Positions 1 through 64,000 of a stretch of 64,000 nucleotides of DNA are shown here, piece by piece. The position numbers and the translations under genes are program-made. The notes below the pieces were generated by a model. That model was not told the DNA's origin, searched no databases, and saw only the letters and a program-made list of their open reading frames with translations. This stretch comes from Maridesulfovibrio ferrireducens. GTDB taxonomy: Bacteria > Desulfobacterota > Desulfovibrionia > Desulfovibrionales > Desulfovibrionaceae. The stretch spans positions 1-64,000 of the forward strand of contig NZ_JAEINN010000012.1 in assembly GCF_016342405.1 (NCBI RefSeq), given 5' to 3'. Positions within the stretch are counted from its first letter, which is position 1. The number at the start of each line of letters is the position of its first letter.

Positions 1-102
1 GTATAAGTCATCCGAATATACTGCATTCACTTGTGTTGTCGATCAAGTCAATTCCACACGAAACGTCGAGGAGCCTAATAGATAAGGGCATAGGATAATA
101 AC

Positions 103-135
103 CATTTTTGATTTTGTCTAACAAAATCAAAAATG
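103..135. repeat. Perfect AT-rich palindrome downstream of the peptide ABC operon
   Basis: Two 15-base arms (103-117 and 121-135) are exact reverse complements around a CTA loop. It lies about 50 bases past the stop of the last gene of the minus-strand ABC transporter operon. It could be a weak bidirectional transcription end or mRNA-stabilising hairpin, or an operator for a gene left of the window. The stem is A/T-rich and has no clean T-run, so a classical terminator is not certain. The rest of 1-187 shows no coding sequence. Confidence 0.6.
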
Positions 136-187
136 TTTGAAATCCAATATAATATAAGCAGGTTTTATAATTATGTCGATTAGAATG

Positions 188-1201
188 TTATAATCTTCCT
201 TCTTCGAAGGCATGACAAACAACTAATCCTTCGTTTTCTACTTGAATAGCTTGAGGTCTTTCTTCTCTGCAACGGTCATTTGCATGAGGACATCTACCGT
301 TGAATACGCAACCTGTAGGCAGATTAATAGGAGTAGGCACATCTCCAGAGAGGTGAATATGCTTTTTACGTTTTCCGCCAAGGGTCGGTATAGCTGAGAG
401 AAGAGCTTGTGTATACGGATGCTTAGGCGATGAAAATAGATCTTTTGCAGGAGCAAGTTCGCATAAACAGCCCAGATACATAACTGCCACTCTGGTGCTG
501 ATATGCTCTACAACTGAAAGGTCATGGCTGATAAACAGGTAAGTCAGGTTGCGTTCTTCCTGCGCGTCCATCAGCAGGTTTAAGACTTGGGCCTGAATGG
601 ATACATCAAGAGCGGCGATGGGTTCATCTGCCACAATAAATTCAGGGTCTACTGCAAGTGCGCGTGCAATGCTTATGCGCTGTCTTTGTCCACCTGAAAA
701 TTCATGCGGATAATTATTAACCCATTCCGGGTCCATGCCGACGCTACGCATCACCTTGTGAAGGTGGTCTTTAGCTTCCCCGCGTGAGATTCCCTTATTG
801 TGAAAGTAGATCGGTTCTTCAATTATCTGCCGAACTGTCATACGTGGATTCAGAGACGCATAAGGGTCCTGAAAAACCATCTGCATTTTCGTACGGAACG
901 GGAGCATTTGAGAGGATGACAGTTGGTCAATACGATGTCCATCATAATAGATTTCACCGCTGTTAGGAGGGTAGAGCCCCATAACTGTTCTTGCGAGTGT
1001 GGATTTACCACATCCTGATTCGCCTACAACACTGAGGGTTTCACCTTTTTTTATTGCAAAGCTGATGTCATTTACAGCCTGAACAATAGTATGGCGGCGC
1101 GTGATGCGTCCTTTTTCCAATGATAACTGATCAAGCAATCCACCTGAAATGTCGAAGTGCTTAACCAGATTTTTTACTTCTACGAGGGAGTCAGTCTGCA
1201 T
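188..1201 (-). CDS. Oligopeptide/dipeptide ABC transporter, ATP-binding protein (OppF/DppF type)
   Basis: This is one of the two cytoplasmic ATPases that power a peptide-class importer. Walker A (GESGCGKS, about residues 60-67), the signature FSGGQRQR, Walker B ending VADEP and an H-loop (FISHD) are all present. The C-terminal region carries the Cys-containing oligopeptide/dipeptide extension (PTGCVFNGRCPH) that defines this ATPase subfamily. At 337 residues it is of normal length. The ATG follows the stop of the upstream ATPase gene by 12 bases, and it is the last gene of a five-gene minus-strand operon. The substrate could be di- or oligopeptides, or nickel or another peptide-class ligand; sequence alone does not settle that. 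Confidence 0.93.
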   Translation of the reverse strand: MQTDSLVEVKNLVKHFDISGGLLDQLSLEKGRITRRHTIVQAVNDISFAIKKGETLSVVGESGCGKSTLARTVMGLYPPNSGEIYYDGHRIDQLSSSQMLPFRTKMQMVFQDPYASLNPRMTVRQIIEEPIYFHNKGISRGEAKDHLHKVMRSVGMDPEWVNNYPHEFSGGQRQRISIARALAVDPEFIVADEPIAALDVSIQAQVLNLLMDAQEERNLTYLFISHDLSVVEHISTRVAVMYLGCLCELAPAKDLFSSPKHPYTQALLSAIPTLGGKRKKHIHLSGDVPTPINLPTGCVFNGRCPHANDRCREERPQAIQVENEGLVVCHAFEEGRL

Positions 1202-1213
1202 GACGAGTCTCTA

Positions 1214-2179
1214 TTATTTATCGGCATGGTGGCAGGCCACCAGAATACCGGATTTATTTTCGATAAGTTTCGGGACTTCACGTTCACAAATATCTGTACA
1301 GAGGTTGCACCTTGCATGAAATGGACAACCGGACGGCATGTTCACCAAAGAAGGCATGGCTCCGGGAATCTGAGTCAGTCTGTCACCGGCTCCTCCGCTT
1401 TGCGGCAGTGCGGCGATCAGTCCTTTTGTATAAGGATGACCAGGATTCGTTGTAACTTCACTGGTGATGCCTGTTTCAACAATGCTTCCTGCATACATAA
1501 CCGCTATTCTCTGTGTCACTTCTGAGACAACAGCAAGATCGTGTGTGATCAGGATAAGAGCCATATCATCCGATTGGCAAAGCTCAAGGAGAAGATCCAT
1601 AATTTCAGCCTGAATGGTAACATCAAGGGCTGTTGTGGGCTCATCCGCAATAATCAGGGACGGTTCAGTCAAAAGCGAAATGGCGATTACAATACGTTGA
1701 CGCATGCCTCCGGAGAATTCATGCGGATACTGAGCAAGTCTTTTGTGCGGAGAAGGAATGTAGACCTTTCTAAGCTTTTCAAGAGCAATCTCTTCGGCTT
1801 CTTTGCGGGATACATTCATGTGGGCTAACACAGTCTCGATCATCTGGGTGCCGATGGTAAGAACCGGATTAAGGGTCATCATCGGGTCCTGAAAGATCAT
1901 TGAGATTCTGTTGCCGCGAATCTTGCGCATTTCTTCGCTGGGTAGTTTCGCTAGATTTTTACCTTCAAACAGGATTGATCCGTTTGAGATATATCCAGGT
2001 TTTGATATCAGATTAATGATCGAAAAACCGGTAACAGATTTACCTGCTCCGGATTCTCCAACCAGTCCGAGTCTTTCACCTTTATCCAGATTAAAACTTA
2101 CATTGCGTACAGCCGTTAGAGAGCCGTTCCGCAAAGCGAAGCCTACGCTTAAGTCTTTTACTTCGAGTAGATGTTGCAT
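1214..2179 (-). CDS. Oligopeptide/dipeptide ABC transporter, ATP-binding protein (OppD/DppD type)
   Basis: This is the second ATPase of the importer and would pair with its neighbour as a heterodimer. Walker A is GESGAGKS (about residues 41-48), the signature is FSGGMRQR, and Walker B leads into IADEPTTALD. The family-specific C-terminal tail is present, with Cys residues in PSGCPFHARCNLC, a stretch that ligates an iron-sulfur cluster in some members. Its length of 321 residues is normal. It begins 6 bases after the DppC-type permease gene, so translation is probably coupled. I am sure of the class and unsure of the transported substrate. Confidence 0.93.
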   Translation of the reverse strand: MQHLLEVKDLSVGFALRNGSLTAVRNVSFNLDKGERLGLVGESGAGKSVTGFSIINLISKPGYISNGSILFEGKNLAKLPSEEMRKIRGNRISMIFQDPMMTLNPVLTIGTQMIETVLAHMNVSRKEAEEIALEKLRKVYIPSPHKRLAQYPHEFSGGMRQRIVIAISLLTEPSLIIADEPTTALDVTIQAEIMDLLLELCQSDDMALILITHDLAVVSEVTQRIAVMYAGSIVETGITSEVTTNPGHPYTKGLIAALPQSGGAGDRLTQIPGAMPSLVNMPSGCPFHARCNLCTDICEREVPKLIENKSGILVACHHADK

Positions 2180-2185
2180 GGTCTT

Positions 2186-3112
2186 CTATCCCTTATACAG
2201 CTTGGGGTTCAGGAAATCGCGTAGCCAGTCGCCAAGCAGGTTGATGACCAGAATCAGAACTACAAGTGTAATTCCGGGGAACATGGTAATCCACCACGAT
2301 CCGCTGAATATATACTCAAATCCCACATTAATCAGCGATCCAAGAGAGGGCTGTGTAACGGGCATGCCCAGTCCTACGAAGGAAAGTGCAGCTTCACTCA
2401 TGATGGCATTTGCAACTTGAATGGTGGAAATAACGAATACCGGTGAAAGGGTGTTAGGGAGAATATGTCTCCACATAATACGCCTTTTTGAAAGGCCTAT
2501 GACTTTAGCTGCTTCAACGTATTCTTTTTTCTTTTCAGCCAGCACGGAAGCACGGACTGTGCGTGCATACTGAGGCCATTCCGCAAATCCGATGATCAGA
2601 ATAAGGAGCGGCACAGCAATTTCTTCATATTTTGCCAAACCGAAGGCTGCCTGAAAGATTGCAGAAATAAAGATCGCTACCATGTAAGTAGAGAATGATA
2701 GCTGGACATCTGCAATACGCATTAAGATTGATTCTGTTTTCTTGCCCATGAATCCGGCAACCAGGCCGACCAGAATTCCTAGAAAAGCCTGAAGTGCAAC
2801 CGCTCCGAAACCGATGATCAGAGACACCCGCATGCCGTAAAGCATGGTGGAGAATAAATCTCTTCCCTGTCCGTCAGTACCAAGCAGGAAATCCGCATGT
2901 CCCCCGGCAAGCCATGAAGGAGGAATTTCCGCATCCATAATATTTATGTTTACGGAATCATATGGGTTGAAAGGAGCAATAAGCGGTGCCGCAAAACCTA
3001 AAATTAAACACACGACCAAAATACAGAAGCTTGTAAGAGCAACGGGGTCGCGCAGGAAGTCATGCAGAAAATATGATTCTTTGAATCTCTGCCAGCGAGT
3101 TCTGGTTATCAT
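2186..3112 (-). CDS. Peptide ABC transporter permease (OppC/DppC type)
   Basis: This is an inner-membrane permease subunit with an N-terminal transmembrane segment (about residues 28-50), a periplasmic loop carrying LLGTDGQGRDLFS, and five further hydrophobic segments. LLGTDxxGRD is the hallmark of the OppC/DppC side of the family. The cytoplasmic EAA loop that contacts the ATPases is visible near EAAKVIGLSKRRIMWRHILP. Its start overlaps the stop of the upstream permease by 4 bases, a typical translational coupling. Length is 308 residues. Confidence 0.93.
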   Translation of the reverse strand: MITRTRWQRFKESYFLHDFLRDPVALTSFCILVVCLILGFAAPLIAPFNPYDSVNINIMDAEIPPSWLAGGHADFLLGTDGQGRDLFSTMLYGMRVSLIIGFGAVALQAFLGILVGLVAGFMGKKTESILMRIADVQLSFSTYMVAIFISAIFQAAFGLAKYEEIAVPLLILIIGFAEWPQYARTVRASVLAEKKKEYVEAAKVIGLSKRRIMWRHILPNTLSPVFVISTIQVANAIMSEAALSFVGLGMPVTQPSLGSLINVGFEYIFSGSWWITMFPGITLVVLILVINLLGDWLRDFLNPKLYKG

Positions 3113-4089
3113 TTTTGCCCCGTAATTCTGACTTGTGGGTTGACCAGTCCGTAAATGACGTCAACCAGAGTGTTAACAATAACAAATATAAATCCGACAA
3201 CTACCAGATAGGCTACCATAAGGGGAGCATCGCCGCGTTCTACAGCTTCAATGAACATGAAGCCCATGCCCTGCCACTGGAAAACTGTTTCAGTCAGGAT
3301 GGTGAATGCGATCATGGTTCCAAGCTGTACGCCGCCGACGGTGATAACCGGAAGCAGTGTGTTCTTAAAAGCGTGAACAATCCATACCCGGCGCGGAGTA
3401 AGTCCTTTCGCCCATGCGTATTTGATGTAGTCGTTCTCAAGAACTTCCATCATCTCAGAGCGGATAAGACGAATAAACAGGGGCAGCATAATTGAGGATA
3501 AGGCAATTGATGGCATAATCAAATGCTTGAGGCCGTCCAGTGTCAGGAGACCTGTCCGCCAACCGCCAAGATTTATTGTCTCACCTCGTCCGTACGAGGG
3601 TAGCCAGTGTAGTTCAACCGAAAAAATGTAAATCATCAAAATGGCGGTCAGGAATACAGGGATAGAGACCCCTAGAGTCGAACCTCCCATGATAATTCGC
3701 GAGAGTATAGATCTCGGCTTGATGGCTGAATAGATACCAAGAGGTATAGAAAAAAGTACAATTATTATAGCAGAACAGAAAACCAGCTCCAGCGTAGCCG
3801 GAGCTTTGCTGAGGATGACTTCAAGTGCAGATTTTTTATAGAAAAAAGATCTGCCTATGTCTCCATGAGCAGCCCCTTTGATAAATCTGCCGAACTGAAC
3901 CATAAATGGATCATTAAGTCCGAGTTCATCTCTGATTTTGGTACGTTCTTCTACGGAAACTGATATTCCGGTAATTTCCCTGATCGGATCACCGAAGCTC
4001 TGCTTGATGGCAAAGCCGATAAAGCCGATAACCAGCATAACTATTATCGCCTGTGCGATTCTTCTGACTATAAAAGCAAACATAGGCAC
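3109..4089 (-). CDS. Peptide ABC transporter permease (OppB/DppB type)
   Basis: This partner permease has the expected N-terminal membrane anchor (FIVRRIAQAIIVMLVIGF), a periplasmic domain and a block of five transmembrane helices. The EAA-like loop lies near YAWAKGLTPRRVWIVHAFKN. Length is 326 residues. It follows the substrate-binding protein gene after a 66-base gap that holds a strong hairpin, so it is probably expressed below the level of the binding protein, as is common for importers with an excess of receptor. The substrate is not deducible. Confidence 0.93.
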   Translation of the reverse strand: MPMFAFIVRRIAQAIIVMLVIGFIGFAIKQSFGDPIREITGISVSVEERTKIRDELGLNDPFMVQFGRFIKGAAHGDIGRSFFYKKSALEVILSKAPATLELVFCSAIIIVLFSIPLGIYSAIKPRSILSRIIMGGSTLGVSIPVFLTAILMIYIFSVELHWLPSYGRGETINLGGWRTGLLTLDGLKHLIMPSIALSSIMLPLFIRLIRSEMMEVLENDYIKYAWAKGLTPRRVWIVHAFKNTLLPVITVGGVQLGTMIAFTILTETVFQWQGMGFMFIEAVERGDAPLMVAYLVVVGFIFVIVNTLVDVIYGLVNPQVRITGQK

Positions 4090-4099
4090 TTCATTTCAA

Positions 4100-4126
4100 A
4101 GGGGAGCTCCTTTACGGGGCTCCCCT
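4100..4126 (-). terminator. Strong hairpin between binding-protein and permease genes
   Basis: An 11-base-pair stem (4100-4110 with 4116-4126) encloses a 5-base loop in the gap between the binding-protein gene and the first permease gene. Read on the operon (minus) strand it is not followed by a T-run; a T-run follows only on the plus strand. It is therefore better viewed as an RNA-stabilising 3' hairpin or partial attenuator that raises binding-protein mRNA over permease mRNA than as a full stop. Confidence 0.6.
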
Positions 4127-4155
4127 CTGTTTTTTGTATTAGGTTGTGAGTACGG

Positions 4156-5763
4156 CTACTTGATAACAAGGTCACCGAAGTAAGGGAAGTTCTGAACATT
4201 TACGATTGCTTCAGTATTCATGTTGTTCTTGCTGGCCCATGAAAGGTTCTGCCAGTGTAAAGGAACGAATGCTGCGTCGTCATAAAGTGCTTTTTCAATT
4301 TTCTGAAGAAGAGCGCTACGTTTTGCAGTGTCTGTTTCAGTCTGAGTCTGGATGGTCATAGCGTCAACTTCTGGGTTGCAGTAGTTACCGCTGTTGTACT
4401 GACCGTATCCTGTTTCCTTGTTAGGACACATAAGAAGGAATTCTGTGTAGTTAGCAGAATCTTCTGTGTCAGGATGCCAGCCGATCATTTCGATGTCAGC
4501 AACCTGAGCATCAAACTGGTCCCAGTATTGTGCTTTAGGCATAGTTTTGAGACTTACTTTGATTCCGATTTTTCCGAGCATAGAAACGAAAGCTTCCGCA
4601 ATCTTTTCATCGTTAACGTAGCGGTTATTAGGTGCGATCATTGTGCATTCAAAACCGTCAGCGTATCCAGCTTCTTTCATGAGCTGTTTTGCTTTTTCAA
4701 GGTCATAACGAGGAGTAAGTTCTGCATTGTAGCTTGCGAATTCTTTTGGACCCTGCTGAGATGCAACAGTTGCGAATCCTTTCATGACTTTTTCTACGAT
4801 ACCGGAGTTATCGGTTGCGTAGACGATAGCCTGACGAACTTTAAGGTTCTTGAAAGGCTCGAAGCGTTTCTGGTTGAGCTGGAAGGTGATGATACGTGAA
4901 CCGGACATGGTCACGAGGTCAAGACTTTCAGTGCTGCCGATACGTTCAAGGTCCTGAGGAGGAACAGGCATGATGAAATCAACATCGCCGGAGAGAAGTG
5001 CAGCTACACGTGTAGCATCATTTTTGATCGGAGTAAGGATGATGGTTTCAACATTACCGCTGTTTTTGTCCCAGTACTGAGGGAAAGCTTTGAAAATAGT
5101 GCGGACACCCTGTTCACGTTCAGCAACGATGTATTTACCGGTGCCGGACTCGTTGGAGTTAGCAAAGGAAGGACCGGTTTTTATGATTGCAGCTTTATCT
5201 TTTCCGCTTTCGTCTTTACCAGAATAGAATTTTTTATCCATGGGGAAGATGTAAGTAGCCATATTAAGGAGCAACCCGTAAGGCTTCTTAGTGTTGATGT
5301 CTACAGTGTAGTCGTCAACAGCGACAGCCTGACCGAAAGGTTCAAATAGTCCTTTGAAGTCAGGGCTGGATTTGATGCGGTCAAGTGTCCATACAACATC
5401 TTCAGCTGTAAGGGGGTTGCCACTGTGAAATTTAACGTCTTTACGAAGATGGAAACGCATTGTGGTAGCGTTGACCTGTTCCCATGATTCAGCAAGGCGT
5501 GGTTCAAATGAACCGTCTTTTGCCCAGCGAACGAGAGGGTCGAAAACCATGTGAGCGTACTGCATCATTCCACCGGAAAGCTGAACCTGAGGGTCAAGAG
5601 ATACCGGGTCGGCATCCATGGCAAGTTTCAGGGTTTTACCGACGGTTGCGCTTTCAGCTGTTTCCTGTTTAGCTGTAGCTTCTTCCTTTTTATCTGAGCT
5701 ACAGCCGATCAGGCCGAGAGCCAGAATGGCGACAAGCGCCAGAAATACTAATGAACGTTTCAT
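4156..5763 (-). CDS. Peptide-class ABC transporter substrate-binding lipoprotein (SBP family 5)
   Basis: This is the extracytoplasmic receptor of the importer. The chosen ATG at 5763 follows an AAGGAG ribosome binding site and gives a clean lipoprotein signal: MKRS, a hydrophobic core, then lipobox LIGC with lipidated Cys21 and a charged, disordered linker. The longer frame back to 5871 lacks these. The mature part shows the family-5 opening (TLKLAMDADPVSLDPQ), the YDPLVRW-like and RPSLAESW-like segments (seen as FDPLVRW and RLAESWE) and the conserved KPYG and TGKY regions. Length is 535 residues. It is the first gene of the operon. Confidence 0.92.
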   Translation of the reverse strand: MKRSLVFLALVAILALGLIGCSSDKKEEATAKQETAESATVGKTLKLAMDADPVSLDPQVQLSGGMMQYAHMVFDPLVRWAKDGSFEPRLAESWEQVNATTMRFHLRKDVKFHSGNPLTAEDVVWTLDRIKSSPDFKGLFEPFGQAVAVDDYTVDINTKKPYGLLLNMATYIFPMDKKFYSGKDESGKDKAAIIKTGPSFANSNESGTGKYIVAEREQGVRTIFKAFPQYWDKNSGNVETIILTPIKNDATRVAALLSGDVDFIMPVPPQDLERIGSTESLDLVTMSGSRIITFQLNQKRFEPFKNLKVRQAIVYATDNSGIVEKVMKGFATVASQQGPKEFASYNAELTPRYDLEKAKQLMKEAGYADGFECTMIAPNNRYVNDEKIAEAFVSMLGKIGIKVSLKTMPKAQYWDQFDAQVADIEMIGWHPDTEDSANYTEFLLMCPNKETGYGQYNSGNYCNPEVDAMTIQTQTETDTAKRSALLQKIEKALYDDAAFVPLHWQNLSWASKNNMNTEAIVNVQNFPYFGDLVIK

Positions 5764-5963
5764 CCTCACACTCCTTGAAAGGGTAAAATCTGTAATAAAA
5801 ACAGGTATCCTTTTTACGAACGATGCTCGAAAAAAGGTCACATCGAAACAGTAAGATAATGGAGAAAACAATTCAACTATACGGCTTCCCCTTGCCGTAT
5901 GTATCCCGTAGTATTACACTTGAATCAGTTTTTTCTCAAATCTTTAACATCTTGAAATCACTT

Positions 5964-6464
5964 ATGAAAAATAATTTATTCTTTAATTCCAATAAATCTC
6001 TTAAAAAATGTCAATGTTTGTTGCACGTTGATGCTAAGAATAAGGCTTCAATTTTAGCTATATGTGTCTTGCTTCTTTTCGGTTTAGGAGGGTGCGCGTA
6101 TATTAATCCGTTTGCGTCTTCTGTCCCGGAGTATGATCTTGACGGTATGCATGATTTGTCGCTGATCATGATGCCGGGGGACTCAGTCATTTTTGAAATG
6201 AGGAATCCCGGTTCTGGTGGATATCAGTTTGACGGAATTACGTTTGACCCTAAGTTGGTCAATCTTGAAAAATTTCAGATTTTAAAACCTGAATCAGGCA
6301 TGGTGGGAGATTTCGGCCGCTGGCGGTTTGAATTTAAGCTTCTGGCAATAGGGGAAGTCCCAATCATTATTAATATTAAAAGGGCAAATGACAGCCAGCG
6401 CGATGCGTATAAAATAATCAGTTTAAATATTACAAAAGACGGTGAACCATTTTTTGAATGGTAG
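5964..6464 (+). CDS. Lipoprotein with chagasin-like (I42) protease-inhibitor fold
   Basis: The product has a hydrophobic stretch ending LFGLGGC, a lipobox with Cys44 from this start. The remaining ~120 residues resemble the chagasin/I42 cysteine-protease inhibitors: a GDSVIFEM strand, the NPGSGGYQF loop (family NPTTGYxW), and a GRWRFEFKLLAIGE stretch followed by a strand, matching the family's GxGGxxxWxFKAxxxG pattern. The start is uncertain: ATG 5964 has no good ribosome binding site, upstream in-frame ATGs exist at 5859 and further, and a TTG near 6021 would give a shorter, more typical signal. It is a single gene, divergent from the ABC operon. Function as a periplasmic inhibitor is inference. 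Confidence 0.6.
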   Translation: MKNNLFFNSNKSLKKCQCLLHVDAKNKASILAICVLLLFGLGGCAYINPFASSVPEYDLDGMHDLSLIMMPGDSVIFEMRNPGSGGYQFDGITFDPKLVNLEKFQILKPESGMVGDFGRWRFEFKLLAIGEVPIIINIKRANDSQRDAYKIISLNITKDGEPFFEW

Positions 6465-6482
6465 GTAATTAATTTATCTAAA

Positions 6483-6527
6483 TAAAAAAGGGCTGCATTT
6501 CATGTTATGAAATGCAGCCCTTTTTTA
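6483..6527. terminator. Bidirectional terminator between convergent genes
   Basis: A near-perfect stem (GGGCTGCATTTCA and its complement, 6490-6502 with 6508-6520) is flanked by A6 on the left and T6 on the right. It can therefore end transcription of the lipoprotein gene on the plus strand and the radical-SAM gene on the minus strand. Confidence 0.92.
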
Positions 6528-6545
6528 TTTAGTATTATGGGGGAG

Positions 6546-9062
6546 TTATTCGAATCTTTGATCTGTTTTGATCAGTGAATAGTCCAGCAGAGTTGTTCCG
6601 GGACAAACTGCTGCAATGATTTTGGTCGGGCTGATGTAAAGATCGGTCCAGTTAAAAGTCATTTTTATTTTATTGTTACCAAGTTCTTCGTAACTGCTGA
6701 GACATGGTCTGGCATTTTTCTCTTTAAATCCTTTTTTGGACTTGTGCGAGATTATGTATTCTTCAGATTCCATAAATTCACGCCATTTTGCCACGCGCTG
6801 AGCTGTTTCTTCATTGTCACCATTGAAAGACAGTAGAAAGTCTTCAATTTGCGGTTGGCTTTGTTTATGGGCAAGAGAAAGCTTGTCAGCTTTGATCATT
6901 ACAATGCCGATGGGCATTTGTTTGTTCAGTTTTTCAACCACTTCTTCATCAGTAAGTTCAGTGCGGAACATTACATTCATCCACTCAGCCTGGCTTTCTA
7001 CGGCTACAGGCAAGGCCCGTCCGAAAGAAATACGAGGCATAGGATGAAAGCCTTGAGAAAAGGTCAGCGGAAGCTTGGCCCTGCGTATGGCCCGTTCAAA
7101 AACTGGTTGCAAATCAAGTTGGCTTAAATAGGCTGTCGTTCCGGTTTTTGTGTACCAGATGCGAAAGTGACTGCCTTTTAAACCCATGTTCGGTTTTTCT
7201 TTTTGAACAAAGGGCTGAACATCCTTATTTGCCTGATCTCTTTGAGTGAAAACCATTTTCGGGCGGATATCTTTTTCTGCGGCCTGAACTTTTAATAGAG
7301 ATTTACGCCCGTCAAATTCACAAACACCGCAATTACGGCATTCTTCGTAACGGCAGTCTCCGGTGACTTTTCCTTTAAAACCGCGATCTCTTTCAGTCAG
7401 TAAAAACTTTTTGCTGACACCGCATGAAAGGTGATCCCATGGGAGTCTGTTTTCAACCGGACGTTCTGCAAGGAATTCTTCGGAGGTGAGACCTTCTTCT
7501 TCCATTGCTTCAAGGTATGGAGCTAAATCCAGGTGATCTTTCCAGCTTGAAAAAAGAGCACCGCGTTCGTATGCTTTTTGAATAACCGGGCCTAGGCGAC
7601 GATCTCCGCGTGAGAAAATTCCTTCAAGGAAACTCATGCGGGGAATGTGAAATTTCAGTTTGATGCGTTTATATTTACTGAAGTTTGCGCGCAAGTAATC
7701 AAGTCTTTCATTAATTTCCTCTAGTGATATTTGACGTTCCCACTGAAAAGGAGTTTGCGGTTTGGGCACAAACGGTGAAATAGCTGCTGAGATTTGCATG
7801 AGTTTAACATGCGGCCCGGCAATGTCGCGGACTTTGAGGCAGAGGTCGAGGATTGCGTCAAGGTCTTCGAATGTTTCGGTGGGCAGGCCGATCATGAAAT
7901 AAAGTTTGATGCTCTGCCATCCGTTTTCGAAGAGCATTCGCGAATGATCCAACAGTCCCTGTTCGGTAATGCCTTTGTTGATGACATCTCGTAAACGTTG
8001 GCTTCCGGCTTCCGGTGCGAGAGTCGCTCCAGTCCGTCTGATGGTTGCAATCCGTTCCATGATAGGCTCGGAAAGCGAGCCGACACGCAGAGAGGGGAGT
8101 GAAATGGAAATTTGTTCAGCAGCGCAGTGGTCGAAACTTTTTGCAAAAAAAGCATCAAGTGCGGAGTAGTCACCAGTGCTTAGCGATAGTAACGAAGTTT
8201 CTTCGTAACCGGTTTCCTCAAGCCCCTGCATCAATGTCTTGTTCAGAATTTCCGGTGTGCGTTCTCTTACCGGACGGTAAATAATACCCGCCTGACAGAA
8301 TCGACAACCTCTTGTGCAACCTCTGGCAATTTCAAGAGTCAGCCTGTCGTGTATGACGTTACCATAGGGAAGGACCTGATCTTTGGGGAAATCAATAGGG
8401 TTAAGGTCGTCGACAATAGCTTTTTCTACACAAAAATCACCGGGATTTTCAGGATCAAAAAAGGATGGGATATAAATACCCGGAAGTTTTGACAATGCGG
8501 TCAGTTTGTCAGCCCGGCAAAGATTTTTTTCTTTACAATCGGCAATGGTTTCAAGGACTCGTATGATTGATTCTTCGCCATCGCCGAGCATCATTATGTC
8601 GAAAAAATCAGCCATAGGTTCGGCGTTGAAACAGGCTCCTCCACCGGCAATAATAAGCGGACAGTCTTCACCCCGATCCGCAGTTTTAAGCGGAATTCCG
8701 GCAAGGTCGAGCATATAAAGTACATTTGTATAGCATAGCTCATGTGTAAGGCTTACCCCGACCGCGTCAATGTCTTTGAGCGGAGTGTCGCTTTCCATGG
8801 TACACAGCAATTCGCCGTGTTCACGCATTATTCCGGCGGTTTCTTCACATGGCACGTAAGCTCGTTCAGCGTAGAAATCGGGATTTTTGTTCACAATTTC
8901 ATAAAGAATTTTCTGTCCGAGATATGACATCCCTATTTCATATAGATCTGGAAATCCGAGAGCTATATGAGCTTTAACAGACGCAGGGTCTTTATGAACG
9001 GTGCCCCATTCAGAGCCGAGGTAACGTGTGGGCCGTGTCAGGAGGGGGAGTAGCTTTTTCAA
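6546..9062 (-). CDS. B12-binding-like/radical SAM protein fused to a DUF2344 domain
   Basis: This large (838-residue) protein has three parts. An N-terminal B12-binding-like region comes first. A radical SAM domain follows, with the cluster motif CTRGCRFC and QAGIIYRP after it. The C-terminal TIGR03936/DUF2344 module (from about residue 630) holds the run FRIWYTKTG, FSQGFHPMP and ISFGRALPV. A Cys-rich insert (CRYEECRNCGVC) joins the last two parts and may hold another metal site. The gene begins with TTG at 9062; the N-terminus TRPTRYLGSEW fits the family, and no upstream ATG exists in frame. DUF2344 is often found near rnase E/G and ribosomal L21/L27 genes in other bacteria, but not here. 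The reaction is unknown. Confidence 0.88.
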   Translation of the reverse strand: MKKLLPLLTRPTRYLGSEWGTVHKDPASVKAHIALGFPDLYEIGMSYLGQKILYEIVNKNPDFYAERAYVPCEETAGIMREHGELLCTMESDTPLKDIDAVGVSLTHELCYTNVLYMLDLAGIPLKTADRGEDCPLIIAGGGACFNAEPMADFFDIMMLGDGEESIIRVLETIADCKEKNLCRADKLTALSKLPGIYIPSFFDPENPGDFCVEKAIVDDLNPIDFPKDQVLPYGNVIHDRLTLEIARGCTRGCRFCQAGIIYRPVRERTPEILNKTLMQGLEETGYEETSLLSLSTGDYSALDAFFAKSFDHCAAEQISISLPSLRVGSLSEPIMERIATIRRTGATLAPEAGSQRLRDVINKGITEQGLLDHSRMLFENGWQSIKLYFMIGLPTETFEDLDAILDLCLKVRDIAGPHVKLMQISAAISPFVPKPQTPFQWERQISLEEINERLDYLRANFSKYKRIKLKFHIPRMSFLEGIFSRGDRRLGPVIQKAYERGALFSSWKDHLDLAPYLEAMEEEGLTSEEFLAERPVENRLPWDHLSCGVSKKFLLTERDRGFKGKVTGDCRYEECRNCGVCEFDGRKSLLKVQAAEKDIRPKMVFTQRDQANKDVQPFVQKEKPNMGLKGSHFRIWYTKTGTTAYLSQLDLQPVFERAIRRAKLPLTFSQGFHPMPRISFGRALPVAVESQAEWMNVMFRTELTDEEVVEKLNKQMPIGIVMIKADKLSLAHKQSQPQIEDFLLSFNGDNEETAQRVAKWREFMESEEYIISHKSKKGFKEKNARPCLSSYEELGNNKIKMTFNWTDLYISPTKIIAAVCPGTTLLDYSLIKTDQRFE

Positions 9063-9156
9063 ATGTATTGCCTGTAAAAAAAAGATTTATACGCGACATT
9101 GCGTGAAAGACTGAGCCGGAAATATACCACAGGAGAGATGTCGCGGGAAGTTTAAA

Positions 9157-9183
9157 GCGGGGAGCTTAACAAAAAGCTCCCCG
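9157..9183 (-). terminator. Terminator/hairpin after the 117-residue gene
   Basis: CGGGGAGCTT (9158-9167) pairs with AAGCTCCCCG (9174-9183). It lies directly beyond the stop of the small minus-strand gene, and the T-rich loop and downstream tract on the minus strand (TTTAAACTT) fit an intrinsic terminator of moderate strength. Confidence 0.65.
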
Positions 9184-9189
9184 TCTGAA

Positions 9190-9543
9190 TTATTTCTTGA
9201 GAAGTTCAGAAATGTTAGAAACGTTTCCGCCTCTCATACCACCACCTAAATTGCCACCAAGGCCGCCTGAAGAAAGAGTCAGTTTGCTGACAGCTTCAAG
9301 GTATTTAGTGGATACATCTTCAGGGCAGTTTTTGTATTCATACATAATGTGCTTGCCGTCGATTTCGCCTTCAATTTCATTATCAAAAGGATATCCGAAA
9401 GGCAGAATCATCATTTGCACACCCTGTTCGGCAGGAACAGTCTGAAGAACTGCAGGGTCAGTAATAAGATTTTTTTCAGCATCCCATTTTCCGATAACCA
9501 TATCGCCATTAACCATTTTAAAAAGCTTTACATTATAAGCCAC
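9190..9543 (-). CDS. Conserved small protein with Gly-rich tail, function unknown
   Basis: This 117-residue cytoplasmic protein opens with YNVKLFKMVNGDMVIGKWD, a beta-rich pattern like Sm-like/LSm small domains, then continues through LPFGYPFDNEIEGEIDGKHI. The C-terminus is Gly/Asn-rich (GGLGGNLGGGMRGGN). I do not recognise a named family with confidence. The start is GTG at 9543, backed by a strong AAGGAG six to ten bases upstream. The gene stands alone, with terminators on both sides. The flexible Gly-rich tail next to a small beta domain would suit an RNA- or protein-binding role, but this is speculation. Confidence 0.75.
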   Translation of the reverse strand: MAYNVKLFKMVNGDMVIGKWDAEKNLITDPAVLQTVPAEQGVQMMILPFGYPFDNEIEGEIDGKHIMYEYKNCPEDVSTKYLEAVSKLTLSSGGLGGNLGGGMRGGNVSNISELLKK

Positions 9544-9573
9544 AAAAACTCTCCTTAGAATTAATTATCATTA

Positions 9574-9606
9574 TAAAAAAGACCGGAAAAAAAGAGTTGT
9601 TCCGGT
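9574..9606 (-). terminator. Intrinsic terminator upstream of the 117-residue gene
   Basis: On the minus strand ACCGGAA pairs with TTCCGGT (9582-9588 with 9600-9606), followed by CTTTTTTATAA. It lies in the leader of the 9190-9543 gene, so it either isolates that gene from upstream transcription or acts as an attenuator if the promoter lies above it. Confidence 0.65.
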
Positions 9607-9717
9607 TTCTAATGTTGCGCATTGCTGTAACATGAAAGAATTAGTGACTGAGCAGAGACCTGTCAAGCTAAGGCTTGAGTCCTATTTATAAATATAATTG
9701 TCGGCTTTTAAACGAAT

Positions 9718-9752
9718 AAATCCTCCAGTTGCCTATATTAACTGGAGGATTT
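9718..9752. terminator. Terminator after the MFS transporter gene
   Basis: A 13-base-pair stem (9718-9730 with 9740-9752) carries T-rich sequence on both outer sides. It lies 57 bases past the stop of the minus-strand transporter gene, which it most likely terminates. Confidence 0.8.
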
Positions 9753-9808
9753 ATTTATTTTTTAAGCTGAAAGGTTCTCGGGAAATGTGAGACTATTCTT
9801 TTTAGTTT

Positions 9809-11092
9809 TTAATCAGCGAATTCCGGTTCAGCCATTTCACAGTTTTTTTGTGGCTGTTTTACCAGTGAGATTGCAACTGCGCCGATGATACAGCAAACTC
9901 CGCAGATTGTGAAAGCCATCGGGAAGTTTCCGAGATCTCCCAATTTTCCGCCGAGCATCGGTCCGAACATCCCTCCGACTCCGTAGGCGAGGAAAATGTA
10001 AGGATAATTCTGACCTACGTTCTTGGTTCCGAAAGTGTCAGCTGTCATAGTCGGGAACAAGGCAAAGTTTCCGCCGAAGTTAAATCCGATGATGGTCGCG
10101 CCGAGATAGAGCAGGTATTCGTGTCCGGCCATATTGGTGAAGGCTAACAGAGTCAGTCCCTGAATCGCGGTCATCAAAAGTATGGACATTTTACGCCCGA
10201 GTTTATCGCTTGCAGTTCCCCATGCAATTCTTCCGAGCCCATTGGAAAGGCTGAAGAAAACTGCCATTGCTGTTCCTGCGATAGCACTTGATTCAGCGGC
10301 AGAAAGACCCTGTGCCTGAAGAGCTTCCATGGGATAAAGTTTCATCAGCCCGATGGACATGAGTCCTGCTGCCGCACTGAAGGTAAAGGTTATGAAAATG
10401 AGTAAAAATTGAGGAGTTTTAAGCATTTCGGAGAATGAGAAATTTTCTTCTTTTTTAGCGGCACTGCCGGAAGAAGTCGCTTCGGGATTATATCCTTCAG
10501 GGAGCCAGCCTTCAGGGGGGAAAACCATCCACGTTCCACCGAGTGCTATCATTGCAAAAAAGATTAATCCGTAGATAGAAAAGGTTGTGGAAAGTCCGAA
10601 GTCGGCAATAAGGCTTCCCCATGCTCCGGCAAGTTTTACCCATGCCATTGCGCCGAATCCGAAACCTGCAACAGCAAGCCCTGTGATGAACCCTTTTTTA
10701 TCAGGAAACCAGCGCATGCCTACTGCGATAGGAACAACATAGCCAAGTCCTATTCCTGCTCCGCCGATAATTCCGATAAAGAGACAGAGAGCTGTGAAGT
10801 TAGTTCCGCCGAAAAATCCTGCAAGGGCGTAACCTGCTCCGAGTACAAGCCCGCTGAGCATCGCAAGTTTTTTGGGACCCCATACGGCAAGTTTTTTACC
10901 GGCCCAGACCATTGAAAGGGCAAAGGTTACAAGGCCGATTGAAAAAACAATCTGAGTTTGAATTTTTGTCCAACCTGCCGCAACAAGTGATGGCGTGAAT
11001 ACCGACCACGCGTAGATTGCTCCGAGAGCAAGCTGGATAAGAATTGCTCCCAGAACTGGAAACCATCGGTTCAATGTTTTTTGTTTGCCCAT
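9809..11092 (-). CDS. MFS transporter, oxalate/formate antiporter (OFA) family
   Basis: This is a 12-helix major facilitator. The N-terminus KTLNRWFPVLGAILIQLALG leading into AIYAWSVF is the hallmark of the OFA subfamily, whose characterised members exchange small carboxylates such as oxalate and formate. A charged central loop (GWLPEGYNPEA to KKEENFSFSEML) separates two six-helix halves, and the second half opens at FSEMLKTPQFLLIF, which is also typical. The start at 11092 (ATG, with GGGGGC upstream) gives the normal family N-terminus; a TTG at 11158 would add 22 charged residues. The actual substrate is unknown; in a sulfate reducer formate, lactate or a related acid is plausible. Confidence 0.85.
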   Translation of the reverse strand: MGKQKTLNRWFPVLGAILIQLALGAIYAWSVFTPSLVAAGWTKIQTQIVFSIGLVTFALSMVWAGKKLAVWGPKKLAMLSGLVLGAGYALAGFFGGTNFTALCLFIGIIGGAGIGLGYVVPIAVGMRWFPDKKGFITGLAVAGFGFGAMAWVKLAGAWGSLIADFGLSTTFSIYGLIFFAMIALGGTWMVFPPEGWLPEGYNPEATSSGSAAKKEENFSFSEMLKTPQFLLIFITFTFSAAAGLMSIGLMKLYPMEALQAQGLSAAESSAIAGTAMAVFFSLSNGLGRIAWGTASDKLGRKMSILLMTAIQGLTLLAFTNMAGHEYLLYLGATIIGFNFGGNFALFPTMTADTFGTKNVGQNYPYIFLAYGVGGMFGPMLGGKLGDLGNFPMAFTICGVCCIIGAVAISLVKQPQKNCEMAEPEFAD

Positions 11093-11362
11093 TTTCTTTT
11101 GCCCCCGGTGTTGGAATTTTCGGAAGATACTTTGGTCAGTATCTTGTTCCTGATTCAAATTTCCTGTTGTCGTCGAACCCTTTTCTGTCTGTGTGCACTC
11201 ACTTTCTGCGGTGAGTGTCTTTCTATTTATGGATTAAAGCACAGATAAAACACCTATGCATCCCATTTTCGGTGAACGGCGGAAAGTTTCGGGAAACGGC
11301 AGGGGATTGATCCCGCATACCTTCCATCGTGATATTAAAACCGTTGGCAGGAGCATAAATTG

Positions 11363-11989
11363 TTATTTAAGGATCATTTCTTCATAAGATTGTCGCCATG
11401 CTTTGGGGTGAACTTTTACTCCGGGTTTTAAATAGCCGACTGCAATGAGCATAGGAATCCAGTAATTGTCAGGTATATTGAATTCTTTTTTCACTCCGTC
11501 ATGATCGAAGCCATCCATAGGATGGGTCTCAAGTCCTTGCTCCGTGGCTGAATACATAAGCGACATTGCGAATAATCCTGCATTTTTATTGGCAAAAGCT
11601 TGAGAGGATTCACTGGTTTGTCCGTACAGGGTTTGCGTGGTGCCTGAGAAACCGTCTTTCTGTTCCTGCTGCATTTTCCCTGAATCAACATTGTCTTTGA
11701 AAACAGACTCGAATGAGCTGTTTCCTGCTTTCCATCCGTCGCGGTCAGCTAGAACAATAAGTATGACCGGAGCTTCGGTGATTTTCGGTTGATTAAAGGC
11801 AAGGGTTTGAAGTGCTGATTTTTTGTCATGATCTCTCAGCACCATAAGTTTCCATGGCTGGAGGTTGTAACTTGAAGGTGCGTTGGCAGCATTTTTAATA
11901 ATCGTTTTTAAGAGAGACTCTTCTACGTCGCGGTCAGGATCGAAAAAATTAATTGCTCTTCTTTTGATTAGAATATCCTTGAAATTCAT
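11363..11989 (-). CDS. Nitroreductase-family flavoprotein
   Basis: This 208-residue FMN-dependent oxidoreductase begins with FKDILIKRRAINFFDP, equivalent to the RRSIRxF FMN-binding start of the family. It carries NAPSSYNLQPWKLMV, the usual active-site loop, and has GLETHPMDGFD and a C-terminal VGYLKPG motif as in NfsB/YodC-type enzymes. The ATG at 11989 has an AGGAGG site and overlaps the end of the upstream pirin gene by 41 bases, so the two are co-transcribed and translationally coupled. Probable role: NAD(P)H-dependent reduction of quinones or nitro compounds; the physiological substrate is unknown. Confidence 0.9.
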   Translation of the reverse strand: MNFKDILIKRRAINFFDPDRDVEESLLKTIIKNAANAPSSYNLQPWKLMVLRDHDKKSALQTLAFNQPKITEAPVILIVLADRDGWKAGNSSFESVFKDNVDSGKMQQEQKDGFSGTTQTLYGQTSESSQAFANKNAGLFAMSLMYSATEQGLETHPMDGFDHDGVKKEFNIPDNYWIPMLIAVGYLKPGVKVHPKAWRQSYEEMILK

Positions 11990-12848
11990 TAGACTGTCCT
12001 CCTGATAAATTGTGCTTTACAAATGTTCCTTCCTGATACTCTCGAAAAGCCTGTTCCAATTCTTCCATGGAGTTCATGACGATAGGACCACGCCAGAAAA
12101 TCGGTTCATTTAATGGTTTGCCTGAAATAAGCAGAAATCGCAGATCCTTTTTACCCGCAGTTATGGCAAGCTCTTCGCCTTTATCAAACAGGATAAGCGC
12201 GCGGTTCTTCACTACGGAACCATTAACTGATCCTTTTCCTTCTATTATATAAATGAAAGCGGTGTATTCTTTGTTTAGAGGATGTACAAATTCAAGTCCG
12301 GCGGGAACGTTACAATCAAGATATTCAGGGTCAATGGCAATGTTGCGGGCCGGACCTTTTATCCCGTCCACGGTACCTGCAATAATTTTTATTATGGTTC
12401 CGTTTTTGCGTTTAATTTCTGGAATTTCAGTTTTAGTAATTTCTCGATAGCAGGGCTCAATCATTTTATGGGAAGCAGGGAGATTTGCCCATAGCTGAAA
12501 TCCGAGCATTGAGCCGTTTTTATCTCCCTTCGGCATTTCCTGATGAACAATGCCGCTACCGGCGGTCATCCACTGTACACTGCCGGATGAGATTATCCCT
12601 TTATTTCCAAGGCTGTCGCCATGTTCAATATCGCCGCTGTGGATATAAGTGATTGTTTCGATACCGCGGTGGGGATGCCATGTGAAACCTTTAATGTAAT
12701 CTTCGGGGTTATGTGAACGGAAGTCGTCCAGCATCAGGAAGGGATCAAAAAGGGATGCTTCGAAATATCCAAAAGCGCGATGAAGCTTTACACCGGCTCC
12801 TTCGGTTACTGGTTCCCCATAAAAAATCTGGCTTATTTCACGTCTCAC
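11949..12848 (-). CDS. Pirin family protein (cupin quercetinase-like)
   Basis: The 299-residue bicupin fold shows the pirin metal-site signature FTWHPHRGIETITYIHSG and a later GSGIVHQEMP, supplying the His/His/His/Glu ligands. The second cupin half (LIFDKGEELAITAG) is intact. Pirins act as redox-linked regulators or quercetin dioxygenases in characterised cases, and bacterial roles vary. The gene is first in a two-gene unit with a nitroreductase, which suggests a shared oxidative or electrophile stress role (inference). The ATG at 12848 is preceded by AAGGAGAG. Confidence 0.9.
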   Translation of the reverse strand: MRREISQIFYGEPVTEGAGVKLHRAFGYFEASLFDPFLMLDDFRSHNPEDYIKGFTWHPHRGIETITYIHSGDIEHGDSLGNKGIISSGSVQWMTAGSGIVHQEMPKGDKNGSMLGFQLWANLPASHKMIEPCYREITKTEIPEIKRKNGTIIKIIAGTVDGIKGPARNIAIDPEYLDCNVPAGLEFVHPLNKEYTAFIYIIEGKGSVNGSVVKNRALILFDKGEELAITAGKKDLRFLLISGKPLNEPIFWRGPIVMNSMEELEQAFREYQEGTFVKHNLSGGQSNEFQGYSNQKKSN

Positions 12849-12960
12849 TTCGCTCTCCTTACTTGCAAAATAGTAATGTTCACATGATAGCAGTTAGGTG
12901 CTGGTTTGCAAGTAAGAATATATAAATTTTAAGTGAAGATTTTTCATTAGGCATAAGAAA

Positions 12961-13022
12961 GCCGGGGCTCAGAATGCTTTTGTTGCCACCTTCCAATAGT
13001 CAAAAGCATCTGAACTCCCGGC
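12961..13022 (-). terminator. Long imperfect hairpin terminator for acs
   Basis: GCCGGG (12961-12966) pairs with CCCGGC (13017-13022), and CAGAATGCTTTTG pairs with CAAAAGCATCTG inside it. On the minus strand it is followed by TTTCTT. It lies 26 bases beyond the acs stop. Confidence 0.75.
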
Positions 13023-13047
13023 CTGATCCGGAGTGTTTATTTTTTTG

Positions 13048-15033
13048 TTACGGGTTCATAATTTCGTCGTAACCTTCGATAAGAGCAGTAACTACTGATG
13101 GATCGGCGAGAGTTGAAGTGTCGCCGAGGTTTGCAGTGTCACCTTCAACAATTTTGCGAAGGATGCGGCGCATGATTTTTCCACTTCTGGTTTTAGGCAG
13201 AGATGGTGAGAACTGGATAACTTCCGGTGCTGCCAGAGGTCCGATTTCCTTGCGAACATGCAAGCGCAGTTCTTTGGTGATATCTTCGCCTTCATCAAAT
13301 TCAGCCTTAAGAGTTACATAGGCGTAAATTGACTGTCCTTTAATTTCGTGCGGCATGCCGACAACAGCAGCTTCAGAAACTGATGGATGTGAAACCAGCG
13401 CTGATTCGATTTCAGCGGTTCCGAGTCTGTGACCGGAAACGTTGATAACGTCATCTACGCGGCCCATGATCCAGAAGTATCCATCTTCATCCCTGCGTGC
13501 TCCGTCACCGGATTCGTATACACCGGGGAAGCCTTGGAAGTACTGTTGTTTGAACCTTTCCTGATTACCCCAGACTCCGCGGAGCATTCCGGGCCAAGGT
13601 TTTCTGATAATAAGGAATCCGCCTTCATTAGGGCCGACTTCATTACCCTGTCTGTCAACAATCGCTGCATCAATACCGGGCAGTGGCAATGTTGCTGAGC
13701 CAGGTTTGAGCGGTGTTGCGTACGGCAGCGGAGAAAGAACATGCCCACCGGTTTCAGTCTGCCACCATGTGTCCACGATGGGAAGTTTCGCTCCGCCGAT
13801 CTGGTTGTGATACCACATCCACGCTTCGGGGTTGATCGGTTCGCCGACTGTTCCCAGAATGCGCAGGCTGGAGAGATCATATTTTTCAGTCCACTTGTCA
13901 CCTTCACGCATCAATGCGCGAATAGCGGTGGGAGCTGTGTAGAATACATTAACTCTGAACTTTTCACAGATCTGCCAGAATCTTGCTGGGTCCGGATAAG
14001 TGGGAACTGATTCGAACATGACACTGGTAGCACCGAGAGCGAGCGGTCCGTATACAATATATGAATGGCCGGTTACCCAACCGATATCAGCTGTACACCA
14101 GTGAACATCATTGTCTTTGAGATCGAAAACCCATTGGCAGGTATGAGCTGCGTAGGTCATGTAACCACCGGTTGTGTGGAAAACACCTTTTGGTTTTCCT
14201 GTACTGCCGGAAGTGTAGAGGATGAAGAGAGGATCTTCTGCATCCATGAGTTCGTAAGGGCAGTCGTCGCTGATATCCGGGTCGGACATGAGTTCTCCCC
14301 ACATTCTGTCCCTTCCTTCAATCATTTCAACTTCGTTGCCTGCTCTTGGAACAACTACACATTGTTCAACAGTGGGGCATTCTTTAAGGGCTTCGTCAGA
14401 GTTTGGTTTCAAAGGAATTACTCTGCCGCCGCGAAGTACGCCGTCACCGGTGATGTGAACTTTAACGCCGCAGTCGTTGATGCGGTCACGCAGGCTGTTA
14501 GAGCTGAATCCTGCAAAAATGATAGTGTGAGGTGCTCCGATACGGGTACAGGCGAGCATAGCAATCGCCAGTTCCGGAATCATGGGCAGATAAATTGATA
14601 CGCGGTCGCCTTTTTCAACTCCGAGTTTTTTAAGCACATTCGCAAAGCGGCAAACTTCGCGATGAAGCATATCATATGTGTAGACTTTAACTTCATCGTC
14701 CTGCTCACCCTGCCAGATTAAAGCAGCTTTGTTGCGGCGTCCATTCTCAATATGACGGTCGAGGCAGTTTGCAGACGCGTTCAGTTTCCCGCCTTCAAAC
14801 CATTTAATTTCAGGTTTGTCGAAATCGTACTCGAGTACATTGTCCCATTTGCGATCCCATGTGATGAGTTCGTCTGCGCGTTCAGCCCAGAATCCTTCCA
14901 TATCATTAATGGAGCGGTCATATATGGCTTTGTATTCCTCAAGACTTTTTACACACGCGGTGGGTACATTGGTAGGAGGATTAAAAATTCTGTTTTCAGT
15001 CGAAAGGCTTTCGATTTTGTTCTCTTCGTTCAT
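13048..15033 (-). CDS. acs: Acetate--CoA ligase (acetyl-CoA synthetase)
   Basis: This 661-residue AMP-forming enzyme activates acetate with ATP and CoA. The P-loop-like motif [12 protein letters not shown], the [18 protein letters not shown] core, the WWQTETGG adenylate motif and the C-terminal [14 protein letters not shown] with its catalytic (acetylatable) Lys are all present, and length is standard for Acs. The ATG at 15033 follows AGGAGG at ideal spacing. It is transcribed alone and ends in its own terminator. In an incomplete-oxidising sulfate reducer it would assimilate acetate; no pta/ackA genes are in view. Confidence 0.97.
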
Positions 15034-15345
15034 GTTGCGAACCTCCTGAGAGTTTTTAAAGGTGCCTGTTTATGCAGAAAAGGGTTATCCGGTTCGTAAC
15101 CTGTATAAATGGTTTTTCTGACCGGATGATTTGGTTATATACAGTTTTCAACTTTGATGCACATCCTTTTCGATAAACGGCAGTAGAAAAACGTGGGCGG
15201 AAGGCAGCACCGTTTGGCGGTATGAATTGCCCGTTCATCTTAAAAAGGTGCCGTTAACGTTAGTTTGCAGCTCTTGCCCGAGGCTGTATACTGGTGTTAT
15301 CAGGTTAGATTGACTCCAAAAGATGAAAAAAGGAAGTTCCACTTA
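15034..15345. other. Divergent intergenic region, no gene seen
   Basis: These 312 bases separate the divergent acs and GT9 genes and must hold both promoters. Two related segments (GCACCGTTTGGCGG near 15208 and GGTGCCGTTAACG near 15247) could be a regulator site. I could not identify a convincing -35/-10 pair, and the short frame 15056-15238 looks non-coding. Confidence 0.4.
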
Positions 15346-16905
15346 ATGAAAGCGCTTGTCATAAATCTTACTCGTTTCGGTGATTTGCTCCAGACTCAAC
15401 CCGTGGTTTCCGGCCTTGTGCAGAGCGGATATGATACCAGTATCATGTGTCTTGATAATTTTTCAGGAACAACTGAGCTTATGAGAGATGTTTCTTTGAC
15501 GTTTGCCATGCCCGGAGCCTCTGTTCTTGCCGCTCTTGACCGTGACTGGCGGGAATCTTTAAATATTTTCGAATCTTTTTGTGCTGAAATTGAAACACAG
15601 ATCAATCCTGATTTGATCGTGAATTTAACACCGTCACTTCCGGCCCGTCTGCTTGCAATGCGGTTGAGCAGGGCAGAAGGTAAGGGACGTGAATTGCGCG
15701 GTTTTGCCGTGGATAGTTTCGGTTTTAATGCAGATACCACTCCGTGGGCAGGATTTCTGCAAGTCGCCTCGACTAACAGGGGAGCAAGTCCCTTTAATGT
15801 CGTTGATCTTTTCAGCAGAGTTGCCGGACTTGGTAATACTGCACCTTTCAGGCTTGCTGAGCCTTCTTCGGAAATGAAGGCCGCGGCTGATAAATATCTT
15901 GCTGGTCCGATACCCGGCGCTGAGGGTTTTGTTGGGTTTCAACCCGGTGCGAGTGAAGAACGCAGGCGCTGGCCTGTTAAATATTTCAGAGAGCTTGGAG
16001 ACAGGCTGTGGAAGGAATTACGAAAAGTTCCTGTTCTTTTAGGAACCAAAGGTGAACAGCATCTCGGAGAAAGAATTCTTGAAGGAGCCACTTTCCCGGC
16101 AGTAAATTTGATGGGAAAGACTGGGTTGCCCGAACTTGCAGCAGTGCTGGGCAAGCTTGATGTACTCATTACAAATGATACCGGGACAATGCACCTTGCC
16201 GCCGGCGCAGGAACTCCCGTAGCGGCAATTTTTCTGGCAACAGCCCAGCCATGGGATACAGGTCCGGCGGCAGTTAATTCCCTATGTCTGGAGCCTGATG
16301 CAGATTGTCACCCCTGTTCGTTCGGAGTTGTTTGTCCAAATGATCATATGTGCCGTCATGAAGTTGGCGCGGATGTTGTTTTTAATGCTGTGTCTCGCTT
16401 CATAAAGAATGGAGTCTGGGAATATTCAGCTGAGAAGGGTGTCCGTTCATATCTGACCGGGCGGGATGAGCTTGGTTTCATGACTCTGTCGTCGCTTTCA
16501 GGTCATGATGAAACTGACCGTCACAAATGGATAATCTTGCAAAGAGAGTTGTACCGTCGTTTTCTTGACGAGGAAGATCTTTCTGCATTGTCACTGAATA
16601 GTACGCCTCCTTCGCGAGAATTCTGTCTCAGACTTATGAAGCCGCTTTCAGAAGCCCGCGATCTTCTTTTTCTGCTGAGTAAACAATCCGAATTACTGCA
16701 AGGCAATCCTATGGAAAGTCTGAAAGTTAAATTTTTAGCTAACTTTCAGAAAATACAGGATATTTTGTCATCAAGTCCCGAGCTTACAGTCCTTTCATCT
16801 CTTTGGTATTTTGAGTCCAGAGCGCATGATTCTATGGATGGACTTTCGCTTCTTCTAAATCGTTACAGATCTCTTGTTTCTGCGCTTCATATTTCTTTTG
16901 AATAA
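15346..16905 (+). CDS. Glycosyltransferase family 9 protein (heptosyltransferase-like)
   Basis: The product resembles ADP-heptose:LPS heptosyltransferases: MKALVINLTRFGDLLQTQPV at the N-terminus, GFQPGASEERRRWP in the middle and LITNDTGTMHLAAGAGTPVAAIF in the nucleotide-sugar site. It is 519 residues, roughly 150 longer than standard WaaC/F because of a C-terminal helical extension (about residues 370-519) of unknown role. The start at 15346 was chosen over 15265 for its AGGAAG ribosome binding site and canonical N-terminus. A CHPCSFGVVCPNDHMC loop could bind metal. It probably adds a heptose or other sugar to LPS core or a surface protein. Confidence 0.85.
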   Translation: MKALVINLTRFGDLLQTQPVVSGLVQSGYDTSIMCLDNFSGTTELMRDVSLTFAMPGASVLAALDRDWRESLNIFESFCAEIETQINPDLIVNLTPSLPARLLAMRLSRAEGKGRELRGFAVDSFGFNADTTPWAGFLQVASTNRGASPFNVVDLFSRVAGLGNTAPFRLAEPSSEMKAAADKYLAGPIPGAEGFVGFQPGASEERRRWPVKYFRELGDRLWKELRKVPVLLGTKGEQHLGERILEGATFPAVNLMGKTGLPELAAVLGKLDVLITNDTGTMHLAAGAGTPVAAIFLATAQPWDTGPAAVNSLCLEPDADCHPCSFGVVCPNDHMCRHEVGADVVFNAVSRFIKNGVWEYSAEKGVRSYLTGRDELGFMTLSSLSGHDETDRHKWIILQRELYRRFLDEEDLSALSLNSTPPSREFCLRLMKPLSEARDLLFLLSKQSELLQGNPMESLKVKFLANFQKIQDILSSSPELTVLSSLWYFESRAHDSMDGLSLLLNRYRSLVSALHISFE

Positions 16906-16908
16906 ACT

Positions 16909-16925
16909 TGGCACAACTCTTGTAT
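16909..16925 (+). promoter_or_regulatory. Candidate sigma-54-type promoter (GG-N10-GT)
   Basis: TGGCAC, five bases, then TTGTAT lies 63 bases before the next gene. The -24 half matches the sigma-54 consensus exactly, but the -12 half has GT in place of the near-invariant GC, so it is only a candidate. Confidence 0.3.
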
Positions 16926-16987
16926 ATTCTCCTGCGTACCGGACCAACCGGAAAAATTTACGTATCTAATTCAGAAGGAGAGTAATC

Positions 16988-17593
16988 ATGGTCGTCATCG
17001 ATGGACACAAAAAGGAAATGGACATTAGAAGTTTTGAAAATCTGGAACAGGTTTTTGATAGCGTACTCGAAAATGGATTTCTTGACGGACGCATCGTAAC
17101 TGATGTTTTCGTAAATGAAGAACCTTTCAGCGAAATTTATCCCAATCAGTCTGAAGATATCGAAACTTCAGAGATTGAAAGTCTTGAAATCAAGAGTGCT
17201 ACAACCGTTGAAATGGCAAGCAGCATTACTCTTGAACTTTACAAAGTTGTTAACATTATGGCAGGCGGAGGCAAGCAGGTTGCAGAGCTTTTCAGACAGG
17301 CAGATGATGCCGAAGCACTTGAACTATATCAGGATCTTCTTGATGTAACTAGAGACTTCCTCGGCATGCTAGGCAGCCTCAGGGATCAATTTTCCCTCAA
17401 AGACAGCAACGGCTTCGGCGTAGTGTTGGAAGAATTTTCCAGTCTTTTCACTGAAATGACTGAAGTGCTTGAAAATGAAGATTGGATTTTACTTGCAGAT
17501 TTACTTGAATATGAATTTCTGCCTTCAGTTGAAAAGTGGAAGAATGTTATTTCCGCAATTCGTGAAGATATCAGAGAGGCAGCTAAGAGGTAA
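16988..17593 (+). CDS. Conserved acidic protein of unknown function
   Basis: This 201-residue, strongly acidic, mostly helical protein has no signal peptide. The first 60 residues form a small alpha/beta segment (DGHKKEMDIRSFENLEQVFDS), and the rest is helical (TLELYKVVNIMAGGGKQVAEL, then YQDLLDVTRDFLGMLGSL). I recognise no family. An AAGGAG precedes the ATG. It is followed after 5 bases by another small helical gene and a terminator, so the two form an operon, possibly from a sigma-54 site. The helical style of both proteins recalls flagellar or secretion accessory factors, but this is a weak inference. Confidence 0.75.
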   Translation: MVVIDGHKKEMDIRSFENLEQVFDSVLENGFLDGRIVTDVFVNEEPFSEIYPNQSEDIETSEIESLEIKSATTVEMASSITLELYKVVNIMAGGGKQVAELFRQADDAEALELYQDLLDVTRDFLGMLGSLRDQFSLKDSNGFGVVLEEFSSLFTEMTEVLENEDWILLADLLEYEFLPSVEKWKNVISAIREDIREAAKR

Positions 17594-17598
17594 ATATC

Positions 17599-17952
17599 AT
17601 GGCTGACACATTAAATCTTTTGGATCAGGCTTTAGACCTTGGACATAAGGAACTTAAGTTTCTGGTTGCCGGAGAAGTTGAAGAAGCTTTTCAGGCTGCG
17701 GAACAACGGGGATTATATACCACTCAGGCCCTTGAAACTAAAGCAAGCGTAAGCCTTGATGATATTTTGAGTAAACTTGAAAAGCTCAAATCTCTTCAGG
17801 GGCAGCTGACAACGGAAGCTAAGAAGTTACACGCTTCGGTTAAAGCGGATCTCGGGCAGGCCAAAAAGGAAAGTGTTCGGTTTAAGGGGTATCTTGGTGT
17901 CGCTAAAGGTACTCCCATTATGAAAAACCGTTATATTCATAAGGTCGGGTAA
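17599..17952 (+). CDS. Small helical protein, possibly a FlgN/FliT-like chaperone
   Basis: This 117-residue, probably all-helical protein has heptad-rich character (LDDILSKLEKLKSLQGQLTTE). Its C-terminus has the SVRFKGYLGVAKGTPIM style, which resembles the C-terminal tails of FlgN/FliT-type flagellar export chaperones. That family call is tentative. It lies 5 bases after the upstream acidic protein gene and is the last gene before a terminator. It has no membrane segment, signal or cysteine. Confidence 0.7.
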   Translation: MADTLNLLDQALDLGHKELKFLVAGEVEEAFQAAEQRGLYTTQALETKASVSLDDILSKLEKLKSLQGQLTTEAKKLHASVKADLGQAKKESVRFKGYLGVAKGTPIMKNRYIHKVG

Positions 17953-18012
17953 TTTCGCAGACCTGTTTTCAGCCTTATCCTATTGCGTTAAATGACGGTA
18001 CGACATGATTAG

Positions 18013-18045
18013 CCCCGGCAGGAATTATATTCCGGTCGGGGTTTT
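18013..18045 (+). terminator. Intrinsic terminator
   Basis: CCCCG (18013-18017) pairs with CGGGG (18037-18041), with an inner GGA/TCC pairing, followed by TTTT. It ends the two-gene operon of small helical proteins. Confidence 0.8.
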
Positions 18046-18063
18046 ATCCTTTAATTCACTTGA

Positions 18064-19008
18064 TTAAATTTCAGTCCAATCAATAAATTGCTCATTTTCA
18101 TCGCGAATGGTCCCGCTCATGGTGAATCCTACACCAAGTCTGCATGACTTTCTGTCGATGTTTTCAACTGTACGTATTTTACCAGCATACCAGTAAGGCT
18201 TGAATATTTTTTGACGGAAGTTGAACATAAAAATATTAATGAGCACATCTGTATCTGTATCAAATTTATTTTCGCTTAAAATAAGAGGAGTGCTGACTGC
18301 TAAGCCTCCGTTTGAAATGTTGATAACTTCATTATCTTCATGTCCGCCTGACCTTGGATCATATGAGTTAACCGCCAAGTCAGGGATGGAGTCGGCAAAA
18401 GAAGCGTCATCAGTATCAGGTTTTCCGAGCCAGATTTTAACCCTTATGAACTGCTGATCGATAACTCTTTTACGTTTATGACGGCGGCGTATGATGCTTG
18501 AAAAAGAGCGGGGAAGACTTGCACTCAATCTGCTGCATCCTTCCTTTTTACATTCAAGAGAAATTATTGTTGTTTTGAAGTTGTTAACTGAGCCTGTTTC
18601 TGTTTTTTCAGGCGGGAACATCATCAATATTTGTCCAAACTCCGATTGTTGCGATAATCCCATCTCGTCAACGATTTCGAGATTTATGCGGTCTTCTTTT
18701 ATGTCCGTAATTACCGCGCGGGCGAGAACATTTTCATGTGATTCAGAATTAGCAAGATCCAGAATTATGCCGTTATCTTTGAAATCTGATATCAGATTTT
18801 TTTTGTAGTTTGATCCTCCGTCTCGTTTCCGGGAAGAAGAGCGGAGCATAAGATAAGCAATCAGTGCGGCTAGAAAACCTATAGCTCCGGCCGTGGTGAG
18901 TATTATAGGCATAGATTCCGGCGGCAGTGCCTTAAAAATTTTCATAGCCGGAACAGCTATTGCTGAGTCTATTTTATCTAAAAAGAATTGAAGGCTTATT
19001 TTTTCCAT
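18064..19008 (-). CDS. Membrane-anchored PilZ-domain protein
   Basis: A short cytoplasmic or periplasmic N-terminus is followed by a single transmembrane helix (about residues 33-55), a YcgR-N-like region, then a C-terminal PilZ domain. The two c-di-GMP contacts are visible: the arginine motif RRRHKRKR (RxxxR) and NISNGGLAV, the D/NxSxxG motif. Length is 314 residues. An insertion rich in Asp/Ser lies between the two motifs (DDASFADSIPD to SGGHEDNE), longer than in typical PilZ domains. It is monocistronic. Probable role: a c-di-GMP effector at the inner membrane controlling motility or surface behaviour; the output is unknown. Confidence 0.82.
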   Translation of the reverse strand: MEKISLQFFLDKIDSAIAVPAMKIFKALPPESMPIILTTAGAIGFLAALIAYLMLRSSSRKRDGGSNYKKNLISDFKDNGIILDLANSESHENVLARAVITDIKEDRINLEIVDEMGLSQQSEFGQILMMFPPEKTETGSVNNFKTTIISLECKKEGCSRLSASLPRSFSSIIRRRHKRKRVIDQQFIRVKIWLGKPDTDDASFADSIPDLAVNSYDPRSGGHEDNEVINISNGGLAVSTPLILSENKFDTDTDVLINIFMFNFRQKIFKPYWYAGKIRTVENIDRKSCRLGVGFTMSGTIRDENEQFIDWTEI

Positions 19009-19247
19009 CGGTAATATCCTGTAGTGAATATTATATTGCTAAAAATTTTATTCTCATCATTTACTTATGTAGGTGGCGGGAGTGCAAGTTGTCAATGTTG
19101 GTTTGTTACTGGACTATCATGGTTATTACGGCTATTCACCGCCTTAACGAATGGTTATTAATGCGGGTGTAATATTAAAATTAACGCTAAATTATTTTTG
19201 CCCGATCTGATACATGCGAAAACATTGCTTAATGCAGGGTTTGTGAA

Positions 19248-20105
19248 ATGCTCGAAAGGACTTTTTGTCATCTTAAGGGAATAGGAAACACCACTGAGGC
19301 TAAAATCTGGGAATCCGGAGTCAGTCACTGGAATGATATTCTGGAAGGAACTGATATTCCGTTTTCACCTGCGAAGGTGAATGAGCTGGAAATAGGGTGC
19401 GGTGAATCTCTGAAAAGACTTAAAGAATGTGATCCCATATGGTTTGCGGATAGACTTCCGGCCTCCGATCAATGGCGTCTTTATCCTCATTTTCGCAAGA
19501 ACATAGCTTATATAGATATAGAAACGACCGGAACGGATGCTCATTGCTGCGATATTACGACTATAGCTCTCTGGAACGGGCGTGAGGTTAAAACTTACGT
19601 GCAGGGGCGTAATCTTCATGAGTTTGAAGAAGAAATAGCCAAGTATCAGATGATAGTCAGTTTTAACGGTAAATGTTTTGATGTGCCTTTTATCGAGAAA
19701 TATTTCGGTATCAAGGTCAAAGCCGCTCATATTGATTTACGGTTTGTTTTCAGGTCGCTCGGAATTACCGGCGGACTTAAAGGAATTGAACATTATTTCG
19801 GTATGGATCGCGGTGACGCAGAAGGTCTGGACGGATATTTTGCTGTTCTTTTATGGAATGAATACGAAATGTCAGGTAACGAGAAAGCGCTTGAAACTTT
19901 GCTGGCATATAATGTTCTGGATAGTGTTAATCTTGAGAACTTGATGATTCGCGGCTATAATCTTCATATAGAAAGATTTCCGCAGCATGATCTTGAACCT
20001 CTTTCCACAGTTCCGGAGCCGCTCAATCCGTTTAAAGCACATATTGATGTAGTGGAATCTATAAGACGCAGATATCCTTCCGGAGGAGCTTTTCGGAAGT
20101 TCTAA
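19248..20105 (+). CDS. Ribonuclease H-like (YprB-type) exonuclease domain protein
   Basis: The 285-residue protein matches the COG3359 group of DnaQ/RNase H-like nucleases. Catalytic-type acidic residues are in YIDIETTG (DxE), SFNGKCFDVPF and NVLDSVNLENL (late Asp). A short N-terminal helical region (about 1-90) precedes the nuclease fold. No helicase domain is attached. The ATG at 19248 has a weak upstream site; a strong terminator follows. The substrate is unknown. Confidence 0.82.
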   Translation: MLERTFCHLKGIGNTTEAKIWESGVSHWNDILEGTDIPFSPAKVNELEIGCGESLKRLKECDPIWFADRLPASDQWRLYPHFRKNIAYIDIETTGTDAHCCDITTIALWNGREVKTYVQGRNLHEFEEEIAKYQMIVSFNGKCFDVPFIEKYFGIKVKAAHIDLRFVFRSLGITGGLKGIEHYFGMDRGDAEGLDGYFAVLLWNEYEMSGNEKALETLLAYNVLDSVNLENLMIRGYNLHIERFPQHDLEPLSTVPEPLNPFKAHIDVVESIRRRYPSGGAFRKF

Positions 20106-20172
20106 AATAAAAACAGTACATATTTTTCCTAAGAAAAATAGTCCTGTTGTCAGTGTGAATTTATTTCCCATT

Positions 20173-20207
20173 AAAGCCGTTTTCAAAATTGAAAACGGCT
20201 TTTTTTA
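20173..20207 (+). terminator. Intrinsic terminator
   Basis: AAAGCCGTTTTC pairs with GAAAACGGCTTT across a 6-base loop and runs into T7. It ends the YprB-type gene. Confidence 0.95.
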
Positions 20208-20384
20208 TGCAATTTAAAAAATATCATTACACTTAACATGTTTAAATACATTATTAAAAGATAGATAAGCTGGTTTGAAGGGAGATCTTTAAATAATTGG
20301 GTACGATCTGTGCATTATGTGAGTGGGCAAGGCAAAGGATGCCTGTCTGATTAACATTTTGATGATTGTAAGGGGAGAATGGAG

Positions 20385-21374
20385 ATGCAGGAACAGACCG
20401 CCGTGGACGTTGAAAAAGTTAGTTATTCGCATAAATTCATACAGGATATGGTCATCAATCCTTCCTTTTATACTGATAGTTCCTTGTTGAAAGATGTTAA
20501 CGAGATGAGTAAACCCTCTGTTGTAATTACAGATCCCATGATTATGGGAATGGTTCTTAAATTTTTCTATTGTTATGTCCATAAGGGCTGTTTTGATGAA
20601 GTTGTTCCGCTGGAAAAAGTCAGTGAGCTATGTGAAATGTTCAGCCGTCATCGCAGTCTTAACGAGCCTGATGATGATATTGAATTGATGAATTATCTGC
20701 GTCAGTGGTCATTTTCTCTCCGAATGCTCGCTGATATTCCTAAAACAAGCCATATTATCCGTTCCATTATCACACATAAAATTTCTCCGAATCTTATGGA
20801 TTTAGATGAATATGTCGGTCTGGATATCGGCACCGGGACTGGAATTTTGCTTCTTGCACAATATATCCATGCCCGAAGACTGGGTTTCGAAAAGATTCAT
20901 CTTTACGGAATAGAATATGATAAGATGGTCGGGTTGCAGAGCTATAAAATTTTCAAAGAACTGGGAATTGCTGAAATTATTCTTGGCGATGCCAGAGAAA
21001 GCCGTAATTATGAGCCGTTAATGGATAAGCAGGTCACATTTGTCTCAAATGAAACTGTTGCCGCCATGCACCAGCCACTTCGGCGTGATCACTTTGTAGC
21101 TATATGCCGCACTCTTTTTAGGACTGTCGGCAACAACATTAAAGATGCAGGATTTTTCCCGGAAGGGTTGATCGCTTTTTGTAAGGAAATGAATGTATCT
21201 GTACTTCTTGCGAAAAACACAGCTTTTCTAGGGCCGAAAGAATATCATGATATGCATCTTCTCCCGCAGGGGATTATTATAGAAGGAAATATTGTTCCGC
21301 TCCATCAGCTTGGAGATGAACTGCTGCCGTATATGTCTGAATGGGCTCGAGAGCGTCTTTCCCGTAGATGGTAA
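20385..21374 (+). CDS. SAM-dependent methyltransferase-like protein
   Basis: A class I Rossmann motif is clear (YVGLDIGTGTGILLLAQYI, about residues 145-165), followed by an acidic strand end (YGIEYDKMVG) and ILGDARE. The N-terminal ~140 residues are helical and unassigned. Post-motif elements typical of a named family were not recognised, so the acceptor is unknown. AGGGGA at 20371 sits 8 bases before ATG 20385 but only 2 before ATG 20379, so the second ATG is preferred; the difference is two residues. It is a single gene with its own terminator. Confidence 0.75.
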   Translation: MQEQTAVDVEKVSYSHKFIQDMVINPSFYTDSSLLKDVNEMSKPSVVITDPMIMGMVLKFFYCYVHKGCFDEVVPLEKVSELCEMFSRHRSLNEPDDDIELMNYLRQWSFSLRMLADIPKTSHIIRSIITHKISPNLMDLDEYVGLDIGTGTGILLLAQYIHARRLGFEKIHLYGIEYDKMVGLQSYKIFKELGIAEIILGDARESRNYEPLMDKQVTFVSNETVAAMHQPLRRDHFVAICRTLFRTVGNNIKDAGFFPEGLIAFCKEMNVSVLLAKNTAFLGPKEYHDMHLLPQGIIIEGNIVPLHQLGDELLPYMSEWARERLSRRW

Positions 21375-21401
21375 TAATTCCAAATTATTAAGAAATTTTA
21401 G

Positions 21402-21446
21402 AATCTCCTCCAGCATATTTTACGATATGTGGGAGGAGATTTTTTA
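21402..21446 (+). terminator. Intrinsic terminator
   Basis: AATCTCCTCC (21402-21411) pairs with GGAGGAGATT (21432-21441), followed by T-rich sequence. It ends the methyltransferase gene. Confidence 0.88.
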
Positions 21447-21582
21447 TGTTTGTTTGTCGGTTCATTTAGCTTTACAGTGCGTAATAAATATATGATATTC
21501 CGCGCGCTCGCGTGACAGGCGTATAGCTGTTTTATATATTGAAGGGTGAGCAGTAAATTTTTATGTGACAACGGAGAATTTC

Positions 21583-22836
21583 TTGAATTTCGAATCGTTT
21601 TGCTTTGACTCCCGCATAGCTTCCGGCATTCGTGCGACCGGTTACAGCGCTCCGACGTCTGTTCAAGTAAAGGCTATCCCCGCTGTTTTGGAGGGTTGCG
21701 ATGTCTTTGGGTTAACCCAGTCAGGCACCGGAAAAACCTCTGCTTTTGTGTTGCCCATTCTTCAGCGTTTAATAACGGCTGAGGCCCCGACTCGTGGACC
21801 TATACGTGTTTTGGTGCTGGCTCCTGCCCGTGAACAGGTTTTAAAAATTCACGAAAAATTTATTTCGCTTGGTAAACAGACAGGAATACGTTGCAGTGCT
21901 GTTTTTGGCGATGGTGATGCTGAATCCGGCATACAGATTAAGCTGAAAGAAATTTCCCGCGTGACAGTGCTTGTCGCCACTCCTGACAGACTTCTGGAGC
22001 TGATTAATCGCGCCGAAGTTGATTTATCCTATGTTGATACTCTTGTTGTTGATGAAGCTGACACTCAACTGACGATGGATTTTTCAGTTGAAATTAAGTC
22101 TATTCTCGCTAAGCTACCGTTGAAACGACAGAATTTAATGTTTTCCGCTACTCTGCCTTCAAGCGTGAGCACCCTCTCCGCAGAGATTTTGCATGATCCT
22201 AAAATATTTCAAATCGCGAATACTGCACCTGTTGAAACCGTAAAGCATATCTGCTGCCCTGTTCCGATTCATCTTAAGCAGGAATTTTTGAAAGCTTTGC
22301 TTGAAGATATAGAGTTTGAAAGTGTTCTGGTTTTTGTCAGAACCAGACGCTGGGCGGAACGACTTGCCGCAAGACTTGTAAAAGCAGGGTATAATGCAGC
22401 GTCACTTCATGGCGATTTGTCTCAAAGTAAACGGAAAGTAGTTTTAGACGGATTTAAGAGCGGGGAATTTAATATTATGGTCGCTACTGATTTAGCGGCC
22501 AGCAGTCTCGAGTGTTCTTCAATTACGCATGTCATTAATTATGACATGCCGGATACCTTTGAAATATATAGACATCGTATGGAAAAGACTGGGATTGACG
22601 GTAAAAAAGGTGTAGCATTTCTTTTTGCCGCTGATGAAGATATAGCTCAGGTTGTGGAGATAGGAAAATTAGTTGAGGGCCGCCTTTCGGTACATCATTT
22701 AGACAATTTTGATTACAAGGGTTCCAAACCTGAACCTGTTTTACCTGAGGTTGTGAAGAAAAAAGAACGCAGCAAGCCCGGACGTGCTAAAAAAGGTAAT
22801 AAACGGCATGGTCATAGTGGTAAGGGGTCGGTTTAA
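21583..22836 (+). CDS. DEAD-box RNA helicase with atypical motifs V and VI
   Basis: The two RecA-like domains of an RNA helicase are present. Seen in order: a Q motif (SAPTSVQ), motif I (TQSGTGKT), Ia (APAREQ for PTRE), Ib (TPDRLLEL), II (VDEAD), III (SAT), IV (VLVFVRT), V (ATDLAASSLE) and VI. Motif VI reads YRHRMEKTG where HRIGRTGR is expected, so at least one usual arginine is lost. A basic tail (KKKERSKPGRAKKGNKRHG) would bind RNA. TTG 21583 has a GGAGA site and gives the usual NFESFCFDSRI opening; GTG 21565 is the alternative. Likely role: cold or ribosome-assembly helicase, or a non-canonical RNA clamp. Confidence 0.85.
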   Translation: MNFESFCFDSRIASGIRATGYSAPTSVQVKAIPAVLEGCDVFGLTQSGTGKTSAFVLPILQRLITAEAPTRGPIRVLVLAPAREQVLKIHEKFISLGKQTGIRCSAVFGDGDAESGIQIKLKEISRVTVLVATPDRLLELINRAEVDLSYVDTLVVDEADTQLTMDFSVEIKSILAKLPLKRQNLMFSATLPSSVSTLSAEILHDPKIFQIANTAPVETVKHICCPVPIHLKQEFLKALLEDIEFESVLVFVRTRRWAERLAARLVKAGYNAASLHGDLSQSKRKVVLDGFKSGEFNIMVATDLAASSLECSSITHVINYDMPDTFEIYRHRMEKTGIDGKKGVAFLFAADEDIAQVVEIGKLVEGRLSVHHLDNFDYKGSKPEPVLPEVVKKKERSKPGRAKKGNKRHGHSGKGSV

Positions 22837-22905
22837 AAACGAAAAGTTAAGAGTTTAATATCTTGTAGCTCCATGATATATGAGCAATATGAATCGGACA
22901 GAAAT

Positions 22906-24213
22906 ATGAAAAAATTTTGGATTACCACCCTCGGTTGTAAAATCAATCAATATGAAAGCGAATCAATCCGTCAGCGCTGGGAGCAGATGGGATTTGAGCA
23001 GGCTGCCAATGACGTGGAAGCTCATGAGGTCGTGATTAATTCGTGTGCTGTAACCGCATCAGCTTTACGCGATTTGCGTCAACTCGTTCGCAGCATCAAC
23101 CGCCGGAATCCCGAAGCTGATATTATTATCACCGGATGTGCCGCACAGGTTTTTGCCGGAGAATTAGCAGAGCTTCCCGGTGTCAGTGAAGTTATTCCGC
23201 AAGATCACAAGGCGGATCTTTTAAAGCTTGATAAACTTCATGACTCTGAAGAAAAAGTTGAAAATTCAGATGGGGTGACAATTTTTCAGCCTTTTGAAAT
23301 TAAAGATTATCAAAGAGCAAGAGCTGTAGTCAAAGTGCAGGACGGGTGTTCGCATCGCTGTACATATTGTATAGTACCAATCACCCGCGGGCCTAGTGTC
23401 AGCAGGAAGATTGAAGATATTCTGAGTGAAATTCAAAGACTGCTGGATGCCGGATTCAGAGAAATGGTAATCAGCGGTATTAATCTCAGTCATTATGGGC
23501 GTGAATTTAAAGATCGTCCTGATTTCTGGGATCTCATGGAGCGGATTGAAAAGGAATTCGGTTCAGAGTGGGGTGGCAGGGCAAGACTACGTATCAGTTC
23601 ACTTGAACCGGGCCAGCTCAAAGATCGTGCGTTTGAAGTTTTTTCATCCTCTAAATTAATATGCCCGCAACTGCATTTATCTTTGCAGAGTGGTGATTAT
23701 TCAGTGTTGAAAAGAATGGGTAGAGGGCATTATAAGCCGCAGGATGCTCTTACTTTTGTTGAAGAGTTAACCAAGATATGGCCTGTTTTCGGTCTTGGAG
23801 CTGATATTTTGACCGCTTTTCCTGGAGAAACAGAGGAAGAGTTTAATAATACTTTTGAATTCTGCCAAAAGCTTCCTCTATCTTATGCGCATGTTTTTCC
23901 GTATTCAGTCAGGCCGGGAACTGTTGCTGCGAAAATGAAAGGACAACTTTCCGGTTTTATAAAAAAAGAGCGCGGGGCAAAACTTCGTGAACTTGTTGAA
24001 GAAAAGAAAGCTGAGTTTTTGAATAAAATTTTAGGGTTGAATTCATTGAAAGTCCTTTTTCAGGATAAAAATAAAGGTATTTGTGAGTTTTATTCGACAT
24101 GTGAGTTGGAAAATGGTTTTGAAGGAGCCGTACCGCGTGAACTCGTGAAAGTTGTTCCTATAAAGATTTTGAAAGATAAGTTGTTGGTTCGTATTTTAGA
24201 GCCGGAATGTTAG
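22906..24213 (+). CDS. mtaB: tRNA (t6A37) methylthiotransferase MtaB
   Basis: This radical SAM methylthiotransferase converts t6A37 to ms2t6A37 in tRNAs reading ANN codons. The N-terminal domain ligates a cluster through Cys in TTLGCKINQYE, NSCAVTA and TGCAAQ. The radical SAM motif is CSHRCTYC, and a C-terminal TRAM-like region follows. TLGCKxNQYES is specific to MtaB rather than MiaB/RimO. Start 22906 gives the family N-terminus; ATG 22873 would add 11 residues, and neither has a strong ribosome binding site. The sua5 gene elsewhere in this window makes the precursor step. Confidence 0.93.
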   Translation: MKKFWITTLGCKINQYESESIRQRWEQMGFEQAANDVEAHEVVINSCAVTASALRDLRQLVRSINRRNPEADIIITGCAAQVFAGELAELPGVSEVIPQDHKADLLKLDKLHDSEEKVENSDGVTIFQPFEIKDYQRARAVVKVQDGCSHRCTYCIVPITRGPSVSRKIEDILSEIQRLLDAGFREMVISGINLSHYGREFKDRPDFWDLMERIEKEFGSEWGGRARLRISSLEPGQLKDRAFEVFSSSKLICPQLHLSLQSGDYSVLKRMGRGHYKPQDALTFVEELTKIWPVFGLGADILTAFPGETEEEFNNTFEFCQKLPLSYAHVFPYSVRPGTVAAKMKGQLSGFIKKERGAKLRELVEEKKAEFLNKILGLNSLKVLFQDKNKGICEFYSTCELENGFEGAVPRELVKVVPIKILKDKLLVRILEPEC

Positions 24214-24253
24214 AGTAAATTTGTTACTATAAAATTGTCAGTATAAAATTGAT

Positions 24254-24281
24254 AAGCAGCGCAAGCGTATGCTGCTTAAAT
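24254..24281 (+). terminator. Weak hairpin between mtaB and yicC
   Basis: AAGCAGC (24254-24260) pairs with GCTGCTT (24271-24277), followed by an A/T-rich tract. The 7-base stem could attenuate or terminate mtaB transcription before the yicC operon. Confidence 0.5.
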
Positions 24282-24306
24282 TATATTTTAAAAGAAAGGA
24301 GGCTCA

Positions 24307-25188
24307 ATGCCTGTTAGCATGACTGGATTCGGACGTTTTGAGAGTACTGAAGATAAATGGAGCCATTGCTGGGAAATCCGCAGCGTAAATTCACGTTACC
24401 TTGATCTTAAATGGAGATTGCCCGGTTTCCTTCGCGGATATGAATCCCGCTGGGAAAAACTGGTCAGAAAATATGGATCTCGCGGTAGGGTTGATATTTC
24501 TTTGAACCTTGAAGTTTTCAGCGCAGAACTATTAGGAATTGGTCTGAATAAGCTTCAGGCCGAAGCTATGATCACACAGGTTCGCGATATGGCAACTGCT
24601 GATGGTGTAGATTTTACTCCGGATTACAATAGGCTTTTCGGCTTATCTTCCTTGTGGAGAGACGCTTCAAGCGAGCCTGATCCTAAACTTGCAGCATCAA
24701 TTACAGCCGGTCTTGAAGGCGCTCTTGCTAACTGGCGTGAGTCTAGACAGGCTGAAGGCGATGACCTTGTTGTAGACCTTAAAGAGCGTTTTACTCTGCT
24801 CAAAGAATATGGCGAAACAGTTAAAGCTAAAGTTCCTGAAATTCTTGAAATGAGACGTGTAGCTCTTATCGAAAGAGTAACTAACATGATGGAAACTCTT
24901 GGTGCTGAGTATTCTGAAGACAGAATGATTCAGGAAGTAGCGATTCTTACTGATAAGCTTGATGTTTCAGAAGAAGCCACACGTCTTGATGCTCACCTCG
25001 ACCGTATTTTTGAAGTTCTGAATAGTAATAAAGATGCTGGTAAAAGACTCGATTTCCTTCTTCAGGAAACATTCAGAGAAATTAATACTTGCGGTAACAA
25101 ATGTCAGGATATCGAAGTCAGCCGCGTAGTTGTTGAATTCAAAGCTGAGCTTGAAAAATGCCGTGAGCAGGTTCAAAACATCGAATAA
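24307..25188 (+). CDS. YicC family protein (endoribonuclease-like)
   Basis: The product opens with PVSMTGFGRFES and has the WEIRSVNSRYLDLKWRLP block typical of YicC/YloC. It ends with FLLQETFREINTCGNKCQD and then the CREQVQNIE tail, the conserved C-terminal DUF1732 region. Characterised YicC proteins are endoribonucleases acting on specific RNAs. Length is 293 residues. AAGGAGG precedes the ATG. It heads an operon with remA, gmk, pyrF and more, the same order as yloC-remA-gmk of Firmicutes. Confidence 0.93.
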   Translation: MPVSMTGFGRFESTEDKWSHCWEIRSVNSRYLDLKWRLPGFLRGYESRWEKLVRKYGSRGRVDISLNLEVFSAELLGIGLNKLQAEAMITQVRDMATADGVDFTPDYNRLFGLSSLWRDASSEPDPKLAASITAGLEGALANWRESRQAEGDDLVVDLKERFTLLKEYGETVKAKVPEILEMRRVALIERVTNMMETLGAEYSEDRMIQEVAILTDKLDVSEEATRLDAHLDRIFEVLNSNKDAGKRLDFLLQETFREINTCGNKCQDIEVSRVVVEFKAELEKCREQVQNIE

Positions 25189-25199
25189 TTTGGTTGTAA

Positions 25200-25460
25200 A
25201 TGCAAAAGCAGACATTACTCAATATAGGTTTTGGTAATTACGTGGTTTCCAGCCGCGTAATTACCATTGTTAATCCTTCATCTTCTCCGATGCGTAGACT
25301 TCGTGAAGATGCAAGGCAGGAAGGCCGCCTTGTCGATGCAACTCAGGGACGTAAAACAAGGTCCATTATAGTTATGGATTCCAACCATGTAATCCTGTCA
25401 GCTATACAGGCGGAAACAATCGGACATCGTTATACATCTGGAGACGCTGACAATGACTGA
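25200..25460 (+). CDS. remA: RemA family protein (DUF370)
   Basis: This 86-residue protein has the conserved [22 protein letters not shown]-terminus (quoted here in two family blocks: LLNIGFGN and SRVITIVNP) and the central [21 protein letters not shown] block of DUF370. In Bacillus subtilis RemA binds DNA at biofilm-matrix promoters; in this lineage its role is not established. The ATG lies 11 bases after yicC and the end overlaps gmk by 8 bases, so its expression is linked with guanylate kinase. Confidence 0.92.
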
Positions 25461-26085
25461 TACGCGGTTTCCGTCACGAAAAGGTCAAGTTCTGGTACTT
25501 TGCGCGCCATCCGGCACTGGTAAGAGTACTCTTGTAAAAAGTCTTCGCGGTGAATTCTCCGAAGTGGGATTTTCTATTTCGTGCACAACTCGTGAACCTA
25601 GACAAGGGGAAGCGCACGGCAGAGAGTATTATTTCTTATCCGTTGATGAATTCAAGGCAAAACGAGATGCTGGTGAATTTGCGGAATGGGCAGAAGTCCA
25701 CGGTAATTTTTACGGAACTCCGAAAAAGCCTGTCGAGAAGATGTTATTTAAAGGGATGGATATTCTTTTTGATATCGATTTTCAGGGAGCTATGCAGCTC
25801 ATGGAAACGATGCCGGATGGAATATTTGTCTTTTTGATGCCTCCGTCCTATTCGGAATTGAAGGCCCGTCTTGAAGGGCGGAACACAGATTCTGCTGAAG
25901 TTATCGGACGCAGATTAAGAAATGCAATGAGTGAAATGGCCTCAGCCCCTCAGTTTGAGTACTGGATCGTCAATGATGATCTTGACAAGGCTTATTCTGA
26001 ATTGAGGTCAATTTACCTTGCCGGGAAAAATCGTCCCTGTACCAATCCGGGACTTCTTGAAAGTATATTAAGCACTTGGGAGTAG
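25453..26085 (+). CDS. gmk: Guanylate kinase
   Basis: This 210-residue enzyme phosphorylates GMP to GDP. The P-loop is APSGTGKST, the GMP-binding segment [21 protein letters not shown] is complete across two blocks (SCTTREPR and GREYYF), and FDIDFQGA provides the Walker-B-like strand. The start overlaps the end of remA. The C-terminal ~15 residues after [17 protein letters not shown] are slightly extended. It is essential in most bacteria. Confidence 0.96.
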
Positions 26086-26086
26086 T

Positions 26087-26779
26087 ATGTCTGAATTAGT
26101 TGTCGCCCTAGATTTTAAAGATGCGAAATCCGCCATTGCCATGGCCGAAAAAGTCCGCGGAGTTGCTCCCTGGGTAAAAGTCGGTCTTGAACTTTTTTGT
26201 GCGGAAGGGCCTCAGATTATATCCACGTTTAAGGATATGGGATTTAAAGTTTTTATCGATCTCAAATTTTTTGATATCCCCAATACCGTAAAAGGTGCTG
26301 TGCGTTCCGCCACGCTGGCGGGAGCTGATATGCTCAGTCTGCATGCTATGGGCGGAGAGCGTATGGCTATTGCTGCCCGTGAAGGTAGAGCTGAAGCTGC
26401 GATTGGCGGTGCTGGTCCTTTACTGATGGCTATTACTGTACTCACAAGTATGAGCGAAGAAGATCTTCCTTTTGCTGTTCCGAACGGACTTGGCGACGCT
26501 GTGCTTGATCTGGCGCTTGCGTCTTCTCAGGCAGGACTGGACGGAGTGGTCTGTTCCGGGCTTGAAGTGGAATCCGTTAAAGAAAAATGCGGTAGCGATT
26601 TCTTATGTCTGACTCCGGGTATCAGGCCCGCATCAGTTTCTGATGATCAGCGCAGAGTTGTTACTCCGGCGCAGGCTGTCAGCAGAGGTTCAAACTTTCT
26701 AGTTGTCGGAAGACCCATCACCGGCGCGGATGATCCGGCGGAAGCTGCTCGTAGTATAATTGCTGAAATGAATTCTTAG
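26087..26779 (+). CDS. pyrF: Orotidine 5'-phosphate decarboxylase
   Basis: This 230-residue TIM-barrel enzyme makes UMP from OMP. The catalytic block FIDLKFFDIPNTV (Asp-x-Lys-x-x-Asp) and the phosphate loop LTPGIRP followed by VVGRPITGADDP are intact. The ATG is one base after the gmk stop. Together with carA elsewhere in the window it belongs to pyrimidine synthesis. Confidence 0.96.
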   Translation: MSELVVALDFKDAKSAIAMAEKVRGVAPWVKVGLELFCAEGPQIISTFKDMGFKVFIDLKFFDIPNTVKGAVRSATLAGADMLSLHAMGGERMAIAAREGRAEAAIGGAGPLLMAITVLTSMSEEDLPFAVPNGLGDAVLDLALASSQAGLDGVVCSGLEVESVKEKCGSDFLCLTPGIRPASVSDDQRRVVTPAQAVSRGSNFLVVGRPITGADDPAEAARSIIAEMNS

Positions 26780-26798
26780 CCGGAGGCCGTAAGGTAAA

Positions 26799-27626
26799 AT
26801 GTCTACAGGACAACGGACTAAGCTTCATGGTGTTTTTTCAACTCTGACAGAATCTAAAGTCGGAGCAGGGGCCACGACCAAACAGACCTTTCAAAAAACT
26901 TATTGGTTTGTAGAAGAACTTAAAAATGAAATTGTTGAGGTTCAGCCGTTAAATAGTCATGACGTTCCTTCCGGACCGAAGAATACTGTTGCCAAGGAAG
27001 AATTTCTTGATAATTTTGAGCCGGAACCTGAATATTACGTTGAGGTCGTTCTTCCGCGTATTAGAAATCTTGATGCCACAATTAAGCGCGGAGAGAAGCA
27101 TCGCGATCGCTCAGAGAATTACAGTGCGGAGTATGAATTTAATTCTGCGATTGCAGTTGATGAAGATAATGTCAGAGCAAACTTTGGTCTGGGGCTGACA
27201 TATCTTGATCGCGGTGAAACCGGTAGAGCTGATGATATTTTCAGGCGGCTGGTGGTACTGGAAGCTATTTTTGAGCCTAGACATAAGCATCTGTTCAATG
27301 AATTCGGTATCAGTTTGCGTAAAAACTGCATGATTGATCAGGCCTTGGAATATTATCACAAGGCTGAGAGTATTTGTAAAAGAGATGAAAATCTGTACCT
27401 TAATATAGCCCGTGCATATTTCGAAAACGGTGAGGTTGAGGATTGCTTGAAATACGTCAATAAAAGCCTTGATATTAATTCTGATCACGAAGAGGCCGGA
27501 CTTTTTCTCGAGTATATGCGTGAAATTGGTTACGGGGGTGACAGAGTTGCTGATTCTGAATGTGTTGCTCCTCAAAAGATAAAGAATAAAAAAAGTCCAG
27601 CCCCGGATTTTAATTTTAACATTTAA
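26799..27626 (+). CDS. Tetratricopeptide repeat protein
   Basis: The first 80 residues are basic and polar, with repeated Thr/Lys (GVFSTLTESKVGAGATTKQ), and resemble a short conserved head. From about residue 95 there are several TPR units (YEFNSAIAVDEDNVRANFGLGLTYLDRGE and onward: LEYYHKAESICKRDENLYL, CLKYVNKSLDINSDHEEA). Length is 275 residues, with no signal or membrane segment. It follows pyrF by 19 bases with a GGAGG-like site, so it is in the same operon. It is presumably a scaffold; the partner is unknown. Confidence 0.85.
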   Translation: MSTGQRTKLHGVFSTLTESKVGAGATTKQTFQKTYWFVEELKNEIVEVQPLNSHDVPSGPKNTVAKEEFLDNFEPEPEYYVEVVLPRIRNLDATIKRGEKHRDRSENYSAEYEFNSAIAVDEDNVRANFGLGLTYLDRGETGRADDIFRRLVVLEAIFEPRHKHLFNEFGISLRKNCMIDQALEYYHKAESICKRDENLYLNIARAYFENGEVEDCLKYVNKSLDINSDHEEAGLFLEYMREIGYGGDRVADSECVAPQKIKNKKSPAPDFNFNI

Positions 27627-27683
27627 CCGCAACAAACAGCCGCACCTGAACGACCTTTTTCATAAAGCATAACGGAGTTAGAT

Positions 27684-29417
27684 TTGCCATCCATTTGGAA
27701 GCTGAGAAGCGAAGAGGAAGTACCTTCGTCTTTATCTGTATTAGCGGCAGAGTTGGGAATTACTGACCTTTTAGCTGAAATTTTATGGCACAGAGGTTTT
27801 AAGACTCGTAATGAGATGGATTTTTTTCTGTCTCCCGGGTTGAGGAATCTATGCAAGCCTACGGAAGTTCCCGGTACTGAAGAAGCCGCGAAAGTGCTGG
27901 TTGAAGGGCTTACACAGGGTAAAAAGTTTGCTGTATGGGGTGATTATGATGTTGATGGCATAACCTCCACGGCTTTGGTGAAATCTTTTCTTGAATCCCG
28001 CGGTTTTGAATGCGCTCATCATCTTCCGAATCGTATCGAAGAAGGATACGGGCTTAATATTCCTCATCTTAAAAAGCTTAGCGATGAGGGTATAAATCTT
28101 CTTTTGACCGTCGACTGCGGCATAACAAATAATGCCGAGATCGCCGCTGCCAATGAAATGGGGATGACTGTAGTTGTTTCCGATCATCATTTGCCAAGTG
28201 ATGAGTTGCCTCCTGCCGCCGCTATATGCAACCCACGCATAACGTCTATGAACGGTAAAACGTATGACTGCCCCTGCGATGCTTTGGCAGGTGTCGGCGT
28301 GGCCTTTATGCTCATGGCGCAGATGAACAGACTTCTTCCCGGAGATCCTGTTGATCTCAGGCAGTATCTTGATTTTGTTGCTCTCGGAACCATTGCCGAT
28401 GTTGTTGAATTGCAAGGACATAACCGCATTCTGGTGAAGAATGGATTGCTTCTTTTGAAAGAGGCTAAACGTCCCGGTCTGGCCGCTCTTAAAGTCGTCA
28501 GCGGCTATGATATGTTTGCCGCAATCGGTGCCGGACAGGTTGGATTCGGACTTGCTCCGCGGATAAATGCTTCCGGTAGAATGGGTGATCCTGACAAGGC
28601 TCTCGATCTTTTGCTTGCCGCAGATATGGAAACAGCTCGTCCCATTGCGAAGGAATTGGATACGCTTAATTCTGAGCGTCGCGCAGAAGAGGACCGCATC
28701 CTTAAAGAAGCTCTGGCACAGGCCGAAGAGCAATCAAGGCCGCCGCATAACAGGGCTGGTTTGGTATTGTTTTCGCCGGACTGGCATCCGGGCATTATCG
28801 GGATTGTTGCGTCACGCGTTGTAGAAAAATATTATCGCCCGACCATCATGCTTTGTGAAGACGAAGGTGTTATCAAAGGGTCCGCTCGTTCTATCCGCGA
28901 ATTTCATATTCACGAAGCGCTGACTGGAATGTCGGAATTGTTTACAAATTTCGGCGGTCATAAACTTGCCGCAGGTATGTCTTTTCCTTCTGCTAATTTT
29001 AAAGCACTCAGAGAAAGATTTGATACCGCCGTAATAAAAGTTGTGGGTACTGAACCGCTTAAGCCTACTTTGAAAGTTGATAAAGAATTACCGCTGGAAA
29101 ATATCGATTATGTCCTGCTCAAAGAGCTTGAGCTGATGCAGCCTTTCGGTATGGGGAACCCTGAACCGGTTTTCACAACGCCGCCTGTCGAAATATTAGA
29201 ACGCAGGCCTATGGGTAAAGAACACGTAAAGCTTACCATTTCCGATATCAATAAAACCCGCAGAATGCCCGCGAAAGCATGGCGTCTGGCCGAAAAGCTG
29301 GGTTCCGAACTCATCGGTAAAAAAATGCGTTTCGCATTCTCCCCCAAAATTGACAAATTTAACGGCATTCCTACAATTGAACTTACGATTCGTGATTTTA
29401 CGCGGAAGCTTAAGTAG
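27684..29417 (+). CDS. recJ: Single-stranded-DNA-specific exonuclease RecJ
   Basis: The product has the DHH phosphoesterase core: WGDYDVDGITST, then LTVDCGITN, VVSDHHLPSDELP (DHH motif) and FGGHKLAAGMSF in the DHHA1 half, with the C-terminal OB-like domain after that. RecJ degrades 5' ends of single-stranded DNA in recombination and mismatch repair. Length is 577 residues. The start is TTG 27684 with CGGAG 6 bases upstream; no in-frame ATG precedes it. It is probably the last gene of the yicC operon. Confidence 0.96.
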   Translation: MPSIWKLRSEEEVPSSLSVLAAELGITDLLAEILWHRGFKTRNEMDFFLSPGLRNLCKPTEVPGTEEAAKVLVEGLTQGKKFAVWGDYDVDGITSTALVKSFLESRGFECAHHLPNRIEEGYGLNIPHLKKLSDEGINLLLTVDCGITNNAEIAAANEMGMTVVVSDHHLPSDELPPAAAICNPRITSMNGKTYDCPCDALAGVGVAFMLMAQMNRLLPGDPVDLRQYLDFVALGTIADVVELQGHNRILVKNGLLLLKEAKRPGLAALKVVSGYDMFAAIGAGQVGFGLAPRINASGRMGDPDKALDLLLAADMETARPIAKELDTLNSERRAEEDRILKEALAQAEEQSRPPHNRAGLVLFSPDWHPGIIGIVASRVVEKYYRPTIMLCEDEGVIKGSARSIREFHIHEALTGMSELFTNFGGHKLAAGMSFPSANFKALRERFDTAVIKVVGTEPLKPTLKVDKELPLENIDYVLLKELELMQPFGMGNPEPVFTTPPVEILERRPMGKEHVKLTISDINKTRRMPAKAWRLAEKLGSELIGKKMRFAFSPKIDKFNGIPTIELTIRDFTRKLK

Positions 29418-29427
29418 AATTTATATT

Positions 29428-30306
29428 TTACAATTCCCCAAACGATTCAGCCGCATGGAAACTGCTGCGAACTAATGGCGCACAGAACATATGTTTTATG
29501 CCCAGTGATTTTCCGTACTCGGCGTATTCGTCGAAAACGTGCGGTTCAACGTATCTTTTTACAGTTGGATGTTCTTTTGACGGGCGCATGTATTGTCCGA
29601 TTGTGACGATGTCGCAGTTTATTGCCGCCAGATCATTAATGACTCTATAGACCTGTTCGTCCGTTTCACCCAATCCCACCATTAAGCCAGATTTTGCGGG
29701 GATTCCGTTGCCGTATTTCTTTACCCGTTCAAGCAGTTCAAGGCTTTGTTCATAGTCAGCTTCCGGCCTGATTTCGGAATAGAGGTCCGGTGAAGTTTCA
29801 ACATTGTGATTGAGTACATTCGGTTTAGCTTCAAGAACCGTTTTCAATGCGGGCAGATCTCCCTGAAAATCAGGGATGAGAACTTCGATAGCGCACTCTG
29901 GATGATCGGTGCGGATGCGGGTGATTGTTTCCGCGTAGTGTGCGGCTCCGCCGTCCGGCAGGTCGTCTCTGGTGACAGAGGTTATGACTGTATATTTAAG
30001 TTTCAGGCGTGAGACTGCTTCGGATACGCGGCGTGGTTCGTCGCTGTCGAGCGGATCTATTTTGCCGGAAGTGATATTGCAGAATGCACAGTTGCGTGTG
30101 CAGACGAATCCCATAATTAAAAAAGTGGCGACGTTGCGTGAAAAGCAGTCCCATGTGTTGGGGCATTTTGCGGTCTGACAAACTGTGTTCAGATTTAAAT
30201 CCGCAAGCAATTTTGCTGTATCATTGAAAGTTTTGCCAGCGGGAAGCTTAACTCTAAGCCACGGTGGAATCCGTAAATATTCTTCTGAATTCTTCTTTGA
30301 AGACAT
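29428..30306 (-). CDS. lipA: Lipoyl synthase
   Basis: This radical SAM enzyme inserts two sulfurs into octanoyl-protein. The auxiliary cluster is bound by Cys in CQTAKCPNTWDC, the SAM cluster by CTRNCAFC, and a C-terminal RSSFHAAESF supplies the conserved serine. The start chosen (ATG 30306, GAGG upstream) gives SSKKNSEEYLRIPPWLRVKLP, a normal LipA N-terminus, and 292 residues; the longer frame to 30372 lacks support. It overlaps the end of lipB by 53 bases. Together they supply lipoate for 2-oxoacid dehydrogenases or the glycine cleavage system. Confidence 0.96.
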   Translation of the reverse strand: MSSKKNSEEYLRIPPWLRVKLPAGKTFNDTAKLLADLNLNTVCQTAKCPNTWDCFSRNVATFLIMGFVCTRNCAFCNITSGKIDPLDSDEPRRVSEAVSRLKLKYTVITSVTRDDLPDGGAAHYAETITRIRTDHPECAIEVLIPDFQGDLPALKTVLEAKPNVLNHNVETSPDLYSEIRPEADYEQSLELLERVKKYGNGIPAKSGLMVGLGETDEQVYRVINDLAAINCDIVTIGQYMRPSKEHPTVKRYVEPHVFDEYAEYGKSLGIKHMFCAPLVRSSFHAAESFGEL

Positions 30307-30892
30307 TTTTAACATCCTCGATGTCAATCTCCCTGCCGGCTTCTGCTGAAAGGGATGTAGGGTGAGCACCATGCAATCCGCAAAGGGTGATGGCGTTGAA
30401 AAGTTTCATGTCGCGCGAAATATTAAATGAAAGTCCGTGGTAGGTAATCCATTTTTTTACCCCGATACCGATAGAGCAGAGTTTGCCTCCGCCGACCCAT
30501 ACTCCGGGCTGACCTTCGCTTCGGGCCGCGATCACATCAAAACGGGCCGCAGTACGGATAGCAGTTTCTTCCATGTCATGAAAGAACTTCTTAATACCGC
30601 CGCGCCTTTTTTCAATGCGTATAACAGGATAGACAACTAACTGGCCGGGATAGTGGCAGGTGATATTGCCGCCTCTGGCAGTGTGGACGAGTTGCGCTCC
30701 CATGCCCCGCAAAGCCTCTTCGCTTATCAACAGATTGTCCAGCCCCCCCTGCCTGCCTAGAGTCACCACAGGCGGGTGCTCCAGCAGGTAGAGAGTGTCA
30801 GGCGCAACGGATTGCATAACCTGATTAAGTTTTTCGAGCTGTATTTTTTCAGCTTCGTCATGAGGAATAATCCCCAGATCAATAAAATCCAA
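30254..30892 (-). CDS. lipB: Lipoyl(octanoyl) transferase
   Basis: This enzyme transfers octanoate from acyl carrier protein to target lysines. Conserved elements are LLEHPPVVTLGRQGG, ARGGNITCHYPGQLVVYPV, VWVGGGKLCSIGIGVKKWITYHG (with the active-site Lys) and FNAITLCGLHGAHPTSL (catalytic Cys in LCGL). Length is 212 residues. The start is TTG 30892 with AAGGA upstream; no in-frame ATG gives a full N-terminus. It is followed by the overlapping lipA. Confidence 0.95.
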   Translation of the reverse strand: MDFIDLGIIPHDEAEKIQLEKLNQVMQSVAPDTLYLLEHPPVVTLGRQGGLDNLLISEEALRGMGAQLVHTARGGNITCHYPGQLVVYPVIRIEKRRGGIKKFFHDMEETAIRTAARFDVIAARSEGQPGVWVGGGKLCSIGIGVKKWITYHGLSFNISRDMKLFNAITLCGLHGAHPTSLSAEAGREIDIEDVKNVFKEEFRRIFTDSTVA

Positions 30893-30912
30893 CGGAATTT
30901 ATCCTTTCTCCC

Positions 30913-32247
30913 TTATTTCCGGGGAGGCTTATTTTTTTTGTAAGAATCTTTTTTTGAATGCGGTCTGGAATCTGATCTGGAATCTGATCTGCCTTTCGGA
31001 GAAGAACTTTTTCTTGAATCCGGTGCAGACTTTGAACGATTATCTTTTTTTGAATCATGATCAGATTTTGAATCCGAAGCTTTTTCGTCAGCAGATTTAT
31101 GAATTGCGCGGGTCGGCAGTTCAACTATTTTTGCGCCGGATTTAAGATCTTCTTCCATTTTTTCAGGCTCGGGTATTCCGATAAGTCCACCGGGGAAAAT
31201 TGATCTTGCTCCGCCTTTTGCGAGCAGCAGGATTAATCCCTGAGCGGCGCAGGCATACTGACCGAATCCGCCCTCATCGATTCTGAAAGATTCAGAAATA
31301 GTACGGATAAGCATTTCGCCTTCTGCTGCGGCAGGAGGTGGTGTGTCAGATTGTGCTACGTATAAGAAACTCATGCTGACATTGTCTTTTTCCATACGGC
31401 ATTTGGCGGAAAGTTTTTGCAGCCATTCAGGTGCATGGTTGGAGTCAAAATTGAAATGACACCAAGACTTACCTTGTTCACCGTTGAGTGGGCATTCTTC
31501 TTGATGTGGACATGGAGCCAGAATTGAAAGTCCTCTTTCCATGAATTCATTACGCATAATGGAAAGTACGCGTCCTGAACGGCGGATGCCCGGTTCGATA
31601 ATAAGCATTTTCCCTTTAGGAGTGAGCATTCTGCTTATCTGCTGACAAAATTTATTAGCCCATAACTGAAGCGGGGTGCGCATTCCTGATGAAGCTTCGT
31701 TGACCATGTTAGCGGTAATCAGCAGGTCGGCCTTTTCTCGTATTTTAGAAGAAGGGCCACCTTTTACGTTAATCATTTTCCACGGGCTTTTTCCGGCAAG
31801 AGCTTCGAAAAGTTTTTGTCCTTCGCGCATGGGTTTTGGTGAACGGTCAACGTTGATAAAAGTCAAACGTTTTTCGCGAAGCTCAGGTCTTGCAATCCAG
31901 AGAGCCTGCGCCACAGTTAATGGTCCTGCGCCAAGGTCTATGATGACTCCATTTTCAGGGAGATTGAAATTCATGTCCTGAAATAGGCGGGTCAGTCTGT
32001 ATAGATTCCAAGGCAGGTAGAAGCGCAAGTATGCATTTAGTGTGCGTGGATCACCCATGTAATCTTTGGGTAGACTTGCGCGGTCACCTGTCAGCATTTT
32101 TGAAAGGTCACGAATTGCGTAGTGAATTTCTTCTTTGTGTTTGGGACGCAGAGGGACTGCTTTATTCAGAATATTAAGATAGTTTTCTAATTGCTTGGTA
32201 ATACTTTCGGGTGGCAGCGGGAAAAGTGAAGTGACTCTAATAGACAT
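30913..32247 (-). CDS. Rsm22-type small-subunit methyltransferase-like protein with charged tail
   Basis: A class I SAM-binding motif (VIDLGAGPLTVAQALWIA) is followed by the Cys motif typical of Rsm22 proteins (CPHQEECPL, then WCHF), which probably binds metal. The family is tied to small ribosomal subunit assembly in mitochondria and bacteria. Residues ~380-444 are a low-complexity tail of Ser, Asp, Lys and Arg (SDSRSDSRPHSKKDSYKKNK), which is not a family feature. Length is 444 residues. The gene overlaps the previous one by 11 bases and lies 20 bases before lipB. Confidence 0.85.
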   Translation of the reverse strand: MSIRVTSLFPLPPESITKQLENYLNILNKAVPLRPKHKEEIHYAIRDLSKMLTGDRASLPKDYMGDPRTLNAYLRFYLPWNLYRLTRLFQDMNFNLPENGVIIDLGAGPLTVAQALWIARPELREKRLTFINVDRSPKPMREGQKLFEALAGKSPWKMINVKGGPSSKIREKADLLITANMVNEASSGMRTPLQLWANKFCQQISRMLTPKGKMLIIEPGIRRSGRVLSIMRNEFMERGLSILAPCPHQEECPLNGEQGKSWCHFNFDSNHAPEWLQKLSAKCRMEKDNVSMSFLYVAQSDTPPPAAAEGEMLIRTISESFRIDEGGFGQYACAAQGLILLLAKGGARSIFPGGLIGIPEPEKMEEDLKSGAKIVELPTRAIHKSADEKASDSKSDHDSKKDNRSKSAPDSRKSSSPKGRSDSRSDSRPHSKKDSYKKNKPPRK

Positions 32248-33805
32248 ATTGAAATATCATCCTTTCGAGGAATTTTTGTCCAAAATCTTGGCCTCCGGCT
32301 AACTCCAGTACTGAAGTCAGGGCGGGCAGAGATGAAGCAAAATCTCGAGCATTTTTGTTATTTGTGAGAATTACAGCTCCGACAAGGGAGGTGTTGCCTG
32401 CGGCGCGGGTTATAGGACCTGTTTCTGCAGGGATAAATCCGGTTGTTACAAGATCATTAATATTTACATGCTGTCCCATGGCCCCGCCAAGAATCAATGA
32501 GTTCAGTGACGAGGGTGACAATCCGGCCCTGTCTAAAAGGGCTGTCATAGCCAGATTGAAAGCAGCTTTAACTTTTAATATTTCTTCTATATCAGAAGCC
32601 GGAAGCAAAAGCTCCGAATTTAAGCCCAGATCAAGAGCCGGAGATCCATGCGCCTGAGTTATATTACGAGCCAGTCGTGCGGCAAAAGGGGTATTTCCCT
32701 TTGAGAATTGACCTTCACGAGTAAGAACTCCTGATTTCAGTAAAAGCGAACAGAGAGACAGATAACCTGTTCCGGTTATACCGGGACTGCCTGTTTTGTC
32801 TGGTTCACTTATAAATGACGGAGAAAGTCCGGCCGGAGTGAGGGTGAAAGATGAGATTGCACCGGGGCCGGCAGTTCTGCCGTTGGTTAGTCCTACGCCT
32901 TCGAGGGCTGGACCCATCGGAACCGATGAAACAATATATTCATCGGGTGAAAGGCAGAGGACAAATTCGCCGTTAGTTCCGAGATCCGCAAAAAGATATG
33001 GAGGCTCGGGAATAACGTTTGAAAAATTAAGGGCAACAATGCCCGCTGTTATATCGGCCCCTACAAAAGGAGCAAGGTGAACAGGGACGTAAGCTTGCGG
33101 GAGGTTTTGTCCCAGATTGATAACTTTGCCGCATTGGTTCGGAAGTGAGTAGGGTGCACGGCTTAAGCCTTCAACATTATCCTGAGCAAGGATCGAGATC
33201 ATCGAAGGGTTTCCGGTGATGACTATTTCTTTAACCGGACCGGTCTGTTCAATAATGGAAGCCAGTCTGGTCGTTACCAAGTCTGAAAGAATTTTACACT
33301 GTTCCGGTTTACCTGCAAAAGCCAGACGGGACATAACTTCGCTGCCCAGCCCTATTTGCGGGTTAAGTTCCTGTCCTTCTATTACTATTTCACCATTCAC
33401 CGTAAAGGCCCATTGCATTCCCGTGGTCCCGAGGTCTATGGCAAGTGAAAGATTGTCCGGCAGGCTGTTTGCAAATTTGTCGAGAATATTGCCGGATATT
33501 TTCGGGACAACCCGTTCCGGTTTCGGGAGATAGATAACGGCTGATTCAGCTTTATGCAGACAGGAAAATCTCCAGCCGGATTCTATTTCAGCTGCGGAAA
33601 AATTTTTAAGCTCTTCTTTGAGAGGAGTCGGGGCGCATGTTTCAAACTTAACTTTGCAAAGGGCACACCTTCCCATACCCGAACAGAGAGGAACTCCGCT
33701 GAAAGCTCCATTCAGGAATAAACGTTGAGCCAGATTAAGCTCACTCGAAGGTGCGAGTTCAAGGACGTTTCCGTCGTGAACATTCACAGTAAGGTTGTTT
33801 TTCAT
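32237..33805 (-). CDS. RACo-like protein: 2Fe-2S ferredoxin plus ASKHA domain (DUF4445)
   Basis: The N-terminus is a ferredoxin-like domain with CSGMGRCALC and a fourth Cys near FSCLH, as in corrinoid reductive activators. An ASKHA ATPase-type domain follows (LAIDLGTTGMQWAF, then ELNPQIGLGSEVMSRL), with ADLGTNGEFVL and a C-terminal LILGGAMGQHVN. Characterised relatives (RACo) use ATP to reduce Co(II) corrinoid proteins. Length is 522 residues. ATG 33805 is chosen over TTG 33811. Being next to cbiK, a cobalt chelatase, fits a corrinoid theme, but no corrinoid methyltransferase is in the window. Confidence 0.85.
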   Translation of the reverse strand: MKNNLTVNVHDGNVLELAPSSELNLAQRLFLNGAFSGVPLCSGMGRCALCKVKFETCAPTPLKEELKNFSAAEIESGWRFSCLHKAESAVIYLPKPERVVPKISGNILDKFANSLPDNLSLAIDLGTTGMQWAFTVNGEIVIEGQELNPQIGLGSEVMSRLAFAGKPEQCKILSDLVTTRLASIIEQTGPVKEIVITGNPSMISILAQDNVEGLSRAPYSLPNQCGKVINLGQNLPQAYVPVHLAPFVGADITAGIVALNFSNVIPEPPYLFADLGTNGEFVLCLSPDEYIVSSVPMGPALEGVGLTNGRTAGPGAISSFTLTPAGLSPSFISEPDKTGSPGITGTGYLSLCSLLLKSGVLTREGQFSKGNTPFAARLARNITQAHGSPALDLGLNSELLLPASDIEEILKVKAAFNLAMTALLDRAGLSPSSLNSLILGGAMGQHVNINDLVTTGFIPAETGPITRAAGNTSLVGAVILTNNKNARDFASSLPALTSVLELAGGQDFGQKFLERMIFQYVY

Positions 33806-33863
33806 TACCAAGATAACTTATATGCGGTCCGTCTGTTTAGCAAGAGCGGGGGTAGGCTGTATT

Positions 33864-34655
33864 TTAATTGTCCAGTTTTTTGATAGCGTCACGCAGGTTA
33901 TCCATCCAGCGGTCAGCAAAAATACCGAATTCTCCGATACCTTTAATTGCGGGAATAGGTTCAATCCCACCTGCGGCAACTATATTTTTCCAAGAATCTT
34001 TGTCTTCTCCGGCCATATCTTTTTGAACATGATTCCCTGCGCCGAACAAAAGAGGAAGAAGGAATGCTCGTTTTAATCCTGCTTTTTTTATTTTTTCAGT
34101 TATTTCCACAATGTCGTTTGGTGAGCTTACTGCCCCCAAAAAAGAATGCTTGTCTTTGTCTTCAAGTACAAGTTTGAATTTGTGATAAAAAATATTACCG
34201 GAATGTCTGGACCCGTGAGCGACCAGAATCAGAGCATCTTTTTCAGGATCGCGGTCAGGCAAAAGAGATAAAATCAAATCAGAGACTTCGTCTACAGCCT
34301 GATCATCACTGAGTAAGGGCTGTCCGAATACTGCTTTTTCAAAGTGAATTTCACCTTTTGCGATTTTATTAAGTATTCGCGTAATGTGATGAAATTCAAT
34401 ACCCGGAATAACGTGAAGAGATTGAATTACCACGTGGGTGATTCCATCATCGTGCATTGATTTAAGAATTTCTTCTACCGATGGGATAGGCTGTCCCTGT
34501 TCGCGCATTATTTTGCGAACATGGTAGGACGTAAAAGCGCTTTTTATGGGGATGTCCGGGTACTCTGCTTTTGCCAGTTTAAGTATATTGTTGAGAGCGG
34601 AATTGGCGGCCCGGTTGTTTGAACCGTGTGCGGCAAGAAGAATGGCTTTTTTCAT
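33864..34655 (-). CDS. cbiK: Sirohydrochlorin cobaltochelatase (CbiK, anaerobic type)
   Basis: The product inserts cobalt into sirohydrochlorin early in anaerobic cobalamin synthesis. Both metal-binding regions are visible: ILVAHGSRHSGN (catalytic His) and LLFGAGNHVQKDMAG, with QSLHVIPGIEFHHI in the middle. Length is 263 residues. Start ATG 34655 has AGGGA upstream; a longer frame exists to 34739 but is not needed. No signal peptide, so it is the cytoplasmic type, unlike the exported CbiK described in Desulfovibrio. Its neighbour is the RACo-like gene. Confidence 0.93.
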   Translation of the reverse strand: MKKAILLAAHGSNNRAANSALNNILKLAKAEYPDIPIKSAFTSYHVRKIMREQGQPIPSVEEILKSMHDDGITHVVIQSLHVIPGIEFHHITRILNKIAKGEIHFEKAVFGQPLLSDDQAVDEVSDLILSLLPDRDPEKDALILVAHGSRHSGNIFYHKFKLVLEDKDKHSFLGAVSSPNDIVEITEKIKKAGLKRAFLLPLLFGAGNHVQKDMAGEDKDSWKNIVAAGGIEPIPAIKGIGEFGIFADRWMDNLRDAIKKLDN

Positions 34656-34800
34656 CAAATATATCCCTGCGGAATTTTGTCCGTATTTATCGCGTCTTGA
34701 GTGGACCAAGATGTATAGCAGACAAAAGAAAGGTAGCAAAGCCTTTTGAATGCGCCTGAAAAGCCGGTATTCGATGTTTCTTCAAGGGTGAGGGCATGAC

Positions 34801-36480
34801 TTATAGCGTGTCATTAATCCCCAATTGTTTTGTGAGCAGAACTTCTGTGTCTACTACCAAAGCATCATTTTCGCCCATCATGCCGAAGCCGAGAATGGGC
34901 AGATTGTAAATACTGTTCACCGGCAAGGTGAATCCGGTGACAACTGCTTTTTGCTGGCGTAAAACATCGTCAACCAGAATGGCCGCGCTGATTTGTCCCA
35001 TTTTCACTAAAATTACTTTCGACAGCTGATCTTCAGGCGGCTGAGGAAAATCGAAAACAGTATGCATTCGAATTAATGGATGAATCTTGCCTCTGATGGA
35101 TACAGTCTCGCGTCCGTCCGGCAGTGTTGTGAACTCTTTAAGGACAGGTTCATATACTTCGAGAACTTCCCGGCTGGGGAATATAAATGTTTCAGGCCCG
35201 ACCGATGTGATAAGGGCATCGACAATTCCTTCATTCACTGAACGACTGAGCGGTATGGCGATAGTAAATGTTGAGCCGTATCCCAGTTTACTTTTGATTG
35301 AAATTTTACCGTCCAGAGTATTCTGAATGGAGCTTACGACCGCATCCATTCCGACCCCGCGTCCTGAAATATCTGTTACTGCCTCGGCTGTAGAAAATCC
35401 TGATTGCAGAATAAATTCATATATTTCTTCCTGCGTATAATTTTTTTGGGGATCAGCAAGGCCTCGGTCCAGAGCTTTTACCAGCAGAACATCCGCGTCC
35501 AAGCCTTTTCCGTCGTCAGTTATTTCGATATACGCGAATTCGCCTTTTCTGCTTGCACTCAGAATGACTGAGCCGTCTTTATCTTTACCGCACATTTCGC
35601 GGTCTTCAGGATCTTCAATGCCGTGATCAAGCGCGTTACGAAGTAAGTGAACCAGAGGTTCATTGAGGCTTTCAACGATGGTTTTGTCGAGGGCAAGTTC
35701 TTCTCCCTTAATTATGAATTTGATTCTTTTGTTGAGCTTTTGAGAAGTGCTTTTTACCAGCCTGTGCATGGGCATGAAAATTTGTTTTAACGGGACAAGT
35801 CGTATTTCATCAACTTCAGACTGCAAGTTGCGGATAACTTTATCAAGCTCGCCCAGACTGACAGAAATTTTAGCGATATTATCGGTTCCGGTTTGCGCTA
35901 TAACTGCATGCGTGACCATGAGTTTTCCGACAAGTTCTATGATAGAATCAAGCTGTTGTGTGGAAACTCGAATTGAAGAAATTGCCTGTGATTTATCTTT
36001 TTTAGCCGGTGCAGACGGGGAAAATTTAGCTGCTACAGCTGTTTCTGTTGGAGGTTCATTGTCAGTAACTGAGTCTTTTTTTATTTCAACTTCGTTTTCA
36101 ACTTCGTTTTCAACTTCGTTTTCAACCGGATTTTCGGTAGTTGATTCAGTTTTTTCTTTTTTTATTTCAAGTGTTTCAGTTGTAGTTTTATCTTTTACAC
36201 AGTCGACCGGAGCGGCTCCCTTATCTAATAGCCCCGCAATGCAATAAAAGAATTTTTTCTGAGCTTCTGTAATTTCAAGCAGGGAAGTAATTAAGTCGGA
36301 AGTGACAGGCGTAATTCCGTCTGAAAGCATATCCAACAGCGCGATAATCTGCGCCGAAGGAATTTTCACATGTTCAAGACCAAGGGTTTTCATGACATTG
36401 TTTATGTCACCAGAACCTTGTTCTAAGTTTATGATTGTTTTCTGTATGTCTTCAATACAGCTTGCAATACTTTCTTTCAT
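34801..36480 (-). CDS. CheA-like histidine kinase lacking a phosphoaccepting Hpt histidine
   Basis: From about residue 165 this is CheA: a dimerisation domain (LDSIIELVGKLMVTH), the ATP domain (N box HLLRNALDHGIE, G1 DDGKGLD, G2 GRGVGMDAV, then GYGSTFTIAIPLS) and a CheW-like P5 domain at the end. The first ~85 residues have Hpt-like helix spacing (IEDIQKTIINLEQ, QIIALLDMLSDG) but no HxxKG phospho-histidine site. The linker (about 115-160) holds an ENEV tandem repeat. The neighbouring gene supplies an Hpt domain. Length is 559 residues; the start ATG at 36480 immediately follows the Hpt gene. Confidence 0.85.
   Translation of the reverse strand: MKESIASCIEDIQKTIINLEQGSGDINNVMKTLGLEHVKIPSAQIIALLDMLSDGITPVTSDLITSLLEITEAQKKFFYCIAGLLDKGAAPVDCVKDKTTTETLEIKKEKTESTTENPVENEVENEVENEVEIKKDSVTDNEPPTETAVAAKFSPSAPAKKDKSQAISSIRVSTQQLDSIIELVGKLMVTHAVIAQTGTDNIAKISVSLGELDKVIRNLQSEVDEIRLVPLKQIFMPMHRLVKSTSQKLNKRIKFIIKGEELALDKTIVESLNEPLVHLLRNALDHGIEDPEDREMCGKDKDGSVILSASRKGEFAYIEITDDGKGLDADVLLVKALDRGLADPQKNYTQEEIYEFILQSGFSTAEAVTDISGRGVGMDAVVSSIQNTLDGKISIKSKLGYGSTFTIAIPLSRSVNEGIVDALITSVGPETFIFPSREVLEVYEPVLKEFTTLPDGRETVSIRGKIHPLIRMHTVFDFPQPPEDQLSKVILVKMGQISAAILVDDVLRQQKAVVTGFTLPVNSIYNLPILGFGMMGENDALVVDTEVLLTKQLGINDTL
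36086..36127 (-). repeat. 12-base tandem repeat in the CheA linker
   Basis: The 12-base unit TCAACTTCGTTT occurs three and a half times in tandem inside the kinase gene. It encodes repeated Glu-Asn-Glu-Val. The unit length keeps the reading frame, so copy-number changes would only alter linker length. Confidence 0.9.
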
Positions 36481-37229
36481 TATCCGTTTGCTCCGGAATT
36501 ATTGTTCGAAAGGAATATTTCACGGCTGTCGTATTCAGCAATATATCTGGAAAATCCCCAAGAATGAAAAGTAGATGAGCAGAAACCGTTCATGCCGGTA
36601 ATACCGATTTCAAGGTTATCTGAAAATGATGCAATAAGCTCAAAAAGTGATGAACCTACGGATAAAGTGTTGCTGAAATCAAACAGCACTTTGTTCTGGT
36701 TTGTAATATCCTGCAAAACTTTTTTAACTGCTTCGCGCTGTTCGGAAAAATATAGTCTGTTAACGGAAAGAATAATAATTTCGCAATTATCAATGGATTC
36801 AATTTCTATAGGTTTTAATCCGTTGTCGATTGGTCCTGCAACGACTTCATCTTCTCCTAAAAGCCTTTGTTCAATAGAGGATGTAAATTCTGTATCGTAG
36901 CTTCCGGTATTTCGAAGTTGTTCAATAAGAATAAATATGGAGTTCACTGATTCAATTGCAAGAGCTATTTGCGGCAAAGCTCTTCCTACTTCTCCGGATT
37001 GCATTTTTTTCAGGAAGCTTTCTACTTTATGAGTAAATGCAGAAGCCGGTTCAAAACCGGACATGAAGCCGGTTACACCTTTAATTGTGTGAAGAGGGCG
37101 CGAAAGAATTTCTATACCTTCTTCAATCTGCTGCTCATCAAGAAGGTCTATTCCCTCAAGAACTTGAGGGTAATATTTATCATTAACTTCAGAAAAGAAT
37201 TCTTCAATTAAGGATTCGTCTTCACTCAT
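36480..37229 (-). CDS. Hpt-domain protein with STAS-like C-terminus
   Basis: The N-terminal ~110 residues form an Hpt domain: helix FFSEVNDKYYPQVLEGIDLLD, then LSRPLHTIKGVTGFMSG with phosphoacceptor His47, then AFTHKVESFLKKMQ. A linker leads to a C-terminal STAS/anti-anti-sigma-like fold (CEIIILSVN, then KVLFDFSNTLSVGSSLFELI, which aligns to the Asp-Ser region). Length is 249 residues. Its stop abuts the start of the kinase gene. It probably serves as the phosphotransfer domain missing from that kinase and passes phosphate to the CheY-like protein upstream of it. Confidence 0.82.
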   Translation of the reverse strand: MSEDESLIEEFFSEVNDKYYPQVLEGIDLLDEQQIEEGIEILSRPLHTIKGVTGFMSGFEPASAFTHKVESFLKKMQSGEVGRALPQIALAIESVNSIFILIEQLRNTGSYDTEFTSSIEQRLLGEDEVVAGPIDNGLKPIEIESIDNCEIIILSVNRLYFSEQREAVKKVLQDITNQNKVLFDFSNTLSVGSSLFELIASFSDNLEIGITGMNGFCSSTFHSWGFSRYIAEYDSREIFLSNNNSGANG

Positions 37230-37252
37230 TTCCAGCTCCGTTAAAATCCGGT

Positions 37253-37654
37253 TTATTTGTGCAGCACGCCAAGTTTTTCAAGTTCTTCGTAAAGTTTTTC
37301 TTTTGACACCGGTTTTACGAGAAAGGCAGAAGCTTCAACATCATGAAAGGAGCGGATAACTGTTTTAGGGTCATTGAGTGCTGTCGTCATAAAAACTTTC
37401 ACGCTCTTTTTATTCGGAGTGCCATTTTCTTTTTCAAAATTGCGTATGGCTTCAAGAGCTGTTATGCCATCCATTTCCGGCATCATTATATCCATACAAA
37501 CCAATGTGTACGGCTTCCCTTCTTCAAAGGCAATTTTATATGCTTCAAAGGCTTCTTTTCCGTTCACCGCGATATCTATTTCGAAAAGAGGTGACAGAAA
37601 AGTGGAGATAAGTTTTCTGCTTACAAATTCATCTTCTGCTACAAGAGCACGCAT
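37253..37654 (-). CDS. CheY-like response regulator
   Basis: This single-domain 133-residue receiver shows the acidic pair in VAEDEFVSRK, phosphoacceptor Asp in CMDIMMPEMDG, Thr in FMTTA and Lys in FLVKPVSKE. There is no output domain. ATG 37654 follows GGAGG and gives the normal MRALVAEDE start; the frame back to 37693 lacks a ribosome binding site. It is the first gene of a three-gene unit with the Hpt protein and CheA-like kinase. Confidence 0.93.
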   Translation of the reverse strand: MRALVAEDEFVSRKLISTFLSPLFEIDIAVNGKEAFEAYKIAFEEGKPYTLVCMDIMMPEMDGITALEAIRNFEKENGTPNKKSVKVFMTTALNDPKTVIRSFHDVEASAFLVKPVSKEKLYEELEKLGVLHK

Positions 37655-37805
37655 CCGTTCCTCCGTTGGTGAAATATCTATATACAATCTCATATCATGT
37701 TTTTTAAATCAATATAATGTCAATTAATATTAAGCAATTATTGTGTTACTAGTTCTTTTCAGGCTTTCCTTGCAAACTTTGGAAAGGTTGAGTACCTAAA
37801 ACGCC

Positions 37806-38396
37806 ATGGAAAAAAAGAGAACCCCCCAAAGAGAAGAACGAATCAGAGAAGTGTTGGAAAAGCGGCAGAAAGATCTTACTCTTATTGTTGATAATGTCTG
37901 GGATCCGCATAATGTTTCAGCAATTTTGCGTAGTTGTGATGCTTTCGGTATTTATGGCATCCACTTGTATTATACTGACGCCGAGTGGCCGGATTTTGCC
38001 AATAAGTCGTCTGCGTCCGGTAAAAAGTGGGTGGAGCGTACAACACACACTGACGCGGCTGAGATGGTAGGATCACTTAGAGGTAAGGGATACCAAGTCC
38101 TCAGAACTGGTTTTTCGGAAAATGCAAGGCCGTTGATGGATTTTGATCTCAGCAAGCCTTCGGCAGTTATTTTAAGTAACGAACACAGCGGGACGGCTCC
38201 TGAACTGGCCGCACTTGTTCCTGATGAAGTTTATATTCCTATGCAGGGAATGATACAAAGCTTTAATGTGTCGGTTGCAGCTGGACTCATTCTTTATCAT
38301 GGATTCACTCAGCGTTACGCTAAAGGTATGTATGACAAACCGTCTTTTTCACAGGAAGAGATGGATGTGATTGTACAGGACTGGCTTACCCGTTAA
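37806..38396 (+). CDS. SpoU-type RNA 2'-O-methyltransferase (TrmH-like)
   Basis: This trefoil-knot methyltransferase has VDNVWDPHNVSAILRSCDAFG (motif 1, Asn/Arg) near the N-terminus, ILSNEHSG (motif 2) and YIPMQGMIQSFNVSVAAGLI (motif 3). These are the features of tRNA Gm18 methyltransferase TrmH. Length is 196 residues, with a basic N-terminus (EKKRTPQREERIREVLEKR). Its stop codon overlaps that of the convergent glycosyltransferase gene. The exact RNA target (tRNA-Gm18) is probable but not proven by sequence. Confidence 0.9.
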   Translation: MEKKRTPQREERIREVLEKRQKDLTLIVDNVWDPHNVSAILRSCDAFGIYGIHLYYTDAEWPDFANKSSASGKKWVERTTHTDAAEMVGSLRGKGYQVLRTGFSENARPLMDFDLSKPSAVILSNEHSGTAPELAALVPDEVYIPMQGMIQSFNVSVAAGLILYHGFTQRYAKGMYDKPSFSQEEMDVIVQDWLTR

Positions 38397-40057
38397 AGTA
38401 TTGTGGTTAACTCTCGCCATTTGTTTTCAGTGTCTGACCAAAGTGAGATCAGGTCTTTTGAAAATATACTGTTTATATCCGGCTCGGAGAATTTGCTTTC
38501 GAGCTTGATTTTGTTGCCGAACACCTGCGCTATTCCTTTGATATTGCTGGCTTTTGCAAGGCTTGAATGCTGAATATGCCCGATGCGAAGCTGGCCTGCG
38601 TATATATGACTGTATCCGGCAAGGTATGCTCTTAAGTCCCGCTCAAGGTCATCGAATTGAGTGGGGTTGAAGCGGACATCAAACGGGCCGCTGTTGTTTA
38701 TGGCTTCAAGGTTGAGCATGTGGCAACAGCCGGAAACATGTACTGCCGGACGGGTGTATGAAAATTGTCCGTAATCCAAGGCCGAACGGCAGTTGTCGAA
38801 AACCATAATTCTTTCTGTTAATCCTTCTATCTGTGATGTTCCGGATCCGGGTGGAAAAATATGATAGTCCGCTGATTGCAGGGTCGTCGGATTAGTGGTG
38901 GATGTAATTCTGCATCCCACTGCGCCGGGATTTCCATATTGTTTTGCGGTGGCAAGCAGTTCTTCAAGCCAGTTTTCAGGAAGTTCCACATCATCATCTA
39001 AAAATACGGCCCATTTTCCTTTGCGGGCATCAGGTTCGGCAAGCAGCCAGTTGCGGGCGGCAGGTGCTCCAACGTTAACCGGTAGTTGGATGGACTGGTA
39101 TTGCCCTTTTGCAAAAATATTTTCAGCATTTTTGACGACTTCACCTGTGTTGTCGCTGGAACCGTTATTCAGCGCAAATATTTTTGCCCTGCCTATGTTT
39201 GAGGTCGCTACATTTTTAAGAGTATTTTCAATAAGTTTAGCGTTGTTCCATGAGTATAGCAGGATGGAAACTTCATCTGATGAGTCCAAAATATTAGCTG
39301 TCGGGGCAGGATTTAAAAGTCCGTATAATTTTTGTCCCCAGTTTACGTTCCAGATATTTTCTTTCCAAAGAGCTGAGAGAGTTTCAATAGCCTGCTCTTT
39401 ATCATTGAGTTTTAAGAATAGTTCACACTTTATTGATTCTTTCCAGAGACCCCAGATGTCTCCATCCATTTTATTAACAGCGTCTAAAGCTTCTTGAGGT
39501 TCCAAGTATAAAAAACTGTACTGAGCATATAGCCTTTGTTTTACAGGCCTTAACTCATCATCCCATTTTACCAGATCGAGAGCTGTTTTGGGTAGCTCAG
39601 GGGTGCCGAGCCGTAGCAAAGTATCCCACGAATGGTTTAACCACGTTATTCCGTCTGGGCCGCGTAGCAGCGGGAAAAGGTGCTTGATTACAAGAGTTTG
39701 GTCGTTTGTCTGAAGCAGATTGTCCAGATCCTCGAGCGGAATGTTCCCTGTGTCCATACTTGAGATAAAATTTATAGTATTTTTAAGTGTTTCAGGAACG
39801 TTAATGTCACTGACTTCTGAAAATTTACGTGCTGCAAATGTATCCAGTGGATTCTGCATCCACATCCATAATGAAATTCCCCGGCATGGTATTGCGAAAG
39901 AGGGGATACTTGCTGAAAGTCTTTGGAATGTATTGATAAGGCCGCTTTGATGCGATATTTCCTCTGTGCCCAGAGCCCACAAAGGAACATTATTTTTTAT
40001 TTCCAATAGGAATTTTTCAATATCTAAATTTATCAAACCTGTATTTCTGGTGGACAT
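38393..40057 (-). CDS. Glycosyltransferase family 2 protein with long N-terminal domain
   Basis: Residues ~265-510 form a GT-A fold: SILLYSWNNAKLIENTLKNV (nucleotide-binding strand), ALNNGSSDNTGEVV, NVGAPAARNWLL and VFLDDDVELPENWLEEL, where DDD binds metal and nucleotide-sugar. The N-terminal ~260 residues are helical and unrecognised. Length is 554 residues. ATG 40057 has GGAGA upstream; TTG 40060 is an alternative by one codon. Its stop is shared with the convergent methyltransferase. Possible role: surface glycan or glycoprotein (for example flagellin) modification. Confidence 0.85.
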   Translation of the reverse strand: MSTRNTGLINLDIEKFLLEIKNNVPLWALGTEEISHQSGLINTFQRLSASIPSFAIPCRGISLWMWMQNPLDTFAARKFSEVSDINVPETLKNTINFISSMDTGNIPLEDLDNLLQTNDQTLVIKHLFPLLRGPDGITWLNHSWDTLLRLGTPELPKTALDLVKWDDELRPVKQRLYAQYSFLYLEPQEALDAVNKMDGDIWGLWKESIKCELFLKLNDKEQAIETLSALWKENIWNVNWGQKLYGLLNPAPTANILDSSDEVSILLYSWNNAKLIENTLKNVATSNIGRAKIFALNNGSSDNTGEVVKNAENIFAKGQYQSIQLPVNVGAPAARNWLLAEPDARKGKWAVFLDDDVELPENWLEELLATAKQYGNPGAVGCRITSTTNPTTLQSADYHIFPPGSGTSQIEGLTERIMVFDNCRSALDYGQFSYTRPAVHVSGCCHMLNLEAINNSGPFDVRFNPTQFDDLERDLRAYLAGYSHIYAGQLRIGHIQHSSLAKASNIKGIAQVFGNKIKLESKFSEPDINSIFSKDLISLWSDTENKWRELTTIL

Positions 40058-40202
40058 CAACTTCTCCGTAGGGCCGTTTCTTGTTCGCAGTATGATCGCT
40101 TGATACTTTATTTCCGCACATTGTAAAAGATGTTGGACATAAGTTTTAAAGTTGGTATAAATAATCGCTTCGTATGCACTATAAAAAGATCGGAGATTTG
40201 GG

Positions 40203-40811
40203 ATGACTGATGTTGATGCCGTAAAAATAATAAGATCCGGCGGGGTACTTATTTATCCTACCGAAACTTTGTTTGCCCTCGGGGCAGATGCCAGTGACGA
40301 AGGGGCTGCAAATCGCGTTGCTCTTGTGAAAGGACGGCCTGTGTCTAAACCGCTACCTATTATTATAGGGAGTATGGATCAACTCGATCTTGTTACTAAA
40401 TACGCATCTCCTGAAGTGCTTAAACTTGCTAAGTCTTTTTGGCCCGGGCCTCTTTCCATTTTGGTTAAAGCTCGCGAAGAGTTGCCATATGCTGTGAAAG
40501 ATTCACGGGGATATACTTCTGTAAGATGGACCGATCATCCCGTTGCGGCAAAAATTTGTCTTGCATCTCGTACTCCGCTTATTGCAACAAGTGCGAATCT
40601 TAGCGGTAAAAAAGCTGCGGAAAAATTTGAAGATATTGATGAAGAATTGATAAACTCTGTTGAAGGTATTTTTGATGGTAAGCCCGCTCCTCGCGGAGGA
40701 AGTCCTTCAACCGTGATTGAACCGCTTAGCAATGGTAAAGTAAGAGTTCTCAGGGACGGAGTCATTTCCAGAGCAACTTTGATACAGGCCGGGTTCACAG
40801 TCGTAAATTAG
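40203..40811 (+). CDS. Threonylcarbamoyl-AMP synthase (Sua5/YrdC/YwlC)
   Basis: The product shows GGVLIYPTETLFALGADA, KGRPVSKPLPIIIG, WPGPLSILVKA and TSANLSGKKA, all standard for the L-threonylcarbamoyladenylate synthases that start t6A37 tRNA modification. Length is 202 residues, so it is the short TsaC-like form without the C-terminal Sua5 domain. The ATG at 40203 has GGAGA-type sequence upstream. A strong terminator follows. MtaB in this window acts on the finished t6A. Confidence 0.93.
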   Translation: MTDVDAVKIIRSGGVLIYPTETLFALGADASDEGAANRVALVKGRPVSKPLPIIIGSMDQLDLVTKYASPEVLKLAKSFWPGPLSILVKAREELPYAVKDSRGYTSVRWTDHPVAAKICLASRTPLIATSANLSGKKAAEKFEDIDEELINSVEGIFDGKPAPRGGSPSTVIEPLSNGKVRVLRDGVISRATLIQAGFTVVN

Positions 40812-40838
40812 CTTTTGATATATTATGTCGATTTTATT

Positions 40839-40876
40839 GACCTGCTCTTTATATGTGAGAGCAGGTCCTTTTTTTT
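40839..40876 (+). terminator. Intrinsic terminator after the threonylcarbamoyl-AMP synthase gene
   Basis: GACCTGCTCT (40839-40848) pairs with AGAGCAGGTC (40858-40867), followed by CT8. It isolates the non-coding stretch that follows from upstream transcription. Confidence 0.95.
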
Positions 40877-41033
40877 AGTAAAAAAAATTAAACTGTAATC
40901 GTGATGAATAGCCGATGTTCAGTCTTCCGGTATAAATTGTTGTACTTTGTGTGTAATTTTAAAAAGAGACACTTTGTATATAAAAATGTTTAATTATAGC
41001 AGGTTAAGAGTTTTTATTAGTGGGTTAAAGTTT

Positions 41034-41050
41034 TGGCATGCGTATTGCTA
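41034..41050 (+). promoter_or_regulatory. Sigma-54 promoter of twin small RNA, copy 1
   Basis: TGGCAT, five bases (GCGTA), then TTGCTA: GG and GC are exactly 10 bases apart, as required for sigma-54. The match to consensus (TGGCAC-N5-TTGCW) is one base short of perfect. Predicted transcription start is about 41059-41061, within the conserved block. Confidence 0.82.
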
Positions 41051-41059
41051 TATTTAAAT

Positions 41060-41130
41060 CACCTTCATTCTTTTGCTGAGATTAATATCGAAAACAGGCC
41101 TCGCCGGATACCACCGGCGGGGCCTTTTCG
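41060..41130 (+). ncRNA. Candidate sigma-54-dependent small RNA, copy 1
   Basis: The predicted transcript is about 70 nucleotides, from the sigma-54 start near 41060 to T4 at 41125-41128. It begins with a C/U-rich stretch (UCACCUUCAUUCUUUU), continues through GCUGAGAUUAAUAUCG and ends in an 11-base-pair hairpin (41097-41107 with 41114-41124, loop AUACCA). There is no open reading frame with a ribosome binding site. The same block occurs again at 41399. The C/U-rich head could pair with Shine-Dalgarno regions of target mRNAs; targets are unknown. Confidence 0.75.
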
Positions 41131-41372
41131 ATTTTGTAGCAAATTAAGAATTGAAGATTGAAAACTTTTGAATAAATTGATCAGATCTGGCCGATTGTGA
41201 TATATCGTTTTTGGTAGTTCAAAAAATTAAACCAAGATCCCTTTGAAATCGGTGTTTTTATAATGCGAGTATAAAAAATTTAACTTTTTCCATGTTTGGT
41301 AAAAATGTCTTTTATATTTAAAATGACATATATTTAGGTATGTTAGCGTATGTTTTGGGTTTCTATAATTTT

Positions 41373-41389
41373 TGGCACGCGAGTTGCTA
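41373..41389 (+). promoter_or_regulatory. Sigma-54 promoter of twin small RNA, copy 2
   Basis: TGGCAC, five bases (GCGAG), then TTGCTA is a perfect match to the sigma-54 -24/-12 consensus. Predicted start is about 41398-41400. The element is conserved with copy 1, while the sequence just upstream is not. Confidence 0.88.
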
Positions 41390-41398
41390 TATTTAAAT

Positions 41399-41469
41399 CA
41401 CCTTCATTCTTTTGCTGAGATTAATATCGAAAAACAGGCTCCGTCGGATACCACCGACGGGGCCTTTTT
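41399..41469 (+). ncRNA. Candidate sigma-54-dependent small RNA, copy 2
   Basis: This is the second copy of the ~70-nucleotide unit. It differs from copy 1 by one extra A in the single-stranded part and by a few bases in the terminator stem (41437-41447 with 41454-41464). One stem pair is C-G in copy 1 (41104/41117) and T-A in copy 2 (41444/41457), a compensatory change that supports RNA folding. T5 follows. The transcript ends about 140 bases before the NUDIX gene, so it is unlikely to be that gene's leader. Confidence 0.77.
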
Positions 41470-41612
41470 CGTTTATGTCGTTTGTCTTGTTTTCTTTCTT
41501 AGAAATAAACCGTATTCTCTTGTCATGAAAAAACATATGCGTTAATAATTATAAGGAATTACCAAATGTAAGAATTCCTGTTTTTGGTGACATAAAATTA
41601 AGGTTGTTGTGT

Positions 41613-42101
41613 ATGCTTGGTTCGAAACCGTGTCCTCATTGCGGTAATGATGTTGTTCTTTACCGTAATCCGGTCCCTACTGTAGATATTATTATATATG
41701 ATCCTTGTAAGGGGGTTGTATTAATTGAGAGGAACAACCCCCCGCTGGGGTGGGCTTTACCCGGTGGGTTTGTTGACTATGGCGAAACACTTGAACATGC
41801 TGCTGTTCGTGAGGCGAAAGAAGAAACCAGTCTAGACGTTGTACTTACTGGTCTGGTCGGAGTCTTTTCCATGCCTTGCCGCGATGACAGACAACATACA
41901 ATAAGCATTACATACAGCGCTGTTGCGCGTAATCCGCAGGGGCTTAAAGCTGGAGATGATGCAGGAGCAGCCCGTTTTTTTCAGTTGGACGATCTTCCTG
42001 AATTAGTTTTTGATCATAGTGACATTTTGAATGAATTTTCGGTTAAAGTGCTTTCGTTGCAAGTTTCGGCTTCGATTGGAAATTCTGTTGAGCAGGTATA
42101 A
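41613..42101 (+). CDS. NUDIX hydrolase
   Basis: A complete NUDIX box is visible (GGFVDYGETLEHAAVREAKEET), with metal-binding REAKEET. The N-terminus carries a CPHCG knuckle, and a Pro/Gly-rich core (NNPPLGWALPGG) precedes the box. Length is 162 residues. ATG 41613 has AAGG 9 bases upstream; the TTG at 41604 is less likely. It lies 20 bases before glgA and may be co-transcribed. The substrate (ADP-ribose or another nucleoside diphosphate sugar) is not known; a link to ADP-glucose in glycogen synthesis is possible but unproven. Confidence 0.9.
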   Translation: MLGSKPCPHCGNDVVLYRNPVPTVDIIIYDPCKGVVLIERNNPPLGWALPGGFVDYGETLEHAAVREAKEETSLDVVLTGLVGVFSMPCRDDRQHTISITYSAVARNPQGLKAGDDAGAARFFQLDDLPELVFDHSDILNEFSVKVLSLQVSASIGNSVEQV

Positions 42102-42121
42102 AATCATAGGGAGTTTGGCCC

Positions 42122-43570
42122 ATGCACGACGTTTTGTACGTAACTTCGGAAATGTATCCTTTTTCTAAAACTGGTGGACTTGGTGACGTTATGGGAGCTT
42201 TGCCTCCCTGTGTTCACGAAAAAGGTGTTAATGCCGCTGTTATCACCCCTTTTTATGGACGGATGAATCTGGACGGGCATAAACTCAGACTTGTTTATTC
42301 GGATTTACATGTGGGATATCCCTGGCCGTCAACGACTGCTGAAATATATCAGACAGACTACGATGGAATGCCTGTCTATTTTGTAGCCAGAGGTGAATAT
42401 TTTGATCGTCGCTATTACTACAATACTCATAACGGCGACTATTTTGATAATTGCGAAAGATTTATTTTCTTTTGTAAAACTGTTTTGAAATGGGCAAGAC
42501 TTCTGCCCAGTCCTCCGGCCGTGATACATTCACATGACTGGCAGTCAGCACTAGTTCCTCCTTATTTACATTTCGAACGAGCCCGTGATTCTTTCTGGAA
42601 AAATACTAAGTCGGTTTCAACGATTCATAATCTTGCTTTTCAGGGGCGTTTTTCCGAAAGGCTTTTTCACGAATCAGGGCTTCCGGTTGAAGCATGGTCC
42701 ATGCACGGAGCAGAATTTTATGGTGATTTTAATATGCTCAAAGCCAGCATTGCCTACAGCGACGCAGTTACAGCCGTCAGCCCTACCTATGCAGAAGAAA
42801 TTTTAGGACCTGAATTTGGTTGTGGGCTCGAAGGTTTTTTAAGAAGTAACAGTGGTAAAATCGAAGGAATTCTGAACGGGGCTGACTATAATGTCTGGGA
42901 TCCTTGCGAAGATAAGTTTTTGCCATGCTGTTACAGTGCTGAGGATATTCGCGGTAAACAGCAATGCAAGCAGAGCATGCTGCGTGAATTTTATATGTCT
43001 GATCAACTTGAAGACAAACCTGTCTTTGGATTCATAGGGCGTTTGAGAGATCAGAAGGGTGTTGACCTGCTCATTGACATCATTCCGAAGCTGATGGAAA
43101 AAGATGTAGGTCTTATTGTGCTCGGTGAAGGCAATCTTGCTTACGAAGCACAGCTTCTTGAGCTTATGGAAGAGTATGCTGGAAAATTATGTGTTCAGGT
43201 CGGATATACCGAAAATCTGGCTCATGCGATTCAGGCCGGATCGGATATTTTTCTGATGCCCTCACGTTACGAACCATGTGGTTTGACCCAGATTTATGCC
43301 TTACGATTTGGAACGCCTCCTGTTGCCACAGCTGTTGGCGGGCTGTGTGATACTATTACTCCCTATCCTTCCAAAGAAGCAACGGGATTCACCTTTGCGG
43401 AATCAGACGCGGATTTATTTTTTGAAGCGATTGAACAGGCTATAGCTGTCTGGCATGACAGAGAAGAGTGGGAAAAAATGGTCAAACGGGCTATGCGGAA
43501 AGAGTTCACATGGGATCGTTCGGCTGATGAGTATATTAAATTGTATCGCAAACTCGGCGCGAGAATTTAG
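42122..43570 (+). CDS. glgA: Glycogen synthase (ADP-glucose)
   Basis: The product carries [23 protein letters not shown], the KTGGL ADP-glucose site near the N-terminus, then [11 protein letters not shown], and a C-terminal half with [19 protein letters not shown] and [19 protein letters not shown] (the catalytic Glu motif). Length is 482 residues, standard for GlgA (GT5). AGGGAG precedes the ATG. It is followed by a small Cys-containing gene and glgB, so this is a glycogen operon. Confidence 0.96.
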
Positions 43571-43578
43571 GAAAAATT

Positions 43579-43782
43579 ATGTCACAAGAATTGATAGCGG
43601 ATTTAGCTGAAAGGCTTAATGTAAAAGTTGAAGGTTTAAGTCTTATTGAATCCGTCAGAAAGCTTCAGAGAGTTGAAGGCAATTTTGATTGTTTCGCAAG
43701 GGCGGCAAGCGGTTTTTGCGATCAGAAAGATTGTTTATTTTATATTGAATGCCTCCAGAATTCCCGAAAATCAAAGGACTGA
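43579..43782 (+). CDS. Small Cys-containing protein between glgA and glgB
   Basis: This 67-residue protein is helical in its first half (ELIADLAERLNVKVEGLSLIESVRKLQR) and carries four cysteines in the second (NFDCFARAASGFCDQKDC and YIEC), which look like a small metal-binding knuckle. I recognise no named family. Spacings are 8 bases from glgA and 6 to glgB, so it is translated with them. A role as a small regulator or partner of glycogen enzymes is inference. Start ATG 43579 has GGAAA upstream. Confidence 0.82.
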   Translation: MSQELIADLAERLNVKVEGLSLIESVRKLQRVEGNFDCFARAASGFCDQKDCLFYIECLQNSRKSKD

Positions 43783-43788
43783 TGCTTC

Positions 43789-45687
43789 ATGCCTGAAACT
43801 TTACCTGTCTACATAGCCCCTTTTGATTTGTTCCTGTTCGGGAAAGGTGAGCACTGGGATCTTTACCGTATTCTCGGAGCTCATTTTGATGTGCAGGATA
43901 AACAGGAAGGGTATCGTTTTGCCGTGTGGGCACCGAATGCCCGCAATATTTATGTCGCCGGAGATTTCAATAACTGGGATAGCCGCGCGAATCAGTTATA
44001 TCCTGTCGGCGTGTCCGGTATCTGGGCGGGATTTGTGCCGGATGTTGTGCCCGGTCAGATGTATAAATATCAGGTAGTTCAAAGTGACGGGCGAGAAGTA
44101 ACTAAGACAGATCCTTTTGCTTTTCGTTCCGAGATGCGTCCCGGGCATGCCGCTGTTACATGGGGGTTAGAAAATTATGAGTGGACAGACGACTCATGGA
44201 TGACAAAGCGCCGCAACGACGGATTGCCTCTTGATAAACCCATGTCCTGTTATGAAGTTCACCTCGGTTCATGGCGCAGAGATAACTGGGATTACCGTAC
44301 CTATCGCCAGTTGACGGAAGAGCTTATTCCTTATGTAAAAGATATGGGATTTACTCATATTGAACTGATGCCTATAGCCGAACATCCTCTTGATGAATCG
44401 TGGGGATATCAGACCAGTCATTATTTTTCTCCGACTTCACGGCATGGAACGCCTGATGATCTCAGATACTTTATTGATAAATGTCATCAGGAAGGAATCG
44501 GGGTCATTCTGGACTGGGTTCCCGGACATTTTCCAAAAGATGAATGGGGGCTTGGGCGTTTTGACGGTACAGCCCTTTATGAGCATGCTGACCCTCGTAA
44601 AGGTGAGCATCCTGACTGGGGAACATATATTTTTAATTTCGGTCGTCATGAAGTCTGCAACTTCCTACTGACCAACGCGCTCTACTGGCTCAAAGAGTTT
44701 CATATTGACGGGCTTCGTATCGATGCAGTGGCTTCCATGCTATATCTGGATTATTCTAGAAAAGATGGAGAATGGGTAGCCAATGAGCATGGCGGTAACG
44801 AGAATATTGAAGCTATCCAGTTGTTTAAGCAGCTCAATACTGTTGTTCATGACCAGTTCCCCGGCGCAATGATGATTGCTGAAGAATCAACATCATGGCC
44901 CGGAGTTTCAAGGCCTGTTTATACCGGTGGTCTTGGATTTACTTTCAAGTGGAATATGGGGTGGATGAATGACACGCTTGATTATGTGAGCAAAAGTCCT
45001 ATTCATCGTGCGTATCATCACAACAGTTTAACTTTTTCTATGATTTATGCTTTCAGCGAAAATTTTGTTCTGCCGCTTTCACATGATGAAGTTGTGCATG
45101 GCAAAGGTGCTCTTTTGTCTAAAATGCCCGGTGACACTTGGCAGCAGATGGCTAATTTGCGTTTGCTTTTCAGTTATCAGTGGGCGCATCCCGGCAAAAA
45201 GTTATTATTCATGGGTTGCGAGTTCGGGCAGTGGAATGAATGGGATTGCCGCAAAGAATTGGACTGGCTGTTGCTAGGGTTTCCTGCACATCAAGGAATA
45301 CGCAATACCGTTACTGATTTGAACCGGACAATGCGTGAAAATCCCGCCATGTATAAGCAGGATAACGACTGGTCAGGGTTTGAATGGGTAGATTTCAGCG
45401 ATTTCAAATCTTCTACCATCAGTTTTTTACGTAAAAATGATGGCGACAGGCCCATTCTCTGGATTTTTAATTTCACTCCGGTGGTACGGTCCGGTTATTG
45501 TCTCGGTTGTCCACAGGGCGGAAGGTGGAAAGAAATATTTAATTCGGATGCAGAAATATACGGCGGCTCCAATGTCGGTAATGTCGGCGAAGTCGTAGCC
45601 AAGAAGGCCGGAGATATCGGATCTTTTCCATATTATCTGGAACTGACCTTGCCACCGCTCGGTGCTATTGCTTTACGGCCTGAGTAA
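43789..45687 (+). CDS. glgB: 1,4-alpha-glucan branching enzyme
   Basis: This 632-residue GH13 enzyme has an N-terminal CBM48-like domain (GYRFAVWAPNARNIYVAGDFN) and a barrel with the conserved regions DWVPGHFPKD, LRIDAVASML (nucleophile Asp), MIAEESTSWPG (acid/base Glu) and LPLSHDEVVHG. It creates alpha-1,6 branches in glycogen. The CBM48-like part follows a short N-terminus, so this is the shorter branching-enzyme form. The ATG at 43789 has AAAGGA 11 bases upstream. A terminator follows. Confidence 0.96.
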   Translation: MPETLPVYIAPFDLFLFGKGEHWDLYRILGAHFDVQDKQEGYRFAVWAPNARNIYVAGDFNNWDSRANQLYPVGVSGIWAGFVPDVVPGQMYKYQVVQSDGREVTKTDPFAFRSEMRPGHAAVTWGLENYEWTDDSWMTKRRNDGLPLDKPMSCYEVHLGSWRRDNWDYRTYRQLTEELIPYVKDMGFTHIELMPIAEHPLDESWGYQTSHYFSPTSRHGTPDDLRYFIDKCHQEGIGVILDWVPGHFPKDEWGLGRFDGTALYEHADPRKGEHPDWGTYIFNFGRHEVCNFLLTNALYWLKEFHIDGLRIDAVASMLYLDYSRKDGEWVANEHGGNENIEAIQLFKQLNTVVHDQFPGAMMIAEESTSWPGVSRPVYTGGLGFTFKWNMGWMNDTLDYVSKSPIHRAYHHNSLTFSMIYAFSENFVLPLSHDEVVHGKGALLSKMPGDTWQQMANLRLLFSYQWAHPGKKLLFMGCEFGQWNEWDCRKELDWLLLGFPAHQGIRNTVTDLNRTMRENPAMYKQDNDWSGFEWVDFSDFKSSTISFLRKNDGDRPILWIFNFTPVVRSGYCLGCPQGGRWKEIFNSDAEIYGGSNVGNVGEVVAKKAGDIGSFPYYLELTLPPLGAIALRPE

Positions 45688-45702
45688 TTTGCAAGTTTGC
45701 TG

Positions 45703-45780
45703 GATTGTGCTTTCGTAGGCCTCCGGCGTCCAAAGGGCCCGCGGCCCTCTGGATTCCCTTTTAAAGGGAGGGGCTTTAGG
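45703..45780 (+). repeat. GC-rich palindromic repeat, copy 1 (left of pdxA)
   Basis: The block starts GATTGTGCTTTCGTAGGCCT and holds a core CCAAAGGGCCCGCGGCCCTCTG, which folds on itself, then CCCTTTTAAAGGG. Copy 2 at 47006-47097, on the opposite strand, shares the opening and the core. The two copies flank pdxA in inverted orientation. It resembles a REP/BIME-type dispersed element; no transposase is nearby. Confidence 0.75.
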
Positions 45781-45819
45781 TGCAGTTTTGGTTTTTAAAA
45801 GTGAGTAAAGTTAATTTAC

Positions 45820-45857
45820 GGGGGGAGCTTTCTTTAGGAAAGTTTCTCCCTCTTTTT
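45820..45857 (+). terminator. Intrinsic terminator after glgB
   Basis: GGGAGC TTTC pairs with GAAAG and, past a T bulge, with CTCCC, followed by CTTTTTG. It terminates the glg operon before pdxA. Confidence 0.75.
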
Positions 45858-45947
45858 GTGCTCTTGCTAACTGTTTTGAAATAGTATTGGATAAGCGGGT
45901 GTTAAGTAATTTCCTAAAAGTATTTAAATAAAAATTCAGGTGATAAT

Positions 45948-46931
45948 ATGAAAAAAAATATATGTATAACTCTTGGTGATCCAAACGGGTTGGGGCCTGA
46001 ACTTGTTTGCAGGTCATTTTCTGGACGTAAACCGGAGCGTGTTTTTTTGATGGTTGGTCCTGCGAACAGTTTGGAATACCATTTGGAGCAGCTTGGACTT
46101 GATCCTTTTTATGAGGAAATCGATGATCCCGCAAAGATTGTCGGGGCGAAGGCGGGATATTATCATTATTGTCCTGAGAAATTAAAAGATTTTAAGCTGA
46201 ATGTCGGCGTCGCGGACCCTGAGGGAGGGCGTGGTGCCGGTGAAGCTTTGGAGACCGCAGTTCAATTGCTTGAGGATAAAATAGTTTATGGGCTTGTTAC
46301 CTGCCCGTTAAATAAGGCTATGTTGCAGTTGGCTGGATTTGATTTCCCGGGTCATACGGAATTTTTGGCGGAACGGTCAGGTGCAGGGCGTGAAAATGTC
46401 TGCATGCACCTTGGCGGACCGAAGTTGAAAGTAAGTCTTGTTACGACTCATCCAAAGTTTGTTGATATTCCTGCTTTAATTACCAAAGAAAGAATTTTGC
46501 GTTGTCTTGATTTGACAGATCAACTTGTGAAGTCGCTCGGCCTTGAAAAGCCTATTGCAGTGTGCGGTCTCAATCCTCATGCTGGAGAATCAGGTCGAAT
46601 CGGTCGCGAAGAAATCGATATTATCGAACCCGCTATTAAGGAAGCGAATGCGAAAGGGCTAAATGTCGAAGGTCCGTTTCCCGGTGATACAATTTTTTAC
46701 TTTGCCGCGCAGGGTGCGTATAGCGCAGTCCTTGCCATGTATCACGATCAAGGTTTGGCTCCGCTCAAGCTTCTGCATTTCAGTGAAGCAGTAAATATTA
46801 CGTTGGGATTGCCTTATCCGAGAACTTCACCCGATCACGGCACTGGTTATGACATAACCGGAACCGGAAAAGCGTCACTAGACAGCTTTAAAGCAGCACT
46901 GGAAACAGCTGGAAAAATGGTTGACGCATAA
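45948..46931 (+). CDS. pdxA: 4-hydroxythreonine-4-phosphate dehydrogenase
   Basis: This is the NAD-dependent step of pyridoxal phosphate synthesis. Typical regions are ITLGDPNGLGPELV, FPGHTEFLAERSG, CGLNPHAGESGRIGREE, MYHDQGLAPLKLL and RTSPDHGTGYDITG, with the metal-binding histidines. Length is 327 residues. The ATG at 45948 has AGGTGA upstream. It stands alone between two inverted palindromic repeats. Confidence 0.96.
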   Translation: MKKNICITLGDPNGLGPELVCRSFSGRKPERVFLMVGPANSLEYHLEQLGLDPFYEEIDDPAKIVGAKAGYYHYCPEKLKDFKLNVGVADPEGGRGAGEALETAVQLLEDKIVYGLVTCPLNKAMLQLAGFDFPGHTEFLAERSGAGRENVCMHLGGPKLKVSLVTTHPKFVDIPALITKERILRCLDLTDQLVKSLGLEKPIAVCGLNPHAGESGRIGREEIDIIEPAIKEANAKGLNVEGPFPGDTIFYFAAQGAYSAVLAMYHDQGLAPLKLLHFSEAVNITLGLPYPRTSPDHGTGYDITGTGKASLDSFKAALETAGKMVDA

Positions 46932-47005
46932 CCTACTGAAATATGTTTTCCTAATAAATATTTTATTAAAAAGAATTAGTTAGTAATCTCTTACTTAAAA
47001 TATTC

Positions 47006-47097
47006 CCCTAAAAAAGGGTGTGCAGAGGGCCGCGGGCCCTTTGCCCGCCGGAGGCAAAATCTTTGTTTTCAGCGCCGCAGGCCTAACAAGCACAATC
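47006..47097 (-). repeat. GC-rich palindromic repeat, copy 2 (right of pdxA, inverted)
   Basis: Read on the minus strand this block begins GATTGTGCTTGTTAGGCCTG and includes GCCTCCGGCGGGCAAAGGGC and then CCGCGGCCCTCTG, as in copy 1. It has an extra ~25-base insertion (around AAAACAAAGATTTTG) relative to copy 1. It covers the stop codon of gmhB at its right edge. Confidence 0.75.
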
Positions 47098-47630
47098 TAC
47101 CTATTTATAATAAATTCAGCCGCACGAAGTAAATCATCTGCTATGTATGTGGCTTTACCTTCGCACTGAGGCTCTTCTTTTAACCCTTTGCCTGTGCGGA
47201 CAAGGATTGTGCTGGCTCCTTTGGCTAACCCGAGTTCTATGTCACAGATCTTGTCGCCTATTACGTAGCAATCTGTAGGATTCATTTTAAAATCTTTTAT
47301 TGCGTTGTCGAACATTCCCGGAGCGGGTTTGCGGCAATTGCAATTTTGTTCAGGCGCATGTGGACAGTGATATATTGCATCGAATTTAATTCCGCTTTTA
47401 GACAGCATTTTTTTCATTCTGTTGTTGACCGCGTTCATGTCATCTTCTGAATAATATCCGCGTCCTATTCCTGATTGGTTCGTGACGACTATCAGACCGA
47501 ATCCGGCATCCTGCATTAGTTTAAGCCCGTCTTCGGCATTGGGCAGGATCTCAACACCTTCGGGATCACTTAGATAATGCTTGTCGACGATGATTGTGCC
47601 GTCCCGATCAAGAAGTATATATTTTTTCAT
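47097..47630 (-). CDS. gmhB: D-glycero-D-manno-heptose-1,7-bisphosphate 7-phosphatase
   Basis: This HAD-family phosphatase acts in ADP-heptose (LPS core) synthesis. The nucleophile motif is LLDRDGTII, the second motif VVTNQSGIGRGYY, and the zinc loop CPHAPEQNCNCRKP is complete, as required in GmhB. A late YVIGDKICDIELG motif supplies the metal aspartates. ATG 47630 has GGAAG upstream and gives 177 residues; the frame to 47654 starts with TTG and lacks support. The kdsB/waaA neighbours share the LPS theme. Confidence 0.95.
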   Translation of the reverse strand: MKKYILLDRDGTIIVDKHYLSDPEGVEILPNAEDGLKLMQDAGFGLIVVTNQSGIGRGYYSEDDMNAVNNRMKKMLSKSGIKFDAIYHCPHAPEQNCNCRKPAPGMFDNAIKDFKMNPTDCYVIGDKICDIELGLAKGASTILVRTGKGLKEEPQCEGKATYIADDLLRAAEFIINR

Positions 47631-47644
47631 TGTGCTTCCAATAG

Positions 47645-47682
47645 AAAAGCTCAAATCTTCACGTATGAAAATTTGAGCTTTT
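47645..47682 (-). terminator. Terminator between the TPR gene and gmhB
   Basis: AAAAGCTCAAAT (47645-47656) pairs with ATTTGAGCTTTT (47671-47682). On the minus strand it ends in TTTTCTATT. It separates the TPR gene from gmhB, so gmhB probably has a separate promoter or relies on read-through. Confidence 0.82.
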
Positions 47683-47732
47683 GTTGTTTCATTTTTTAAA
47701 AGCCCGGGCGGCTTAGTTACTGCTTGCAGATT

Positions 47733-48533
47733 TTAGCCGATTTTTTTGTTGGCAAATTTCAGCATTTTTTCAGCTTCAGCGAAACTGGGATTGATTTTGA
47801 TTGCCTTTTTTGCGGCCTCGGCCATCTTATCCCATTTTTTCCAGTCATAATAAAGGCGACCACAGTTAAAGTAGAGATATTCATCCTTGTCGTTTAGTTG
47901 CAAGGCCTTGATGTAGTACTTTTCGGCTGTAGCAAAATCCTGCATTTTGCGAAGAACTATTCCGATACGGTTGTAAAGAAAGATTGCATTAGGATCATGT
48001 GCCAGAGCATCTTCAAGATAGCTGAGTGCTTCTGAGTAAAGGCCGGCTTTTATGAATTTATCAGCTATTTCTGAACGGAGTTCCGTATCATCTTTAAATT
48101 CACGGATTAACTGGTTGAAGGTAATATGAGCTTCGGGAACATCACCTTTCTCTATTTGGGCTTGTCCCTGTTCAAGAATATCTCTTTTCCTTTTTTCCAT
48201 TGCTTTCAGGAGATCCTGAGCATTGGCGCTGACTTTTTCCTGCAACTCTTTTAAGAGTTCGCGCAAAACTTCCATCAGGACTTTTTCTTCACCGTGCGTA
48301 TAATTGATGATCAGCGGATAATCTTCGCGCAGTTTTTTATCACCATTAAGAATGTGCACAGTGCTGTCGAGCAGTTCTTGAAATTCTTCCCTCTCAGACT
48401 TCATCAGTGAGCCGCGAAGCATTGCAACAACTGCATCATATACAGCCTGAACCGCTGCCATAGCTTTTTGTTGTTTTAAAAGGCTTGAGACTCCGGCCAG
48501 TTTTTTCCTGGCATTGGTAAGTTCACCGGACAT
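47733..48533 (-). CDS. Tetratricopeptide repeat protein
   Basis: A helical N-terminus (about 1-110, rich in Lys/Glu/Ala) precedes TPR units from about residue 115: AHITFNQLIREFKDDTELRSE, YSEALSYLEDALAHDPNA, FATAEKYYIKALQLNDKD and KMAEAAKKAIKINPSFAEA. Length is 266 residues. There is no signal or membrane segment. It follows carA by 32 bases. The partner is unknown; it may be co-transcribed with carA. Confidence 0.88.
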   Translation of the reverse strand: MSGELTNARKKLAGVSSLLKQQKAMAAVQAVYDAVVAMLRGSLMKSEREEFQELLDSTVHILNGDKKLREDYPLIINYTHGEEKVLMEVLRELLKELQEKVSANAQDLLKAMEKRKRDILEQGQAQIEKGDVPEAHITFNQLIREFKDDTELRSEIADKFIKAGLYSEALSYLEDALAHDPNAIFLYNRIGIVLRKMQDFATAEKYYIKALQLNDKDEYLYFNCGRLYYDWKKWDKMAEAAKKAIKINPSFAEAEKMLKFANKKIG

Positions 48534-48565
48534 ATTATTCTCCGAAGTTATGTTTTAGGAGAGAG

Positions 48566-49690
48566 TTATTTACCAAGAGCTTCTTTTACCAGATTGCGGA
48601 ATCTGGCGAAGAAATACTCACTGTCGCGTGGACCGGGAGCTGCTTCCGGGTGAAACTGAATTGCAATTATCGGTTTTGATTTATGTGCAAATCCTTCCAA
48701 TGTTTCATCGTTAAGATTTTTATGAGTCATTATAAGATCTGAACATTCAGAAATGTCAACGCAAAAACCGTGATTCTGTGAAGAAATCTCGATTTTCTGG
48801 GATTCCATGTCCAATACAGGCTGGTTGCAGCCATGATGCCCGAATTTTAACTTAAAAGTTTTTCCACCTAGTGCAAGTCCGAGAAGCTGGTGACCTAGGC
48901 AGATACCGGCAGTCGGAAAATCCTGACAAAGGGCGCGCACTGTTTTGATAGCGTGGTCCAGAACTCCGGGATCACCGGGGCCGTTGGAAAGGAATATGGC
49001 ATCGGGACCCAGATCGCGAATTTGTTTTTCGCTGTAGCTTGAAGGAACAGAAAGAACTTCAAAACCTTGATCTTCGAGAAGGCGCAGAATGTTCCATTTA
49101 ACACCATAATCAATAAGTACGAGTTTAGGGCCTTTGCCGCTCCACTTATATCCGGATGTCACATCAACAGGAACAGGTTTATTCTCTCTCCAAGCATAGC
49201 AGGAGGTTGAAGTTACCTGATCTACCAGATTACGGCCTTCCATTGTAGGAATTTTTTTAGCTTTTTCTACAAGCTTGGCGGGATCGGTTTCTTCGGTTGA
49301 GATAATTCCGCGCATGGCTCCGTTGATACGGAGATGGCGTGTCAGAGCGCGGGTATCAATCCCTTCAATCCCTATAACGCCTGCTTCTTTAAGGTAGTCG
49401 GGCAGAGATATAACTGATCGCCAGTTAGAGGGCTTTTTGCAACATTCTTTAACAATAAATCCAGCGACGTGGACTTTGGAAGACTCGTTGTCTTCCTTTG
49501 TTATTCCATAGTTGCCGATAAGCGGATAGGTCATACAGACCATCTGTCCTGTGTATGAAGGGTCTGTGAGAACTTCCTGATATCCGGTCATGCCGGTGTT
49601 GAAGATGGTCTCACCGCCCGTTTCACCGGGGCCTGTGAAGGATGTTCCTTCAAACCAAGTTCCGTCTTCAAGTGCCAGAATGGCTTTCAT
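48566..49690 (-). CDS. carA: Carbamoyl-phosphate synthase small subunit
   Basis: This glutaminase subunit releases ammonia for carbamoyl phosphate, used in arginine and pyrimidine synthesis. The N-terminal domain opens [16 protein letters not shown]-like ([13 protein letters not shown]), and the class I amidotransferase triad is in [15 protein letters not shown] (Cys) and [11 protein letters not shown] (His, Glu). Length is 374 residues. Its start overlaps the end of kdsB by 4 bases. No carB is in the window. Confidence 0.96.
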
Positions 49691-50430
49691 ATTTGTTCCC
49701 TCTCAAGAATCTTTATGGCTGTATCCAAATCTTCGGGACGGTCTACTCCGTGACAGGAGTGTCCTGTAACCGTGACATGGATGGATATTCCGTTGTCCAG
49801 CAGCCTGAGCTGTTCTAGCCTTTCCCTTTGTTCAAGCGGGGATCCAGGCAGGCTGGCGAATGTTTCAAGGGCTTCCATGCGGAAGCCGTATAGGCCGATG
49901 TGTAACAAATATTCTCCTTTCCCATCATGAGAGAAGGGTATGGGAGAACGGGAAAAATATAGTGCTCTGTTGTCTTTTGCAAGCGCGACTTTTACCCTGT
50001 CAGGGGAAAGAGCTTCCTTTGCGCTTATTGGAGAGGCAAGGGTTGTTACTCTTACATTTTTATCAGTAAAAGGGCTTACCAATTCAGAGAGCATTTCCGG
50101 GGCAAGACAAGGTTCGTCTCCTTGAATATTTACCACAACTGAATCTTTAGGGATATTTAATTTTCTCGCTGCTTCCAGTACTCTGTCGGTTCCGCTTGTG
50201 TGCGTATCGGCAGTCATTATGGCCGGAACTCCTAGTTTTTCCGCCGCATCCATTATGATAGAGCTGTCTGTTGCGAGGACAACTTGTGCCATTTCAGGGC
50301 ACTTGCTCGCTTTGTTCCAGACATGCCAGAACATGGGTTTTCCGCAAATGTCAGCCAGTGGCTTACCCGGAAAACGGCTGGATTCGTAGCGAGCCGGAAT
50401 TATTCCGAAACATCCTGATATTGTATTCAT
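49687..50430 (-). CDS. kdsB: 3-deoxy-manno-octulosonate cytidylyltransferase
   Basis: The product makes CMP-Kdo for lipid A-core synthesis. Motifs: [18 protein letters not shown] at the N-terminus, [27 protein letters not shown], and [11 protein letters not shown] plus [12 protein letters not shown] at the end. Length is 247 residues. It is coupled to carA (4-base overlap) and lies 12 bases after waaA, so it forms a Kdo pair with that gene. Confidence 0.96.
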
Positions 50431-50442
50431 GCGTTAAAGTCC

Positions 50443-51720
50443 TTACGACAGATTCCGGTTTATGGCTTCGCAGGCCATTTTTGTTCCGCCGCGCATATCT
50501 TCAAGAAAAGCTTCAAAATGGTTTTTAACTTTTTCAGGCTTTACTGTTTTTTTGCTGATTTCCAGTAATTCGTGCAGAACTCCTTCCCAGTCCTGTGCTT
50601 GTCTGGCAAGTTTGTTCTCAAAAATTTCGTTGCCGATCCAAGCGAAATTGGACCAGAACGGGCCTATTACCGGAGTTACACCGTATGCCAGTGGTTCGAG
50701 AAAGTTTTGTCCGCCAACGGGAGCAAGGCTGCCTCCGATAAAAGCAGCGCGTGCCAGAGAGAAGGCTGAGAACATTTCCCCAAAGACATCCCAGAGAACA
50801 ATATGTCCGAAGGGCACAGTGTTTTCAATTTCTGAACGGAGAATCCATGGAAGACCTTTTTCGTTCAACATTTTTTTCCAAGCTTCGATCCGGTGCATAT
50901 GACGCGGGAAAAGTCCTATGACTGTTTTAGGTCTTTCTTTTTTCAGTGCGACTGAAATATTTAAGACTTGAGATTCTTCTTCTTTCCGGACCGAACCCAG
51001 TATTATGAAAGGTGTTTTCGGTTTGAAAATACTGGAAAGAGGATTTGAGATATATGGAATTATTTCCGCTGTGGCCGTGCTGTCGAATTTAATATTAGGC
51101 ATCAAACTGACTTTGTCTATTTCAAACAAAGTTTTGAATCTGTTCGCATCATCCGGAGATATTGCAAGAATTTCTTCCGGTGCAATGAGCTTGAAAAATG
51201 AAGGGCATGTCATGTATCCGGCAAGGCTTTTCGTGGTCATTCTTGCATTAATGATGATTACTTTTATTCCGAGATCTTTACATGCCATAAGGAATCCTGG
51301 CCAGATTTCTGTTTCCAGAAGTACCACCAGTTTCGGATTAACTGCCTTTAACGCCTTTGTTGCCAAACTGGGCATATCAAAGGGAAAGTAGGTTGCCGTC
51401 GCAGAAACATTGCGCGAATTCGGGGTCAGCCTGTATGCTGTCCGTTCAAGCTCAGAAAATCCTTGTGAAGTGTTGGTGGTTAAGAGAAATCTAGTTGGTT
51501 TGTCAGGAGAAATGTGATCCATAATCCGTGTTGCAAGCTTTGCTTCTCCGGCTGAGGCTGCTTGAATCCATACATCTGCCTTTGGCGGAAGGCTGTGTTT
51601 CAGAGTTCTGCGGTCAAACCCTTCACGTAGTCTTTCGTTTCGATGCAGAAAAGGCAAAGCGGCTTTCCATCCGAGGTCGTAGACAAACGAGGCTGTCTTA
51701 AGCTTGAGCGATTTTGGCAT
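50443..51720 (-). CDS. waaA: 3-deoxy-D-manno-octulosonic acid (Kdo) transferase
   Basis: A GT30 glycosyltransferase that adds Kdo to lipid A precursor. Seen are WIQAASAGEAKLATRI, VVLLETEIWPGFLMACKDLGIKVIIINARM, ILGSVRKEEESQVL, GLFPRHMHRIEAW and AFIGGSLAPVGGQNFLEPLAYG, the donor-binding hallmark. The start at 51720 (AGGA upstream) gives 425 residues, while the longer frame to 51765 has a weak site. Its N-terminal Kdo-transferase helix (KAALPFLHRN) is intact. Upstream is ddl. Confidence 0.95.
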   Translation of the reverse strand: MPKSLKLKTASFVYDLGWKAALPFLHRNERLREGFDRRTLKHSLPPKADVWIQAASAGEAKLATRIMDHISPDKPTRFLLTTNTSQGFSELERTAYRLTPNSRNVSATATYFPFDMPSLATKALKAVNPKLVVLLETEIWPGFLMACKDLGIKVIIINARMTTKSLAGYMTCPSFFKLIAPEEILAISPDDANRFKTLFEIDKVSLMPNIKFDSTATAEIIPYISNPLSSIFKPKTPFIILGSVRKEEESQVLNISVALKKERPKTVIGLFPRHMHRIEAWKKMLNEKGLPWILRSEIENTVPFGHIVLWDVFGEMFSAFSLARAAFIGGSLAPVGGQNFLEPLAYGVTPVIGPFWSNFAWIGNEIFENKLARQAQDWEGVLHELLEISKKTVKPEKVKNHFEAFLEDMRGGTKMACEAINRNLS

Positions 51721-51780
51721 GTGGTGATCCTGACTTTTCGTTTCTTGAACTTGCCGTTTCGGCATACCCGTTGAAATAAA

Positions 51781-52689
51781 TTACTTTTGCCTGCTTAGTC
51801 CCAGTTCGATGAGTTTTTCAATCAGCTTGCTGAATGAGTACCCGGCAGCCTTTGCAGCTCTTGGAACAAGACTTGTCGGAGTCATCCCCGGGAGTGTATT
51901 TACTTCCAGAATATAGGGAACTCCATTTGAAATTATAAAATCAGCTCTGCTGTATCCGCTAAGACCAAGAAGTGTATGTGCTTTCAGAGTGATTTCTTTA
52001 ATTTTATCTGTGAGCTTTTCTTCTATCGGTGCGGGGCAGACTTCTTTCGCTCCGTCAAGGGCGTATTTACTGTTATAGTCAAAGAACTGTGCTTTGTCAG
52101 GAGGAGTAATGAGGATAAGCGGTAACGGCTCGTTGTCTAGAATCGCGCATGTTACTTCAATTCCTTTGATATATTCTTCCACCAGTGCGCTGTCACCCAT
52201 GCTGAAAACTTTTTCAATTCCGCTCTGCATGTCCTGCGCGTTTTGGGCAAAAGTCATACCGAGGCTTGATCCGCCTGAATTAGGTTTAATAAAAACAGGG
52301 GGGCTAAGTTTTTCTATTCCGTTGCATCCTTCTGCGTCACAAATTAATTCCCATTTGGGACTGAGAATAGAGTTTGCATCAAAAATTGTTTTGGTGGCAG
52401 CTTTGTTCAGAGTCAGGAAAGAGCTTTCCGGTCCAGAACCTTGGTACGGGCAGGATGTCCGGTTCAGCATTGCCTGAATAAGTCCGTCTTCTCCCGGTGA
52501 TCCGTGAAGATTAATAAAAGCAAAATCAGCTTTGTTCGCGCGGGCCATCAGGTTGCTGAAGTCCTGTGCGGGGTCCAGTAAGTCTACTTCGTGTCCAAGT
52601 TCAAGCAGGGCACTGTGAATGCCTTTTGCTCCGCTCAGAGACACTTCCCGTTCGTCAGACCAGCCGCCCGCTATCAAAAGAACACGCAT
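51781..52689 (-). CDS. ddl: D-alanine--D-alanine ligase
   Basis: This ATP-grasp ligase makes the D-Ala-D-Ala of peptidoglycan. Seen are LLIAGGWSDEREVSLSGAKG, INLHGSPGEDGLIQAML, KPNSGGSSLGMT, YSRADFI and EVNTLPGMTPTSLVP. Length is 302 residues. The start at 52689 is chosen for the MRVLLIAGG N-terminus; it overlaps the end of the HD gene by 35 bases, and the frame to 52716 adds 9 residues. It precedes waaA by 60 bases. A second Ddl-like gene occurs near the window end. Confidence 0.94.
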   Translation of the reverse strand: MRVLLIAGGWSDEREVSLSGAKGIHSALLELGHEVDLLDPAQDFSNLMARANKADFAFINLHGSPGEDGLIQAMLNRTSCPYQGSGPESSFLTLNKAATKTIFDANSILSPKWELICDAEGCNGIEKLSPPVFIKPNSGGSSLGMTFAQNAQDMQSGIEKVFSMGDSALVEEYIKGIEVTCAILDNEPLPLILITPPDKAQFFDYNSKYALDGAKEVCPAPIEEKLTDKIKEITLKAHTLLGLSGYSRADFIISNGVPYILEVNTLPGMTPTSLVPRAAKAAGYSFSKLIEKLIELGLSRQK

Positions 52690-53314
52690 TAAGGTCAACT
52701 CCAAGTAGGTTTTCAAGCCGTTGTTCGAGAACTAAGGCTTGTTCATATGTTTGCTGAATTCTCTGTTTGATTTTTTCCGTTTTTCCATATCTCACAGATA
52801 AATCGCCGAATCTTTTTTTAAGTGATGTCAGGTTGTCGTGCATAACTCGTTTGTCGCTGTAACTGACGACAAGCGGAAGAAAATATTTGTCAGCATCGGG
52901 TTCAAACGGCCAGAAAACGTGATGCAGTACGCCCATTGCAATGACCGGATTTCCGGTTAAGTGCATGGTCCAGGCTGCGCCAAGTTGACTATGGTTGCCG
53001 CCGTACAGAATTGAATAGCTTTTTGCAATATCATGCATCAGCGCAGATGCCTGAATGGTTGGAACGTGTACGGGGATTCCTGCCTGTTCTGCGATCAAAG
53101 CAATGGATACAGCCACTTTTGCGACCTGCGTACTGTGTGCTTTGATATTATCAAACATGTCATAGTCTTCCCAATGCTGCATGCACTCGGAGGCCGTAGG
53201 AACAGACCATGAAGGGTCGGATTTAACTGGCAAAGGAGGCGTTAAACAGGATTCCATTGGCGGATACCCGGGGGATGGTTTTTTAGGTGATTTTATCTTG
53301 TTGATATTATTCAT
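52655..53314 (-). CDS. HD-domain phosphohydrolase
   Basis: The metal-binding pattern is visible: KAHSTQVAKVAVSIAL, then ALMHDIAKSYS (HD), and a later GVLHHVFWPF. Length is 219 residues. The N-terminus (about 1-40) is Pro-rich and apparently disordered (SPKKPSPGYPPMES to TPPLPVK), which is unusual for this family. The start codon at 53314 has only a weak ribosome binding site, so a shorter protein is possible. The downstream ddl gene overlaps its end. The substrate is unknown; a nucleotide or pyrophosphate is typical. Confidence 0.82.
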   Translation of the reverse strand: MNNINKIKSPKKPSPGYPPMESCLTPPLPVKSDPSWSVPTASECMQHWEDYDMFDNIKAHSTQVAKVAVSIALIAEQAGIPVHVPTIQASALMHDIAKSYSILYGGNHSQLGAAWTMHLTGNPVIAMGVLHHVFWPFEPDADKYFLPLVVSYSDKRVMHDNLTSLKKRFGDLSVRYGKTEKIKQRIQQTYEQALVLEQRLENLLGVDLNACSFDSGRLV

Positions 53315-53371
53315 AAAATTTAAGAGTTGTCTTTTGAAGGCTGAAACTTCCCTCCATTACCATTTTGCATT

Positions 53372-53414
53372 AAAAAAGGCAAAGCCTCGATTTGCAGTAA
53401 ATCGGGGCTTTGCC
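53372..53414 (-). terminator. Terminator after the 96-residue gene
   Basis: GGCAAAGCCTCGATTT (53378-53393) pairs with AAATCGGGGCTTTGCC (53399-53414). On the minus strand it runs into T6. It ends the 96-residue gene upstream. Confidence 0.88.
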
Positions 53415-53490
53415 GGAAAAACATTCTATAATCCGGCATGAAAATCATTTTGCATGCGATAGAAAATTTATTTTAAGCAATGAGTGGTTA

Positions 53491-53781
53491 TTAAGAAATA
53501 TCTTCTTGAAGGAGCGGATCTGAGAGCAGTCTCATAACTCTTGCAAGATCAAAATCATGAGCTTCATTAATTCCGCCGCCTTGTGCGTTTGCTTCAACAG
53601 TTTTTTCAAGAAGCAGTTCCGGATTCACGTCTTGAGCTTTAACACCGGATCTCAAGTTTGCAGAAATGGTATCAATATTCTGGTCCCGTGTTTGAATCGG
53701 GCCGGAATTATTTTGTTTAGAAGTGATGTGTTCATTTCTGATTGGCGTATTTAAGATCTCTTTACCAAAACTGATTTCCAT
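53491..53781 (-). CDS. Small protein of unknown function, divergent from dsrC
   Basis: This 96-residue, hydrophilic protein has no signal or membrane segment. The N-terminus (SFGKEILNTPIRNEHITSKQNN) is polar, the middle Gly/Glu/Ala-rich, and a C-terminal helix (DFDLARVMRLLSDPLLQ) looks structured. I recognise no family. AGGAGG precedes the ATG at ideal spacing, so it is probably well translated. A weak GG-N10-GC element lies just upstream on the minus strand. It has its own terminator. Confidence 0.75.
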   Translation of the reverse strand: MEISFGKEILNTPIRNEHITSKQNNSGPIQTRDQNIDTISANLRSGVKAQDVNPELLLEKTVEANAQGGGINEAHDFDLARVMRLLSDPLLQEDIS

Positions 53782-54102
53782 TTTTCATTCCTCCTGATTA
53801 TATATTCAGCATTAAGCAAATTTTGTTCCTCTGAAAAAAAAGTCTTATATTGTTGAACGTTGTGTTTTTGTGGGAGGACAAAACTTCCATATAAAATGGT
53901 AAGGTGGGAAAAAAAGGGAGGGGTAAAATAAAATAAAAGAGGAACAGTAATGAAATTTCCCTTGAATTTTTTTTTCCTAGGTTTTATCTGGGAAACAGGT
54001 ACTTGATGCAGGGGCCGCAAATGTTAAGTTTGAGGAAGTGCATTATATCCTGAAAGTTTAAGCTGTTAACAGTTTTTACTATTAATTTTTAAGGAGGTAT
54101 AC
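53782..54102. other. Divergent intergenic region before dsrC
   Basis: These 321 bases separate two divergent genes. They carry the dsrC leader with AAGGAGGTATACATG, an A/T-rich tract and the weak sigma-54-like element for the other gene. I could not assign a confident -35/-10 pair for dsrC. The short frame 53751-54020 looks like a shadow of this AT-rich DNA. Confidence 0.45.
53814..53830 (-). promoter_or_regulatory. Weak sigma-54-like element before the 96-residue gene
   Basis: On the minus strand AGGAAC, five bases (AAAAT), then TTGCTT has GG and GC 10 bases apart, and a perfect -12 half, but the -24 half departs from TGGCAC. The start would be near 53804, leaving a ~23-base leader with the AGGAGG site. 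Confidence 0.28.
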
Positions 54103-54420
54103 ATGGCAAACGTTGAATTTGAAGGTAAGAGTTTTGAGGTTGATGAGGATGGATTTTTGCTAAAGTTTGAAGAGTGGACTCCCGAATGGGTTGATTACTG
54201 TAAAGCTGGCGAAGGTATTAAAGAACTGAATGAAGAGCATCAGAAAGTTCTCGATTTCTTGCAGGATTACTACAAGAAAAACGGGATTGCTCCCATGGTT
54301 CGTATTCTTTCCAAAGTTACAGGCTACAAACTGAAGCACATTTATGAGTTGTTTCCTTCCGGTCCTGGTAAGGGAGCTTGTAAAATGGCTGGCCTTCCAA
54401 AGCCGACTGGTTGCGTTTAG
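54103..54420 (+). CDS. dsrC: Dissimilatory sulfite reductase carrier protein DsrC
   Basis: This 105-residue DsrC/TusE protein carries persulfide sulfur between DsrAB and the DsrMKJOP membrane complex. The conserved opening FEVDEDGFLLKFEEW, central NEEHQKVLDFLQDYY, and C-terminal KGACKMAGLPKPTGCV are all there, with the two redox cysteines (penultimate Cys in TGCV and Cys about 11 residues earlier). A near-perfect Shine-Dalgarno and no neighbouring dsr genes indicate a highly expressed solitary gene, as in Desulfovibrio. A terminator follows. Confidence 0.97.
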   Translation: MANVEFEGKSFEVDEDGFLLKFEEWTPEWVDYCKAGEGIKELNEEHQKVLDFLQDYYKKNGIAPMVRILSKVTGYKLKHIYELFPSGPGKGACKMAGLPKPTGCV

Positions 54421-54493
54421 TACAACAGTAAATTTGGTTTGTGAGTTGCGAGATAGTCATGTTGGCTGTTTCGCTTTGTTCCAAAGTCAGAAA

Positions 54494-54525
54494 AACCCTC
54501 GGGCATTGGGTCCGGGGGTTTTTTT
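54494..54525 (+). terminator. Intrinsic terminator after dsrC
   Basis: AACCCTCGG (54494-54502) pairs with CCGGGGGTT (54512-54520), followed by T-rich sequence, giving a 9-base-pair GC-rich stem. Confidence 0.92.
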
Positions 54526-54545
54526 GTGATGAATGTTATACCTGT

Positions 54546-55610
54546 TTAAATCCATTTTCTTTTTTTAAAATAGAATAACATTCCGACTGCAACGACAGCC
54601 ATCACTCCTAATAGAACGTGGTAACCATATTTATAATGAAGTTCAGGCATCGACTCGAAATTCATGCCGTATATTCCGGCAAGAAAAGTAAGTGGAATAA
54701 AAATTGTCGCAAAAATAGTCAGAAATTTCATGATTTCGTTCAACTTGTTACCAATAGCCATGTTATATGTACTGAATAGGTCTGCGAGCATTTCTTTATA
54801 TATTTCAGCAGAGTCTACAGCCTGTTCTTCAAGGCTGGCGAGGTCTCGCAGGTAGGGCATTGTTTCAGGATTAATAATTTCTGAATCTAGATTTTTAAGT
54901 TTGGATATAATTTCTCTGACCGGGCGAACAGCTTTGCGTACGTATGCAATTTCACGCCGGTATAAGTTTATTTCTTCTAAAAGTTCCGGTACGGGATTCT
55001 CCAGTACTTCTTCTTCCATATCTTCAATTCTTTCACCCATCTTTTCAATGACTTTCAGATAGTTTTCCAAAACGCAGTCTAAAAGAGCATATAATAAATA
55101 ATCTGTTCCGCGAGTTCTTATTTTCCCACTTGGTTTGGTAATTCTGTTCCTAACTGGTTCAAAGACATCGCCGGGCCTTTCTTGGAAAGTGATCAGATAA
55201 TTGGGGGTAAGAATTGCGCTTAATTGTTCAGACCAGACTTCAGTTTGATCCTTGTTTAAAAAAAGCATCTTCATAGTAATAAACAGATGATCTTGATATT
55301 CTTCAATTTTAGGGCGCTGTCCGGTGTCTTGAATGTCTTCAAGCATCAGGGAGGAGAGGTCAAACTTCTCTCCGACTTTTTTGATCAATTCAGAATCATG
55401 GAGGCCGTCAATATTGAGCCAGCTGGTCGTATTTGTCTCTTTAATCGGGCCTACTTCATCGATTTCTTTAATGAATTCTTTTCGCAACTTTTGCGAATCA
55501 TAATCAATGATTCGTAAACGGGGTTCATCCATTCTTTGCTGTCCGATGAAAATAAGTGAACCGGGAGATTGTCCTGCTTTTTTGTCGAAATTTTTAAGAA
55601 ATCTTGCCAT
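54546..55610 (-). CDS. corA: Magnesium/cobalt transporter CorA
   Basis: A long cytoplasmic N-terminal part (about 1-285) leads to two C-terminal membrane helices with the signature YGMNF (GMN) between them (LTFLAGIYGMNFESMPE) and a basic end FYFKKRKWI. These are invariant in CorA channels for Mg(II), Co(II) or Ni(II). Length is 354 residues. The gene is next to a DUF389 gene on the same strand, 55 bases apart, so they may be one unit. No riboswitch leader was seen. Confidence 0.94.
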   Translation of the reverse strand: MARFLKNFDKKAGQSPGSLIFIGQQRMDEPRLRIIDYDSQKLRKEFIKEIDEVGPIKETNTTSWLNIDGLHDSELIKKVGEKFDLSSLMLEDIQDTGQRPKIEEYQDHLFITMKMLFLNKDQTEVWSEQLSAILTPNYLITFQERPGDVFEPVRNRITKPSGKIRTRGTDYLLYALLDCVLENYLKVIEKMGERIEDMEEEVLENPVPELLEEINLYRREIAYVRKAVRPVREIISKLKNLDSEIINPETMPYLRDLASLEEQAVDSAEIYKEMLADLFSTYNMAIGNKLNEIMKFLTIFATIFIPLTFLAGIYGMNFESMPELHYKYGYHVLLGVMAVVAVGMLFYFKKRKWI

Positions 55611-55665
55611 GGATTCTTACCTGTGTGTTTGAATTTTGAATCGTTTTGAGTTTTATAATTCAAAG

Positions 55666-56703
55666 TTATCGGATGATTCTGAAATATAGAAGCAGTACAA
55701 GGATTGTCAGCATAAGGCCCCATAGAAGGGCCATACGAATTGCTGTAACCTTGGCCCGTTCACGTTCCCACCAAGTCAAGGGTTGAATTCCTTGGAGCAA
55801 GAATGTCACTACACCTGCTAAATTCAGGCATATTATGTTTGCGATAAAAAGAAGGCCGGCGCCTGCAGCGAGTGTCGTTTGTCCTGCACCTAAAAAGATG
55901 CCACAGGCGCTGAGAGGAGGAAGAAGCGACAAAGCAACCATCACTCCGACGAGGGAAGTAGGAACGCCCAGTGTAAAGGATATTATTCCGGCTGCTCCGG
56001 AAACAATAGCTAAAATTATATCTGAAAAACTGGTGGTGCTTCTTAACATCAGTTCAGAAGATATTTCCGGCAGTCCAAGAGAAAAACCTGCGCAAAGGGA
56101 TATAAAAAAAGCAAGAGCAATACCAACAATAAGTGTTTTGGATGACTCCAGTGCCAGTTTGCCGTCACCAAGAGTTGTAGCTAACGATAGGCCTACATTC
56201 GGTCCCAGAAGGGGAGCTAGGACCATCGCGCCTATAATTACAGCCACGTTGTCTCGCATAAGTCCGATAACTGCTACTAGTGATGAAAAAAGAACAAGCA
56301 TTACGTAGCTTTTTGACATTACGGAGGTATCTAAAACATCTGAATACAATTCTTCGCGGCTTATTCTGTTCTTTCGTTTAGCTGCATCGTTTTCGGCGTT
56401 TTCTCCGTTTGGATTGACGGATATTTCTTCTTTGACCGGTACTTTCAATCTAGGAATTGTTGCTTCGGCAGAAAAAACAATAATACGATACTTCTCAGTC
56501 CATGAAAAAAGATTTTCAAGCTTATCCAGAACATTTTCTGACTCTTGGACATCAAGTACGACTCTAAATGTCAGAGCTGTTTCATCGTCTAAAGGAGATG
56601 CCCAGAAAACATATCCTTCATCGGGGCGATGTTCTTCAAGAGATTTGACAACCTCGTCCTTGTCCTCGCGGGGGGTAACTATCTCTATTACTCGCAAAGG
56701 CAT
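55666..56703 (-). CDS. DUF389 family membrane protein (TIGR00341)
   Basis: A soluble N-terminal domain (PLRVIEIVTPREDKDEVVKSL, about 1-110) is followed by about six membrane helices. Key stretches are MVLFSSLVAVIGLMRDNVAVIIGAMVLAPLLGP, the core of DUF389 (quoted in parts: DNVAVIIGAMVLAPLLGP). Start ATG 56703 follows AGGGAG and gives 345 residues; the frame to 56775 lacks support. Function of DUF389 proteins is unknown; transport is presumed from topology. Downstream is corA. Confidence 0.88.
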   Translation of the reverse strand: MPLRVIEIVTPREDKDEVVKSLEEHRPDEGYVFWASPLDDETALTFRVVLDVQESENVLDKLENLFSWTEKYRIIVFSAEATIPRLKVPVKEEISVNPNGENAENDAAKRKNRISREELYSDVLDTSVMSKSYVMLVLFSSLVAVIGLMRDNVAVIIGAMVLAPLLGPNVGLSLATTLGDGKLALESSKTLIVGIALAFFISLCAGFSLGLPEISSELMLRSTTSFSDIILAIVSGAAGIISFTLGVPTSLVGVMVALSLLPPLSACGIFLGAGQTTLAAGAGLLFIANIICLNLAGVVTFLLQGIQPLTWWERERAKVTAIRMALLWGLMLTILVLLLYFRIIR

Positions 56704-56822
56704 TATCTTTTTCTCCCTGCGCTTTTTCAAAACTTCATGACACGATAAAAACAAGCGAAGCATAGCATGACGCATTCGTTAAAGTATATGCTCTGGACGT
56801 CTATCTTCGTATAAAGAAGGAA

Positions 56823-59153
56823 TTAAGAAAGGTTGCCGCCGGCATCTTTGTTTTTACCCAGCACATCAGCGAGGGCCTGACTGCTTTTAAGGTGAAGATC
56901 CACTTGCGGGAACGCAATTTCAATGCTGTCGCGTCTGAAATATCTGTCTATGGCAAAGCGAAGTTCGGAGATTGTTTTGATAGTGTTATCAATGTCATCT
57001 ATCCATACACGCAGTATAAAGTCGAGGCTGCTTGATCCGAAATCATTAAAGTGAACATACGGTTCAGGCTTACTAAGAACATGGGGATTTTCATTCGCAA
57101 CTTCAAGCAATGTTCTTCTGACTCTGTCTGTATCCGAGCCGTAGGCTACACCGACCAATATATCGCGGCGGAGTATTGAATTATTTTTAGTCCAATTGGT
57201 AACCTGATTGGTAACAAGGTCGGAATTGGGAATCATGATTACCGCATTTTCGAAGGTTTCTACCAGAGTGGTACGTATGTTGATGTTTTTGACTGTGCAC
57301 CAGAGACTGTTTAATTCAATGACATCGCCTTGCTGGATGGATCTGCCGAATAGTAAAATAAGGCCGCTGATAAAGTTGTTTACAATATTTTGAAGTCCGA
57401 AACCTATACCGACACTGAGTCCCCCGGCGATGACGGCTATACTTGTAAGGTTCAAGCCAAGAATGCGCATAGCCAAAAGCGCAAACAGCGTCCAGATTCC
57501 ATAGGAAAACAAAGTTTGCATTGAAGGAACTGCGCCTCGTTTACCTCTGGGCCATTTTCGCCCGACAAGCTCGATGGAAACCTTGAAGGCTGAAACGCTG
57601 TGCTTGGTCATGAAGAAAAGAACAAATACAGATACAATATTTCCAATGGATATTGAATAGCCATCCCAGCCTGTGTTCATAGCTAAAACATCCAGCACAG
57701 TGCTTTGTCCGAAAAAGCCGACCAGCCAGAAGTATGCGATGCTGAACGCAATTGCCCATCCTAAGGGGACCGCCAAGCTGCGAACCAGCCCTTTAAATAG
57801 CTTCACATTTTTTTCAGTACTCAAAAACAGAATTTGCCCCCAGAGCATTCCGAAAGAGCGAATAAATATGCCCAGACTCCAGAGGATAGCCAGGAAGCAT
57901 GCCAGTCTGCCAAATCCGAAAAAAGAAATAACTAATAAAGGGCTAAGAAAACTACTTTTCTTCGTAGAATCGAGTAGTCCTTGAAAGCGTCTTTTTTTCC
58001 ATGCCGATGCAGAATTTAGAAACCATGAGGACACGAGGAATCCTAAAAAAAATAAAGTGACCCATTTACTGGGTACATGAAGAGCCAGCAGAAAAGAACT
58101 GAGTGTAAACAGGACAGCGGTTCTTGAACGTCCGCTGGTAAGTATAAAATTGTCTGTGCATATGTATTTAGAAATTTTCAATACCGATATGAAAAAAAGG
58201 CCGAAAGCAAGTATTTCCAAGGATTCCATTGTGGAAGGGAACGTTATCCTTGTCGCTACATATAAGGCAAAGCCGAAAAGAGAAGCGATAAACAGTGATT
58301 TGATTTTAAACTGGTTATCTCCCAGTACTTCGTGCCAGTTTACTTGTCTTTCTACAAAACTTTTCAGCGCCAACCCTGCTAAAATTAAAATTGCAAAGAG
58401 AGATAAATGCCTTAAAGCTTTTTCATCATAACTATCAAGAGCACTCTGGAATTCAGAACTTTTGATAGTCCACCAATTGTTATTCTGGAAGGATGTGCTC
58501 CAGAAAACAGGGCTGAATACTGGATTTTTCCCTACTAATAAATAGGAACTCCATAACTGCAACAGGTTATGTTTTTCCCCCTGTTCAAGCTTGTCCAGAC
58601 GTTTAAGTACACGGTTTCCCTCTGTTAACAATGAGCCAATTTTTGAGAGTTGTTTTTTAGACTTAAATCGCAATTGGGAAATAGAGTTTATATTATTCCG
58701 ATAAATAATTTTAAGCGAGTCGGGAGTTTCTGAGGGTATGGAAATGTTATCGAAAGAATTAATAACATCAATTCTGGAGACGCATTCTTCTTGAGCCTCT
58801 TGAAGCTTACTGAGTGTAGTTTTAATTTTTTCGCGTAGTTGGTAAAGATCATTTTTTACCTGTTTGCGATCTATCGGTGAACTTGTTGAGGCTCTTTCAG
58901 ATATAAGAATATATTGAAAATGTTGCAGTGATTCTGCATATTTTTTCTGTGTTAGCATCAGTAGCAATTCAATTTGTGAGTAGGTTGCCAGTTCTTCGGC
59001 TTCAAATGTTTGAAAACTGTGAATCCGCTTTCTTAATAATTCAAGATTTTGATTCGTTTCGGCAAAAGTTGTGGAGCTAAGAGTCAGAGATATGGCGAGC
59101 ACTGTAATTGTGCAATATATTAGTTTTTTAATGAGTGTTGAGTGTCTAGGCAT
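56823..59153 (-). CDS. Large MscS-type mechanosensitive channel
   Basis: A cleavable signal (KKLIYCTITVLAISLTL to TTFA, about residue 30) is followed by a long helical periplasmic domain (about 35-240), around ten membrane helices, and a C-terminal MscS domain: LNLTSIAVIAGGLSVGIGFGLQNIVNNFISGLILLF, the pore helix (quoted parts GLSVGIGFGLQNIVNNF), then RSIQQGDVIEL and a C-terminal alpha/beta domain. Length is 776 residues, like the KefA/MscM class. ATG 59153 has GGAGA upstream. It protects against osmotic downshift in characterised relatives. Confidence 0.92.
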   Translation of the reverse strand: MPRHSTLIKKLIYCTITVLAISLTLSSTTFAETNQNLELLRKRIHSFQTFEAEELATYSQIELLLMLTQKKYAESLQHFQYILISERASTSSPIDRKQVKNDLYQLREKIKTTLSKLQEAQEECVSRIDVINSFDNISIPSETPDSLKIIYRNNINSISQLRFKSKKQLSKIGSLLTEGNRVLKRLDKLEQGEKHNLLQLWSSYLLVGKNPVFSPVFWSTSFQNNNWWTIKSSEFQSALDSYDEKALRHLSLFAILILAGLALKSFVERQVNWHEVLGDNQFKIKSLFIASLFGFALYVATRITFPSTMESLEILAFGLFFISVLKISKYICTDNFILTSGRSRTAVLFTLSSFLLALHVPSKWVTLFFLGFLVSSWFLNSASAWKKRRFQGLLDSTKKSSFLSPLLVISFFGFGRLACFLAILWSLGIFIRSFGMLWGQILFLSTEKNVKLFKGLVRSLAVPLGWAIAFSIAYFWLVGFFGQSTVLDVLAMNTGWDGYSISIGNIVSVFVLFFMTKHSVSAFKVSIELVGRKWPRGKRGAVPSMQTLFSYGIWTLFALLAMRILGLNLTSIAVIAGGLSVGIGFGLQNIVNNFISGLILLFGRSIQQGDVIELNSLWCTVKNINIRTTLVETFENAVIMIPNSDLVTNQVTNWTKNNSILRRDILVGVAYGSDTDRVRRTLLEVANENPHVLSKPEPYVHFNDFGSSSLDFILRVWIDDIDNTIKTISELRFAIDRYFRRDSIEIAFPQVDLHLKSSQALADVLGKNKDAGGNLS

Positions 59154-59452
59154 ATATTTCTTCTCCAGTTGATAGCTATCATTGGCGTAATATGATGTTT
59201 GTAAAGCTACGATTAACACGAATAATACGATCTTGTTGTTGGAATGTATATATGTAATTAAGTATATCTGTTTATTCCGTAGTTCCTTTTTCTGAGAGAT
59301 TTGTTTTAATTATAGTGATTAATTTAAAATGAAATTGAGTTTTTTTTGAGTAGTCTTTTAGTGTGGGTAAGCATATTAGATTTTATACGTTTTAATCTCG
59401 GAAATATTTTATATATATTGGCCGGAGTTATTGTGGACGAGGGGAATATGTG
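59154..59452. other. Intergenic region between the MscS gene and the sigma-54 activator
   Basis: These ~300 bases lie between divergent genes and are A/T-rich. No clear promoter, terminator or gene stood out; a GACGAGGGG segment near 59436 is the ribosome binding site of the next gene. Confidence 0.4.
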
Positions 59453-60877
59453 ATGCGCAATTATATGATTGTAACTTTGGATATATCGGCTCAGGCAGCT
59501 TTGGAAGAAATTCTAGCATCCTCGGGTGAGGGGAAATCCCTGACTGATATTGCTGCCGCTAGATCTGCTCTTGCGGTTAATCCTGCGGATGTTATTTTTG
59601 TTGATTACAATCTTCTTATGGAAGATTGTTCATTATATACTGATGGTATGAGTGCTATATGGCAAGGACACTCTGACGTTGAGATTGTTGTTCTTGTTAT
59701 GCCGGATGATATTCGGCGTGCTGTTGATGTCATGAAGTCTGGAGCTGTTGATTATCTTACCTATCCTATTAATCCTGGTGAAGTTCAGGTTGTGCTTGAG
59801 CGGCTTGATAAGACGTTAATGCTCCATACAAAGCTGGATTATTTAAGAGACCAGTTTTGGAATGAAGACGCACTTCATGTCGTCAGAACAGACAGCATAG
59901 CCATGCGCGACGCTTTCGATAAAGTTCGCCAGATGGCTGGAACCAAAACGACAGTTCTTTTGACCGGTGAGACTGGAACCGGAAAAAGTCTTATAGCCAA
60001 ACTTATTCATACACACAGTTCCAGAAAAAATGATCCTTTCGTAAGTGTTCATTGCGGAGCAGTGCCTGATACCCTTATCGAAAGCGAACTTTTCGGGCAT
60101 GAGAAAGGAGCCTTTACCGGAGCAATCCGGCGTAAAATAGGTAAGTTCGGTCTTGCTGAGGGGGGAACTTTATTTCTTGATGAAATAGGGACAATCTCAC
60201 AGTCTATGCAGATTAAGCTTCTGAATTTTCTTCAGGAGAGGACAATTCAGAGGGTTGGCAGTGATGAGTCAATCCCGGTTGATGTACGGATAATAGCCGC
60301 TACTAATGATAACCTTTGGGACATGTGTGAAAAAGGACTTTTTAGAAAGGATCTTTATTATCGCTTAAATGTGTTTCCGATTGAAATTCCGCCTCTTCGT
60401 GAGCGTAAGAGTGATATTCTGTCGTTTGCGGAAGCCTTTGTCAGTCATTTCAGCCTGCAACTTGGAAAGGATATAAAAGGTTTGCATCCGAAAGTGTTGG
60501 ATGCCTTTCAGCGATATTCTTGGCCCGGAAATGTTCGGGAGCTTGAAAACTTGATTGAGCGGGCATGTATTCTTGAGAAAGATGATCGCATCAGTCTTTC
60601 CAGTATCCCTCAGGAGTTGTTTGGCCTTCTTCAAGGGGCAGAATGCAGTCGTCCTGACATTTCCATGGCGATCGGAAGGGCCAGACAGCTTGTTGTTGAT
60701 AAGTTTGAGAAGGCCTACCTTTCCGAACTTCTTGAAGCTACGCACGGCAAGATAAAAGAAGCTGCGAAATGGGCTGGAATTACGCCCCGTCAGCTCCATA
60801 AATTAATGTCTCGTCATGGGCTGCAACGCAGAAGTTTTCGGCCTCCTGAAAAAAAAGGAACCGGCGCTTCACAGTAA
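59453..60877 (+). CDS. Sigma-54-dependent transcriptional activator with degenerate receiver
   Basis: Residues ~1-125 are a receiver-like domain with Asp51 in place (VIFVDYN), but the conserved Lys is replaced (TYPINPG where KP is expected) and the acidic pair is reduced, so phosphorylation is doubtful. The AAA+ domain has Walker [15 protein letters not shown] (sigma-54 contact loop), [10 protein letters not shown] and arginine fingers ([19 protein letters not shown]). A Fis-type HTH ends the protein ([21 protein letters not shown]). Length is 474 residues. ATG 59453 is 9 bases after AGGGG; GTG 59450 is possible. The next operon may be its target. Confidence 0.9.
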
Positions 60878-60999
60878 ATATTTTAGGAACTTTGAATTCA
60901 CCTTTTTTAAGCTCTCTTCAAAGATCCTCCGTTTGGCCCGAACTCACCGATTACCCCCGTAATTAAGCTGTACTGATAGCTTTATAAGAACGAGATAAA

Positions 61000-61037
61000 A
61001 ACGAGATAAGAACTTAAAGTTCCTATCTCGTTTTTTT
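61000..61037 (+). terminator. Intrinsic terminator after the sigma-54 activator
   Basis: AACGAGATAAGAACTT pairs with AAGTTCCTATCTCGTT (one bulge), followed by T8. The left arm is preceded by a partial direct repeat (AACGAGATAA). It stops the activator transcript about 125 bases after its stop codon; its inverted-repeat character could also make it a binding site. Confidence 0.88.
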
Positions 61038-61076
61038 TGTTTTATAAAAAAATAGTAAATACAGTTGTTTATGCGG

Positions 61077-61093
61077 TGGCATTGAATATGCTT
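61077..61093 (+). promoter_or_regulatory. Candidate sigma-54 promoter upstream of the small-protein/KamA operon
   Basis: TGGCAT, five bases (TGAAT), then ATGCTT: GG and GC are 10 bases apart. The start would be near 61103, just before the GGAGGAG site of the next gene. The match is good but not perfect (ATGC for TTGC). It lies immediately downstream of a sigma-54 activator gene, which strengthens the case. Confidence 0.5.
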
Positions 61094-61130
61094 TAGGTGG
61101 TTGAGCATGGTTTTTCTTGGAGGAGCGTGC

Positions 61131-61409
61131 ATGGAAGAAAAGATGATAATACCCGAAACTGAAAAGGAAATCCTTGTCGGGGTGCTTATTCCGAGTGGTT
61201 GGAATGCTAGGTTCGACGTAATTAATCTTTCTCTTGCATGTGATGAAGAGAGAGAGGTGGGAATCGGAAATTTAGAAGAGCACCCGGAACTTTTTAATTT
61301 GCTTCGAAGACAAATAGAAGTCGCCGGAACAGTGATGAAGGACGGGGAGTTTGAAATCGTGAAAGTTGTTTCATTTAAAGTAGTAAGTGACAGCAATACA
61401 AACAAATAA
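61131..61409 (+). CDS. Small cytoplasmic protein of unknown function
   Basis: This 92-residue, acidic protein has the segments EKEILVGVLIPSGWNARFDV, NLSLACDEEREVGIG and PELFNLLRRQIEVAGTV, a mixed alpha/beta pattern that resembles a small OB-like or beta-barrel domain. No family recognised. ATG 61131 follows GGAGGAG at 7 bases; the longer frame from 61101 (TTG) is not needed. It ends 20 bases before the next gene and is probably transcribed from the sigma-54-like site. Confidence 0.75.
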   Translation: MEEKMIIPETEKEILVGVLIPSGWNARFDVINLSLACDEEREVGIGNLEEHPELFNLLRRQIEVAGTVMKDGEFEIVKVVSFKVVSDSNTNK

Positions 61410-61428
61410 AGAGTGGAAGGGATTGTTT

Positions 61429-61770
61429 ATGAAAAAAGTGTGTAGCTCTTTGCTGTTTTTATGTCTTTTGTTGGCCTTCTCAGCAATAGCTATCGCCGCG
61501 GAAGCCCCCTCCGAAGATGAGGATATAACAATAGTCGGTGTAGTCATTTATATGGATGACGGAATTTTCATTGATGATGGAGCGCAGATACATCTTATGG
61601 TTGGAATGGATGATCCTCAATACGCTGGTTTAACCGTTGAAGTTATTGGTGAATCTTTGGCCGTTGATGGATCTCCGGCGATTAAAGTTAAAGTAATTTC
61701 TATTATAGATGAGCTTCCTCAGGAAGGCGAGTCTGGAAACAGCACAAACAGTATAAATATCAACGGCTGA
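61429..61770 (+). CDS. Small exported protein of unknown function
   Basis: A signal peptide is clear (KKVCSSLLFLCLLLAFSAIAIA, cleavage near residue 23). The mature ~90 residues are beta-rich and acidic (ITIVGVVIYMDDGIFIDDG, GLTVEVIGESLAVDG, AIKVKVISI) and end in Ser/Asn-rich sequence. It could be a small OB-fold periplasmic protein; no family assigned. ATG 61429 follows GAAGGGA. The preceding small protein shows a similar beta pattern, possibly a cytoplasmic/periplasmic pair. Confidence 0.78.
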   Translation: MKKVCSSLLFLCLLLAFSAIAIAAEAPSEDEDITIVGVVIYMDDGIFIDDGAQIHLMVGMDDPQYAGLTVEVIGESLAVDGSPAIKVKVISIIDELPQEGESGNSTNSINING

Positions 61771-61804
61771 CAAAGCTGATGGTTTATAAATAAGGATAAA
61801 AAAA

Positions 61805-63046
61805 ATGATTGAAATTGCTGAAAGTTCAGAATTGGAGCCTCCCCTTTCTCTGAACGCCTTTGCCAAGGTGTGGTCAGATGCAGGGATAGAAAAAAATGGT
61901 GCAGACTCCTCTCTTAAGGAATTCCGGAAACGCGTTTATCCAAGTGTTTCCGATAGAGAGTGGGACGACTGGCGTTGGCAAATAGCAAATAGGGTGAAGG
62001 ACGTTGGCACCATAGAAAAAATTATTGGTGATTCAATGGCTGGTGCCATGCTTCTGAACAAGGGACTTCCTGCGGCGGTGACCCCTTATTATCTGGGAGT
62101 CGTAGCCTCTTCCGGTACAGCGGGGCTTCGGCGCTGTATAGAACCGACCGTACATGAATTTATGGCTGATACGAATGAAAGTGTCGATCCTCTCGGGGAG
62201 GAAGGGCACATGGTTGCTCCCGGATTAGTACATAGATATCCCGATCGTGTGTTGTTTCTGGTGACAGATTATTGTTCTACATATTGCCGTTATTGTACGC
62301 GTTCCAGGCTGGTCGGTAAAACTGGACGTCCTCATTCTATGAAGAAGTGGAAAAGTGCGATTGCGTACATTAAAAGAACTCCCGTTATACGTGATGTTCT
62401 TTTGTCAGGCGGAGATCCGCTGACTCTTCCGGATGAAAAGCTGGATTGGTTGTTGACTGAATTGCGCGCCATTCCACATGTGGAAATTGTCCGTATCGGA
62501 ACTAAAGTACCGGCTGTTTTGCCTCAGCGCATTACTCCGGAATTAGTGGCAATGCTTAGAAAGCATCATCCGCTTTTCATGAGTTTACATTTTACTCATC
62601 CAGATGAGCTGACTGCTGAAACAGCAAAAGCATGTGCCATGTTGGCGGATGCAGGTATTCCACTGGGAAGTCAGACTGTTCTTTTGAAAGATGTGAATGA
62701 TGATGTTGATACCATGAAAAAGTTGATGCAGGGACTACTCAAGGTCAGAGTTCGCCCTTATTACTTGTATCAGTGTGATCCGATACCCGGCTCAGCCCAT
62801 TTCAGAACCCGGGTGGAAAAAGGTCTGGAAATTATACAGGGACTCAGAGGCCATACTTCCGGTTACGCAGTTCCCAATTATGTGATTGATGCTCCCGGAG
62901 GAGGAGGTAAAATTCCGCTTCTGCCTGAGTATTATGTGGGTAGAGATGAAAAAGGTGTTCTTCTTAGGAATTACGAAGGCAATATATACAATTACCCTGA
63001 TCCAGAGCCGAATGCTGAAGCATGTCTTGGGTCATTGAGGGCATAA
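61805..63046 (+). CDS. KamA family radical SAM protein (lysine 2,3-aminomutase-like)
   Basis: The product shows the radical SAM motif CSTYCRYC in FLVTDYCSTYCRYCTRSR, LSGGDPLTLPDEKL, and VIDAPGGGGKIPLLPEYYVG, where Lys binds PLP, all typical of lysine 2,3-aminomutase. Lysine-contact Asp residues (LKDVNDDVDTM, YQCDPIPGSAHFR) are also there. Length is 413 residues, as in KamA. It is followed after one base by an ATP-grasp gene, so the pair probably work in one pathway, for example making or conjugating a beta-amino acid. The exact amino acid is not certain. Confidence 0.9.
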   Translation: MIEIAESSELEPPLSLNAFAKVWSDAGIEKNGADSSLKEFRKRVYPSVSDREWDDWRWQIANRVKDVGTIEKIIGDSMAGAMLLNKGLPAAVTPYYLGVVASSGTAGLRRCIEPTVHEFMADTNESVDPLGEEGHMVAPGLVHRYPDRVLFLVTDYCSTYCRYCTRSRLVGKTGRPHSMKKWKSAIAYIKRTPVIRDVLLSGGDPLTLPDEKLDWLLTELRAIPHVEIVRIGTKVPAVLPQRITPELVAMLRKHHPLFMSLHFTHPDELTAETAKACAMLADAGIPLGSQTVLLKDVNDDVDTMKKLMQGLLKVRVRPYYLYQCDPIPGSAHFRTRVEKGLEIIQGLRGHTSGYAVPNYVIDAPGGGGKIPLLPEYYVGRDEKGVLLRNYEGNIYNYPDPEPNAEACLGSLRA

Positions 63047-63047
63047 A

Positions 63048-64000
63048 ATGAAAATAGGCATGACATACGATCTCAAAGACGACTACCTTAAACGGGGTTT
63101 GTCTTATGAAGAGGCCGCAGAATTCGATTCCGAAGTGACTATTGCAGGAATCGAGAACGTTTTAAAAAAAAGCGGTCACACCGTGGACCGTATCGGGAAT
63201 ATCACTGATCTGGTGTCCCGGCTCGCGTCAGGCGGAACATGGGATATGGTCTTTAATATTGCTGAAGGCCTTAAAGGTCTCGGCCGTGAAGCTCAGGTTC
63301 CGGCTTTGCTGGACGCGTGGGGTATTCCTTATACTTTTTCCGGCCCTGAACTGATGTCATTAACCTTACACAAAGCCATGACAAACGCCGTGGTGCGCTC
63401 TTTGGGAGTCGCAACTGCGGATAATTTTCTGGTCAGAAATGTGGAAGAAATTTCGCTCGTGAATCTTCCGTTTCCGCTTTTTGCCAAACCGGTAGCGGAA
63501 GGCACGAGTAAGGGGATCAGCAGCCGGTCTTTGCTTCATAATAAAGCCGGACTTCGGAGTATCTGTACTGAACTGCTTGAAAATTTCAAACAGCCTGTTT
63601 TGGTGGAAACATTTTTGCCAGGCCGCGAGTTCACAGTAGGTTTGCTTGGCAGCGGAAGTGACAGCCGGATTGCCGGAGTCATTGAAGTCGCGGCTGTCGG
63701 AAAAGGCGATTCTTCTGCATATACTTATGAGAATAAGCAGGAATGGAAGGATCGGGTTTCTTACGAACTTGTTGATGATGAAGCCGCTATGAGTGCTGCT
63801 TCGTTAGCTATTAAAGCATGGCGCGGTATGGGATGTCTTGATGCCGGACGAGTAGACGTTCGTCTAGGACGGGATGGAGCTCCCAGATTTATCGAGGTTA
63901 ATCCCCTTCCGGGGTTGAATCCCGAAAGCTCAGACCTTCCCATTCTGTGGGCTCTTGGCGGTGGCAAATATGAAAGTTTAATTAAAGAAATTTTACACTC
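63048..64000 (+). CDS. D-Ala-D-Ala ligase-like ATP-grasp protein (3' end beyond window)
   Basis: Translation from ATG 63048 (GAGGG upstream) runs to the window end with no stop, so it is incomplete. Seen are MKIGMTYDLKDDYL, VFNIAEGLKG, FAKPVAEGTSKGISSRS (ATP-grasp loop), VETFLPGREFTVGLLG and FIEVNPLPGLNPESSDLP, as in Ddl-like ligases. The N-terminal alpha/beta domain differs from true Ddl. It begins one base after KamA and is therefore coupled to it. It probably joins an amino acid (possibly the KamA product) to another; this is inference. About 317 codons are visible. Confidence 0.85.
   Translation, partial: MKIGMTYDLKDDYLKRGLSYEEAAEFDSEVTIAGIENVLKKSGHTVDRIGNITDLVSRLASGGTWDMVFNIAEGLKGLGREAQVPALLDAWGIPYTFSGPELMSLTLHKAMTNAVVRSLGVATADNFLVRNVEEISLVNLPFPLFAKPVAEGTSKGISSRSLLHNKAGLRSICTELLENFKQPVLVETFLPGREFTVGLLGSGSDSRIAGVIEVAAVGKGDSSAYTYENKQEWKDRVSYELVDDEAAMSAASLAIKAWRGMGCLDAGRVDVRLGRDGAPRFIEVNPLPGLNPESSDLPILWALGGGKYESLIKEILH

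Follow-up and report, generated by a model that had tools for sequence, protein, structure and literature searches.

The window analysed here, a 64,000-nt stretch of Maridesulfovibrio ferrireducens DNA, carries two similar units on the forward strand. They are flanked by a Sua5/YrdC-domain gene at 40203-40811 and by a NUDIX gene at about 41625-42101. Unit 1 starts at 41034 and unit 2, 339 bp further on, at 41373; each opens with a sigma-54 (-24/-12) promoter, TGGCAT-N5-TTGCTA at 41034-41050 in unit 1 and TGGCAC-N5-TTGCTA at 41373-41389 in unit 2. The pattern TGGCAY-N5-TTGCTA has no other match in the window, where 0.02 would be expected, and none of 100 shuffles contained two. Counted from the -12 TTGC, the units are identical over 50 nt. 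The presumed sRNAs span 41060-41128 and 41399-41469 on the forward strand; both starts are predicted (that of sRNA 1 at 12 nt past the C of the -12 element), as is the end of sRNA 1. Each begins with a conserved unpaired block, ACCTTCATTCTTTTGCTGA at 41061-41079 in unit 1 and its counterpart at 41400-41418 in unit 2, and closes at the 3' end with a strong GC-rich hairpin followed by a T-run, at 41097-41128 and 41437-41469 (both +). The two units fold with z-scores of -6.35 and -5.77, none of 200 shuffles being equally good, and compensatory changes are found in 8 of the 11 base pairs of the terminator hairpin across 32 units. No open reading frame of at least 60 aa covers either unit. The promoters 339 bases apart, the near-identical transcribed block, the intrinsic terminators and the lack of a reading frame had all been described in the first-pass annotation, and they are borne out.

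Rfam covariance models, Vibrio Qrr included, gave no match in the window at the gathering score, and around the units only weak, unrelated matches appeared at E values up to 10. This agrees with the earlier statement that no described family fits, and the likeness to Qrr remains, as was said then, one of logic only.

The same annotation had held that the upstream flanks differ and that only promoter plus transcript is conserved, and here it has to be corrected. Aligned in register, the 160-nt flanks are identical at 81 positions, and both contain a pair of palindromes at equal distances from the promoter: a distal site at 40877-40894 (AGTAAAAAAAATTAAACT) and a proximal site at 40929-40946 (GGTATAAATTGTTGTACT), 52 bp apart, in unit 1, and the sites at 41216-41233 (AGTTCAAAAAATTAAACC) and 41268-41285 (AGTATAAAAAATTTAACT) in unit 2. 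In all 32 distinct units of the genus the best palindrome pair (RGTNNAAANNNTTNNACY) is exactly 52 bp apart, with the nearer palindrome about 105 bp before the promoter. Among 53 units from other taxa the best pair is separated by 51-53 bp in 32, by 40-42 bp in 8, by 73-74 bp in 4 and otherwise in 9, while the flank control (one shuffle each) gave much lower scores and no such spacing peak. Separation by whole helical turns is consistent with what is established for enhancer-binding activators, and the pair is predicted to be the enhancer layout of such a protein.

A covariance model built from 32 units finds the family in all 17 same-genus genomes, with a best E value of at most 1.4e-14 and at least two strong copies in each, so that the block is conserved together with its promoter in related genomes, as had been expected. 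At E<=0.05 the model matches 191 of the 288 genomes of the family, spread over 30 of 44 genera, and the weak end of this list may include false matches. Inspected by eye, all 33 other-genus matches from the stronger part of the list combine a sigma-54-like promoter with a CCTTC-like block rich in pyrimidines and a terminator hairpin; among other-genus members the blocks deviate in G094 and G034, and CTTTTGC is absent in G143, G080 and G097. The exact promoter-plus-block pattern occurs in 14 of 17 same-genus genomes and in none of 271 from other genera, and its reversed control nowhere. A DNA search gave matches in 14 of 149 family genomes. Four of the six other-genus matches (L010, L012, L013 and L014) showed likeness to the terminator only and were excluded from the alignment; the other two, L011 and L015, are real members. 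A pattern scan of named genomes returned 54 records, of which 31 resemble members by eye, among them Nitratidesulfovibrio, Desulfovibrio, three Desulfohalobiaceae and one Desulfonatronum; the remaining 23 (Hymenobacter, Halieaceae and others) look like chance on the same inspection. The sRNA family thus appears to span many Desulfovibrionaceae genera, the Desulfohalobiaceae and Desulfonatronum.

At eight same-genus loci viewed by eye, the array is flanked by YrdC-like and NUDIX-like genes, and glgA- and glgB-like genes come next. In G007 (L137) the two sRNA units are separated by 2160 bp, an interval in which the opposite strand has a 539-aa reading frame (L137 3903-5522). The block, searched as one exact 34-nt pattern, had no match in viral contigs. 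Desulfovibrio-type members (L278, L279, L292, L196, L197, L212 and L214) have a second conserved pyrimidine motif, CAGCCTCCTCC, in the interval between block and terminator, a possible second pairing site.

A candidate target came from the palindrome. In this genome its pattern occurs at 11 places; its 13 strand matches compare with 29 for the reversed control, which means that the pattern by itself is not rare. Four of the places are those at the units, and of the other seven, judged by eye, only one precedes a gene start that can be recognised. The gene encodes a 480-aa porin scoring 509.5 bits against NCBIfam DESULF_POR1 (cut-off 250), the one such porin found in this genome. The porin leader contains TCAGCAAAAGAAGG, and within 12 nt of it, TCAGCAAAAGAA, located 11 nt before the ATG, complementarity to the sRNA block is perfect; on the sRNA side the segments complementary to the porin Shine-Dalgarno region are 41068-41079 and 41407-41418. 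For complementarity to the block the porin ranks first among 147 ORF starts, the runner-up reaching 11 nt; these are the starts of ORFs of at least 120 aa, spurious ones included, in part of this genome. In most genomes the pairing covers the Shine-Dalgarno sequence itself, 3-15 nt before the start codon.

The porin leader has a further motif at its 5' end, GAAGGTAGG, which is conserved in the genus. In L145 and its genus relatives the leader motif GAAGGTAGGYGTCAGG precedes the porin ATG by about 64 nt, close to where the porin mRNA presumably begins. In most genomes of the genus its TGAAGGTA part is complementary to the extreme 5' end of the sRNA, which variants of the motif match in G013, G015, G051 and G281. 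For this possible second pairing site in the leader (UGAAGGU), kept in most genus genomes, swaps among genera were not significant (5,365 of 50,000).

To compare sRNA and target over a wider range, porins were used from all 17 genomes of the genus and from 24 sRNA-carrying genomes of 13 other genera, with one or two copies taken per genome, some genomes having up to ten. Outside the genus the porin search succeeded in 25 of 25 genomes asked and in none of 14 control genomes. The longest Watson-Crick run between an sRNA and its own porin is at least 9 nt in 34 of the 41 genomes and at least 10 nt in 27, rising to 15 bp in G132 and G051, 17 bp in G036 and 18 bp in G153. The cognate run is equalled by no other-genus porin in only 16 of the 41 genomes, and by just one in 9 more. 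When partners were swapped among the 14 genera, with one genome drawn per genus and kinship among genera uncorrected, the cognate sum of run lengths was reached in none of 50,000 draws (means 155.2 for cognate and 110.7 for swapped pairs, sd 8.1). By duplex energy, again with kinship uncorrected, it was reached in one of 20,000; on this measure 8 of 24 other-genus porins do as well as the own porin of the present genome, and the G248 pair is no better than average.

Individual genomes illustrate both sides. In G143 the CUUUUGC/GCAAAAG part is lost from both the sRNA and the porin leader. In G248 the changed leader UCAACAAAAG predicted beforehand an sRNA with CUUUUGUUGA, and exactly that sequence was found; the compensatory change predicted together with it for G252 is absent from the sRNA of that genome. 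Seven genomes (G016, G034, G040, G080, G148, G198 and G252) have cognate runs below 9 nt, which either count against the pairing rule or reflect porin copies beyond the one or two taken. Taken over genera, the sequence comparisons indicate that the sRNA block and the porin start coevolve.

Together these results make it probable that the units encode sigma-54-activated, trans-acting sRNAs that prevent the major porin from being translated. Each unit would be the gene for a roughly 70-nt sRNA, at which sigma-54 RNA polymerase would wait on the -24/-12 promoter until an activator occupies the two palindromes, spaced by 52 bp. Through its unstructured 5' block (ACCUUC...CUUUUGCUGA) the sRNA would then pair with the Shine-Dalgarno region of the DESULF_POR1 porin mRNA and keep ribosomes off it, and two or three tandem copies would raise the sRNA dose. 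We infer that the units are transcribed, that this depends on an activator responding to a signal, and that the effect on the porin is repression. The earlier reading of the units as regulatory RNAs is partly supported, namely in the sigma-54 promoters, the several copies and the noncoding sequence, but was incomplete, having missed the likely porin target and the reach beyond the genus.

The RNAs might instead act broadly as anti-Shine-Dalgarno sRNAs with many comparable targets, the porin being one of them. CCUUC does resemble an anti-Shine-Dalgarno sequence, AGCAAAAGAA occurs 78 times in this genome (G000) against 25 for the reversed string, a difference that composition may explain in part, and the CAGCCTCCTCC motif of the Desulfovibrio-type members adds a second pyrimidine stretch. 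However, the porin comes first among the 147 starts, across genera the block changes along with the porin start, and most of the other AGCAAAAGAA places examined (a subset, by eye) are inside reading frames or have no fitting start, so that we regard such broad action as unlikely. It is less likely still that pairing with the porin leader aids its translation or stability, or that the RNAs serve as a sponge for another RNA. Whether the effect is positive or negative does not follow from pairing alone, and the conserved GAAGGTAGG motif in the leader would suit such a role; the pairing, however, covers the Shine-Dalgarno sequence, which is the usual place for repression. That the units are unexpressed, decayed duplicates of a sigma-54 promoter and terminator is very improbable, given that promoter, upstream pair and block are conserved beyond the genus, that the terminators covary and that the complementarity coevolves with the porin.

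Of the 50 porin loci from the 41 genomes, 34 (in 33 genomes) have the palindrome upstream, compared with 8 of 536 other windows at those loci and a shuffle rate of 1.6%. In this genome two adjoining palindromes lie ahead of the porin promoter, TTGCCA-N17-TAGAAC as identified by eye. Since the same palindrome stands upstream of the porin promoter, the regulator of the sRNAs probably also acts directly on the porin gene, with either sign. One porin copy in G251 (L152) and in G252 (L160) has the leader TTCAGCAATTGAAGG and lacks the upstream palindrome, as if outside this control.

Twenty-two sigma-54 activator domains score strongly in this genome, and no palindrome was found within 1.5 kb on either side of the domain at any of these loci. 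One activator domain, L258, is in the window itself at 59891-60385, about 18 kb downstream of the sRNA pair, with no palindrome found nearby. G219, a complete 1.41-Mb genome that carries the sRNA, narrows the field to two activator kinds. It has just two strong ones: one is orthologous to L252 (66% identity), the other resembles L267 (33%), a long membrane type. Of 288 family genomes, 275 have L252, as do 183 of the 191 that the covariance model matches, and with such near-universal occurrence mere presence hardly discriminates. Among the eight model-positive genomes that lack it, two (G276 and G030) have fragments of an orthologue at the ends of contigs and three (G130, G270 and G135) are 62-82% complete, whereas it is wholly missing in G192 (98% complete), G172 (93%) and G099 (97%). 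The sole activator match in G192 is of the long type, while G199 carries the sRNA (L277) but has no strong activator longer than 717 aa. The NtrC-type L252 is the leading candidate, with exceptions, and neither it nor the long L267 type is settled as the activator.

L252 is a response regulator encoded after histidine kinase and phosphoglucose isomerase genes, with a glutamine-synthetase-like gene nearby (by eye). Its near-universal presence makes it the likely orthologue of DVU3220, which the available text of PMC3333781 gives as one of two response regulators in all Desulfovibrio studied, and for which the available text of PMC4641369 has no predicted binding motif. The one target reported for DVU3220 in the former text, by gel shift, is the ammonium-transporter operon (PMC3333781), which weakens the idea. 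We propose only tentatively, and as rather doubtful in its entirety, that an NtrC-type regulator, probably of the DVU3220 kind and near-universal in the family, binds ahead of the porin and makes porin-blocking sRNAs through sigma-54, a two-layer permeability switch in which sRNA and porin leader would coevolve across an order.

Genes for sRNAs driven by sigma-54 and an enhancer-binding protein include Qrr, GlmY/GlmZ and CrcZ, and Qrr is also multicopy. The present units resemble them in this drive and, for Qrr, in copy number, but differ in having no Rfam match at gathering score and a major porin as their predicted target. Control of porins by sRNAs is a textbook theme in enterobacteria, where MicF, MicC, RybB and MicA repress them, and a porin-directed sRNA, NcS25, is described in Burkholderia cenocepacia (PMC10117139). 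The common feature would be a small RNA that targets the start of translation on a porin mRNA; here, however, the sequence and the porin family are different and the gene has a sigma-54 promoter with an enhancer pair. For ncS25, the available text reports that a sigma-54 motif is absent upstream and that sigma-54-like elements are found at the porin promoter instead (PMC10117139).

Closer in taxonomy are four predicted sigma-54 ncRNAs of D. vulgaris, in the DVU0653, DVU0679, DVU1419 and DVU2359 regulons, for which the available text of the two papers gives no target (PMC4641369, PMC3333781). They share the sigma-54 promoter, the noncoding product and the bacterial order; they differ in that three of the four are beside their own activator gene (neighbourhoods, rather than sequences, being compared), while in the DNA surrounding the loci of our family no activator motif was found except at L220, about 5 kb away. 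The ncRNA upstream of DVU3282 (activator DVU1419) could be a family member. Among the matches listed in the open-licence literature on Desulfovibrio sRNAs, porins and sigma-54 sRNAs, no description of this RNA was found. The D. vulgaris major porin ranks with the most abundant proteins of the outer membrane, its gene resisted attempts at deletion, and the available text of that paper does not mention sRNA (PMC5686591); no regulator of this porin was found in the open-licence literature.

For the activator, the palindrome pair offers a direct bait. The family also presents a clear case of an sRNA and its target apparently changing together over many genera. Porin control by sRNA would appear in sulfate reducers with unrelated sequence and tied to sigma-54, and through this link the pore would be closed by way of an ATP-driven activator.
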